A DNA stretch of 42,497 nt from Chloroflexota bacterium (GCA_030550675.1 JAUQOW010000007.1:1-42497); one strand, 5' to 3'; shown: positions 1-42,497, numbered from the stretch's first letter. A program made the numbers and translations. Notes: generated by a model from the letters alone, not told the origin.

Positions 1-1
1 T

Positions 2-31
2 GTTTCAATCCCCTTCATTGCGGGGCTTTTG
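2..31 (-). CRISPR. Probable terminal repeat of a CRISPR array lying left of the window
   Basis: The first bases begin GTTTCAATCCCC and continue to a GCGGGGCTTTTG end, so CCCC and GGGG form the small internal dyad of type I/III repeats. GTTTCAAT is the complement of the ATTGAAAC tag of many crRNAs, which suggests that the array is read on the minus strand, like cas1 and cas2, with this as the leader-proximal repeat. Only one copy is visible, so this is recognition by form and context (cas1, cas2 and RT nearby), not by repetition. Confidence 0.5.
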
Positions 32-148
32 TTTTTTCAGCCTTTCACGACTCTCCTCGCGTTCTGTGGCGTCTGCACGCGCTTAACGCGCTGCGCCGCT
101 GACCGGCTTGCCTGCGCAGTTTTGCAATTCTGGCGAGTGGGACGTATC
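32..148. promoter_or_regulatory. Possible CRISPR leader / divergent promoter region
   Basis: These 117 bases lie between the presumed terminal CRISPR repeat and the chosen start of the WYL gene. If the array is transcribed leftwards, this is where its leader and promoter would be, back to back with the promoter of the WYL gene. A T-rich run directly follows the repeat. I see no convincing -35/-10 pair, so the assignment rests on position alone. Confidence 0.25.
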
Positions 149-2245
149 ATGACGCGGTATAAACAGTATAGCAGGTCTTTGCCGCTGAGGTCAAGCGTGA
201 ATCGTTGGGCTGCACTGCTGGGTGAGATTCCGTCCGAATTGCAGCGCCTGATTGCGCGCACGCAGCGCGTTTCGTTGCCGCGCGCCTGCTCTGCCGCTGA
301 ACGCCTGCGCCGCCTGCGCGCGGCGCTCTGCTCCGCTGCCGCCGTCCGTTCGGTGTATGCGACACTCGACTCCGATACCCGCGCGGCGCTTGATGATCTG
401 CGCCAGCGGCGCGGCGGCATTGCCGCCGATGAACTTGCGCTGCGCTACGGCGTCGTGCGCCCGTTGCGCCAGATGGCGCGCGATCCGCAGCCGCGCTCGG
501 CGGCGGAACGCCTGATCCTGCTTGGATGGCTGCTGCCGCGCCCGTCTGCGCCCCATCCGCCGCAACGCTACCTTCTGGCGCCAGAGGTGCGCCGCTGGCT
601 CCCGCAACCGCTCAATGTTCCCGGTGGGACGCCTGCGCCGCTGGCGCCGCTGCCGCTGGCGCTGCGCGCTACAATTGTGCTGCTCCTCGTCTGCGCTGCC
701 GCGCCGCTGCCGCTGCGTGCCGATGGGACGCTGCGCCGCGCGGCGTTGCGGACGCTGCTGCCGCTGCTGGCGCTCGATACGCTCGACGATGTTGCGGCTG
801 TCTATGCCTTTCTGCTGCCCCACCTGCGCGATTTGGGTCTGGTGACGATGCATCGCGGGCGCTGCGCTGTCACTCCGGCGGTTGCGCCGTTTCTCGCCGC
901 CTCGCTCGAAGAGCAGCAGACGCGTCTGATTGATGCCTGGATTCGCAGCGCAACCCCTGACTCCTGGCTGCAACGCCTGCGTGTGGCGTCTGACGGCATC
1001 GATTGGTCTCTGCTTCGCCGTCGCCTGGTGCAGTGGGTCGAAGCGGCGCCGCCGGGACGCCTGGTGCAGCCGGATCACCTGTGCGCGGCGCTGATCGAGG
1101 CGTTCGGTCCGCTGGCGGACGCGCATACCCATGGGTTTCGCGTGGTGCGCCGCTCTCCCTGGCGTGCGCAGAGCGCCATGCGGGTGCTGCTGACGGCGCT
1201 GCGCGAGCCGCTGCACTGGCTGGGTCTGGTTGCATGGCACGATGGGTGCGCCTACCGTCCGCAGGGATATGCAGCGCTGGCACGCGATTGGCGCTACGGT
1301 GCGGACGGCGAAGTGTTTGTGCCGTTTGGCGGGGTCGATGCTGACGTCCTGCGCCTGGCGCAGGGCGGTCACTGGGTTCGGGGCGATGCGCGAGGGTTGA
1401 CGTGGCGGATGACGCGCATCCCGCGCGCTCGGGAAGAGGAAGTGCGCCAGGTGTTGGTGCGACGCGCCGGGCAGCCGCCGGATTCGTGGAGTGCGCTCTT
1501 CGCTCAAGGAGCGCCGTCGCTGCGGTTGGTGGATGGACCCTTGCTGCTGGCTGATGAGCCTGGAGTCCTGGAGCAGGCGTTGCGCTCGCGGAGTGTGCAA
1601 CGCTATGTGCAGACGCGCCTGGCGCCAGGGATTGCGCTGGTGCGTCCGGAACACGTTGCGGCGCTGCGACGCGCGCTGGCGCGTCAGGGCGTCGCAGTCG
1701 CCGGTCGTGCGGCAATGCCCGCTGCCGCGCCGCCGCTTGAAGGACTGCGCCCTGGCGATTGTGCGTCGTTGCTGGTCGCCTGTGCGTTCTATCGCCGACA
1801 TGCGCCTGCGGGTATGCCCCTGACAATTGATGTAACCCTCGAATCGCAGTTGTGGAGTGCGCTGTCGCCGCCGCTCCGTGATGCCGTCGAAGCAGCGCTG
1901 GCGCACCTTGATGCTCATTCGTGCAGTATTGCAAAACGGACTGACGCTTCCGGGAACGGTCATACCTCTGGCTCGGAATATGTGCTATTCAGCGGATCGA
2001 CACAACAATCCGCCGTGGACGAACGCAATCTGCTGGAAATGTTGCGTCGCGCCATCGCTCAACGCCGCACAGTGACCATCGAGTACGATGCTGGCGGCGA
2101 AGGGCGCGTTGAGCGCCGGACGGTTCGCCCGCTGGAACTGGATCAGCGCAACGATGTCTGGTATCTGCGCGCCTATTGCCTGCGCCGCCGGGCGGAACGG
2201 ACGTTTCGGCTCGATCGAGTGCAGGCGTGGGCGATCTCCCAATAG
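149..2245 (+). CDS. Helicase-C-like / WYL-domain regulatory protein
   Basis: A 698-residue protein with a C-terminal WYL domain over roughly the last 75 residues: a hydrophobic strand ending IEYD, a VRPLEL segment, and WYLRAYC followed by RTFRLDRV. The long Arg/Ala/Leu-rich N-terminal part resembles the helicase C-terminal-like (XPB/Ssl2-like) domain often fused to WYL; that part is assigned from architecture only. WYL proteins bind ligands or nucleic acid and often regulate CRISPR-Cas loci. The gene sits directly beside the presumed CRISPR array and converges on cas2, so a role in controlling or assisting this system is plausible but unproven. The frame stays open upstream to position 29 through a TTG. 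ATG at 149, after a weak GAGTGGGA ribosome site, is preferred because the upstream extension enters the CRISPR repeat. Confidence 0.75.
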   Translation: MTRYKQYSRSLPLRSSVNRWAALLGEIPSELQRLIARTQRVSLPRACSAAERLRRLRAALCSAAAVRSVYATLDSDTRAALDDLRQRRGGIAADELALRYGVVRPLRQMARDPQPRSAAERLILLGWLLPRPSAPHPPQRYLLAPEVRRWLPQPLNVPGGTPAPLAPLPLALRATIVLLLVCAAAPLPLRADGTLRRAALRTLLPLLALDTLDDVAAVYAFLLPHLRDLGLVTMHRGRCAVTPAVAPFLAASLEEQQTRLIDAWIRSATPDSWLQRLRVASDGIDWSLLRRRLVQWVEAAPPGRLVQPDHLCAALIEAFGPLADAHTHGFRVVRRSPWRAQSAMRVLLTALREPLHWLGLVAWHDGCAYRPQGYAALARDWRYGADGEVFVPFGGVDADVLRLAQGGHWVRGDARGLTWRMTRIPRAREEEVRQVLVRRAGQPPDSWSALFAQGAPSLRLVDGPLLLADEPGVLEQALRSRSVQRYVQTRLAPGIALVRPEHVAALRRALARQGVAVAGRAAMPAAAPPLEGLRPGDCASLLVACAFYRRHAPAGMPLTIDVTLESQLWSALSPPLRDAVEAALAHLDAHSCSIAKRTDASGNGHTSGSEYVLFSGSTQQSAVDERNLLEMLRRAIAQRRTVTIEYDAGGEGRVERRTVRPLELDQRNDVWYLRAYCLRRRAERTFRLDRVQAWAISQ

Positions 2246-2279
2246 GAAGATCGACGAGATGTCGGGCAATCTTGTGATC

Positions 2280-2310
2280 GGCGCTGGCTGAGCCTGTCGA
2301 AGCCAGCGCC
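2280..2310. repeat. GGCTGAGCC-type dispersed hairpin
   Basis: GGCGCTGGCT pairs perfectly with AGCCAGCGCC around an 11-base loop (10-bp stem). It lies just after the WYL gene stop and faces cas2, so it could end transcripts from both sides, though no T-run follows. Related hairpins occur at 21452-21484, 26828-26858 and 39446-39482. Confidence 0.75.
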
Positions 2311-2359
2311 GACTGTTCTACAGATGCAAGCATGATCGTCCAGGTGAGTCATATGCGAA

Positions 2360-2399
2360 ATCTTTGTGCCTTTGCGCCTTTATGTGCGCTTCTGTGAAC
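2360..2399 (+). repeat. Low-complexity CTTTGTGCCT-type dispersed repeat
   Basis: A pyrimidine/G-rich stretch made of CTTTGTGCC, TTTGCGCC and TTTATGTGCGC modules lies between the convergent WYL and cas2 genes. A close relative lies at 34494-34522 and an inverted, shorter one at 32370-32399. It has no coding potential. Confidence 0.5.
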
Positions 2400-2409
2400 C
2401 GTGTTAGCG

Positions 2410-2685
2410 CTAGACGAAGTAGTGGGTCGGGTCGCGGCTGACCACGCCGATGCCGACAATCTGGATGCGCCTGACAGCCGCTTCGTCAAGACGGTAGCAG
2501 CGCACGCTGTCGGTGTTCGGATCGATCAGTTTGCGCACTTCTTGTAGCACTTTTGTGAATGATCGTGCATCCAGGTCGCACTCGAAGACGCTGTACTGCA
2601 CGCGCGTCCCCCACCCTTTCAGGTATTTCATCACCTTCGTGCGCCGCTGGTCGTCAACAATGTCGTAACTGATGATGGTGAACAT
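2410..2685 (-). CDS. cas2: CRISPR-associated endoribonuclease/integration subunit Cas2
   Basis: A 91-residue protein of typical Cas2 length and pattern. It begins with a beta strand MFTIISYDIVDD carrying the conserved Asp at the end of strand 1, then an RR-containing helix, WGTRVQYSVFEC, a helix, and strand VRCYRLDEA. Cas2 is the central dimer of the Cas1-Cas2 spacer integrase; its nuclease residues are not needed for integration in studied systems. A GGAG ribosome site stands 6 bases before the ATG. It is the last gene of the minus-strand row RT-cas1-VWA-cas2 and is nearest to the presumed array. The 177-base gap to the VWA gene is filled by a three-copy tandem repeat. Confidence 0.93.
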   Translation of the reverse strand: MFTIISYDIVDDQRRTKVMKYLKGWGTRVQYSVFECDLDARSFTKVLQEVRKLIDPNTDSVRCYRLDEAAVRRIQIVGIGVVSRDPTHYFV

Positions 2686-2726
2686 AAGCGCTCCATAGTT
2701 GCACTCGATGTTGACCTCGTCTCGCT

Positions 2727-2817
2727 GGCGTTGGCTTCGACCGGCTCAGCCAGCCTGGCGCTGGCTTCGACCGGCTCAGCCAGCCTGGCGTTGGCTGCGA
2801 CCGGCTCAGCCAACGCC
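2727..2817. repeat. Three tandem 30-bp units derived from the GGCTGAGCC hairpin family
   Basis: Three consecutive copies of a 30-bp unit begin at 2727, 2757 and 2787. Each contains GGCTTCGACCGGCTCAGCC (TGCGACC in the third), the complement of the dispersed hairpin core, and they differ at only a few positions. The array fills the gap between the VWA gene and cas2. On the minus strand it lies in the probable intercistronic RNA and can fold. Confidence 0.8.
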
Positions 2818-2862
2818 GGCACAGAATGGTCAACGGGTGGTTCAACGATCTTGAGAACTCCT

Positions 2863-5106
2863 CTAACGCGCGATCAGCGGCAGATGCACCAGAGTGTACG
2901 GGTTGGGATTGGCGGCAATGAAGGTCGAAATCTCCGCCTGGCGCGCAAACGGTTCACCCTGGCTGGTCGATCCGCTCGCAGTCACTGTGAATGTCGCTGT
3001 GCCGGGATCGCGCGGTCCGATCAGCACTGCTGCGTAGACCCCGTCACCCGCCGCGCCATCGCCGTGCAATCCGTCGTCGTGCATCGACACGGTGAACGGC
3101 GTCGTCTGACCGGGGTATTGCACGCTGAGCAGTACGGTTGCGTCGGTTATCGGCGCATCGTCCGCCAGGGTGACGAAGCAGACGATTGGCTCTGTCGTCA
3201 GATACTCGGTTTTGTCGGTGTCAAAGCCGAGCGTCAGATCAGCGCGAGCCGCAGCGCGCACAACGAACGGTTCGTCGGTTGTCGATGCTGATGCACGCTG
3301 GTCTTCAATCACACCCTCGGACAGGGTGACTTCCTCCGAAATAGCGGCTGGCGCAGGCGCTGCACGACTGACACGCATCCGCCACACGCCTGGCGTGAGC
3401 GTCGGGGTGCGTATGCGGTAGTAGGCATACGTGGCGCCAGCGACATACCGGACATCCGGGTTTGTCGCCGGAGTGCCAGGATCGATGCTGAGACCAGACG
3501 GTGTTTGCAGCGTCAGCGTGACCCGCGCACTGGCATTTGCCCAGCTCACCCAGAAGGTTGCTTCTGAAATTGATCGATCAATGGTCACTTCCTGGGTCAC
3601 GACACTGCCAGGCGCTATGCTTCCATTCGCTGTGACCAGCGTCTGGCGGTTGCTGATGGCGCCGGAGATAGTATTGTAGATGCGCATAAGTTGTTCAGGC
3701 GTCGGTGCGTAATTGTAGGTCCCGCCAGTCTGCGCTGCAATCGACAGCATCAACCGTTGATCGGCGTCGCGCCCAAGTCCGATAGTGTGAACTATCGTTT
3801 GCGCATCACGAATCTGCGGTAGAACCTCCCTGACGTAGGGGCGAGTATTCTCCTGTCCATCACTCAAAAGCACAATCGCGCGCGGAAGATCGGGGCTGGC
3901 GTTGTCGAGCAATTGCTGACTGCGCTGCAATCCGCCGCCGATTGATGTACTTCCGCGACTGTTCAGTGTGTCGATGGCGGTCTGCGCTCTGGCGCGCACG
4001 TCGTCCCACGCCGGACCAATAGCAACATCATCGATGTACCACCCGTCGCGGACGCCGAAGGCATCTGTTCTCAATCGGAACCGCACCCGAATTGACTGAC
4101 CGCGATAGGCGTCGAGACTGATGACTTCGCGTCGCCAATGAGAGGCTGTGCCGGAGAAGGATGCCAGGGACTGCCAGGAAACGCCATCGGTGGAAATCAG
4201 AACGTCGCCGCGATCAGACGATGCGATGTCGTAGCGATGCCAGAATATCAGGGCGGGCGCTGTCATCGAGGCGGGAATGGTTACTGGCGTCGCAATAGTG
4301 AGTGTGCTGCTTACGTTATTCGCGTAGTTTCCGGCGGGGCTGTCCGTCCATGCCCGGGCGCTGTTGCGGGCGACCGATGTCAGGCCCCACGGCGGATCCG
4401 CGATCCACTTCTCTGGACCGAATTCCATCCCGTCGTTGAAGAGAAACGCCGATGGCGGCGGCGCATCGAGAATAGGAGTCAGTTCCAGAGGAGTTTCAGC
4501 CCGGTCATCAAAACCTACAATGCCAATGCCGTCCCCGACCTGCATAAGATCGACGAACTGACGCGCCGCGTCGCGCGCTGCCGTCATTTTAGCGGTACCC
4601 ATGCTGCCCGAGCGATCAATCGTCAGAACGATGTTGACATTGTCGACGCCGAAGTACGTAACCGCGTCCGGTTCTCGCACCGTGACGCCCTTGACAGTCA
4701 CTTCGAGGTCGTAGCGCCCTCGCGCAGGTTGCTGCGGCGCCTGCACCTCGATCAGGTAGCGGACAGGAACGAGACTGATGATTGGTGCTGGCCTGCCGCC
4801 GATGGTCACAGTGATGTCCTGTTTCGTGGCATACCCCGGATATGTGAGCTCAATCCTTATTTTCGACGGGCGGAATGGTGATCCGGCGTCGACAGGTCGT
4901 CGCGTCGAAGGGCGCAGAATTCTGAACGCTGGCGGCGTACTGCTCTCAGTCGCGCCTATGACTGGCGAAATAAACGTTGAACGCGACGGCGGCGAAGAAT
5001 AAGATGCCGCACTGTGCGCGCCGCCAGGCACCCATGCCATCCAGACACTGAAGACCCACAATGCCATCACCGCCATGCCCACGCGCATCGACCGAAGGGA
5101 AACCAT
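2863..5106 (-). CDS. Secreted VWA-domain protein with inserted MAM-like domain, between cas1 and cas2
   Basis: A 747-residue exported protein. ATG at 5106 follows a strong AGGAGGAGG ribosome site and gives an N-terminal hydrophobic signal (residues about 8-30). A beta-rich segment precedes a von Willebrand factor A domain whose metal site DRSGS lies at 164-168. After the second VWA strand, roughly 150 residues (about 215-365) interrupt the domain; their LIFWHRYD, VRFRLRTD and GWYIDDVAI motifs resemble the jelly-roll domain of InhA-type secreted proteins. VWA then resumes (TSIGGGLQ, IVLLSDGQENT). The C-terminal part is beta-sandwich-like, with a DDGLHGDGAAGDGVY motif typical of 'choice-of-anchor X' extracellular domains. 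The location between cas1 and cas2 is unusual, because an exported protein has no obvious place in spacer acquisition; it may be a bystander. Confidence 0.85.
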   Translation of the reverse strand: MVSLRSMRVGMAVMALWVFSVWMAWVPGGAHSAASYSSPPSRSTFISPVIGATESSTPPAFRILRPSTRRPVDAGSPFRPSKIRIELTYPGYATKQDITVTIGGRPAPIISLVPVRYLIEVQAPQQPARGRYDLEVTVKGVTVREPDAVTYFGVDNVNIVLTIDRSGSMGTAKMTAARDAARQFVDLMQVGDGIGIVGFDDRAETPLELTPILDAPPPSAFLFNDGMEFGPEKWIADPPWGLTSVARNSARAWTDSPAGNYANNVSSTLTIATPVTIPASMTAPALIFWHRYDIASSDRGDVLISTDGVSWQSLASFSGTASHWRREVISLDAYRGQSIRVRFRLRTDAFGVRDGWYIDDVAIGPAWDDVRARAQTAIDTLNSRGSTSIGGGLQRSQQLLDNASPDLPRAIVLLSDGQENTRPYVREVLPQIRDAQTIVHTIGLGRDADQRLMLSIAAQTGGTYNYAPTPEQLMRIYNTISGAISNRQTLVTANGSIAPGSVVTQEVTIDRSISEATFWVSWANASARVTLTLQTPSGLSIDPGTPATNPDVRYVAGATYAYYRIRTPTLTPGVWRMRVSRAAPAPAAISEEVTLSEGVIEDQRASASTTDEPFVVRAAARADLTLGFDTDKTEYLTTEPIVCFVTLADDAPITDATVLLSVQYPGQTTPFTVSMHDDGLHGDGAAGDGVYAAVLIGPRDPGTATFTVTASGSTSQGEPFARQAEISTFIAANPNPYTLVHLPLIAR

Positions 5107-5218
5107 AGATCGCCTCCTCCTGAGTAATGATGCGATTTCGCCATTCCTCGTAAGGCGGCATCGAGGCGGAGAAGCACGAGGCATCCTCAGCATATCTCAG
5201 AGTCCCGTCACAAATGCA

Positions 5219-6226
5219 TCAATTGCCTGACGTATTCAGACTGAATCCCATATACCGTTCCTGTTCGCCGCGCAGCACGCGCGCCATCGCCTGCGCTTGC
5301 AGCAGGATCACCCGGCGCATTGGCGTCTGTTCGCCGCCTGCCAGTCGCACTTTCGTCTGGAGCAGCGTTTCGTATCGCTGCACCAGGAAGGCGCGCCCTT
5401 CCGCATCGAGATAGACTGCTTCGGGTCGTTCCTGCGGACGGTGGAAGCGTTCGCGCGCGATGGCGTTGGTGCGCACTATGTCGAGCACCATGCGGTCAAC
5501 GATCACCGGGCGGAACTCTTCCAGCAGATCGAGCGCCAGCGATGGACGACCGGCTTCGATGACGTGGAATGTGCCCAGGTAGGGATCGAGACCGGTAATC
5601 TGCACGGCGGTGATGACATCATGCAGCGCCAGGGTGTAGCCGAACGACAGCATGGCGTTGATCGGGTCGGGCGGGGGGTAGAAGGCGCGCCCGCCGAATC
5701 CCCAGGCAGGCGGCAGTGATGCGCGCCAGGCGCCGAAGTAGGCGGCGGCGGCGGCGCCCTCGTGCCCGCGCAACACGTCTACATTCGGCGCCTGAGTCGC
5801 TGCCGTCAACGCCGCGTCGATCTGCGGTAGGGCGGATGCCGCTGCGGGCCAGCCAGCGGCTGCGAGCAAACGGCGCTGGTTGGTCAGTTTGGCGATGACA
5901 ATCGCGCGCGCCAGTTCCAACGCGCGGGACGGGGTGTTGACGTACTGCATCTGGCTGGTGCGCAGATCGCCGAAGCGCGACGGTCCTGCCGTGAGCGTGG
6001 CGTAGTGGCGGCTGCCGTGCTGGTTGGTAAGCGTCACCGGGATGCCGCGTTCGAGCAGATCGATGAGCAGCGCCGTCGACAGTTGCACGCCGCGCCCCAT
6101 GAGCACCACATGGTCGATCTTCGCCAGCGGAACCTCGTGCAGGATCTGTCCGTCTCTGGTCACCAGCGCCTGATTATCACGTTTGCGCACCATTACGCCC
6201 TGTTCCTGGATGTAGAGGGTTGGCAT
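5219..6226 (-). CDS. cas1: CRISPR-associated endonuclease/integrase Cas1
   Basis: A 335-residue Cas1. The N-terminal beta domain (MPTLYIQEQG to about residue 80) leads to an alpha-helical catalytic domain with the expected metal ligands: E156 in RGHEGAAAAAYF, H221 in GTFHVIEAGRPSLA, and the acidic pair at 235-236 in LLEEFRP. Cas1 integrates new spacers with Cas2. The ATG at 6226 follows AAAGGAG at 7 bases; an upstream in-frame extension would run into a hairpin. The gene is downstream of a reverse transcriptase and upstream of the VWA gene and cas2. A palindrome 29-85 bases before the start may affect its expression. Cas1 is not fused to RT here, unlike in many RT-Cas1 systems. Confidence 0.95.
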   Translation of the reverse strand: MPTLYIQEQGVMVRKRDNQALVTRDGQILHEVPLAKIDHVVLMGRGVQLSTALLIDLLERGIPVTLTNQHGSRHYATLTAGPSRFGDLRTSQMQYVNTPSRALELARAIVIAKLTNQRRLLAAAGWPAAASALPQIDAALTAATQAPNVDVLRGHEGAAAAAYFGAWRASLPPAWGFGGRAFYPPPDPINAMLSFGYTLALHDVITAVQITGLDPYLGTFHVIEAGRPSLALDLLEEFRPVIVDRMVLDIVRTNAIARERFHRPQERPEAVYLDAEGRAFLVQRYETLLQTKVRLAGGEQTPMRRVILLQAQAMARVLRGEQERYMGFSLNTSGN

Positions 6227-6254
6227 GTGTTGGCTCCTTTCAGAGATGGTATGT

Positions 6255-6311
6255 CGCCAGGTAGCGACGTTGTATTGCAACGTCGCTACCTGGCAACGTC
6301 GCTACCTGGCG
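6255..6311. repeat. Perfect inverted repeat with a duplicated right arm upstream of cas1
   Basis: GCCAGGTAGCGACGTTG (6256-6272) pairs over 17 bp with CAACGTCGCTACCTGGC (6278-6294) around a 5-base loop. A second copy of the right arm follows at 6294-6311 and pairs with 6255-6272 over 18 bp. Two mutually exclusive hairpins are therefore possible in the RNA just before the cas1 ribosome site. It may be a small dispersed repeat or a regulatory leader. Confidence 0.8.
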
Positions 6312-6334
6312 ATGCACCAGCATCGCGGCGTACC

Positions 6335-6546
6335 CGGTGGCGGGCGACCGCGTGTGGGCGACCCGGCGGGACGCCCCGACGCTGCGGGCAACCCATCGGG
6401 ACGCTCCTACGGGATGGGCGACCTGCCGGGTCGCCCCTACGCTGCGATGGCGCGCGGTGGCGGGTGACGCGGCGGGATGCCCCGACGCTGCGGGCGACCC
6501 ATCGGGACGCTCCTACGGGATGGGCGACCCGGCGGGTCGCCCCTAC
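6335..6546. repeat. Two tandem copies of a ~106-bp GGGCGACC-rich repeat
   Basis: Modules such as GACGCTGCGGGC, CCCATCGGGACGCTCCTACG and GGATGGGCGACC occur in the same order in two copies beginning near 6368 and 6474, with a few substitutions. Both are preceded by a CGGTGGCGGG module. The block fills the gap between the RT stop and cas1. Frames crossing it are repeat-driven and not considered genes. Confidence 0.75.
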
Positions 6547-6555
6547 GTTTCACCT

Positions 6556-7899
6556 TCAACCTTTCTTACGTTCAACCTTCCGTCTTACCCGCTGCCGTGC
6601 GTTGCGGATGGCTTCGCGCAATGCGCGTTCGGCGTCGGCGAAATCAACCAGCCCTTCGCCCAGGCGCGGTCCTCTGGCGCGCGGCGCCAGGGATGCGCCG
6701 AGGAATTCGATCCCGTCGGCGTAGGCGGCGATGCGCGTCTTCTCCGGGTTCAATTCAAGGCGCAGCACGCGCAGTTGCCGCCGCGCAAATTCCAGCGCAC
6801 GCTCCGCTTCGTCCCGCGTCGTGCACATAATCACGAAGTCGTCCATGAAACGCACCATACGGAATCCCTGGCTGGTCATGGCTACATCGAAGGGATGAAG
6901 ATAGATGTTTGCCAGAAGCGGCGAGAGCGCTCCGCCCTGTGGCGTGCCGCGTCCGTGGGTGGTGTGCATGCGCGCCGCTGCTTCGCTCAGCGCCAGCGCG
7001 CCGATTGCCATCGCCCCCGCGACGGCGAGCCGCCGCACGCCAATCCGTTGCAGGTAGGGCAGCGCCTGCCGTGCGCCATCGATCGCCGGTCGCGCCAGCA
7101 TCATCGCTGTCCACAGGTGCGACTCCAGCCCCGGCTGGCGCGCCGTCCAGCCGTCGCCGTCCGCGCTGCCGCCCGGTATTTCCCACACGGCAGCGGCGTA
7201 GGGACCGGCTGGCGGCGGCGGGTGCAGGCGCTCCGCGCCCCAGGCGATCATTCGCCGGAATGCGGCTTCGCCGTGTTGCAGCGGCGTGGCTGGCGCCTCG
7301 TCTGGCAGCGCTGCGTCGCCAGGCAGCATCCCGGCTTCGAGCCATTGCGCAATCAGTTTCAGCACTGGCAGTTCGTCGATGCGCTGCCGCACCAATCCCA
7401 GCAGCACCCGCTGATCGATGCTGTCGAAGTAGCTGGCGATATCTGCGTCAACCACCCACCCCAGCCCCTGATCGGCGTAGCGTTGCACGCGCGCCACCGC
7501 CTCCGGCACGCCGACGTGCGGACGGCAGCCGTAGGAGCAATCCAGGAAACAGGGATCGAACAGCGGGTCGAGCACCTGCTGAACGGCGCGTTGCGCGACC
7601 CGATCCCGTACCGCCAGGATGGCAATGGCGCGTTCGCCGCCGCTTGCCTTGGGAATAGCGACCCGCTTCGCGGGCAGCGGTCGATACGCGCCCTGTTGCA
7701 ATTCATCCGCCAGTTGCGCCATCTGGCGCGCCCAGTCCGCCTCGAAATCGCGCAGCGTCACAGCGTCCGGTCCGGCGCTGCGCCCGCGCCGGGCGACGTG
7801 AATGTTGCTGCGCACCCGCCGCCACGCCAGCGTCAGATTCTCGACGCTGCAGATTCGCGGCAGCAGCGGCGGTCCGTTATAGCGGGGAAAGAGCGGCAT
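6556..7899 (-). CDS. CRISPR-associated group II intron-like reverse transcriptase (stand-alone)
   Basis: A 447-residue reverse transcriptase. Visible blocks: PAKRVAIPKASGGERAIAIL (fingers, 77-96), RDRVAQRAVQQVLDPLFDP, SYGCRPHVG, DADIASYFDSID (catalytic Asp, 151-162), GTPQGGALSPLLANIYL (318-334), FMDD at 351-354 in place of YADD, and LELNPEKTRI with FLGASL. Between the third and fourth RT blocks lie about 120 extra residues (roughly 192-314), Pro/Ala/Trp-rich. There is no maturase X, HNH or intron RNA, so this is a domesticated enzyme. RTs of this type beside Cas1 can allow spacers to be acquired from RNA; here that is inference. ATG at 7899 follows AGGAGGAG. Its stop lies in degenerate heptamer-like sequence. 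Confidence 0.92.
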   Translation of the reverse strand: MPLFPRYNGPPLLPRICSVENLTLAWRRVRSNIHVARRGRSAGPDAVTLRDFEADWARQMAQLADELQQGAYRPLPAKRVAIPKASGGERAIAILAVRDRVAQRAVQQVLDPLFDPCFLDCSYGCRPHVGVPEAVARVQRYADQGLGWVVDADIASYFDSIDQRVLLGLVRQRIDELPVLKLIAQWLEAGMLPGDAALPDEAPATPLQHGEAAFRRMIAWGAERLHPPPPAGPYAAAVWEIPGGSADGDGWTARQPGLESHLWTAMMLARPAIDGARQALPYLQRIGVRRLAVAGAMAIGALALSEAAARMHTTHGRGTPQGGALSPLLANIYLHPFDVAMTSQGFRMVRFMDDFVIMCTTRDEAERALEFARRQLRVLRLELNPEKTRIAAYADGIEFLGASLAPRARGPRLGEGLVDFADAERALREAIRNARQRVRRKVERKKG

Positions 7900-7916
7900 A
7901 CAACTCCTCCTTTCGG

Positions 7917-8131
7917 GTCCAGGCATGAATTGTCAGGCAGCAAGAAAGCGCATGCCTGCCACGCCTTGGCTGGCGACTGAAGTCGCGCCGGGCAGGCGTT
8001 CCGCCGGGCGTCCACCTGCGTGGACGCCGCTGTTCCCGTCCGCGTAGGCGGACGGCTGGCCGCAGGTCCATCAGGGGCGATTTTAATCGCTGGCAACCGG
8101 AGCGTCATTTCCTGACCGTTCATGCCTGCAT
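7917..8131 (+). repeat. Dispersed palindrome-rich repeat, copy A (~215 bp)
   Basis: Shares an ordered series of modules with 20426-20667: GGCATGAAT, TCAGGC-GCAAGAAAGCGCAT, GGCGACTGAAGTCGC, GGGCAGGCG, TGGACGCCG, CCGCAGGTCC, TCAGGGGCGATTT-AATCGC and a final CCTGC. It contains several short palindromes (GCGACTGAAGTCGC, GCGATT-AATCGC) and no plausible gene. It separates the SPFH-like gene from the RT on the minus strand. Confidence 0.8.
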
Positions 8132-8142
8132 CCCCTCCTTTC

Positions 8143-9603
8143 TCACGACTCGACGAACTCCTGTAACGCCCGCAGCCCGGCATCGGCGACTTCGCCCGGA
8201 TTCGCGCCGCTCTCGTCGCCGGTGGCAGTCATCACTGCCGCCGCTGCCGCCGCTGCGATCTGAGCCGTTCCGGCGATCGCCGCCATCTGGCGCTCGTGCT
8301 GGCGTTGTTGCTGGGCGCCAACCTGGATGCGCTCAGTGCGCCATTGCTCGAGCCGCTGCATTTGTTCGGCGACTATCTGTTCGTACCGCAGGTGCAGTTC
8401 CAGCAGATCGCGTTCGTGCGCCGCGCGGCGTTCCGCCTGCGCCTGCGCGTGCGCGGCGCGTTGTTCCGCCAGCCGTTGCTGGATCTCAGCCAGCGCCAGT
8501 GCATGCGCATTCCGCTTTTCTTCGGCAGTCAGCGCCAGTTCGCTTTCGGCGCGCAGCATACCCTGCTGCGCTTCCATCAGACGCAGTTGCTGATCGGTGC
8601 GGTGCGCTTCAAGCAACTGCTGCTGCACGCGCTCCCACTCCGCCTGCAGTCGCGCCTGTTCCGCCTGCCACAGTTGCTCTTCGCGCGCGATCTCGCTGAC
8701 CTGCGCCTGGATCTGCGCCATGACAACCTGCAGCCGCGCGGCAAGCGTCGCTTGCTGCACCTCCGCTTGCTGGACCAGCAGTTTTTCGCGCGCCGCCGCA
8801 GCCACCGACGCCATGCGGATGTCGTGTTCGCGCGCCGCGAGCGCCGCTGCCGCCTCGATCTCCTGCAACCGGGCGCGATGCCGCGCCGCTGCAACCCGCA
8901 ATTCCTCATCAATCTGCGCCGCTGCGACCGTTGCTGCGGTTGCGGCTTCGATCTGTCGTTCGTCGCCCTGCCGGTCGATCACCCGCACGCTGATGACTGT
9001 CAGCCCATCAAGGGCAGGGTCGTTTCGCAGGCGTTCCAGAATGACCGCTGCGGGCGCGTCGAGTCCTCCTTGATCGTCGGAAGCGCCGGTGAGCGCCGCG
9101 TGGGTCTGCTGTTCGATACAGCGCAGCGCGCCATTGCGCACCGCCGCTGCCAGTGTCGTGAGCGGCTCGCGGTGCGCGGCAATCTTCAGCGGATCGTTCA
9201 CCTCGACATCCGCGGCAAGCCACAGACGGACGCGCCATTTGTCGCGGCTCCATCCCTCGACCGGTCCGACGGTTATCTGGCGCCGACGCACGTCGACCCA
9301 CTGCACCAGCGCGGCGCCCGGCTGCATGCCGACCAGCGTGTAACTGCCGGGCTGATAGGTGCGCCGCTCTCCGCCGGGAAGGTGGGTCACCGCCACGGTT
9401 CCCGGCGGCACAACCAGATGCGCCGCCAGCCCGAACGCCCGGCGCGGCAGCGCGCGCGGCGCCGTCGCCAGCCCGGTGACGAAGTGGAGACTCGCCAGCG
9501 GTGCGCCATTCATGGCATCCGCTTCGCCTTTCAGTACCGCGATCCCCTCGCTGACCGCCTCGCCGACCTTCTCCTGCACCGCTGAAATGACCTCGGCGTT
9601 CAT
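8143..9603 (-). CDS. SPFH/band-7-like protein with long coiled coil
   Basis: A 486-residue protein. Residues about 40-215 resemble an SPFH/prohibitin-homology region: VVPPGTVAVTHLPGGERRTY, PGSYTLVG, VRLWLAADVEVNDPLK, a helix ending in an AAVRNGALRCIEQQ-type segment, and LTVISVRVIDRQGDERQ. Residues about 220-440 form a near-continuous Glu/Gln/Arg/Ala coiled coil, followed by a short Ala-rich helix. No N-terminal membrane anchor is evident. ATG at 9603 is chosen because the GAGGAG ribosome site lies inside the longer frame. It starts 14 bases after the RNase H-like gene ends, so the two are probably co-transcribed. Function is unknown; SPFH proteins commonly scaffold membrane-associated complexes. 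Whether it belongs with the RT-cas1 genes 244 bases downstream is open. Confidence 0.7.
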   Translation of the reverse strand: MNAEVISAVQEKVGEAVSEGIAVLKGEADAMNGAPLASLHFVTGLATAPRALPRRAFGLAAHLVVPPGTVAVTHLPGGERRTYQPGSYTLVGMQPGAALVQWVDVRRRQITVGPVEGWSRDKWRVRLWLAADVEVNDPLKIAAHREPLTTLAAAVRNGALRCIEQQTHAALTGASDDQGGLDAPAAVILERLRNDPALDGLTVISVRVIDRQGDERQIEAATAATVAAAQIDEELRVAAARHRARLQEIEAAAALAAREHDIRMASVAAAAREKLLVQQAEVQQATLAARLQVVMAQIQAQVSEIAREEQLWQAEQARLQAEWERVQQQLLEAHRTDQQLRLMEAQQGMLRAESELALTAEEKRNAHALALAEIQQRLAEQRAAHAQAQAERRAAHERDLLELHLRYEQIVAEQMQRLEQWRTERIQVGAQQQRQHERQMAAIAGTAQIAAAAAAAVMTATGDESGANPGEVADAGLRALQEFVES

Positions 9604-9617
9604 GCTGCTCTCCTCTT

Positions 9618-10064
9618 TCACATTGCGTGACGACCATTGACCACGCGCGCCAGCCAGCCGCGACCGTCGAGCGCCTCCCAGGCGAGCGCGTCCGCCAGGC
9701 GGTTGAGTTCGCGCGGGATGGCAAGGAAGGTGATGCGACCATGCTGACGAACGAGTTCCTGCGCGCGCGCGTGCAGCGGTTGAAGCACAGCGGCGCGCAC
9801 CGCGTGGCGACCTGCCAGTTGGTCGACCACAATCCGGCTGTCTGTCAGGCAGCGCACGGTGGCGCCGGGGTACCGCCGGATCACAAATATCAGTCCAGCG
9901 ATGACCGCCTGATACTCGGCTTCGTTATTGGTCATCGCCGGAGCGCGTTCGCACGACCATGCCAGCACCGCGCCAGCCGCGTTGCGGACGACGATCCCCA
10001 GCCCGGCAATGCCGCGCGGCGGTGCGCCGGGCGTGCCATCGACCTGTAACAGCAACGGAGTCAC
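9618..10064 (-). CDS. Ribonuclease HI-like protein
   Basis: A 148-residue RNase HI-fold protein with all four acidic metal ligands visible: D9 in LLLQVDG, E48 in TNNEAEYQAVIAGL, D75 in CLTDSRIVVDQLAG and D125 in RELNRLADALA. It lacks the basic protrusion, as in the short RnhA-like family of bacteria and archaea. RNase HI enzymes cut RNA in RNA-DNA hybrids. The start is GTG at 10064, 7 bases after AGGAGG, overlapping the TGA of the upstream membrane peptide (GTGA), so the two are translationally coupled. It is upstream of the SPFH-like gene and on the same strand as RT and cas1; an RNase H would fit a reverse-transcription pathway, but this link is only suggested by position. Confidence 0.85.
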   Translation of the reverse strand: MTPLLLQVDGTPGAPPRGIAGLGIVVRNAAGAVLAWSCERAPAMTNNEAEYQAVIAGLIFVIRRYPGATVRCLTDSRIVVDQLAGRHAVRAAVLQPLHARAQELVRQHGRITFLAIPRELNRLADALAWEALDGRGWLARVVNGRHAM

Positions 10065-10249
10065 GACAGCGCCTCCTGCAACAGGACTGCCAGCCCCATC
10101 AACGTAACAGCAATCAGCGCTAGCGCCGTCGCCGCGCAACTGCGCACCACGCGCCCCGGACGGAGCAGGGCGATCCGCGGCGGCGCAAGCAGCGCCGCCA
10201 GCGCCAGCGCCACCGCCAGGCAGGCAGGAATCATCAGACACCACACCAT
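10061..10249 (-). CDS. Small two-helix membrane protein
   Basis: A 62-residue peptide with two hydrophobic stretches (about 5-24 and 38-58) separated by an Arg-containing loop. It is considered real because AAAGGAG stands 8 bases before its ATG and its TGA overlaps the GTG of the RNase HI-like gene, a coupling that is unlikely by chance. It is the first gene of the row membrane peptide - RNase H-like - SPFH-like. No family was recognised. Confidence 0.6.
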   Translation of the reverse strand: MVWCLMIPACLAVALALAALLAPPRIALLRPGRVVRSCAATALALIAVTLMGLAVLLQEALS

Positions 10250-10334
10250 CGCTGTGGCTCCTTTCGCGTCAAAGCGCCGGTTATTCCATCGCCCGCACAG
10301 GGCGAAGAGCGGGGAAGGTTGCGGGGGTGATCGT

Positions 10335-10355
10335 TATGCTCCTGATGTGAGCATA
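10335..10355. promoter_or_regulatory. Small inverted repeat upstream of the RNase H-like operon
   Basis: TATGCTC and GAGCATA form a 7-bp dyad around CTGATGT. It lies about 85 bases before the membrane peptide start, in the 298-base gap after MoxR. It could be an operator or a weak terminator; nothing else in that gap is convincing apart from another 7-bp stem at 10389-10412. Confidence 0.3.
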
Positions 10356-10388
10356 CCAGAGAGAGCCGTCACAAACGTGACAGGAGAC

Positions 10389-10412
10389 GCCGGATTTGAT
10401 CGTGTCCGGCGT
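10389..10412. terminator. Possible hairpin downstream of the MoxR gene
   Basis: CGCCGGA and TCCGGCG form a 7-bp GC-rich stem around a 10-base loop, about 135 bases past the MoxR stop on the minus strand. A T-run is missing, so termination is only a guess. Confidence 0.3.
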
Positions 10413-10547
10413 GAAGCGCTCTACTGGATGGTGAAAGTTGCCGGTGGTGAATGTGACAGAAGCGCTGCACGAGGTTGGCGCGCTGCACCTTGCCCAACAT
10501 ACCGATAGACGCGCTAACCTGATGCGGTAGGATGCCTGACCTCTCAC

Positions 10548-11495
10548 TCATCTCGGCACCTCAACCCGCGCCAGGATGCGCGCCATTGCGGTATCTGGCG
10601 TCAGTCCTTCGACCTCGGCTTCCGGCTTGAGAATGATGCGATGACGATAGACCGGTCGTACCAGGAACTTGACATCGTCGGGTATCACATACGTGCGGTT
10701 TTGCATGGCAGCCCAGGTTTTGGCGGCGAGGAGCAGGCTGATCGAGGCGCGCGGGCTGCCGCCGAGCAGCAGATCCAGGCTCTTGCGACTCGCCTGCGCA
10801 ATGTCGGTAATGTATTTCAAAATGCTATCGTCCACCTGCACCTGACGGATTTCAGCGCGACACTGCGCTAGCAGGGCGCTGTTCATCACCGGACGCAACC
10901 CGATTTCGTCCAGGCGATGGGCGTCGAATCCCGCGTGGTAGCGCCGCAGCACTTCGATCTCAACCTCTTGCGGCGCGTAGTCGATGATCACCTTGAACAG
11001 AAAGCGGTCGAGCTGCGCTTCCGGCAGCGGATAGGCGCCTTCATACTCCACCGGGTTCTGCGTCGCCAGGACAAAGAACGGTTCCGGCAGCGGCAGCCGT
11101 TGCCCTTCGATGGTCACCTGGCGCTCCTCCATGGCTTCGAGGAGGGCGCTCTGCGTTTTGGCTGGCGCGCGGTTGATCTCATCGCCAAGCAGGATGTTGG
11201 TGAACACTGGTCCTTTGTGCAGGCGAAACTGTCCTGTACCCATCTCGAACACCTGTGTGCCGATTACATCGGAGGGCATCAGATCCGGGGTGAACTGCAC
11301 TCGCTTGAATGTCGCATCAGTCAGCATCGCCAGCGTTTTTGCCATCAGCGTCTTGGCGGTGCCGGGCACGCCTTCCAGCAGCACATGACCGCCGCAGAAC
11401 AGCGCAATGATGATCTGCGTCAGCGGCTCATCCTGCCCGACGATCACTTTCGCCGCTTCGGCGCGGAGTGTTCTGGCAACGTCATAGGTAAGCAT
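10548..11495 (-). CDS. MoxR-family AAA+ ATPase
   Basis: A 315-residue MoxR AAA+ protein of standard length. Walker A GVPGTAKT is at 42-49, Walker B and following motif [24 protein letters not shown] is in the middle, then sensor [22 protein letters not shown], with a C-terminal lid helical domain. MoxR ATPases act as chaperones in maturing or regulating partner proteins, often encoded with VWA, DUF58 or transglutaminase-like proteins. Here it is last in a minus-strand operon after DUF4129, DUF4350 and a multi-pass membrane protein, a recurrent arrangement, although no DUF58 gene is present in the window. A 132-base spacer separates it from the membrane protein. Confidence 0.92.
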
Positions 11496-11622
11496 AGTCT
11501 GCCCTCACGAGGTTCTCCCTGGCGCAACCGGTCGCGCTTTGTCCTTTCCCCACACGGGGGCTGTTCCGCAAGCGACATTCCATTGCAAAACAGCGTCACT
11601 GGCGGAGACCTCAAGGATCGAG

Positions 11623-11650
11623 GACGTTCAACGTTCAACATTCAACGTTC
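11623..11650. repeat. Period-7 tandem array overlapping a stop codon (GACGTTC/AACGTTC x4)
   Basis: Four consecutive heptamers: GACGTTC, AACGTTC, AACATTC and AACGTTC. The TGA of the minus-strand membrane protein (11628-11630) lies inside the array, so its last residues TLNVER are encoded by the repeat. Confidence 0.8.
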
Positions 11651-12581
11651 GCACCTGCTGCGCCCAGGCCTCGACCCGCCGCGCCAGGTCGGCGCCGCTG
11701 CGCGCCGCCAGATTGCGCCGGTAGAGCAACGTCATCCAGATGAACCACGGCGGCAACACCAGCGCCAGCCCCAGCAGCCATGCTACGCCAGCAATCGCCT
11801 GCGCAATCGTCGAATCTGCGCCAAGCAGCACCAGCGCCGGGAAAGGGACGATCACGCCAACCGCCAGACTGAGCGACGCGCCAACCGCAAAAACGACGAG
11901 CGCGCTCAATCCCCAGGCGACCAGGTTGCTGCGAAAGCGAAAGATAATCAGATCGACGCTGCGCTCCAGCGCCTCGCTAAAGCGCAGTCGTTCGATGAGC
12001 CACGGTTGGAGCGCATAGAACATACTGCTGTAGCTGATGCCGCTCACGACGAACGCCAGCGCGTACATGCCCGCGATCAACATAAAGAGAACGACCAGTA
12101 GCGCGCTCCCGGCCGGGCTGTCAAAGTCGACCGCCGCAAACAACACCGATGCGCTCAGGCTCAGGACGTAGATCGGGCAGACGCAGATCAGGCTCAGCAC
12201 AGAGGAGGCGATCTGCATGATAAAGCCGTAGACGATAGTGAAACACCCGGCTTTGACAATGCCGAACGGAGGGATCGTCAACGCCTCGCGCAGATCAATC
12301 GCGCGACCGTCAATGGCGGCGGCGGCGGCGCGCGATATCCCGCCGATCAAATAGAGGAGCAGTAGCGGCGCCAGGAACAAACCCGCCAGGATGATCACGA
12401 TGAGCCAGGTTTCGCCGATCCGTTCGGCATTGCCCGCGAGCAGACCGACCGCCAGGGCGATTGGCGTCAGCCATGCCATTCCAATCGCTACAAAACCGGT
12501 AAAGTGGCGCCGGTAGAGCGCATATCCCTCATCAAGCAGATCAAGCGTCGGGCGCAAACGCCCGGCTATATTGACGTTCAT
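11628..12581 (-). CDS. Multi-pass membrane protein, unknown function
   Basis: A 317-residue integral membrane protein with about six hydrophobic spans (for example FVAIGMAWLTPIALAVGLLAG, LIVIILAGLFLAPLLLLYLI, ALLVVLFMLIAGMYALAFVV) and a cytoplasmic-looking N terminus RPTLDLLDEGYALYRRHF, seen in 'glycerophosphoryl diester phosphodiesterase membrane domain'-like proteins. No catalytic motif is visible. ATG at 12581 is favoured over 12593 because GGAG lies 6 bases before it. It follows the DUF4350 gene closely (24 bases) and precedes MoxR, so it is probably part of the same envelope-related operon. Its C terminus is generated by a heptamer tandem repeat. Confidence 0.7.
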   Translation of the reverse strand: MNVNIAGRLRPTLDLLDEGYALYRRHFTGFVAIGMAWLTPIALAVGLLAGNAERIGETWLIVIILAGLFLAPLLLLYLIGGISRAAAAAIDGRAIDLREALTIPPFGIVKAGCFTIVYGFIMQIASSVLSLICVCPIYVLSLSASVLFAAVDFDSPAGSALLVVLFMLIAGMYALAFVVSGISYSSMFYALQPWLIERLRFSEALERSVDLIIFRFRSNLVAWGLSALVVFAVGASLSLAVGVIVPFPALVLLGADSTIAQAIAGVAWLLGLALVLPPWFIWMTLLYRRNLAARSGADLARRVEAWAQQVRTLNVER

Positions 12582-12605
12582 GTGAATCTCCATATGTGAG
12601 CATAA

Positions 12606-13766
12606 TTATCGCTCTTTCATCTGTACAGCGATGAAAGCGTCTGCCGCAGCAACGACGCGCAACAGGTCGGCGTCGGATCCTGGCGTCGATCGCATCTGAG
12701 CCAGCAGCGCCAGCAGCGCCGCCTCGTCGATAGGACGCGCTCGCGCCAGTTGATAAACGAATTCGCGATCCTCCAGTTGCGGGTTGATGCCGTATGGCTT
12801 TGCGAGCCGACGCTTGAACTCCGCGTAAAAGTGTTGCAGCATATACCGGCGCTTGCCGCCGCGCTGGTAGAGGTCCGCCATGCTGTCGAGATATTCGGCG
12901 CTGCTACGGCGCGCCGTTTCTTCCCTTAGCGGCACGGCGCGCCCAAAGCGTCGTCCCCCCAGCAACAGGAAAAGCGCCGTAGCCGTAGCCACATACACCC
13001 CCGCCCATCCCCACGGCGTGGCAAGCAACCCATCAGTCAGCGATGGCGACGCTGTCAGCCCGTGATGATATTCATCAAATAGAACGCGACTTCCCGGCGG
13101 GGCGCGCCGCAGCATATTCAGCGCCAGCGCCGCGTTCTGCCGGTCGCGCAGCCCGCTGTTCGTGAACGGGTGCGTGGTTGCGCTGATGTACACATATCCG
13201 TTGCCGATCCGTATGCCAGCGATGAGTATCTGACCGGGAGCGCCAAACAGGGGTGCATAATCATTGCGCTGCGGCGCAAGCGTGCGTCGGGTGCGCACCG
13301 AAATCTCGCGCACTGGCGGCTGATCGAACACCGGTTGCAACGCTGGCGCGCGCTCAATCATCTGCGTCGCGGTGAGGACGGTGATCCGCATTTGCAACGC
13401 ATCGAGCAGCGCATCGGACTGGCTGAACATCGACGGCGCCTCATCGGCGAAGATCAGCGTCCCGCCGCGCTCGACCCATTCGAGAATATCGCGGGCATGA
13501 GCGCTGCTGACCGATTCGCTGGGGCTGAGCATGACCAGCACGGCATCGTCCTCGGAGACCTCAAAGGGGCGATATTCGAGACGACGCGCATCATACCCCA
13601 TGGCGCGCACCCATTCGTAGAGCGCAAGCGCCCCGTCCGGCGCGCTTGAGTAGGTGCTGGGAATATTCGGCGCCTGCGGCGGCGTGCGCCCTGGGCCGAC
13701 AATGGTAAAGACGATAAGCGCGCCGAACAGACCGGCGATGATCAGGAGATCACGCACCTGCGTCAT
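12606..13766 (-). CDS. DUF4350-domain membrane protein
   Basis: A 386-residue protein with an N-terminal membrane anchor (LLIIAGLFGALIVFTIVG), a Rossmann/GATase-like region (SSAPDGALALYEWVRAMGYDARRLE, VLVMLSPSESVSSAHARDILEWVERGGTLIFADE, a later RVLFDEYHHG), then a second transmembrane span WGWAGVYVATATALFLLLGG and a helical C-terminal tail. This matches DUF4350, which usually lies beside DUF4129 and MoxR genes. Its ATG overlaps the TGA of the upstream DUF4129 gene (ATGA at 13763-13766), indicating translational coupling. The biochemical role of the family is unknown. Confidence 0.85.
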   Translation of the reverse strand: MTQVRDLLIIAGLFGALIVFTIVGPGRTPPQAPNIPSTYSSAPDGALALYEWVRAMGYDARRLEYRPFEVSEDDAVLVMLSPSESVSSAHARDILEWVERGGTLIFADEAPSMFSQSDALLDALQMRITVLTATQMIERAPALQPVFDQPPVREISVRTRRTLAPQRNDYAPLFGAPGQILIAGIRIGNGYVYISATTHPFTNSGLRDRQNAALALNMLRRAPPGSRVLFDEYHHGLTASPSLTDGLLATPWGWAGVYVATATALFLLLGGRRFGRAVPLREETARRSSAEYLDSMADLYQRGGKRRYMLQHFYAEFKRRLAKPYGINPQLEDREFVYQLARARPIDEAALLALLAQMRSTPGSDADLLRVVAAADAFIAVQMKER

Positions 13767-14713
13767 ACGCGCTGAGACCTCATCTCGCGGCGTAACGCTT
13801 CGATCTGCTGCTGGTACATAGCGAACGCCGCCGCATCAATCGGCGCATGACCGTACCAGACCAGATCGAAGGTCTCGATCACCGGCGTCAGCCGCGCCAG
13901 CAGGGCGGGATTGCTCCGCGCCCGCTCCAGATACTCACGGTTGGTCAACGTGCGATCATAGCGCAGCAGATTCTGTTCATCGAGCCAGAGCAGCGCTGAA
14001 AGATAAAGGCTGCGCACCGCAGCGCGGTAATCGCCGTCGCGCGCCAGAGCGCTTGCCTGCTCAAGCGCCTGAGACGAGGTCAGCGCCGGATCGTCGCCGT
14101 TCATGGCAATCCGCGCATCACGCACGATGCTGCGCCGCAGGTTGATCAGCAAGTACAGGATGATCGCCAGCACCAGCGCCGCGCCGATCAGCGCGAACAC
14201 CCAGGCGACCACGTCGGTGACGGTTGACGGAACGGCTTCGACCGGACGCATGATCGTTTCAAGCAACTGCTCCAGCCAGTCGAGAAGATCGATCAACCAC
14301 TGAGGCGTTTCAGGCTCAGAGCGATTGAACGGCGGCGATGCAAGCAGACGATCCAGGCGTTCGAGCGCATCGGCTGGCGCCGAAGGCGCCGGTTGCGCCC
14401 GCGCGTCGATCAGCGCTTCCAGGCGCGCCGCGATCAGCGGAAGATCGGGGGTTGGCGACGATAACGCCTCTTGCAGCCAGGAATTGTCGACCGATACCAC
14501 CGTTCCGTCGGGCATACGTACCGCCGTCGCCTCGATCAGACGGTCCCCCGCCGCTTCGAGAGCAACGCGATCACGGCGCTGCGCTGCGGTGTACGCTTCG
14601 CGCAGCCGCGACTCATACGTCATTGTATCGGGGATAGCGCTTTGGGCTGCGGCGGAGGCGACGAGCATACAGCACAACGCCGCGCCAATCATACCGGAGG
14701 AGAGTAGACGCAT
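13763..14713 (-). CDS. DUF4129-domain protein
   Basis: A 316-residue exported and membrane-anchored protein. A signal peptide (residues 1-23, ending SAAAQS) leads to an extracytoplasmic helical region. One transmembrane span (about 167-190, VVAWVFALIGAALVLAIILYLL) follows, then a cytoplasmic DUF4129 domain with YRAAVRSLYLSALLWLDEQNLLRYDRTLTNREYL and a conserved ETFDLVWYG. DUF4129 typically accompanies MoxR and transglutaminase-like proteins. It is the first gene of the minus-strand operon, about 50 bases after a TTGCCT-18-TATAAT promoter. No clear ribosome site precedes the ATG. Confidence 0.88.
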   Translation of the reverse strand: MRLLSSGMIGAALCCMLVASAAAQSAIPDTMTYESRLREAYTAAQRRDRVALEAAGDRLIEATAVRMPDGTVVSVDNSWLQEALSSPTPDLPLIAARLEALIDARAQPAPSAPADALERLDRLLASPPFNRSEPETPQWLIDLLDWLEQLLETIMRPVEAVPSTVTDVVAWVFALIGAALVLAIILYLLINLRRSIVRDARIAMNGDDPALTSSQALEQASALARDGDYRAAVRSLYLSALLWLDEQNLLRYDRTLTNREYLERARSNPALLARLTPVIETFDLVWYGHAPIDAAAFAMYQQQIEALRREMRSQRV

Positions 14714-14771
14714 ACTGTGTCGGCGCGTATAATATTCAGTGCATGCAGTTCTCCGTCTCAGCGCCTGTGCT

Positions 14772-14801
14772 ATTATAGCAGCAGCCAGACGAAGCAGGCA
14801 A
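14772..14801 (-). promoter_or_regulatory. Sigma-70-type promoter for the DUF4129-MoxR operon
   Basis: On the minus strand TTGCCT (14801-14796) and TATAAT (14777-14772) are separated by 18 bases. The -10 is a perfect consensus. Transcription would start about 50 bases before the DUF4129 ATG. Confidence 0.6.
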
Positions 14802-15175
14802 AGGTTGCGAGATATTTACGCGCGGTTTGGAACCCCATAACCGCGGCATGGTTAAAACGTGTATACAATGGCAGTGTATTGCACACCACACAAACAGGGC
14901 GATGATCAGCCTGATTTGTGGCAGCGGCGTCGCCGCGCACCGTAGCGGCGCGCGCCGTGCGTTTCAGCGTTGGCGTCATCGGCGTATGCTCCTGAGCAGT
15001 GGTCGTTCCGCCCATCCTGGTGGTGCAGGCGGCGACCATAGCGCCATATTGAGGGGGTGCATTCTGAGCGATATCTCTGCACAGATGCACGGGCGCGTCG
15101 AGATGATTCGCGCGCCAGTGAGCATGAAGCTCGAAAGGCACTGGAATCGCTCAGTTTAGTGAGGAGACAGGCAGT
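14802..15175. other. Intergenic region between divergent operons, no gene recognised
   Basis: About 370 bases separate the DUF4129 promoter from the phosphofructokinase. A TATACAAT element at 14862-14869 is a possible plus-strand -10 without a good -35; if used, it leaves a leader of about 300 bases. Open frames here lack ribosome sites and family features. A GTGAGGAGA ribosome site precedes the PFK ATG. Confidence 0.5.
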
Positions 15176-16333
15176 ATGCGGATCGGAATTCTGACTGGCG
15201 GTGGTGATGTTCCCGGCTTGAACCCATGTATCAAAGCCGTCGTTAATCGTGCCAACGACGCCGGGATCGAGGTGATCGGCATTCGGCGCGGCTGGGCTGG
15301 GTTGCTCTACTACAACCCGGACGACCCGGAGAGCGCATCGGAATGGGTACAACCGCTGACAAAAGCGGACGTTCGCACGATCGACCGGTACGGCGGAACC
15401 CACCTGCACACCTCGCGCACAAATCCGCAGAATGTGCGTGAGAAGGAGATACCTGAGTTTCTCAAAGGCAAGGTTGAGGTCAAGGGCGAAAAGAGGACCG
15501 CTGACTGCACGCCGCACGTGCTGCGCGTGCTCGAACACCTTGGCATCGACACCCTGATCCCGATTGGCGGCGACGACACCCTTTCCTACGCGGTGCGGAT
15601 GCACCGCGAGGGTGTGCGGGTGATTGCCATCCCCAAGACAATGGACAACGACGTGTTCGGCACCGATTACTGCATCGGCTTTTCGACGGCGGTCACGCGC
15701 AGTGTCGATTTTATTAACGCCCTCCGCACGCCGACCGGTTCACACGAACGAATCGCCGTCATCGAATTGTTTGGACGCAATTCGGGCGAAACAGCGCTCA
15801 TTTCGGCGTATCTGGCCGACGTCGACCGCGCGGTCATCTCCGAGGTGCCGTTCGATGTCGAGAAACTGGCGCGCTTCCTGGTTGAGGATCGCCGGCGCAA
15901 TCCGAGCAACTATTCCATCTGCGTCATCTCGGAAGGCGCGTCCATGATCGGCGGTCAGGTGGTCGAGTATGGTCAGGAGGACGCCTACGGGCACCGCAAA
16001 CTTGGCGGCATTGGCATGATCACCGGCGAGGCGATCAAGAAGATTACCGGCATCGACATCGTGTACCAGCAACTGTCGTACCTGATGCGTGCTGGCGCGC
16101 CCGACTCGCTCGACCGCATGGTTGCGATCTGCTATGGCAACCTCGCCGTCGATCAGTTGCTCCAGGGGCACAGCGGCCGCATGGTGGCGCTCCAGAACGG
16201 TCAGTACACCACCGTTCCGGTCGATACCTGCGTCCAGGGGGTCAAGCGAGTCGATGTTGAAGAACTGTACGACGCGGAAAATTACCGGCCGCGGGTCAAG
16301 CACCCGCTTGGCAAGCCGATGTTCCTGTACTGA
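15176..16333 (+). CDS. 6-phosphofructokinase, PPi-dependent type
   Basis: A 385-residue PFK-family enzyme with the N-terminal [16 protein letters not shown] loop. The donor-site signatures are GGDDT (131-135) and PKTMDND (153-159). Asp at the GGDD position and Lys in PKT are the pair associated with pyrophosphate rather than ATP as phosphoryl donor. The predicted reaction is reversible fructose 6-phosphate/fructose 1,6-bisphosphate interconversion. It has an insertion around residues 50-110 compared with short bacterial PFKs. The aldolase gene follows after 12 bases, so both are probably one operon. Donor preference is inferred from motifs. Confidence 0.9.
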
Positions 16334-16345
16334 AGGAGGTTGACA

Positions 16346-17386
16346 ATGGCCACGGTCACGATGACGCGCGGCAAATTCAATGGCATTAACAAATGTGCCA
16401 ATGAACGCGGCGTGATTGCCGCAGCGGCGATGGATCAGCGCGGTTCGCTCAAGAAAGCCATCGCTAAAGCGCGCGGCGAGGGTGGAACGGCGACCAGCGA
16501 AGACCTGACCCTGTTCAAAACGGCAGTCACGAAGGTGCTGACGAAGTATGCGTCGGCAATCCTGATGGACCCGGAGTATGGGCTGCCGGCGCTGCAGCAC
16601 AAAGCGCCCAACGCTGGCGTGCTGATGTCGTATGAGAAGACCGGGTACGACGCCTCGGTCAAAGGGCGCCTGCCCGACCTGCTCGACACCTGGAGCGTCC
16701 ACCGCCTGATTCAGGCTGGCGCTGACGCCATCAAGATCCTGATCTACTACAATCCCTTCGATGAGCCGGACATCCTGGCGCGTAAGCATGCCTTCCTTGA
16801 GCGGGTCGGCGCAGAGTGCAAAGCGCATGATGTTCCCTTCTTCCTCGAACCGCTGGCGTACGATGACAACATCGGCGATGAGAAAGGCTTCGAGTTCGCT
16901 AAAGTGAAGCCGAAGTACGTCATTGCGTACATGGAGGAGCTCTCCAAGCCGCAGTACGGCGTCGATGTGTTGAAAGTCGAAGTGCCGGTCAATATGAAGT
17001 TCGTTTCAGGCACGAAGGCGTTTGGCGGTCAGGAGGCGTACACCCGTGAAGAAGCGCTGAAGTTCTTCCGCGAAGCGTCGGATGCGGCCACCAAGCCGTT
17101 CATTTACCTCAGTGCAGGCGTGAGCGATGAGGTGTTCCGCGAGTCGCTCGAGATGGCGGCGGAAGCCGGTTCGCGCTTCGCTGGCGTCCTCTGCGGACGC
17201 GCCACCTGGCAGGACGGCATTCCCGTCTATGCGCGCGAAGGGTACGACGCCCTCGAAGCCTGGCTCAACGACCGCGGCGTGCAGAACATCACGGCGTTGA
17301 ATGAGGTGCTCGACAAGGGCGCCAAGCCTTGGTGGGATATGTACGGCGGCAAGGACGCCATCAATGTTATTGATCTGCCGGTCTGA
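16346..17386 (+). CDS. lacD: LacD-type class I (tagatose/fructose 1,6-bisphosphate) aldolase
   Basis: A 346-residue LacD-family class I aldolase. Visible motifs are AAAMDQRGSLKKAI at the N terminus, ILMDPEYGLPAL, YDASVKGRLPDLL, GADAIKILIYYNPFD, and VDVLKVEVPV with the probable Schiff-base lysine, followed by PFIYLSAGVSDEVF and GVLCGRATWQDGI. The family cleaves tagatose 1,6-bisphosphate and often fructose 1,6-bisphosphate to two triose phosphates. Directly after a PPi-type PFK and in the absence of lactose/galactose genes, a role as the glycolytic aldolase is more likely than tagatose catabolism. ATG at 16346 has AGGAGG 6 bases upstream; the TTG at 16340 is not needed. A strong hairpin follows the gene. 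Confidence 0.88.
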   Translation: MATVTMTRGKFNGINKCANERGVIAAAAMDQRGSLKKAIAKARGEGGTATSEDLTLFKTAVTKVLTKYASAILMDPEYGLPALQHKAPNAGVLMSYEKTGYDASVKGRLPDLLDTWSVHRLIQAGADAIKILIYYNPFDEPDILARKHAFLERVGAECKAHDVPFFLEPLAYDDNIGDEKGFEFAKVKPKYVIAYMEELSKPQYGVDVLKVEVPVNMKFVSGTKAFGGQEAYTREEALKFFREASDAATKPFIYLSAGVSDEVFRESLEMAAEAGSRFAGVLCGRATWQDGIPVYAREGYDALEAWLNDRGVQNITALNEVLDKGAKPWWDMYGGKDAINVIDLPV

Positions 17387-17413
17387 AATCGATGCTCTCC
17401 GCTGTCGGAACGA

Positions 17414-17435
17414 GGGACGGGATCATTCCCGTCCC
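17414..17435 (+). terminator. Hairpin after the PFK-aldolase operon
   Basis: GGGACGGGA pairs with TCCCGTCCC (9 bp) around TCAT, 28 bases past the aldolase stop. The T-run is poor, so it may terminate weakly or protect the 3' end. Confidence 0.6.
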
Positions 17436-17558
17436 CGTTGTCGCGTCATGCCCCCGCATTCTCTGGCTGAGGAACAGACGCATCCATGGACGTGATGCTG
17501 CGACAATTGTCGCCTGATCACAGACGGGGATTCTCTCAGCAGCGTCCGGCTCGTGTAT

Positions 17559-17564
17559 TATAAT
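17559..17564 (+). promoter_or_regulatory. Consensus -10 element upstream of the second phosphofructokinase
   Basis: A perfect TATAAT lies 212 bases before the ATG, with no good -35 at normal spacing. The long leader contains a stem (CGCGCCG...CGGCGCG near 17620-17650) that could be structured RNA. It marks a separate promoter for this gene. Confidence 0.4.
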
Positions 17565-17776
17565 TCGAGTCGTACATGCTGGAAGAGAGGCGCAGCGTTC
17601 ATGCGCCTGCTCTCGACACGCGCCGTCGCGTCTGCTATGCGGCGGCGCGTAACGATTCCGGCTGAAACATTCGGAACGGAAACCGTTTGATGAGAGAGTC
17701 CGTTATTCATCAGGCTGGCGCGCGGCGCTGACCGCCAGCGAACACTGGTTCCGCGAGAAGAGAGGAACAAGGCGCT

Positions 17777-18895
17777 ATGACGATCAATACTGCATCACGA
17801 TTGCGCATCGCCATCTGCACCGGCGGCGGCGATGCGCCCGGACTGAACGCTGTCATTCGCGCGGTTGTGTTGGGGGCGCTCCATCGCGGTTGGGAGTGCT
17901 ACGGCATTCGTGACGGTTTCAACGGCATTCTTTCGCCCAAAAACTACCCGCGCGGCGGCGTGATCCCGCTGACCCGCGAAACAGTGCGCGGCATTACCCC
18001 GCTCGGCGGCACCATCATCGGCACTACGAACCGCGGCAACCCACTGCGCTATCCGACGCCGTTGCCCGATGGCAAGGTCATCGAGCGCGATCGGACTGAC
18101 GAGATCGTGAATGGTCTTGCCGTGTACGGCATTGACGCATTGATCTCGGTCGGCGGCGACGGCTCGATGGAAATCGCTGCGGCGCTGGCGCGCAAGGGGG
18201 TGCGCGTGATCGGCGTTCCCAAAACCATCGACAATGATCTCGACGGCACGGTAGCCACCTTCGGCTTTGATACGGCAGTCGCCTTTGCCACGGAGGCGAT
18301 CGATCGCCTGCATACCACCGCCGAAGCGCACCAGCGCGTGATGGTGGTCGAGGTGATGGGGCGCTATGCTGGCTGGATTGCGCTCAATTCCGGCGTCTCC
18401 GGCACGGCGAACGTCATTCTCATCCCTGAAATCCCCTACGACATTCACAAAGTCGCCGCCAAGATCAAGAGTCGTGAAGCCGAAGGGCGTCCCTACTCCA
18501 TCGTCGTTGTCGCCGAAGGCGCACGCCCGATTGAAGGGAGCGTCTCGCTGATTGCGCCGAAAGAGGCGGGACGCGCCGAACGACTGGGAGGCATCGGCGA
18601 GCGCGTCGCGCGCGAAATTGAGGCGCTGACCGGCAAGGAGACGCGCGTGGTGGTGCTGGGGCATTTGCTGCGCGGCGGCACGCCGACCACCTTTGACCGC
18701 CTGCTGGCGCTCCGTTTCGGCGCTGCCGCAGTGCGCGCGCTGGAGGAAGGACAGTCTGGCGTAATGGTAGCGCTCGATCCGCCAACCGTGCGTTACGTGC
18801 CCCTGGAAGAGGCCACCCGTCGTATGAAGACCGTTCCGCTCGACTCGGATACCATGCTGACCGCGCGCGACCTGGGTATCTCGTTCGGCGACTAA
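17777..18895 (+). CDS. pfkA: 6-phosphofructokinase, probably ATP-dependent type
   Basis: A 372-residue PFK-family enzyme beginning RIAICTGGGDAPGLNAVIRAVV. Its donor loop is GGDGS (126-130), the Gly form linked to ATP use, while the second motif is PKTIDND (148-154), with the Lys seen in the longer group III enzymes. Other motifs are the catalytic region TIDNDLDGT, MVVEVMGRYAGWIAL, and GHLLRGGTPTTFDRLLALRFG. It is a paralogue of the PPi-type enzyme at 15176-16333, and the aldolase gene lies between the two. It has its own -10-like element and a GAGAGGAAC ribosome site. The exact donor needs assay. Confidence 0.9.
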   Translation: MTINTASRLRIAICTGGGDAPGLNAVIRAVVLGALHRGWECYGIRDGFNGILSPKNYPRGGVIPLTRETVRGITPLGGTIIGTTNRGNPLRYPTPLPDGKVIERDRTDEIVNGLAVYGIDALISVGGDGSMEIAAALARKGVRVIGVPKTIDNDLDGTVATFGFDTAVAFATEAIDRLHTTAEAHQRVMVVEVMGRYAGWIALNSGVSGTANVILIPEIPYDIHKVAAKIKSREAEGRPYSIVVVAEGARPIEGSVSLIAPKEAGRAERLGGIGERVAREIEALTGKETRVVVLGHLLRGGTPTTFDRLLALRFGAAAVRALEEGQSGVMVALDPPTVRYVPLEEATRRMKTVPLDSDTMLTARDLGISFGD

Positions 18896-18901
18896 AACGC
18901 T

Positions 18902-18941
18902 CCCCGGCGCGGCGGACAGCTAGACAGGACCTCCGCCGGGG
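18902..18941. terminator. Probable bidirectional hairpin between convergent pfkA and glycosidase genes
   Basis: CCCCGGCG (18902-18909) pairs with CGCCGGGG (18934-18941), and inner GGCGGA/TCCGCC offers an alternative stem. It sits in the 24-base gap and covers the 3' end of the minus-strand gene. It lacks T-runs. Confidence 0.4.
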
Positions 18942-20251
18942 CGGATGAAGGCGTCGTTGACTTCCGCAGCCACTGCGGATGCTGGCTTGGCCGCCAGCAG
19001 ATGGTCGAACAGCGGCATTCGTCCGGTGCGCACGACGTGGTCGGCGTACAGGTACATCGCCGCCGACCATCCTTGCTGTGCGTACCCCATGGGATGTCCG
19101 CTTTCGCCGTGCATCCATTCGTTGAACTCCCAATCATGGTGGAGCCCCTGGCGCACACCTTTTGCAAGCGCCAGCAGCAGACGCTCCGCCTGGTTCTGCC
19201 AGCGGTGTCGCACCAGCGCCGCTACGTGAAAACCGCCGATCATGGGCCAGATGCCGCCGTTGTGATACTGGTGCGGCAAATTGAGCGTGCGACTGCGATA
19301 ATACTCGCGCCAGTTCGCTTCACCCGGATAAATAGGCGGATGGATGGCTTTGGTCGGGTAAGGTTCCGCCATGCCAACCTGATACATGAAGCGCAGGATA
19401 TGCTCGGTGCGATGTCCGTCGGCGACGCCGGTCAGAATGGCGAGCAGATTGGCGAGACTGTCGCACCAATCGCCAAACTCGCGGAACGCAACCCACGGCA
19501 GATAGAACGGTCGGCTGGAGATCATGCCAATATTGTGGTAGAGCATGAACCATTCGAGCCGCATCGCCTTCAGGCGTTCCAGATGCTCGGCAAAATGCTC
19601 CGCCACCCAGCAGCGGTCAATCCAGAAGAGCAGGTTAATCCGCTCGTGGATGCCTGCCGGTCCAATGGTCAAACGGTGCACCGCCGTCTGCGGATCCGCT
19701 AGCGCGCCTAGTTGCTCGTGCGCCAGCGCCGCAGCGTAGTACAGCACGTTATCATACAGCGTGTTATAGCGCACTGCCAGCAAATCCATCCAGTTGCCCG
19801 CTTCGGGGATTTCGATCAGGCCGCACTCGTTCATATCCTGGTATTCGAGCCATGCCATGGCTTTGTTGATGGTGTGCCAGTGCGCTCGTACAAATGCTGC
19901 GTCGCCAGTAGCGCAGTAATAGAGGTAGTGCCCCAGAATGAACCAGAGATTTGAGTCGGCGGCGCCTGCGTTCTCGGTGCTGATATAGCCAGTGTCGGGG
20001 TTGATGTTAAGAGGAATAAGGCCGCGCCGCGACTGCGCGGCGCCAAGGGTCTCGAGCGCAGCGCGGCTGCACGCAATAAGTTCAGGATCGCCGCTGACAA
20101 CTGCACCCAACATCATAATGCCGTTGTCGCGCGCCCAGATCTGCGGATAGCCCGCCGCAAGCGCCGAAGCGCGAAATCCGGCTGGCGTCCGACAGCGATG
20201 CAGCACTTCAAGTGCACGTTCGCGCGCTTCATTGAGCAGACGGAGATTCAT
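18920..20251 (-). CDS. (alpha/alpha)6-barrel glycoside hydrolase (amylo-1,6-glucosidase / GH100-like)
   Basis: A 443-residue cytoplasmic protein with features of six-hairpin glycosidases: YPQIWARDNGIMMLGA near the N terminus, NAGAADSNLWFILGHYLYY, EAGNWMDLL and RYNTLYDNVLYYAA in the middle, PWVAFREFGDWCDSLANLLAILTG, and YHNGGIWPMIGGFHVAAL with FNEWMHGESGHPMGYAQQGWSAAMYLYA at the C terminus. The acidic residues in NWMDLL and FNEWMHG are candidate catalytic positions. Related families cleave sucrose (GH100 invertase) or alpha-1,6 glucan branches; which applies is unclear. The ATG at 20251 is favoured over an upstream GTG by homology-like register. It converges on pfkA, so its sugar product could feed glycolysis. 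Confidence 0.75.
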   Translation of the reverse strand: MNLRLLNEARERALEVLHRCRTPAGFRASALAAGYPQIWARDNGIMMLGAVVSGDPELIACSRAALETLGAAQSRRGLIPLNINPDTGYISTENAGAADSNLWFILGHYLYYCATGDAAFVRAHWHTINKAMAWLEYQDMNECGLIEIPEAGNWMDLLAVRYNTLYDNVLYYAAALAHEQLGALADPQTAVHRLTIGPAGIHERINLLFWIDRCWVAEHFAEHLERLKAMRLEWFMLYHNIGMISSRPFYLPWVAFREFGDWCDSLANLLAILTGVADGHRTEHILRFMYQVGMAEPYPTKAIHPPIYPGEANWREYYRSRTLNLPHQYHNGGIWPMIGGFHVAALVRHRWQNQAERLLLALAKGVRQGLHHDWEFNEWMHGESGHPMGYAQQGWSAAMYLYADHVVRTGRMPLFDHLLAAKPASAVAAEVNDAFIRPGGGPV

Positions 20252-20297
20252 ACATGTTTTCTCTTTCTTCACGATCTCAGACTATGCCTGCAATGCG

Positions 20298-20374
20298 CAA
20301 AGCGGGCTAAAGCCCTCGCTCAGCACGTGGAAGCCCCCAAGGGGCTTTCACGATCTCAGCCAGGGTTTCAGCAC
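20298..20374 (+). repeat. Dispersed GCGGGCTAAAGCCC repeat, copy 1
   Basis: Contains GCGGGCTAAAGCCCTCGCTC, then TGGAAGC, AAGGGGCTTTCACGAT and TCAGC. The other copies are inverted at 21231-21310 and direct at 32608-32693. It is non-coding. Confidence 0.75.
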
Positions 20375-20425
20375 GCAGCAAGATGGCGATCCCCAACCTA
20401 TCATGCCTGCGCCCTGTCTTCACAG

Positions 20426-20667
20426 GTCCGGGCATGAATGTCAGGCGGCAAGAAAGCGCATCCCTGCTGCACTGCGCCCCGGTTGGCGACTGAAGTCGCG
20501 TCGGGCAGGCGCTTTGCCGGGCGTTCATCTGCGCGGTTCGGCATGCTCACCGCGAGTGGACGCCGCCGTTCCCGTCCGCGCAGGCGGACAGTCGGCCGCA
20601 GGTCCGTCAGGGGCGATTTCAATCGCTAGCAACCGCAGCGTTGTTCCCCGATCAGTCACGCCTGCAC
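20426..20667 (+). repeat. Dispersed palindrome-rich repeat, copy B (~240 bp)
   Basis: The same ordered modules as copy A at 7917-8131, in the same orientation, with about 25 extra bases in the middle (around GCGCGGTTCGGCATGCTC). TCATGCCTGC at 20401 and TCACGCCTGC near 20656 flank it. With copy 1 of the other repeat it fills the gap upstream of the small membrane protein. Confidence 0.8.
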
Positions 20668-20722
20668 TCTGCGTTCACGCCAGCATTGCCTGCCGCTCTC
20701 GCATGCGCTACAATCCGGGGTT

Positions 20723-21097
20723 ATGGAATATATTCTACGCATGCATGCAAACCTGCTCTTTACGATTCTTGCGGTCTTTGGCACACTGGCGCTCTGGTCG
20801 CTGATTCTGGGGTTGTTGCGTCGTCCGGTCGGGCAGTGGCTCCTCAGCGGGATGGCAATCGGCGTGCTGCTGGTGCTGGCGGAGTGCATCCTCGGCGTGA
20901 TCATGCTCATCCAGGGACTTCGCCCGATCCGTACCGAGATGCACATTCTCTACGGCATCATTGCGCTGCTGACTATCCCTATCGCGCATTCGTCGGCGCG
21001 CAATCGCGAGGCGCGCTCGCAGGGGCTGATGTATGCGTTCGCGTGTATGTGCGTATGTATCTTCGTCTTACGCGCGGTCGAAATGGCGCGATTCTAG
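20723..21097 (+). CDS. Small four-helix membrane protein
   Basis: A 124-residue integral membrane protein with four hydrophobic spans: LLFTILAVFGTLALWSLILGLL, LLSGMAIGVLLVLAECILGVIML, MHILYGIIALLTIPIAHSS and LMYAFACMCVCIFVLRAV. A TACAAT -10-like element lies just 10 bases before the ATG at 20723, so either translation is almost leaderless or the start is ATG at 20741. The family is not recognised by name. It is isolated between repeat clusters. Confidence 0.65.
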   Translation: MEYILRMHANLLFTILAVFGTLALWSLILGLLRRPVGQWLLSGMAIGVLLVLAECILGVIMLIQGLRPIRTEMHILYGIIALLTIPIAHSSARNREARSQGLMYAFACMCVCIFVLRAVEMARF

Positions 21098-21230
21098 AGC
21101 GGTGCGCACCATGCTTGCAGTTTTTGAGAAATAATTTCGGTATCGTCGCGTTCAGCCCGCGCGGGCGGGCTTCGCTTCCCGGAGCCTGCGGCTTATGAAG
21201 ATTATATAGTTCTGCACTGCCGGGACGCTA

Positions 21231-21310
21231 CGGGTTGCAGCTCTGGCCGAGATCGTGCAAGCCTCGCAGGGGCTTCCACGCCCTGAGCGAGGGCTGTAGC
21301 CCGTCGCTCA
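21231..21310 (-). repeat. Dispersed GCGGGCTAAAGCCC repeat, copy 2 (inverted)
   Basis: GAGATCGTGCAAGCC, AGGGGCTTCCACG and CCCTGAGCGAGGGCTGTAGC match the reverse complement of the copies at 20298 and 32608. It lies upstream of the methyltransferase and is more diverged than the others. Confidence 0.65.
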
Positions 21311-21451
21311 AAGAATGTGCGACCCGGCGGCGCAGGTTTACCGGCATTCATTTCATGATCATCATCAGTTGCTGGGCGGGCGGACGGATAGCGGTATTCA
21401 ACAACCATCAGTCGCCGGGCAGGCTCTATGAGCTGGCAAGTACGGTGCAAT

Positions 21452-21484
21452 GGGCGCTGGCTGAGGCTGTTGAAGCCAACGCCC
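21452..21484. repeat. GGCTGAGCC-type dispersed hairpin, diverged copy
   Basis: GGGCGCTGGCT and AGCCAACGCCC form an 11-bp stem with one C-A mismatch; the loop reads GAGGCTGTTGA. It lies 34 bases before the methyltransferase start. Confidence 0.6.
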
Positions 21485-21517
21485 GCCGCCAGAGACTGAA
21501 GCGGATTTCGATGAACT

Positions 21518-22876
21518 ATGAGCGCAACGCCTGCCATTCTCCTATCGCCGCCGGTTGGTCGGGCGATGCTGACGTGGAACGGAAAGCAACCGCCGCCGCC
21601 GCTTGCCGTCCCCGCCGCCGTCGAGGTCGAACGCTGCGGCAGCGGCGATCAACTCCTGATCCACGGCGAGAACCTCGCTGCACTGGCGTGGCTGCTCGCC
21701 AATGGCTACCGACGGCGGATCAACCTGATTTACATCGACCCGCCGTTCGGTTCAGGCATCGACCGTGCGCGGCGCGTCCGCCTGCGCGGTCCTGGTCCGG
21801 CGCGTCTCATTCCGGTCGCTGATGTCGAGTACCGCGATACCTGGAATGATGACGCCTATCTCCAATTCATGTATGAACGGTTGATAGCGCTGCGCGAGGT
21901 GCTCGCCGACGATGGATGCATCTACCTGCACTGCGATTTTCGCAAGGCGCATCACCTTCGCTGCCTGATGGACGAAGTCTTTGGCGCCGAACGGATGCTC
22001 AACGAAATCATCTGGTTCTACCCGCGCGGCGGCGACGGCGAACGCCAGTTCAACCGCAAGCACGACACTATCCTGCTCTACGCTCGCGGCGACCGCTGGA
22101 CGTTCAATTACGACGAGACGCTCATCCCCTACACCCGTCGCCAACTGGCGCGCTTTTGCCATGAAGACGAGCGCGGACGCTACTACTGGAATGTCAACCC
22201 GCGCGGCGAGCGCGTCAAGACGTATTTGCGCAAACCAGGCATCGGCGCCTACGATGTCTGGACGATCCCGATCGATGCTGCGCTGGCGCGCGACCTCGGC
22301 TACCCGACTGCGAAACCGCTGGCGCTGCTTGAACGCATCATCCGCGCCTCGTCCCGACCAGGCGACCTGGTGCTCGACTGTTTCGCCGGTTCGGGAACGA
22401 CGGCGGTGGCGGCGCAGCGGTTGGGGCGGCGCTGGATCGCCTGCGATGTGAACGCTGGCGCCATTCAGGTCGCCGCTCGTCGTCTTCGCAACGCCATGCT
22501 GGAGCACACGCCGCTGTCCGCCGGGTTCGCAGCATGGCGGATCGGCGACGCTGCGCCTGCGCCGCAGGGAGACGTGCGCATTCGAGTGACGCATCACAGC
22601 GACCAGGCGACAATAACTGTCGAAGCATACGCCAATCCTCTGCTGGCAGACATCTCCCCGACACTTCCCGACTGGCGCTGCGTCGTTGATGAAATCCTGA
22701 TCGACCCGGCATACGATGGCGCCGTCTTCCGCCCCGTTGTTGTGGATGCGCCGTTGCGCCGTGCTGTGCTGGTGCGTGGCGTGTATGCCATCGCGCGGGC
22801 GAATATCGGCGCATCCCTGGCGCTCAAAATCGTTGACGCCGCTGGCGGCGAAGCATTCACAGTTGTGCCGATGTGA
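21518..22876 (+). CDS. Beta-class DNA methyltransferase (N6-adenine or N4-cytosine), orphan
   Basis: A 452-residue site-specific DNA methyltransferase. The catalytic IDPPFGSG motif (DPPF 74-77) precedes the SAM-binding DCFAGSGTTAVAAQRLGRRWIACD (FAGSG 289-293), the beta-class order, with the presumed target-recognition region between them (about 140-250). A long C-terminal extension after residue about 320 is beta-rich and unassigned. No restriction endonuclease or helicase gene is adjacent, so it is either a solitary methylase or part of a broken system. ATG at 21518 has no strong ribosome site; ATG at 21566 is an alternative start that keeps all motifs. Dispersed repeats crowd its upstream side. 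Confidence 0.85.
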   Translation: MSATPAILLSPPVGRAMLTWNGKQPPPPLAVPAAVEVERCGSGDQLLIHGENLAALAWLLANGYRRRINLIYIDPPFGSGIDRARRVRLRGPGPARLIPVADVEYRDTWNDDAYLQFMYERLIALREVLADDGCIYLHCDFRKAHHLRCLMDEVFGAERMLNEIIWFYPRGGDGERQFNRKHDTILLYARGDRWTFNYDETLIPYTRRQLARFCHEDERGRYYWNVNPRGERVKTYLRKPGIGAYDVWTIPIDAALARDLGYPTAKPLALLERIIRASSRPGDLVLDCFAGSGTTAVAAQRLGRRWIACDVNAGAIQVAARRLRNAMLEHTPLSAGFAAWRIGDAAPAPQGDVRIRVTHHSDQATITVEAYANPLLADISPTLPDWRCVVDEILIDPAYDGAVFRPVVVDAPLRRAVLVRGVYAIARANIGASLALKIVDAAGGEAFTVVPM

Positions 22877-22900
22877 TGAACGTCTTTGTGCAAATGTCGC

Positions 22901-22929
22901 TTGACTCGCCCTGCGTGACGGTGTATACT
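22901..22929 (+). promoter_or_regulatory. Strong sigma-70-type promoter without an obvious gene
   Basis: TTGACT (22901-22906) and TATACT (22924-22929) with the optimal 17-base spacer; predicted start near 22936. The hydrolase gene only begins at 23446, and a terminator intervenes at 23285-23316. Confidence 0.6.
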
Positions 22930-22935
22930 TCCTCA

Positions 22936-23316
22936 AGCCGGCATGTCCGGTGGGTTGGTCGTGCTCTCTCGCAGAAACGGCGTCTGGAACATTCAGCGCT
23001 GCTCATCATCGTCCGGTTCAGGATCAGGCATGGATGATGATAAGAAACCGCAGCGGAAGCGCGGCGCCAGTGACAGGTTCAGGCGCGCTATTGGGAAACA
23101 ACGACACGGTTTCCGATCCAGGCTTCTTCGAGAGAGCGTTCTGATGAAGGGATATGGACGCTAATTCTGGTCATAGTCGTGCGCGGCAGCACTCTGATAA
23201 CTGCGCGCCGATCACCTCATATGCTGCGGGGCAATGCAGCGCTGGCGGCCGCTTCTAGCGGTCGACGCCTCTGTATGATCATGCGCCCCCGCAGCACGAG
23301 GCTGCGGGGGCTTTTT
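22936..23316 (+). ncRNA. Candidate ~380-nt non-coding transcript
   Basis: The span is bounded by a good promoter and an intrinsic terminator and has no convincing gene. A 73-codon frame starts 7 bases after the predicted start (22943-23164), but it lacks a ribosome site, a recognisable family and the usual codon pattern. No tmRNA, RNase P or 6S features were recognised. It could also be a long leader or an undetected small gene. Confidence 0.3.
23285..23316 (+). terminator. Strong rho-independent terminator
   Basis: GCCCCCGCAGC pairs perfectly with GCTGCGGGGGC (11 bp) around ACGAG and is followed by TTTTT. This is the clearest intrinsic terminator in the window, and it stands about 400 bases after the methyltransferase stop. 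Confidence 0.85.
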
Positions 23317-23445
23317 CGAGCCGATCACCTCACGCTCCAGGTCCTCCGGATATCGGCGGCGTATCGAGTGCATCAACGGGTGTGCCGTTGAACGCCGCGC
23401 TTCTGATTGACAACCCGCTTTCAACTCTGTCAACGGAGGACTGCC

Positions 23446-24177
23446 ATGACTGCGCTCACCCTGCGCGCCATTCCCGCAGCCCGGCGCGCATCTGCGCTCT
23501 ACTGCGCAATTGCTGGCGGTGGGTTCCCGCTGTTGTTCATTCATGGCTTTGGCGCCAGCGGTGATGTGTTTCAGCCGCTCGCCAGCAAGTTCGCCAGCCG
23601 CTATCAGACAATCGTGCCAGATTTGCGCGGGCACGGTCGGAGCCGTCGGTTGCCGCTCGCCGACAGCATCGAGCGGATGGCATCCGATGTGCGCGATCTG
23701 CTCGATCTGCTGGGGGTTGATCGCACCTTTGTCATCGGTCACGCAGGCGGATCAGCGATTGCCGCCCACCTTGCCGCCGACCAGTCAGCGCGTGTGTGCG
23801 GACTTGTGTTGATTTCACCGCCAGAGATTGGACCCTCGGCGCGCCGCTCCCTCGGCGCGCGCCTGCGCGATGGTTTGAGCGCGGCGCTCAGCCGCAACGA
23901 TCACGCGGGCAACCACGATGCTCAGGCATGCGAGCGCCTGCTCCAGAAAACGGATTATCGCGCGCTCTTGCGCTCGATTAAAGCGCCCACGCTGGTGGTC
24001 GCTGGCGATCACGATCCAGCGCCGACCCTGCGTCAGGCGCGCGAGATCGCACGCGCTGTCGGCAACGGCACGCCTGTCGTTGTGAGCGGAGTCGGCGCCA
24101 GCCTGTTGCCCAACCACGCCGACGCATTGATTGATGTGCTGGCGCCCTGGCTTGAGCAGCAGGAGCGCGCCGCATGA
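23446..24177 (+). CDS. Alpha/beta-hydrolase-fold protein lacking catalytic Ser and His
   Basis: A 243-residue alpha/beta-hydrolase fold protein: LLFIHGFGASGDVF (oxyanion loop), IVPDLRGHGRS, and the nucleophile elbow VIGHAGGSAIAAHLA. The elbow reads G-H-A-G-G (98-102), so the nucleophile position (100) is Ala. The acid region VVAGDHDPAPT (D188/D190) remains, but the usual GH motif near the end reads GVGASLLPNH, with Ala at 218. As read, the triad is incomplete and the protein is probably not a standard hydrolase; S103 is three residues off. ATG at 23446 follows GGAGGA. Its TGA overlaps the mgtE ATG (ATGA), indicating tight co-expression and a possible regulatory or binding role. Confidence 0.85.
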   Translation: MTALTLRAIPAARRASALYCAIAGGGFPLLFIHGFGASGDVFQPLASKFASRYQTIVPDLRGHGRSRRLPLADSIERMASDVRDLLDLLGVDRTFVIGHAGGSAIAAHLAADQSARVCGLVLISPPEIGPSARRSLGARLRDGLSAALSRNDHAGNHDAQACERLLQKTDYRALLRSIKAPTLVVAGDHDPAPTLRQAREIARAVGNGTPVVVSGVGASLLPNHADALIDVLAPWLEQQERAA

Positions 24178-25538
24178 CCGCCCCGCTCGATCTGGACCTG
24201 CTCGAACAGCAGGTGCGCGCCGCCCTTGAAAGCGACGACACTGTCGCTCTCCGCGATCTGGTGGCGCGCATCTATCCCCCCGACCTGGCGGACATTATTG
24301 AGCGCCTCGACGAAGAGGATCAACAGCGCGTCTTCAGTCTGCTCGAACCTCCGCAGGCTGCTGATGTGCTTGACGAAGCCAGCGTTGACACGGCGCGCGA
24401 TCTGATCGGTCAGATGCCCGCTGAACAGGCGGCGGACATCCTGGAAGAACTCGACAGCGACGACGCTGCCGCCATTCTCACCGAAGATGTGCCGGAACGA
24501 CAGCACGAACTGCTGGCGGCGATGGCGCCGGAAGAAGCCGCCGATGTTCGTGAACTGCTGCGCTACCCGCCGCAAAGCGCCGGACGCCTGTTGAACGATC
24601 AGTTCGTCGCGTTGCGCGAAAGCGACACCGTCGCCGACGCAATGGAGCGCCTGCGCAGTTTTGTGCATGATGCCGCTGTCATTGTATATCTGTACGTGCT
24701 GGATGCGCACGATCGCCTGATTGGGACGGTCAGCCTGCGACGGTTGCTGGTCGAGTCGCCCTATCGACCGGTCATCGAACTGATGCGCCCCTCCCCAATC
24801 GCTGTTCGACCCGAAACTGACCAGGAAGAGGTGGCGCGGATGGTGGCGCGCTACGACCTCGCGGCGCTGCCCGTCGTGGATGAGGAAGGACGGATGCTGG
24901 GCGTCGTCACAGTCGATGATGTGATGGACGTGCTGGTGGAAGAAGGCGTGGAAGACGTGCTGAAGTTTGGCGCCGTGGCGCAAGGACAGGCGGACGAAAC
25001 GTACTTTACGACGCCGATTATGGCATCGGTGCGTCGGCGGATTGTCTGGCTGCTGTTCCTCTTCATCGCCGGATCGCTCACCGCCAATGTCCTGCGCCTG
25101 TTCGAGACGGAGCTGGAACAGGTTGTGGCGCTCTCGTTCTTTATCCCATTGCTGATCGGCACTGGCGGCAACACCGGCGCGCAGACCGTCTCAACGCTCA
25201 TTCGCGCGATGGCGCTCAACGAAGTGCGCTTGCGCGATGTGTGGCGCGTGCTGGCTCGTGAACTGCTAGTTGGCGTCATCCTCGGCTTTCTGCTGGCAAT
25301 TATTGCATTCGGACGCGCGTTCCTCGAGGTGCCGATAACATCACTGGCAATCACAGTTGCGCTCTCGGTGATGGCGATCTGCATCTGGGCAAATATTATC
25401 GGTGCAATGGTGCCTATGGCGGCGCGCCGATTTGGGATCGATCCCGCCCTCATTTCAGCGCCGCTGATTACAACGCTGGTCGATGCCAGCGGACTCGCAA
25501 TTTACCTGCTCATTGCCAAACTGCTGCTGGGGTTGTGA
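24174..25538 (+). CDS. mgtE: Magnesium transporter MgtE
   Basis: A 454-residue MgtE. The acidic N domain (about 1-125; repeated DIIERLDEEDQQRVFSLL and AADILEELDSDDAA motifs) is followed by paired CBS domains (about 130-255; YVLDAHDRLIGTVSLRRLL, LPVVDEEGRMLGVVTVDDVMDVL). A five-helix membrane domain follows (about 283-454), including PLLIGTGGNTGAQTVSTLIRA with the ion-pore Gly/Asn motif and a final SGLAIYLLIAKLLL. MgtE homodimers import Mg2+ and are gated by Mg2+ binding to the N and CBS domains. It is translationally coupled to the upstream degenerate hydrolase. Confidence 0.95.
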   Translation: MTAPLDLDLLEQQVRAALESDDTVALRDLVARIYPPDLADIIERLDEEDQQRVFSLLEPPQAADVLDEASVDTARDLIGQMPAEQAADILEELDSDDAAAILTEDVPERQHELLAAMAPEEAADVRELLRYPPQSAGRLLNDQFVALRESDTVADAMERLRSFVHDAAVIVYLYVLDAHDRLIGTVSLRRLLVESPYRPVIELMRPSPIAVRPETDQEEVARMVARYDLAALPVVDEEGRMLGVVTVDDVMDVLVEEGVEDVLKFGAVAQGQADETYFTTPIMASVRRRIVWLLFLFIAGSLTANVLRLFETELEQVVALSFFIPLLIGTGGNTGAQTVSTLIRAMALNEVRLRDVWRVLARELLVGVILGFLLAIIAFGRAFLEVPITSLAITVALSVMAICIWANIIGAMVPMAARRFGIDPALISAPLITTLVDASGLAIYLLIAKLLLGL

Positions 25539-25580
25539 GCGACGAACGCTGCCTGCACATTCCCCCTGCGGCAAAGTACG

Positions 25581-25607
25581 AGCGGGTTTGAAACTTCCCC
25601 GCTTTTA
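25581..25607 (+). terminator. Probable terminator after mgtE
   Basis: AGCGGG and CCCGCT form a 6-bp stem around an 11-base loop, followed by TTTAT. It lies 42 bases past the mgtE stop and just before the promoter of the FHA gene. Confidence 0.5.
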
Positions 25608-25637
25608 TTGCGATTCCTTCACTCTTTCGTGTATAAA
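25608..25637 (+). promoter_or_regulatory. Promoter of the first FHA gene
   Basis: TTGCGA (25608-25613) and TATAAA (25632-25637) with an 18-base spacer; the predicted leader is about 100 bases. An AAGGAGG at 25676 touches a chance ATG; the true ribosome site AGGAG precedes ATG 25746. Confidence 0.45.
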
Positions 25638-25745
25638 CAACACCTTTTTTGCAGCGGATGCCCTCGGTACATTTAAGGAGGATGTCGCACTGGCGTCTCT
25701 GGCAGGGGACTCAGGGCTGCCATGCCGTCAACAGGAGCATTCGCT

Positions 25746-26792
25746 ATGACCGTTCGACTCACCGGCGTTCGCGGTCCGCTGACCGGACGCACCTTCGAAC
25801 TGAGCGATCAACCGCTGACCATCGGACGCGCGGCGGACAACCATATCGCCGTCGCCAGCCCGCGCGCCTCGCGCCGCCACGCTCAGATTCGCCGCGAAGG
25901 CGCCGCGTTCGTCCTCTACGACCTGGGGAGCGCCAACGGCACGCTGGTCAACGGGCAGCGCGTGCAGCGCGCCGTGCTGCAACCCGGCGACCTGATCGAC
26001 ATCGGCGATGAGGTGTTCCGCTTCGAGGCGGCGCACCCGCAGGACGCGACGGTTCTCGGCGCGCCCGCCGCGCCGCCGCCTCCTGCGCCGTCGCCGTATC
26101 CCCCGGTCTCCTACCCGCCAGCGGCTGCTCCGCCGACAGCGCCTGTTCCGGCAGCGACGCCGTACCCGGCGCAACCGGGGACGCCGCCCTACGCCTATCC
26201 GCCGCAACCTGTGTCTCCGCTGCGCCAACAACCGCCGCCAACTGGCTATACGCCAGGATACGCACCGGGATATGCGCCACCGCTGGCTGCAAAGCGTAGC
26301 GGACGATTCTGGCTGTTGGCAACCGCGTTCTTGTTGACTCTGGTATGTGTCATCGGCGCAGTGGGAGCGGTTGTGTTCCGTGAAAGTCTGCGCGATCTTC
26401 CCGTCATCCGTGACATGCCAGATATTGGCGGGGTCTGCCCGGAGAAGACGAACGACCCTGCTATGCAGGATCAGATTGGCGATGTTCAACGAGCCGTCTT
26501 CGCACTTACATTCAACGGCAACAGTGGCTGGGTTCAAATTACTGCGAACAGCGATCGCCTCGATCCCATACCCGCTACGTGCATGATCAGCGATGGCCGC
26601 TATGTGATTACATTGAAGAACAACGACGGCATGAGCATGCCCCCTGGCGTCACGCTTACGCTCAGACTTCAATTCAACAACGATCGCTTGATGACTGGCG
26701 AGGTTAGCGTCTCGGCGCAGGAATATTTGACAACCGGCGATGTCACAATGCAGCGTCTAGGGGGACCGGGGCAGCCAGGAAGATCACCCTGA
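25746..26792 (+). CDS. FHA-domain transmembrane protein (short paralogue)
   Basis: A 348-residue protein. The FHA phosphothreonine-binding domain covers about 20-97, with IGR (26-28), SRRHAQI (42-48) and SANGTLVNG (62-70). A Pro/Ala/Tyr-rich linker (105-185) leads to one transmembrane span (about 188-210), then an outer domain of about 130 residues starting GGVCPEKTNDPAMQDQIGD. The arrangement suggests that the FHA domain faces the cytoplasm and reads Thr phosphorylation, as for partners of Ser/Thr kinases. The outer domain recurs in the next gene, which also shares 255 identical bases of FHA sequence. ATG at 25746 follows AGGAG. No kinase gene is in the window. Confidence 0.88.
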   Translation: MTVRLTGVRGPLTGRTFELSDQPLTIGRAADNHIAVASPRASRRHAQIRREGAAFVLYDLGSANGTLVNGQRVQRAVLQPGDLIDIGDEVFRFEAAHPQDATVLGAPAAPPPPAPSPYPPVSYPPAAAPPTAPVPAATPYPAQPGTPPYAYPPQPVSPLRQQPPPTGYTPGYAPGYAPPLAAKRSGRFWLLATAFLLTLVCVIGAVGAVVFRESLRDLPVIRDMPDIGGVCPEKTNDPAMQDQIGDVQRAVFALTFNGNSGWVQITANSDRLDPIPATCMISDGRYVITLKNNDGMSMPPGVTLTLRLQFNNDRLMTGEVSVSAQEYLTTGDVTMQRLGGPGQPGRSP

Positions 26793-26827
26793 ACCTGCAC
26801 AATCACGCTTGAACTTGTGGAGCGGTT

Positions 26828-26858
26828 GGCGCTGGCTGAGCCTGTCGAAGCCAGCGCT
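26828..26858. repeat. GGCTGAGCC-type dispersed hairpin
   Basis: GCGCTGGCT (26829-26837) pairs with AGCCAGCGC (26849-26857) around GAGCCTGTCGA. The core is identical to the copy at 2280-2310. It lies between the two FHA genes and may end or stabilise the first transcript. Confidence 0.75.
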
Positions 26859-26935
26859 GATCCCAAGATTATCCAACATCAGTTGATCTTCCTACAGGTA
26901 CACTCGTCTCACAGTGTAACGATCAGGAGAATCAT

Positions 26936-29731
26936 ATGACAGCACGACTCACTGGCATTCGCGGCTCGCTGACCGGACGCGCCTTCGAACTGAGCGATCA
27001 ACCGCTGACCATCGGACGCGCGGCGGACAACCATATCGCCGTCGCCAGCCCGCGCGCCTCGCGCCGCCACGCTCAGATTCGCCGCGAAGGCGCCGCGTTC
27101 GTCCTCTACGACCTGGGGAGCGCCAACGGCACGCTGGTCAACGGGCAGCGCGTGCAGCGCGCCGTGCTGCAACCCGGCGACCTGATCGACATCGGCGATG
27201 AGGTGTTCCGCTTCGAGGCGGCGCACCCGCAGGACGCAACCGTGCTCAGCCCGCCGACAGCGGCGCAAGCATACCCATCACAGTCGCTGTCTCCGTCGGT
27301 TCCCCAGTCGCCATCCGTCCCGCCCACTGCGCCAGCAGGGTTGCCATATCCAGCGTCCCCACCCGCCTACCCGCCGTCCGCTCCGCCAACGACGCCAGCC
27401 CCAGCGGCGACGCCGTCCGCTTCACAGCCAGGCATGCCGCCGTCCGCCCATCCGCCGCAGGCGACATACCCGCACCAGCCGCCGCCTGTCGTCCAACCGC
27501 CAGCATACGCGCCCCCGCCGCGCACGAAGAGCGGCGGGCGATCCTGGCTGCTGGCGGTCGTGGCATTGTTGACGCTGGTCTGCATGGCTGGCGCAGCAGG
27601 CGCGTTCATCTTCCGCGACCGCCTGCGCGATGTTCCCGTCATCGGCAACCTGCCGGGCGGCGGCGGCATCACCCCCACCATTGCGCGCCCGCCGGCGCAA
27701 ACTGTCAGCGCCACGGTCGGCAGCGGGCAGGCGGCGGCAATCTCGATGCCTGGCGGTCCGATGATCGAAGTGCCGCCTGGCGCCGTGCCGCCCAATCCCG
27801 ACGGCTCGCCCGGCACGCTGACCTTCTCGGTCGCGCCCGCGCCAGAGATGCCGGTCAGCCTGCCGCCCGATATGGCGCTCGCCGGACCGCTCTACCAGTT
27901 CGAGCCGGAAGGGGTGACCTTCGCCGTGCCGGTGCGCATCACGCTGCCCATCCCTGCCGGAACCGACGCGGCGCAGGTGATGGGGCTGATCACCCGCGAC
28001 CCGCAGAGCGGCGCGTGGGTTCCGGTCACCGGCATCGTGGACGCTGCGGCGCGCACAGTGAGCGCCGAAGTGACCCACTTCTCGCCCTATGGCGTCTACA
28101 GGTACACCGGCAGCGATGTTGAAGCCTGGCAGCGCGCCAACGGCGGCTGGTTCGTGATCGAAAATCCGTCACTCCGGGGTAGTCTGACCTATCCGGGGTG
28201 CCGCAACCTGCCGCGCGCGCTGTATGTCAACGTGTGCATTCAGCAGGTGAATCTGAGCGATCCCGGTCTCTCCTATCTGTTGCCCGCCGACAGGCTGCTG
28301 GCGCTGGGACCGCGGCAGGACTACGGTGCGCCGTATCGTCCGTTGAAAGCGTGGCTGCCGGCAGGCGTGTACCGGGTCGTCCATTATCTCTTCATGAGCG
28401 AAGTTAACAATGATCCAATGTATATACCGTGCTACGGCTGGTGGGTCAAACCGCCGCAGGTCATCAACCTGCGAGCGGGTCAGTCGGTCACCTTCGAGCC
28501 GTTCAGCGAGGCTGACGGAACCCCTATGACGTCGTTCGATGTAGGAACCTGCACCGGCACGCCTGCGCCGGGGGCGCCCGTCGCGGAGCAACCGCCGCAG
28601 CAACCGCCGCAGCAGCAGCCTGGACAGCCCATCGAGACGAGCGGCGTCTGCCCGGCGAAGATGAATGGCGAGTGGGACGCCACGCTGAAGCTGCGTGAGA
28701 CGAATAATCCCGAATGGCAGGACGAGATCGGTGATACGCACACTACCATACTGGCTATACAGATCAATGGGTCCAGTGCGCAGGTGCAGTTTGTTAACCC
28801 GAACGGCGAGCGCAGCGATGTTGCCAGTGGCACATGCACCGTCCAGGATGGGCGCTATGTTGTTGACATCCCAGAGACTGGCTCGAATGTAGCGATGGCG
28901 TTTAACCTCCAGTTCAAGGGCGACAATCGAATGACCGGCGATGTCATCGCCTCTAAGGGTGAGATATACTCAATCACCGATGTCGATATGACCCGCCGGA
29001 CAGGAGCAGGGCAGACGCCTCCCGACAATCAATCTTCGACCTGCGCCCAGGAAGCGGAACTGATCAACAACCGGTACATGGGTGCATGCGGCGTCAGTGA
29101 TACGCAGACATTCGAGTTGACCCAACGCGTGTTCGTTACGCGCATCCGGGTCTGGCACAATCCGAGGCTGACCGGGACCGACACCCCAAATGTAACGATC
29201 ACGGGTCCCAACGGCTACAACTTCTCAGGGACCACAACCAAAGGCGGTTGTTACGCTGGCTGGTGTGAGGCAATGGTCTCGCTCAATCAGGAATTGTCCC
29301 CAGGAACTTACCGGCTGTCTATTCCAACCGCGTCGATCTGCACCGATCCGAGCGGAAAGACGACCCTGATCCTTTATGGATGCGCCACGCCCGGGCAGTC
29401 CTCGTCGTTGCCTGTTCCAGATCCCGCCAGTATAGCCTATGTTGGTGGATTTGCAGGTCAATGGAGTACGAACTGGGGTGATATGACATGCCGTGTAGAG
29501 GGTACGAAAGTGTACTGCGAATATACGCACGATCAAGGCAGAATCGAGGCGACCCTGAGCGCTGACGGAAGAACAATGGATGGACAGTGGGCTGAGTATC
29601 CCAGTTATTCTCCGCCCAGAGATGGGGGGAGAGTGATTTTCAGGCTCTCAGACGATGGCAACGCTATCAGCGGCGAATGGTGGTACGGTCAGGACACATA
29701 TGGCGGCTCCTGGACAGGAACCCGGAAGTGA
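26936..29731 (+). CDS. Large FHA-domain transmembrane protein with ZU5-like and repeated outer domains
   Basis: A 931-residue paralogue of the preceding protein. In order: FHA domain (20-97), Pro/Ser-rich linker (105-200), transmembrane span (about 203-226), and a ZU5-like region (about 265-375) with MIEVPPGAVPPNPDG, GPLYQFEPEGVTFAVPVRITLPIP and VSAEVTHFSPYGV. An unassigned segment follows, then a copy of the paralogue's outer domain (about 570-695, starting GVCPAKMNGEWDA). Next come a beta-rich Cys-containing part and a C-terminal 95-residue domain rich in GxW patterns (GGFAGQWSTNWGDM, GQWAEY, GEWWYG, GSWTGT). It is probably a cell-surface sensor or scaffold tied to Ser/Thr phosphorylation. 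AGGAG precedes ATG 26936; an intrinsic terminator follows. Confidence 0.87.
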   Translation: MTARLTGIRGSLTGRAFELSDQPLTIGRAADNHIAVASPRASRRHAQIRREGAAFVLYDLGSANGTLVNGQRVQRAVLQPGDLIDIGDEVFRFEAAHPQDATVLSPPTAAQAYPSQSLSPSVPQSPSVPPTAPAGLPYPASPPAYPPSAPPTTPAPAATPSASQPGMPPSAHPPQATYPHQPPPVVQPPAYAPPPRTKSGGRSWLLAVVALLTLVCMAGAAGAFIFRDRLRDVPVIGNLPGGGGITPTIARPPAQTVSATVGSGQAAAISMPGGPMIEVPPGAVPPNPDGSPGTLTFSVAPAPEMPVSLPPDMALAGPLYQFEPEGVTFAVPVRITLPIPAGTDAAQVMGLITRDPQSGAWVPVTGIVDAAARTVSAEVTHFSPYGVYRYTGSDVEAWQRANGGWFVIENPSLRGSLTYPGCRNLPRALYVNVCIQQVNLSDPGLSYLLPADRLLALGPRQDYGAPYRPLKAWLPAGVYRVVHYLFMSEVNNDPMYIPCYGWWVKPPQVINLRAGQSVTFEPFSEADGTPMTSFDVGTCTGTPAPGAPVAEQPPQQPPQQQPGQPIETSGVCPAKMNGEWDATLKLRETNNPEWQDEIGDTHTTILAIQINGSSAQVQFVNPNGERSDVASGTCTVQDGRYVVDIPETGSNVAMAFNLQFKGDNRMTGDVIASKGEIYSITDVDMTRRTGAGQTPPDNQSSTCAQEAELINNRYMGACGVSDTQTFELTQRVFVTRIRVWHNPRLTGTDTPNVTITGPNGYNFSGTTTKGGCYAGWCEAMVSLNQELSPGTYRLSIPTASICTDPSGKTTLILYGCATPGQSSSLPVPDPASIAYVGGFAGQWSTNWGDMTCRVEGTKVYCEYTHDQGRIEATLSADGRTMDGQWAEYPSYSPPRDGGRVIFRLSDDGNAISGEWWYGQDTYGGSWTGTRK

Positions 29732-29796
29732 TGTAGTTATCAGCGCTTCCGATAGTATGTTGCATCAAGCATCAGCGGAGCATTGACGCGCCTGTT

Positions 29797-29830
29797 ATGC
29801 TGAAGACAATGGCTCTTCAGCATCTTTTTG
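29797..29830 (+). terminator. Rho-independent terminator after the large FHA gene
   Basis: ATGCTGAAGA pairs with TCTTCAGCAT (10 bp) around a 7-base loop, followed by CTTTTTG. It lies 66 bases past the stop and directly before the amidotransferase, explaining the apparent frame that extends upstream of it. Confidence 0.8.
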
Positions 29831-29847
29831 CCCAAAGGAACGCTCGT

Positions 29848-30591
29848 ATGAGTCTATCGAAACGCCCGATCATCGGCGTTGTTGGGGCGTTGTTTGAGCG
29901 CAGGAACGCCTCAACCATCAGCGGCATCGCGCGCTCGTATCTGGCGGCGGTGGAAGCGGCTGGCGGCATCCCGTTGCTGATCCATCTGACCGATGATCAG
30001 GACGTGCTCGATGCACTCTATCGGCAGTGCGATGGAGTATTGTTCTGCGGCGGCGGCGATATTGCGCCCATCCATTACGGGCAAGCGCCGCATCCGTTGC
30101 TTGGCGCAGTTGAGGATCTGCGCGACCGGGTCGAACTCTCTCTGGCGCGCCGCGCCGTTGCGGATCGTAAGCCTGCGCTCGGAATCTGCCGCGGTATACA
30201 GTTGCTTAATGTCGCGCTTGGCGGTACACTCTACCAGGACATTAACGCCGAGTTGCCAGGAACGCTCAACCATCGCGAGTCGTCGCAACGCAACGACCGG
30301 TCATATCTGGCGCATGCGCTGACTCTGGAGTGCGACTCGTGGCTGGCGCAGCGTCTGGGTGTAACTGAGGTCGCAGTTAACACGCTCCATCATCAGGCGG
30401 TGCGCGATGTTGCGCCTGGTTTACGCGTCGTCGGACGCGCGCCCGACGGGGTGATCGAAGCAGTTGAGAGCGTTGACGATACGTTCATTGTCGGCGTTCA
30501 ATGCCACCCCGAAGAACTGTGGCAATCCGTCGAGCCGCGCTGGAAGCGTCTGTTTGCAGGCTTTATCGAGCGCGCAGCAGCGCAGGATTAA
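29848..30591 (+). CDS. Class I glutamine amidotransferase / gamma-glutamyl hydrolase (peptidase C26, PuuD-like)
   Basis: A 247-residue C26-family protein. Opening strand RPIIGVVGALFE, GVLFCGGGDIAPIHYG, nucleophile LGICRGIQLLNVALGGTLYQDI with Cys near 114, VNTLHHQAV, and the His-Glu pair in GVQCHPEELW. Relatives hydrolyse gamma-glutamyl bonds, as PuuD does for gamma-glutamyl-GABA. It lies 9 bases before purE and probably shares its transcript, so a nucleotide- or glutamine-linked role is possible; substrate is unknown. ATG at 29848 follows AAAGGAA; the longer upstream frame reads through a terminator stem and is rejected. Confidence 0.87.
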   Translation: MSLSKRPIIGVVGALFERRNASTISGIARSYLAAVEAAGGIPLLIHLTDDQDVLDALYRQCDGVLFCGGGDIAPIHYGQAPHPLLGAVEDLRDRVELSLARRAVADRKPALGICRGIQLLNVALGGTLYQDINAELPGTLNHRESSQRNDRSYLAHALTLECDSWLAQRLGVTEVAVNTLHHQAVRDVAPGLRVVGRAPDGVIEAVESVDDTFIVGVQCHPEELWQSVEPRWKRLFAGFIERAAAQD

Positions 30592-30600
30592 GGGTCGTCT

Positions 30601-31098
30601 ATGCAGCCGCTGGTCGGCATTATTATGGGATCATCGTCGGACTGGGAGACGATGCGCCACGCAGCGCAGACGCTGGAGGAGTTGGGGGTGCCCTTTGAGA
30701 CGCGCATCGTTTCGGCGCACCGCACGCCCGACCTGCTCTTCGAGTATGCAGCAAGCGCCGAAGACCGCGGCATTGAAGTCATTATTGCGGGCGCTGGCGG
30801 TGCGGCGCACCTGCCCGGCATGACCGCCGCCAAAACTGTGCTGCCGGTGCTGGGGGTGCCGGTGGAGTCGCACGCGCTGCGCGGGCTGGACTCGCTGCTG
30901 TCGATTGTGCAGATGCCGGCTGGCGTCCCGGTTGGAACACTGGCAATTGGTCGGGCTGGCGCAGTCAATGCGGCGCTCCTGGCAGCCGCGATCCTTGGCA
31001 ACCGCTATCCGCACATTCGTGCCGCACTGCGGCAGTTCCGCGAGCAGCAAACCCAACGCGTGCTCCAATCCCCTGATCCTCGTGAGCAAAGCCTATGA
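30601..31098 (+). CDS. purE: N5-carboxyaminoimidazole ribonucleotide mutase PurE
   Basis: A 165-residue class I PurE of typical length. [13 protein letters not shown], the conserved [43 protein letters not shown] and [22 protein letters not shown] cover the active-site Ser and His. It moves the carboxyl group of N5-CAIR to form CAIR in purine synthesis. Its stop overlaps the purK start (ATGA at 31095-31098), giving the usual purEK pair. Confidence 0.96.
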
Positions 31099-32228
31099 AC
31101 GACAGATTGATCGGCATTCTGGGCGGGGGCCAGCTGGGTCGGATGCTGGCGCTTGCTGGCTATCCGCTTGGGCTGCGCTTTCGCTTTCTCGACCCCGCCA
31201 GCGATGCTCCGGTGCGCTACCTGGCGGAGCAGGTCGCCGCCTCCTACGACGACCATTTAGCTGTGGCGCAGTTTGGTAACGGGTTAATGGCGGTCACCTA
31301 CGAGTTTGAGAATGTGCCGGTGGCGACGGCGCGCGCTCTTGAGCAGCGCGTACCGGTGTTTCCGCCGCTGCAGGCGCTCGAAGTCGCCCAGGATCGGCTC
31401 GCGGAAAAGCGTTTTTTCACACAGTTGAACATTCCAACGGCGCCGTTCGCGCCGGTGGATGATCGCGCGTCGCTCGATGCAGCGATAGATCGCATCGGGC
31501 TGCCTGCCGTCCTGAAGACGCGACGCCTGGGCTACGATGGCAAGGGACAGGCGCTGATCCGGCAACGGGCAGACATTGATGACGCCTGGTGCGCGCTTGG
31601 CGGGCAGCCGCTCATTCTCGAAGGGTTCGCTTCGTTCGTGCGGGAACTCTCAATCCTGGCAGTGCGCGGGCAGGACGGAGCGGTTGCATATTACCCGCTG
31701 GTCGAGAATCTGCACCGCAACGGCATTCTGTATCGATCCATCGCGCCGGCGCCGCGCCTGACCGCTGAGGTGCAGTTGCAGGCAGAGACCTACGCGCGCC
31801 GGGTGCTCGAAGCGCTCGATTATGTCGGTGTTCTGGCGATCGAGATGTTTGAAGTGGATAATTCCCGCGCTGGCGCCGCAGGCGCCCGGCTGCTGGCGAA
31901 TGAGATGGCGCCGCGCGTCCATAATTCCGGTCACTGGACGATTGAAGGAGCAGTGACTAGTCAGTTCGAGAACCACCTGCGCGCCATCGTCGGGCTGCCG
32001 CTCGGCGATACCTCAGCGCGAGGCTGCGCCGCCATGGTCAACCTCATTGGCGGATTGCCCGACGTGACGATGCTGCTGGCGCTGCCCGACACTCATCTCC
32101 ACCTCTACGACAAAGCGCCGCGGCCAGGGCGCAAACTGGGGCATGTCACCGTCTGCGCCGGAGATGCGACGCGCCTGGCGGAGCGACTGGCGGTCGTTGA
32201 GCAGTATGTTCTGGCAAGCACGAGGTGA
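31095..32228 (+). CDS. purK: N5-carboxyaminoimidazole ribonucleotide synthase PurK
   Basis: A 377-residue ATP-grasp enzyme. N-terminal [36 protein letters not shown]-grasp [17 protein letters not shown], and the metal-binding [15 protein letters not shown] with [32 protein letters not shown] all match PurK. It makes N5-CAIR from AIR, bicarbonate and ATP, the substrate of PurE encoded just upstream and translationally coupled. The downstream 560 bases contain no gene, only repeats. Confidence 0.96.
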
Positions 32229-32607
32229 TTGCCGCCAACTGCTACGAGCAGGATGCGAGAGTATGATAAACGTGAAGAAAGCCGGTATTTGCCTTGCGCC
32301 CGGCAGTTGGTAAGCGCACCCTGCGCCGTCAGATCGCGCGCCCTTTGAGCAGCGGGCTGGCGGTGACACAACTAACACGAAGGCACAGAGGCGTAAAGTT
32401 TCTACATATGCACCTCCATTGATGATAGCTCGCCTTGAGGTGGATTGGCGACTAAAAACCCGTGCTGTTAATTCGCACATCCTCTGTGCTGCGGGCTTAT
32501 TGAGGATTAAGACATGAACTGACCGACTCGTGCTGCCAAGCCGCGTGTCCTATAAGCAGCGGGCTGAAATGAATCCGGTAGACCCGCACCATCAGGTTGC
32601 ACGTGCT
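32229..32607. other. Gene-free stretch after purK
   Basis: No supported gene or terminator is seen here. At 32370-32399 there is an inverted, short relative of the CTTTGTGCCT-type repeat found at 2360 and 34494. Frames on either strand lack ribosome sites and family features. Confidence 0.5.
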
Positions 32608-32693
32608 CTGCGCTGCGGGCTAAAGCCCTCGCTCAGGACATGGAAGCTCCGAAGGGGCTTTCACGATTTCAGCAAGGGCTTCAGCCCACAGCG
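32608..32693 (+). repeat. Dispersed GCGGGCTAAAGCCC repeat, copy 3
   Basis: Contains GCGGGCTAAAGCCCTCGCTC, TGGAAGCTCC, GAAGGGGCTTTCACGAT, TTCAGCAAGGGCTTCAGCCC. Same orientation as copy 1 at 20298-20374 and inverted relative to 21231-21310. Confidence 0.75.
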
Positions 32694-32701
32694 TCTCGGT
32701 G

Positions 32702-32771
32702 GTCGCTTGCCGCCTGTCACTTATCACTCGTCACTCGCCTCTCGTCACTCATCGCTTGCCACTTGTCACTC
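32702..32771. repeat. Ten-unit period-7 tandem array upstream of sppA
   Basis: Consecutive heptamers: GTCGCTT, GCCGCCT, GTCACTT, ATCACTC, GTCACTC, GCCTCTC, GTCACTC, ATCGCTT, GCCACTT, GTCACTC. The C at position 3 is fixed, and most units fit (G/A)(T/C)C(A/G)CT(C/T). The array ends 20 bases before the sppA ATG. Confidence 0.85.
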
Positions 32772-32790
32772 ACGTTGAGGTCTTGAACAT

Positions 32791-34482
32791 ATGCTGACCG
32801 CCATCTTTATCTGGCTGATCAACCTGACCCGGCGCATCCGCAATCTGTGGCGCCGGTTGCTGCGGCGACGGGTTGCGTATGTTCGCATTCCGATCAGCGG
32901 TGCATTGCCGGAGTTTGCGCCAGCGCCGCCGTGGTGGGCGCAGCGTTTCTTCGGCGCGCAGGCGCCGCTGAGCCTGAGCGAGTTGCGCCGCCGCTTCGAG
33001 TGGCTGGCGTCCGACCCGCAGGTGCGCGGCGTGGCGCTCGACATCGGAACCCTGACCTGCGGATGGGCGACTATTCAGAGCGTTGATCAGGAAGTTCGCC
33101 GCCTCCGTGAGCGCGGCAAACTGGTTGTTGCACAGGTAACGAACCCCGACACAAAGACCTATGTCGCAGCGTGCGCCGCCGATCTGATCGTAGCGCTGCC
33201 TGCCGGGTTGCTGACGGTGACCGGTCTATACACTGAAGTGCGCTTTCTCAAAGATGCGTTGGCAAAAGTGGACGTAAGCGCAGAAGTCACCGCAGTGTCG
33301 CCGTACAAAGCGGCTGGCGAGCCGCTGGCGCGTTCAGACATCTCGCCGGAGAACCGTGAGCAACTTGAGCGGCTGATCGATCAGCGCTACGCAATGATTG
33401 TTGAGACCATCGCCAGTGCGCGACGCAAGACTGTTGATGAGGTGCGTTCCCTGATTGATGCAGCGCCGTGGAGCGCCCGACGCGCGCAGGAAGTCGGGTT
33501 GATCGATGCAGTGCTGTACGAGGACGAATTGCCCGCGTTTCTTGCATCGCGCACCGGCGCGTCTCCGGCGAAACCGCCGGAGATCGCCGAATGGGGTCAG
33601 GCGCGCCGCGCCTTACGCCTGCCGATGGTGCGCCGTCATCGTCGTCTGGTCGGCGTCGTCGCTGTGGAAGGAACGATCGCGCCCGGACGCAGCCGCCAGA
33701 TTCCGCTGCCGATCCCGCTGATCGGCGGGGAAATCGCTGGCAGCGAAAGCATTGTGCAGGCGCTGCGGCAGGCGGAGCGCAATCCGCGCATCGCCGCCGT
33801 GATCCTGTACGTCAATTCGCCGGGCGGCAGCGCCTTTGACTCCGACCTGATCTGGCGCGAAGTGCGGCGGCTTGACCGACGCAAGCCGGTGGTGGCGCTG
33901 ATGGGGGATGTCGCCGCGTCCGGCGGGTATTATGTTGCGTCCGGCGCACGCGCCATTCTTGCGCAGCCCGGAACGATCACCGGCAGCATTGGCGTTCTGA
34001 TCGTTCGGCTGGTCTTCGATGGGCTTGTGAAACGCGTCGGGGTCAACACCGTCGCCATCGGACGCGGCGCCAACAGCGGATTCTTCGCCAGCGACGCGCC
34101 AACCGAACAGGAACGCCTGGCGACGCGCGCATTGCTCAACGATGCCTACGCTCTCTTCAAGCAGCGAGTGATTGAAGGACGATCGATGACTGAAGACGTG
34201 CTCGATCCGCTGGCGGGCGGGCGCGTCTGGACCGGGAGCGAGGCGCGTGAACGCCGATTGATCGACGATGTCGGCGGCATGCCGGAGGCGCTGCTGAAGG
34301 CGCAGGAACTCGCCGGACTGCCGCGCGACCGGACGGCGCCGCTGGTGTTGATCAGCAGCGAACGGGGACGCCTGGCGCCGCAGCCATTCCCTGACGATCC
34401 AGCGAAGGCGCTATTGGCGGCGCTGGAACTGGCGCGCCAACCGCGAGCCTGGGCAGTGCTGCCAGTGATAAGTGATAAGTGA
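32791..34482 (+). CDS. sppA: Signal peptide peptidase SppA, long (tandem-domain) form
   Basis: A 563-residue S49 protease with two homologous halves. The catalytic Lys is probably K173 in VSPYKAAGEPLARSD (first half), and the Ser is S377 in MGDVAASGGYYVASGA (second half), as in the long E. coli-type enzyme. Other motifs are AVILYVNSPGGSAFDSDLIWREV, TITGSIGVLIVRL, and GRVWTGSEARERRLIDDVGG. The N terminus LTAIFIWLINLTRRIRNLWRR could anchor it to the membrane. It degrades leftover signal peptides and membrane fragments. A GAGG ribosome site precedes the ATG. Heptamer arrays flank the gene, and its stop lies inside the downstream array. Confidence 0.92.
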   Translation: MLTAIFIWLINLTRRIRNLWRRLLRRRVAYVRIPISGALPEFAPAPPWWAQRFFGAQAPLSLSELRRRFEWLASDPQVRGVALDIGTLTCGWATIQSVDQEVRRLRERGKLVVAQVTNPDTKTYVAACAADLIVALPAGLLTVTGLYTEVRFLKDALAKVDVSAEVTAVSPYKAAGEPLARSDISPENREQLERLIDQRYAMIVETIASARRKTVDEVRSLIDAAPWSARRAQEVGLIDAVLYEDELPAFLASRTGASPAKPPEIAEWGQARRALRLPMVRRHRRLVGVVAVEGTIAPGRSRQIPLPIPLIGGEIAGSESIVQALRQAERNPRIAAVILYVNSPGGSAFDSDLIWREVRRLDRRKPVVALMGDVAASGGYYVASGARAILAQPGTITGSIGVLIVRLVFDGLVKRVGVNTVAIGRGANSGFFASDAPTEQERLATRALLNDAYALFKQRVIEGRSMTEDVLDPLAGGRVWTGSEARERRLIDDVGGMPEALLKAQELAGLPRDRTAPLVLISSERGRLAPQPFPDDPAKALLAALELARQPRAWAVLPVISDK

Positions 34483-34485
34483 CAA
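34465..34485. repeat. Period-7 array overlapping the sppA stop (GTGATAA x2, GTGACAA)
   Basis: Three heptamers. The sppA TGA (34480-34482) lies within the third. The complement, TTGTCACTTATCACTTATCAC, matches the array upstream of sppA over TGTCACTTATCACT. Confidence 0.8.
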
Positions 34486-34493
34486 GAGGAAGT

Positions 34494-34522
34494 TCTTCGC
34501 GCCTCTGCGCCTTTGTGTGCGC
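34494..34522 (+). repeat. Low-complexity CTTTGTGCCT-type dispersed repeat, second copy
   Basis: CGCGCCTCTGCGCCTTTGTGTGCGCC parallels the modules at 2360-2399. It lies between sppA and the thioredoxin gene. Confidence 0.5.
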
Positions 34523-34666
34523 CTGTTTGAGAGGCGTCAATCTCCAGGCGACCAGCGGGGTTATTGACCATGACTGTGCACAGTCGCCAGGCAGAGAGTA
34601 TGGTACAATTGAGGAAGATTGTTTGAACATCGAAGACCGTATTCATGGTCAATGGAGGTTTTTACC

Positions 34667-35548
34667 GTGTCACTCGCAAATAAGAGCGCGAGCGGCGCTG
34701 TCATCGATGTCAATGAACGCACCTTTCGTGCAGAGGTGCTCGAGCGCTCGCGCACCGTGCCGGTTGTGGTCGATTTCTGGGCGCCCTGGTGCGGTCCGTG
34801 TCGTGTGCTGGGACCGATCCTGGAAAAACTGGCAAACGAAGCGAAGGGCGCCTGGATTCTGGCAAAGCTGAATGTGGATGAAAACCCGCGTCTGGCGCAG
34901 ATGTTCCAGGTGCAGGGCATTCCGGCAGTCAAAGCGTTCCGCGATGGTCGGGTGGTGGACGAGTTCACCGGCGCACTGCCGGAGTCGCAGGTGCGCGCAT
35001 GGCTGAAGCGGCTTGGTCCGCTCGCTCCGGCATCACCGGCAGACCGGTTGGCGGACGAAGCGGCGGCGCTCGAAGAGCGCGATCCGCTTGGCGCTAAAGC
35101 GCGTTACGAAAGTGCGCTCAACATTGACCCCAACCACAATGCGAGCCTGTTCGGGTTGGGGCGGTTGATGCTTATCGCTGGCGATCCGGCTGGCGCCGAA
35201 TTGCTGAAAAAGATCCCTGCCGACGCGCCGCAGTGGAAGCAGGCGCAGGCATGGCTGACGCTCGCTGATCTGATCGCGGAGGCGGAAGATGTCAATCCGT
35301 CGGCGCTGCTTGAGCGAATTGAGCAGAATCCGGCAGACCTCGAGGCGCGCTGGTTGCTGGCAGCGCATCAGGTGCGTGGTCGGCGCTATGCCGATGCAAT
35401 CGAGACGCTCCTGGGGATTGTTATGCGCAATCGCGCCTTCAGGGACGACGGCGCGCGCAAGGTGTTGCTGGCGCTGTTCACTGCGCTTGGCGACCAGCAC
35501 CCGCTGACGGTGAAAGGGCGGCGCGATCTGGCGAATGTGATGTTCTGA
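34667..35548 (+). CDS. Thioredoxin-TPR protein (CnoX/YbbN-like)
   Basis: A 293-residue protein. The thioredoxin domain (about 12-115) has VVVDFWAPWCGPCRVLGPILEKL with the CGPC pair at 42-45, the helix LNVDENPRLAQMFQVQGIPAVKAF with the cis-Pro loop, and FTGALPESQV. A TPR-like helical domain follows (about 130-293). This is the CnoX/YbbN layout, a holdase that protects chaperone clients under oxidative stress; unlike E. coli YbbN, the CGPC motif is intact, so redox activity is likely. GTG at 34667 is chosen because GGAGG stands 8 bases before it; ATG at 34652 lacks a ribosome site. It ends one base before the ABC permease gene. Confidence 0.88.
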   Translation: MSLANKSASGAVIDVNERTFRAEVLERSRTVPVVVDFWAPWCGPCRVLGPILEKLANEAKGAWILAKLNVDENPRLAQMFQVQGIPAVKAFRDGRVVDEFTGALPESQVRAWLKRLGPLAPASPADRLADEAAALEERDPLGAKARYESALNIDPNHNASLFGLGRLMLIAGDPAGAELLKKIPADAPQWKQAQAWLTLADLIAEAEDVNPSALLERIEQNPADLEARWLLAAHQVRGRRYADAIETLLGIVMRNRAFRDDGARKVLLALFTALGDQHPLTVKGRRDLANVMF

Positions 35549-35549
35549 G

Positions 35550-36203
35550 ATGATCGATCTCTTGATAGACGCCTACCAGTACTTCCTCGCCAATCAATCC
35601 CGTTTCTGGACCGCAGCAACGCAACATCTCTGGATCAGTTCGGCGGCGCTGGCGATCAGCATCGCCGCCGGGCTGCCGTTGGGCGTCTGGACAGCGCACG
35701 AGGCGCGCATCGGGCAGTGGGCGATCAACCTGTTTGGCGCGCTGCGCCTGGTTCCCAGCCTCGCTGTCCTGTTTCTGGTGCAACCGTACCTCGGCATCGG
35801 CACAACGCCAGCGTTGGTTGCACTGACGCTTCTGGCAATCCCGCCGGTGCTCATCGCCACGTATGCGGGGGTGCGTTCGGTCGATAGCGGCGTGCGCGAG
35901 GCGGCGCGCGGCATGGGGATGACTGCCGGGCAAATCCTCTGGCGCGTGGAACTGCCGCTGGCGCTGCCGTCGATCGTCGGCGGCGTGCGCACCGCAGCCG
36001 TCGAAGTCATCGCAAGCGCCACGCTGGCCGCCTTTATCGGCGGCGGCGGACTTGGCATCTTTATCACCCGCGGCTATGCGCTGTTTGACACCCGGATCAT
36101 GCTTGTCGGCGCCATCCCGGTGGCGCTGCTCGCGCTCATGGCGGAGCTGTCGCTGGGATGGATGCAGCGTCGTCTGGCATCCGGGCTAGGCGCTGCAACG
36201 TAA
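35550..36203 (+). CDS. Osmoprotectant ABC transporter permease (OpuCB/ProW-like)
   Basis: A 217-residue BPD-type permease. It has about six spans (for example LWISSAALAISIAAGLPLGVW, LVPSLAVLFLVQPYLG, LVALTLLAIPPVLIATYAGV) and the coupling loop VREAARGMGMTAGQILWRVELPLALPSIVGGVRTA that docks to the ATPase. TLAAFIGGGGLGIFI is typical of betaine/choline systems. It is the first of four genes forming one transporter and begins one base after the thioredoxin-TPR stop. It pairs with the second permease at 38146-38793, which shares the coupling loop. Confidence 0.92.
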   Translation: MIDLLIDAYQYFLANQSRFWTAATQHLWISSAALAISIAAGLPLGVWTAHEARIGQWAINLFGALRLVPSLAVLFLVQPYLGIGTTPALVALTLLAIPPVLIATYAGVRSVDSGVREAARGMGMTAGQILWRVELPLALPSIVGGVRTAAVEVIASATLAAFIGGGGLGIFITRGYALFDTRIMLVGAIPVALLALMAELSLGWMQRRLASGLGAAT

Positions 36204-36226
36204 TATCTGGATAAAAAAGGAGGTTC

Positions 36227-37177
36227 ATGGTGCGATCTATCCGTTTTCTGGTCGCGTTCACCACGCTGGTCGGTCTGGTCCTCGCCGCGTGCGGCGCACC
36301 CGCTCAAACCACGCAACCAACCGCTGCGCCACAACCCGCCCCTACCGACACCCAACCGGTTCGAATCGGCTCAAAGAATTTCACCGAGGCAATCCTGGTC
36401 GCCGAAATGTATGCCCTGGCGCTGGAAGACGCTGGCATCCGCGTTGAGCGCAAGTTCAACCTCGGCGCCACACCGGTGGCGCACACAGCGCTGGTGAATG
36501 GCGAAATCGACCTGTACCCGGAGTATACCTCAACTGGTCTACTCGAAGTGCTCAAACAGGCGCCGATTTCCGACGCCAGAGGCATTCTGGAGGCAGTGCG
36601 CAGGGGATATGAAGAACAGTTCAAAGCGACCTGGCTCGAACCGTCGCCGTTCAACAACACCAACGCCCTGGCAATGACCCGGCAGCGCGCCGATGAATTG
36701 GGGATCAAAACGTACTCCGACCTGGTAGCGTTCTCCGGCGAGCTGAAGCTTGGCGGTCCGCCGGAGTTCCCTGAGCGCGAGGATACCAAAGGGTTGATGG
36801 CTGCCTATGGATTCGACCCGAAGTTCATCGAAGAGAACTTTGTGCAACTCGATACCGGTGCGCTGCGTTATGAGGCGCTTACCCGCGGCGACATCGATGT
36901 GGTCGTCGCGTTCGGCACCGACGGGCAGATCAACGGGCTGGGACTGGCGCTGCTGGAGGACGATAAGAACTACTATCCCATCTACCAGATTGCCCCGGTT
37001 ATTCGCCAGGATGTCCTGACCGCCAACCCGAAGATTGCTGAGACGCTCAACCGGCTGGCGCCGCTCCTGACGAATGATGTGATGTCCGGGTTGAACTGGC
37101 AGGTTGACGGACCGGAGAAGAAGGAGATCGCTGACGTGGCGCGCGCCTTCCTGCAACAACAGGGATTCATCAAGTAG
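36227..37177 (+). CDS. Osmoprotectant-binding lipoprotein (OpuCC/ProX-like)
   Basis: A 316-residue substrate-binding lipoprotein. The signal LVGLVLAACGAPAQ has a lipobox with Cys at 22, then a Thr/Pro linker. The mature part starts IGSKNFTEAILVAEMYALALE and contains GEIDLYPEYTSTGL and the later FVQLDTGALRYEALTRGDIDVVVAFGTDGQI, diagnostic of the glycine betaine/carnitine/choline receptor family. AAGGAGG stands just before ATG 36227. It delivers substrate to the two permeases encoded around it. Confidence 0.93.
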   Translation: MVRSIRFLVAFTTLVGLVLAACGAPAQTTQPTAAPQPAPTDTQPVRIGSKNFTEAILVAEMYALALEDAGIRVERKFNLGATPVAHTALVNGEIDLYPEYTSTGLLEVLKQAPISDARGILEAVRRGYEEQFKATWLEPSPFNNTNALAMTRQRADELGIKTYSDLVAFSGELKLGGPPEFPEREDTKGLMAAYGFDPKFIEENFVQLDTGALRYEALTRGDIDVVVAFGTDGQINGLGLALLEDDKNYYPIYQIAPVIRQDVLTANPKIAETLNRLAPLLTNDVMSGLNWQVDGPEKKEIADVARAFLQQQGFIK

Positions 37178-37181
37178 TCTC

Positions 37182-38162
37182 ATGGCGTTGATCGTTGCAG
37201 ATCGACTGACCAAAACGTTTCCTGGCGAAACCCGTCCGGCAGTCGATCAGGTTTCATTTGAAATCAAACAGGGTGAGTTCGTCGTCTTGCTGGGACCGTC
37301 CGGCTGCGGCAAGACGACGCTGCTCAAAATGATCAACCGGCTCTATGAGCCAACCGCCGGTCAGCTTCTGATCGACGGCGTCGATGCACGGTCTGTGCCT
37401 GCCACAGAATTGCGCCGCCGTATCGGGTATGTGATTCAGCAAACCGGGCTGTTTCCCCATCTGACCGTCGAACAGAACATTGCCGTCGTGCCGCAGTTGC
37501 TGAAATGGGATCGTCGGCGCATTGAGGCGCGGATCGACGAACTGCTCGACCTGGTGGATCTGCCGCGTTCGTACCGCAAACGGCACCCGCGCCAGCTTTC
37601 CGGCGGCGAGCAGCAGCGCGTCGGTCTGGCGCGCGCATTGGCTGCCGATCCGACCCTCATGCTGATGGATGAGCCATTCGGCGCGCTCGATGCCATCACC
37701 CGCGCTCGTTTGCAGGATGAGTTGCTGCGCATTCAACAGCGCCTCCACAAAACCATCCTGTTTGTGACCCATGATGTCGATGAAGCGCTTCGCCTGGCAG
37801 ATCGCTTGCTGATTATGCGCGCCGGGCGCATTGTGCAGTTTGATACGCCGCTGGCTGTGCTGGCGGAACCGGCTGATGATTTCGTGCGCGACTTGCTCGG
37901 CGCGGATGACGTGCTGCGCCGCCTCAGCCTGCTGACGGTCGCCGATGCGCTGGCGAGCAACGGCGCCAGCGAACGCCTCGCCGAAAACGGCGCGCAGGAG
38001 ACGTTGAAACCGGGCGATACGCTGCGTGAAGCGCTCATTCGCGTCCTGCGCGCAGGCGGGCAGGCGCTGCCGGTGGTTGCCGACGGGCGAAACGTGGGGG
38101 AGATTGCGCCGGATACCATCGCCTCTGCGCTGACGCGCAAGACCCATGCGCTACCTGATTGA
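37182..38162 (+). CDS. Osmoprotectant ABC transporter ATPase (OpuCA/ProV-like)
   Basis: A 326-residue ATPase. Walker [10 protein letters not shown] (38-46), Q-loop [11 protein letters not shown], signature [16 protein letters not shown] (139-154), Walker [13 protein letters not shown] (159-170), and switch His in [12 protein letters not shown]-terminal CBS-like tail (about 245-326) ends in [20 protein letters not shown], a form often linked to osmotic regulation. ATG at 37182 is four bases after the receptor stop; the longer frame upstream overlaps the receptor and is rejected. It overlaps the next permease start by 17 bases. Confidence 0.95.
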
Positions 38163-38793
38163 CAATTTGCCGTATGTGCTGAGTCTGGCAGGTCAGCACC
38201 TGGTGATGTCGGGTATAAGTCTCGCAATTGCGCTGGCTATCGCGCTGCCGGTCGGCATCATATGCGCGCGCATTCCGTGGCTGCGCAGCCCGGTGCTGGG
38301 GGTGCTGGGCATCATCTACACCATTCCAAGCCTCTCACTGTTTGTCCTTCTCATTCCGTTCACAGGTCTGGGGCTGCGCCCGGCAGTCATTGCCCTGGTC
38401 GCGTATGCGCAACTGGTGCTGGTACGGAATGTGGTCGTCGGGCTGACCGGCATCGACCCGGCGATTGTGGAGGCGGCGCGCGGCATGGGGATGACGGCGC
38501 TGCAACGCTTGTGGCGGGTGGAATTGCCGCTGGCGCTGCCGATCATTCTGGCGGGGGTGCGCGTGGCGACTCTCTCGATTATCGCCATTGGCACAATTGC
38601 GGCATTCATCAACGCTGGCGGGCTGGGGCTGCTGTTGTTCGACGGGGTGCGCAGCAGCAACCCGGAAAAGATCATTGCTGGCGCCGTCGCCGTCAGTGCG
38701 CTGGCAATCGGGGCGAATGGCGCGCTGTGGATGATTGAGCAGCGTGCGGCGCGGGCGATGCATGGATGGCGAGAACTGAGAACTGAGAACTGA
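38146..38793 (+). CDS. Osmoprotectant ABC transporter permease (OpuCD/ProW-like)
   Basis: A 215-residue permease paralogous to 35550-36203. Spans LVMSGISLAIALAIALPVGII, VLGVLGIIYTIPSLSLFVLLI, LRPAVIALVAYAQLVLVRNVVVGL, and the coupling loop VEAARGMGMTALQRLWRVELPLALPIILAGVR. IAAFINAGGLGLLLFDG resembles the matching segment of the first permease. It overlaps the ATPase by 17 bases and completes the transporter. Its last residues, WRELRTEN, are encoded by a heptamer array that spans the stop. Confidence 0.92.
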   Translation: MRYLIDNLPYVLSLAGQHLVMSGISLAIALAIALPVGIICARIPWLRSPVLGVLGIIYTIPSLSLFVLLIPFTGLGLRPAVIALVAYAQLVLVRNVVVGLTGIDPAIVEAARGMGMTALQRLWRVELPLALPIILAGVRVATLSIIAIGTIAAFINAGGLGLLLFDGVRSSNPEKIIAGAVAVSALAIGANGALWMIEQRAARAMHGWRELRTEN

Positions 38794-38798
38794 GAACT
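38771..38798. repeat. Period-7 array overlapping the permease stop (GAGAACT x4)
   Basis: Four perfect GAGAACT copies. The permease TGA (38791-38793) lies inside, so a gain or loss of one unit would change its C terminus. Confidence 0.85.
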
Positions 38799-38942
38799 GC
38801 ATTCTCTTGTATCAGGTGAGTTGGATGGTGTGACTTTTTCAGCCGATGTTCAGCAATGCTGTAGAACGACTTCAGCGCCAGACGGTATGATAGCCATGCA
38901 ATGTATCCGAACGTGACAAAAGGATGGGAAGAGGAACGAACG

Positions 38943-39392
38943 ATGAGGAGCATCACCACAAAGGGCATGTTGCCTTTTGCCGTCATGGCGATAATGTTTG
39001 CAGCCATAATGACTGCACCGGCAGCGCAGGCGCAGACCAGCGCCAGCCCGACAATCGGGCAGATACAGGCGAATCCGTCCGCATTCATTGGACGGGTTGT
39101 GACGATCACCGGCGCCGTCGGCGCTTATGTTGACCGTAATGAGTTTTTGTTCGATGATGGAACCGGACAGATCGTGGTGGATCCGGGTCCGCCGTGGTTT
39201 CGGCAGATTACCCTTGCGAATGGTACACGGGTGACGATCACCGGTAAAATCGACCGCATGCGCCGGGGCGGGGTTGACCTCGATGCGTGCCAGATCGTGA
39301 CGCCCACGGAGACCATTCAGATCCGCGACTGCTCATTCAGTGGACCGCCACCCTGGGCAGGCGGACCGAACCGGCGCGGGCCTCGACCGTAG
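38943..39392 (+). CDS. Exported OB-fold protein (NirD/YgiW-type bOB fold)
   Basis: A 149-residue protein with a signal peptide (FAVMAIMFAAIMTAPAAQA, cleavage after AQA) and a beta-barrel core resembling bacterial OB-fold proteins: IGQIQANPSAFIGRVVTITGAVG, EFLFDDGTGQIVVDPGPPW, TRVTITGKIDR, VDLDACQIVTP. The C-terminal tail is Pro/Gly-rich. Members of this fold may bind small ligands in the periplasm or at the surface; function is unknown. ATG at 38943 follows AGAGGAAC. It is a single gene, ended by the hairpin at 39446. Confidence 0.78.
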   Translation: MRSITTKGMLPFAVMAIMFAAIMTAPAAQAQTSASPTIGQIQANPSAFIGRVVTITGAVGAYVDRNEFLFDDGTGQIVVDPGPPWFRQITLANGTRVTITGKIDRMRRGGVDLDACQIVTPTETIQIRDCSFSGPPPWAGGPNRRGPRP

Positions 39393-39445
39393 GACGCTTT
39401 GATCGAACGATCGGTCCGAACCTGGACAATCAAGCTCGCAGGGCG

Positions 39446-39482
39446 ACTGGCGTTGGCTTCGGCAGGCTCAGCCAACGCCAGT
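39446..39482. repeat. GGCTGAGCC-type hairpin, inverted copy
   Basis: ACTGGCGTTGGC pairs with GCCAACGCCAGT over 12 bp with loop TTCGGCAGGCTCA. It is the longest stem of the family in the window and lies about 55 bases past the OB-fold gene. Confidence 0.75.
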
Positions 39483-39544
39483 TCGCATGATGTCTGATAG
39501 GATAGATTCAAACGCCAACCGATAGCGATGTCGATACCGGGCAT

Positions 39545-40216
39545 ATGGAAGGAACACCGCATATCTTGCTCGTTGATGATGACGAAGCCCTGACGTCGAT
39601 GCTCGCTGCGGGATTGCGCTATGCAGGGTTGCGCGTCACCGTTGCGGCGGATGGCAGGGCTGCACTGGAAGCAACGCAGCGCGATCAGCCTGATCTGGTT
39701 CTGCTGGACTGGATGCTTCCCGAAGTTGACGGACTGACGCTTTGCCGACGCCTGAAATCCGCTCATAGCATACCAATCATTATGCTGACGGCGCGTGACG
39801 CCATAACGGATCGAGTCGCCGGTCTTGATGCTGGCGCTGATGATTACCTGGTCAAGCCATTCCATCTGGAAGAATTGCTCGTTCGCATTCGCGCGCGACT
39901 TCGCGGGCGATTGTCGAGCGGCAACGTCCTGACCTTCAGCGATCTGACGCTCGATGTGGGGCTGCGCGAAGCGGAACGAGCCGGTCGCCGCATTCCGCTG
40001 ACGGCGACAGAGTTCCGGTTGCTCCGCATGCTCATGCAGCACCCGCTTCAGGTGATGACCAAAGAAGCGATTCTGGAACATGTCTAGGGTTATGATTTTG
40101 GCGGTGATGCCAACATCGTTGAACAGTACATTCGCGCACTACGGCAGAAGTTAGGGCATCCGCCCCTCATCCAGACGGTGCGCCTGGTGGGGTATGTGCT
40201 GCGTGAGTCGCCGTGA
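39545..40216 (+). pseudogene. OmpR-type response regulator with in-frame TAG
   Basis: The receiver domain is intact: acidic triad LLVDDDE, phospho-acceptor D55 in LVLLDWMLPEVDG, T82, and K104 in DYLVKPF. The OmpR winged-helix effector follows (IPLTATEFRLLRMLMQHP). Codon 181 is TAG at 40085-40087, in the usual place of Trp (LEHVWGYD). The same frame continues as [20 protein letters not shown] and ends at TGA 40216, giving an expected 223 residues. Without the last 42 residues the recognition helix and wing are lost. It may be a mutation or a sequencing error. The full frame overlaps the kinase start (GTGA), as expected for an operon. Confidence 0.85.
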
Positions 40217-41640
40217 TACGATCTCTCTCCTTTCGACGCCTGCTGGCGCTCCTCTATTTTTGCAGCATGGCGCCGTTGCTGATAGCCATTGGCTTTCTGG
40301 TGCATATTGAGTATCGCACCTTTCTCATCGCTGAGCATCGCGCAACGCTCATGGATCTCCTGCATACGCTCGCCGCACCCGCGACGGCGGAATCATTGCC
40401 GTCTCTGGCGCACCTGCTCGAAACCCAGTTGCGCGGCACCGACTTTCGAGCTACGGTCTTTGACATTGAGGGGAGACCTGTCGGCGGCTCTCACGTCCCG
40501 CTGCTCAACGCCGCGGAACATGCGGCGCTTCGAGGCGGCGCGCCGCCGATCAGCCGCGAAGTCCAGCAGGACGGGATTGCGTATCAGGTGTACGCGCTCG
40601 CACTCCGCGACTCATCAGGTCGTATTGATGGCATTGTGGAGGGGTCGTTCGCAATCACTGCCGTCGAAGCCGAGTTGCGTCAACTCACACGCTGGCTGGT
40701 TGCGACGATTGGCAGCGCCCTGCTGCTGGCGATTCTTCTGTCGCCCCTGATTGCGAGGCTGGCGGTGCGTCCCCTGCGCAGCCTGATCATGACAGTGCAG
40801 GCTATTCACCAGGGGCGTTTTGATGCGCGCGCCCGTCCTTCCGCGATCAGCGAATTAGGTCAACTGGCGCTCACGCTAAACGCTATGCTGGATCGGATTC
40901 AGGCGACGATCAACGTTGAAATGCGCACTGCAACGGCGCTGCGTCGGTTCGTCGCCGACGCTTCGCACGGACTGCGCACCCCGCTGGCAGTGATAGGCAA
41001 CGGTCTGGAGGTGCTCGATGAAGCGTTGCGCCGTCAGGATGCCGCGCAGATCGCTCAGACGCTGACGCGCCTGAAACGTGAGCAGGAGATGATACGCCGT
41101 CTGGTTGATGATCTGCTGCTGCTGGCGCGGATGGATCAACCGGATTCCCGGGGCGCGCTGCTGAGCCTTGCGCCGTTGAGCCGCTTCCACTGCTCGAAGA
41201 GGTGACGGAACGAGCGCAGATGCTGGCGCAGGGGCAGATTGTGCGCCTGACGTGGCGCGCTCCGCTTCCTGCCGATCTGTTTGCCGATGCAAACGCTCTG
41301 CGCCGCGCTCTTGGCAATCTGACCGACAATGCGTTGCGTTATACGCCGCCCGGGCGCGCCATTACGCTGAGTGTTGCGGCGGAAGGAGATCATTGCCGCT
41401 TCACCGTCGCCGATGAGGGACCAGGTGTTGCGCCTGAGCATCTGCCGCACCTTGGGGAACGCTTCTATCGCGCAGATCCGGCGCGTGGACGGCATGGCGG
41501 CGCGGGGTTGGGATTGGCGATTGTGCGCGCGATTGCCGAAGCCCACGGCGGTCGTCTCGAAATCAGTAGCACGCCTGGCGCCGGAATTTACGGCGTCGAT
41601 TGTCATTCCGACACGACCCTTGTTGTACACCGTTGCTTCA
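40213..41640 (+). pseudogene. Sensor histidine kinase split by two frame changes
   Basis: The first frame (GTG at 40213 to TGA 41205) encodes an N-terminal span, a periplasmic region, a second span (VATIGSALLLAILLSPLIARL), HAMP, and the phospho-acceptor box FVADASHGLRTPLAVI. Near 41176-41182 one base seems missing: LSLAPL then continues as PLPLLEEVTERAQ in the next frame, which carries N box NLTDNALRYTPPG and G boxes VADEGPGVAP and GGAGLGLAIV. Near 41583 the kinase end (EFTASIVIP) shifts back to the first frame. As read, no single product holds both H box and ATPase. The end is approximate because the last frame reads on into the PepSY gene. Confidence 0.8.
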
Positions 41641-42333
41641 GACTCGAACCATCAATATTCCTCCGCTGGCGCCCCAACCAAACCGTTGTTCGCCCCTCAT
41701 CAGCCGTTTCCGTCTCCAGAGCTGCAGCGCCACAGACATCACGCACGCAGCGTTGCAGTTCTGGCAGGACTCGTGATTGGCGCTGCGGCGGCGCTGGTTG
41801 CAATCAGTGTGTTCCCCGACTCAGCCGGGCGCGCTCAATCGCCGTCAATGCCTGCCGATCAACTGATACCAGCGCCCCTGGTTTCACCGCACCCCGTTGT
41901 GACGCCAGAAACGCAAACATCCGGCATATTCGATCGTGCAGTGCGCGTGGCTGCCAGCGCCAATGGCGGCATTGCCATTGCCGTTGAGTTCGTGCGACGC
42001 CGTGACAGCGCAGTGGTGGAAGTGACGTTGAGCGACGGCAGCCGCGTCGTTGTCGATGCTGCGCAGCAGCGCATCCTTCGCGTCAAGCCCGTACCAGCGG
42101 GGCGGGGACGCGGCATCGAGCGTCAGCAACAGGAGCGCGCCCGGATTGCCACCGCAGCATTCGGACGGGAACCGCTGATCGGCTTTGACGCTGCGGCTGC
42201 GATTGCACTGGATACGCCCCACAAAATCGAGCTGGTGTGGCGAGATGACGATCTCTGGTACGAGGTTGCCGTTCCGGGACATGGCAAAATGTGGGTGCAT
42301 GCCACTAGCGGTGCATTAATGGAGCGCCCATGA
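41623..42333 (+). CDS. PepSY-type single-span membrane protein
   Basis: About 236 residues if TTG at 41623 is used; the true start is unclear because the frame is continuous with the kinase end. A short basic N terminus precedes a membrane span (VAVLAGLVIGAAAALVAISVF). A Pro-rich linker then leads to two PepSY-like units: IAVEFVRRRDSAVVEVTLSDGSRVVVDAAQQRIL and AIALDTPHKIELVWRDDDLWYEVAVPGHGKMWVHATSGALM. PepSY proteins next to two-component genes are common and may act as inhibitors or sensors. GTG near 41773 is an alternative but would cut the span. Confidence 0.6.
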   Translation: MYTVASDSNHQYSSAGAPTKPLFAPHQPFPSPELQRHRHHARSVAVLAGLVIGAAAALVAISVFPDSAGRAQSPSMPADQLIPAPLVSPHPVVTPETQTSGIFDRAVRVAASANGGIAIAVEFVRRRDSAVVEVTLSDGSRVVVDAAQQRILRVKPVPAGRGRGIERQQQERARIATAAFGREPLIGFDAAAAIALDTPHKIELVWRDDDLWYEVAVPGHGKMWVHATSGALMERP

Positions 42334-42497
42334 CGACAGCCTGGCGGGCATTAACCATGCGCCAGTCACCATGGCGCTGCGTGACACGACAGGGGACCGG
42401 ATATACGCTATACGTTCCAGCACATTCGACGGTGAGAGCGTCTCACCCTGCTCGCCTCTACCCATACACTCCCATCCACGCCAGCGCCGCAGCGCAC
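42330..42497 (+). CDS. Open frame running off the right edge, unrecognised
   Basis: ATG at 42330 overlaps the TGA of the PepSY gene (ATGA), and the frame is open for 56 codons to the edge. The visible residues (MTTAWRALTMRQSPWRC...) show no family. The overlap is the main reason to list it; it may be spurious. Confidence 0.3.
   Translation, partial: MTTAWRALTMRQSPWRCVTRQGTGYTLYVPAHSTVRASHPARLYPYTPIHASAAAH

What the first reader, a model, noticed from the sequence alone, without database searches (positions are those of the whole stretch)
2410..10249. RT-Cas1-Cas2 adaptation row with an RNase HI-like gene upstream
On one strand the order is membrane peptide, RNase HI-like (all four acidic ligands present), SPFH-like coiled coil, stand-alone RT, Cas1, VWA protein, Cas2, beside a presumed CRISPR array. 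Known RT-Cas1 systems acquire spacers from RNA by way of cDNA; removing RNA from the RNA-DNA hybrid would need an RNase H activity. A dedicated RNase H in the locus would be a new component. The 244- and 330-base repeat-filled gaps mean that co-transcription is not assured.
Basis: partly seen in the sequence, partly recalled or inferred. Interest (0 to 1): 0.8.

Follow-up and report, generated by a model that had tools for sequence, protein, structure and literature searches.

The report
RNase H gene inside RT-CRISPR loci
In Chloroflexota, the CRISPR genes thought to record invader RNA (a reverse transcriptase with Cas1 and Cas2) are inherited together with a gene for RNase H, an enzyme that removes RNA from RNA-DNA hybrids, which suggests that these bacteria carry their own complete kit for turning RNA into DNA memory.

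Summary
On the minus strand the order is a small membrane peptide, an RNase HI, an SPFH protein, a stand-alone reverse transcriptase (RT), Cas1, a VWA protein and Cas2. The CRISPR array itself is not in the window; only one terminal repeat lies at the contig edge. Relatives have arrays beside the same genes.

In a 400-genome phylum sample, all 23 loci with an orthologous RT carry the RNase H beside it. In the order, intact RNase H and RT are both present in 19 genomes and both absent or broken in 21, with no mixed case (p = 8e-12, not corrected for ancestry). In some Anaerolineae the gene sits between cas1 and cas2, one to four bases from cas2 in the tightest cases. Twenty unlinked RNase H relatives form a separate tree group. 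Ten RT-Cas1 loci of other lineages lack it. In two genomes one deletion removes RT and truncates RNase H. The catalytic DEDD residues are conserved; linked effectors, where typed, are III-B or III-D.

I conclude it is a dedicated component of this RT-CRISPR adaptation module. It most likely removes RNA from the RNA:cDNA hybrid; that step is inferred. No earlier report was found in the papers searched.

The parts
10061..10249 (-). 62-aa hydrophobic peptide, first gene of the row; its stop overlaps the RNase H start (GTGA)
   Evidence: homologues at the same place in G001-G004, G009, G026; no family hit
9618..10064 (-). RNase HI (RVT_3 family), 148 codons, catalytic D8 E49 D74 D124 (numbered in the 147-aa P0001)
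   Evidence: Pfam RVT_3 E 1.8e-17; phmmer to Rv2228c RNase H domain E 1.8e-16; alignment; AF2 pLDDT 92.5; VIA Z 21.0 to 4e19, 20.2 to 4h8k with RNA/DNA hybrid
8143..9606 (-). SPFH-domain protein with long coiled coil, ATG start 9606
   Evidence: AF2 model; Foldseek to stomatin, HflK/C, flotillin; only in RT loci among 40 relatives
6556..7899 (-). stand-alone group II intron-like reverse transcriptase with intact FMDD, about 447 aa, with an insertion between the two RVT_1 halves
5219..6226 (-). Cas1
   Evidence: Pfam PF01867 E 1.2e-79; TIGR00287
2863..5193 (-). VWA-domain protein between cas1 and cas2, seen only in the window's own genus; probably not part of the module
2410..2685 (-). Cas2
   Evidence: Pfam PF09827 E 9.2e-25
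29..2245 (+). WYL-domain protein (likely regulator), convergent with cas2 and conserved at this place
   Evidence: PF13280
2..38 (-). single CRISPR repeat (DR10 type) at the contig edge, with a diverged tail
   Evidence: Rfam RF01323 47.9 bits; only copy in the assembly
7900..8142 (-). SPFH-RT gap with GC-rich repeats and an RBS in front of RT
   Evidence: one promoter-like site, chance level, and one weak terminator-like site
6227..6555 (-). RT-Cas1 gap filled by tandem and inverted repeats
   Evidence: a different repeat array fills the same gap in G003

Best explanation
The RNase H is a dedicated, apparently catalytically intact component of the RT-Cas1-Cas2 spacer-acquisition module that accompanies type III CRISPR-Cas in Chloroflexota. 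Proposed working: the stand-alone RT copies short invader transcripts into cDNA, and the RNase H then digests the RNA strand of the RNA:cDNA hybrid. That frees the cDNA for second-strand synthesis (by the RT or a host polymerase) or for direct use. Cas1-Cas2 integrates the resulting DNA into the array. The module would thus hold RT and RNase H as separate genes, doing together what a retroviral RT does in one chain. Shown here: gene identity, conserved active sites, co-inheritance, dedicated RNase H lineage, gene order, joint loss, linkage to arrays and in several genomes to type III effectors. Inferred: enzyme activity, RNA as source of spacers in this clade, and the point in the pathway at which RNase H acts. 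I hold membership in the module at about 0.9 and this particular step at about 0.65.
For: Co-occurrence: 23 of 23 orthologous RT loci in a 400-genome phylum sample have the RNase H beside them, as do 30 of 30 loci with a complete RT frame in the genome-contig scan. Within the order, both genes are present in 19 genomes, both absent or broken in 21, with no mixed case; Fisher p 7.6e-12, not corrected for phylogeny. Two gene orders: 5' of RT in Chloroflexales and several Anaerolineae; between cas1 and cas2 in L129, L144, L151, L178. Tight spacing: RNase H stop to RT start 4-8 nt in L110, L112, L116, L125, overlapping in L120; RNase H stop to cas2 start 4 nt in L144 and 1 nt in L151; peptide/RNase H GTGA or ATGA overlaps in six loci. 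Dedicated lineage: 20 unlinked RVT_3 genes without RT or Cas1 nearby are split from all 36 linked ones at 98/96 support. RNase H distances track RT (r 0.91) and Cas1 (r 0.88). Joint decay: one deletion joins RNase H codon ~32 to the VWA gene in G005, another joins RNase H codon ~69 to Cas1 codon ~136 in G396; G038 has two stops and G037 a truncation, with no RT. DEDD kept in the complete linked copies. Not the only RNase H of the cell: RNase HII is present. Effectors: III-D (G009, G032), III-B (G026, L151). CRISPR RTs make DNA prespacers on RNA, and in one study of the Marinomonas system RNA itself integrates poorly without DNA synthesis (PMC10415136).
Against: No activity, expression or spacer-source data. 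For the Marinomonas RT-Cas1 a route without RNase H has been shown: 3'-DNA-tailed RNA or RNA/cDNA duplex is integrated directly, and its authors consider the RNase H plus second-strand route possible but less likely there (PMC11014452). RT-Cas1 loci of other lineages manage without a linked RNase H, so it is not needed in principle. Four Chloroflexota RT loci lack it: two have visibly broken RT (L122 frameshift, L136 internal deletion) and two have RT cut by the contig end (L127, L128). Unbroken co-transcription is not shown in the window.
Confidence: 0.66

Rival explanations
1. The RNase H acts after integration: Cas1-Cas2 inserts RNA or an RNA/cDNA duplex into the array, and the RNase H then removes the RNA strand so that a polymerase can fill the gap with DNA.
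For: Direct integration of RNA and RNA/cDNA duplexes is demonstrated for Marinomonas RT-Cas1 (PMC11014452). RNase H between cas1 and cas2 in L129, L144, L151, L178 fits either order of steps.
Against: In that system gap filling and repair are proposed to proceed with host enzymes and no linked RNase H is needed; other RT-Cas1 lineages lack it. In another study RNA integrates very inefficiently without DNA synthesis (PMC10415136).
Confidence: 0.17
2. Clean-up: the RNase H limits harm from stray RT activity, or degrades hybrids and primers so that the RT can turn over, without being on the spacer path.
For: RNase H is nearly always with the RT and is lost together with it; the association is with RT more than with cas genes in general, since the only RVT_3 gene of the window's genome is here although it has other cas1 loci.
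Against: Gene placement between cas1 and cas2, next to cas2 rather than RT, in four loci points to the integration step. The cell already has RNase HII.
Confidence: 0.1
3. The RNase H serves interference, not adaptation, for example by cutting RNA in hybrids formed at the target during type III attack.
For: Type III operons lie on the same contig in several genomes.
Against: The gene is embedded in the RT-cas1-cas2 row, while the effector operon is typically about 10 kb away, and it is lost with RT while Cas10 genes remain in G005.
Confidence: 0.04
4. Coincidence or hitch-hiking of a housekeeping RNase HI in a defence island.
For: RVT_3 genes occur in about half of the 400 Chloroflexota genomes (216 of 400 at E <= 0.001), so the family is common.
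Against: The unlinked copies form a separate lineage and none of the 20 read has RT or Cas1 nearby. Two gene orders, near-perfect co-occurrence and joint losses. The first-order chance of one RVT_3 lying within 5 kb of a given locus in a 4-Mb genome is about 0.1-0.3 percent (inference).
Confidence: 0.02

Closest known systems
RT-CRISPR clade 9 of Toro et al. 2017 (Chloroflexi; RT separate from Cas1; effector not assigned), PMC5541045
   Same: Phylum and gene form match: a stand-alone RT next to cas1 in Chloroflexota
   Different: That survey's main text mentions no linked RNase H and no effector for the clade. Here RNase H is a near-constant partner and III-B or III-D effectors are found on the same contigs. 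Identity with clade 9 was not tested by a tree
Marinomonas mediterranea Cas6-RT-Cas1/Cas2 (type III-B)
   Same: RT plus Cas1-Cas2, type III linkage; there, spacers from RNA are shown
   Different: RT is fused to Cas1; no linked RNase H is described; 3'-dN-tailed RNA or RNA/cDNA duplexes can be integrated directly (PMC11014452)
RNase HI of the RVT_3 kind (M. tuberculosis Rv2228c RNase H domain, Sulfolobus tokodaii ST0753, LC11-RNase H1, Halobacterium RNase H1)
   Same: Sequence, fold and DEDD active site
   Different: Those are not known to be tied to CRISPR loci; this one belongs to a separate lineage tied to RT-CRISPR loci
Retroviral RT with RNase H domain
   Same: Polymerase and RNase H activities supplied by one genetic unit; the fold matches HIV and foamy virus RNase H domains, more weakly
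   Different: Separate genes, a group II intron-like RT, and a CRISPR array rather than a provirus as product (analogy only)
DUF3800 RNase H-fold nuclease noted in some VI-F and V-A2 loci (PMC12669027)
   Same: An accessory RNase H-fold nuclease in CRISPR loci
   Different: A different family and different CRISPR types; no RT is mentioned with it

Membership tests
RT-CRISPR adaptation module | group II intron-like RT with intact catalytic motif adjacent or fused to cas1, with cas2 | tested here: met
   FMDD present; RT-cas1-cas2 order across the order
RT-CRISPR adaptation module | linked CRISPR array | tested here: met
   window holds one terminal repeat only; arrays beside the same genes in G003, G026, G027, G034
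RT-CRISPR adaptation module | association with a type III effector | tested here: met
   met in relatives, not in the window itself: same contig in G009 and G032 (III-D), G026 and L151 (III-B), Cas10 and RAMPs in G398
RT-CRISPR adaptation module | acquires spacers from RNA | not testable with these tools
   needs an acquisition assay
RT-CRISPR clade 9 (Toro et al.) | phylogenetic placement with the clade 9 RTs | not tested
   only phylum and unfused RT agree
RNase HI (RVT_3, PF13456) | family profile match | tested here: met
   E 1.8e-17, 63.8 bits against a cut-off of 21.6
RNase HI (RVT_3, PF13456) | four acidic metal ligands D-E-D-D | tested here: met
   D8, E49, D74, D124; kept in complete linked copies
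RNase HI (RVT_3, PF13456) | RNase H fold | tested here: met
   AF2 pLDDT 92.5, Z 21.0 to 4e19, rmsd 1.9 over 132 residues
RNase HI (RVT_3, PF13456) | cuts RNA in RNA:DNA hybrids | not testable with these tools
   needs an enzyme assay
SPFH protein | SPFH domain followed by coiled coil | tested here: met
   model and Foldseek matches; no Pfam hit

The most novel reading that the evidence does not exclude
RT, RNase H, Cas1 and Cas2 of Chloroflexota form a self-contained RNA-to-double-stranded-DNA pathway for CRISPR memory, with RNA degradation and second-strand synthesis before integration. It is mechanistically different from the direct RNA integration known from Marinomonas, and RNase H would count as a new adaptation-module gene.
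Probability: 0.5. Interest if true: 0.85.

Novelty: new variant of a known kind. Interest (0 to 1): 0.77.

Why it matters
How RNA-derived spacers lose their RNA is an open question in RT-CRISPR biology: the best-studied system has no linked RNase H, and the RNase H plus second-strand route has been named as possible but not shown. A lineage that carries a dedicated RNase H gives a natural system in which that question can be put to a direct test. It would also add a new gene to the CRISPR adaptation toolbox and offer thermophilic parts for transcript recording.

Tried and rejected
The 30-base tandem repeats at 2725-2814 and the repeats at 6343-6547 were considered as CRISPR arrays and rejected: they have no spacers between copies or are GC-rich palindromic repeats. 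A housekeeping role was considered and disfavoured. The idea that RNase H is general to RT-Cas1 loci was tested on ten loci of other lineages and rejected: no RVT_3 or RNase H family shows among the 88 proteins scanned (only the first 25 families are printed, so a weak hit could be hidden). The VWA gene as a module part was rejected, as it is found only in the window's genus. The window's own effector was not found inside the window. Two likely relevant papers (10.1080/15476286.2019.1639310 and 10.1073/pnas.1803440115) are not held, so earlier mention of the association cannot be excluded. Promoter and terminator scans were uninformative. L105 (labelled Chromatiaceae) and L120 (labelled Gracilibacteria) are probably mis-binned Chloroflexales contigs and are not taken as spread to other phyla.

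Full report
OBSERVATION. The minus-strand row is real. From 5' to 3': a 62-aa hydrophobic peptide (10249-10061), an RNase HI (10064-9618), an SPFH protein (9606-8143), a stand-alone RT (7899-6556), Cas1 (6226-5219), a VWA protein (5193-2863) and Cas2 (2685-2410), with a convergent WYL protein (29-2245) beyond. Peptide and RNase H overlap by GTGA; RNase H and SPFH are 11 bases apart. The SPFH-RT gap (244 bases) and RT-Cas1 gap (330 bases) are filled with GC-rich repeats, as stated. The CRISPR array is off the contig: one repeat of Rfam type DR10 lies at 2-38 and no other copy is in the assembly. The complete relative G003 (5,801,598 bp, which from memory is the size of Roseiflexus sp. RS-1) has an array of about 31 repeats beside the same genes, and G026, G027 and G034 also have arrays.

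IDENTITY OF THE RNASE H. Pfam RVT_3 at E 1.8e-17. The best solved relative by sequence is the RNase H domain of Rv2228c, E 1.8e-16. The AlphaFold model (pLDDT 92.5) matches RNase HI structures at Z 19-21, among them LC11-RNase H1 bound to an RNA/DNA hybrid. D8, E49, D74 and D124 are kept in complete homologues of the order and in the Anaerolineae copies. The window's genome has no other RVT_3 gene and has an RNase HII.

CO-OCCURRENCE. In 40 relatives, the RNase H orthologue lies next to the RT in all genomes with the orthologous RT, except where contigs are cut: G002 is split between contigs and G007 has the RT at a contig end with no RNase H found. In a 400-genome sample of the phylum, 23 RT loci in 22 genomes score 320 bits or more, and all 23 have the RNase H on the same strand within 3 kb. 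In the order, 19 genomes have both intact, 21 neither, none only one (Fisher p 7.6e-12; genomes are related, so this is not a count of independent events). Negatives occur inside genera that also have positives (g1, g11, g12, g16, g17, g19), which implies several separate joint losses. A genome-contig scan with the RT profile gave 30 loci with a complete RT frame in Chloroflexota and enough flank to judge, all with RNase H. Four loci lack it: L122 (frameshifted RT), L136 (RT fused to Cas1 by internal deletion), L127 and L128 (RT cut by the contig end). L102, L126 and L163 end too soon to tell.

GENE ORDER. In Chloroflexales and some Anaerolineae the RNase H is 5' of RT, directly (4-30 bases, or overlapping), with a gap, or with SPFH between. 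In L129, L144, L151 and L178 it is between cas1 and cas2. In L144 the cas2 ATG follows the RNase H stop after 4 bases, in L151 after 1 base. In L151 the row runs on into cmr genes. The SPFH gene is optional, inverted in L110 and L125, and was not seen away from RT loci in 40 relatives. The VWA gene is limited to the genus.

LINEAGE. Twenty RVT_3 genes from the phylum that have no RT or Cas1 in the stretch read around them group apart from all 36 linked ones with 98/96 support (the 24 Chloroflexales copies form one group at 100/99). The tree is unrooted and some branches are long. Distances of RNase H correlate with RT (r 0.91) and Cas1 (r 0.88).

DECAY. In G005 one deletion joins RNase H codon ~32 to the VWA gene and removes SPFH, RT and Cas1, and its array is reduced to one good repeat with a few degenerate copies. 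In G396 RNase H codon ~69 is joined to Cas1 codon ~136. G038 has an RNase H with two stops and G037 a truncated one, both without RT.

CONTROLS. Ten RT-Cas1 loci of other lineages (Acidobacteria, Bipolaricaulota, Armatimonadetes and others) show no RNase H family among 88 neighbouring proteins and no hit of the linked-RNase H profile. So the partner belongs to the Chloroflexota lineage, not to RT-CRISPR at large.

EFFECTORS. Cas10 lies about 10 kb from the module on the same contig in G009, G026, G032, G124 and G398. G009 and G032 are III-D (Csx10, Csx19, Csx7) and G026 III-B (Cmr2, Cmr3, RAMPs). The published survey of RT clades left the Chloroflexi clade without an assigned effector (PMC5541045).

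MECHANISM. CRISPR RTs can start cDNA on RNA and hand DNA to Cas1-Cas2 (PMC10415136). For Marinomonas RT-Cas1, direct integration of tailed RNA or RNA/cDNA duplex is shown, and RNase H digestion with second-strand synthesis is named as an alternative that was not excluded but judged less likely there (PMC11014452). A lineage with a dedicated RNase H is the natural candidate for that alternative. Action after integration remains possible. Enzyme activity and RNA as spacer source are inferred.

PRIOR ART. Full-text searches for RNase H together with RT, Cas1 and CRISPR returned no report of the association (passages read). Library limits apply; two likely relevant papers are not held.

Noticed in passing
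window 6556-7899; alignment A2: The Chloroflexales RTs carry an insertion of roughly 110-130 aa between the two RVT_1 halves, with a conserved stretch LWTAMMLARPAIDGAR...; the shorter RTs of L144 and L151 (328-335 aa) lack it.
   Followed up: partly
window 8143-9606: A true SPFH fold that no Pfam or NCBIfam model detects; in 40 relatives it occurs only in RT-CRISPR loci, and it is inverted in two Chloroploca loci (L110, L125).
   Followed up: partly
L094 (G005) 11772-12937; L252 (G396) 2958-4072; L136 6866-7699: Internal deletions that join two genes of the module, leaving chimeric or abutting frames (RNase H-VWA, RNase H-Cas1, RT-Cas1).
   Followed up: partly
L144 2703-4377; L151 5695-6894 and 9241-9873: Anaerolineae loci with RNase H between cas1 and cas2 also carry a predicted GTPase in front of RT, and a small predicted membrane protein (in front of RT in L144, behind cas1 in L151).
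   Followed up: no
window 2863-5193: A large VWA and MAM-like protein with an apparent signal or membrane segment sits between cas1 and cas2 in Roseiflexus-like genomes only.
   Followed up: no
window 2283-2310, 2725-2814, 6247-6547; L084 8498-8966: Repeats within intergenic gaps of this locus (GGCTTCGACCGGCTCAGCC and GGGCGACCCGGCGGG types); a repeat array also fills the RT-Cas1 gap in G003.
   Followed up: no
L105, L120: Contigs labelled Chromatiaceae and Gracilibacteria hold Chloroflexales-type loci; L105 matches L107 (Chloroflexaceae), so mis-binning is likely.
   Followed up: no
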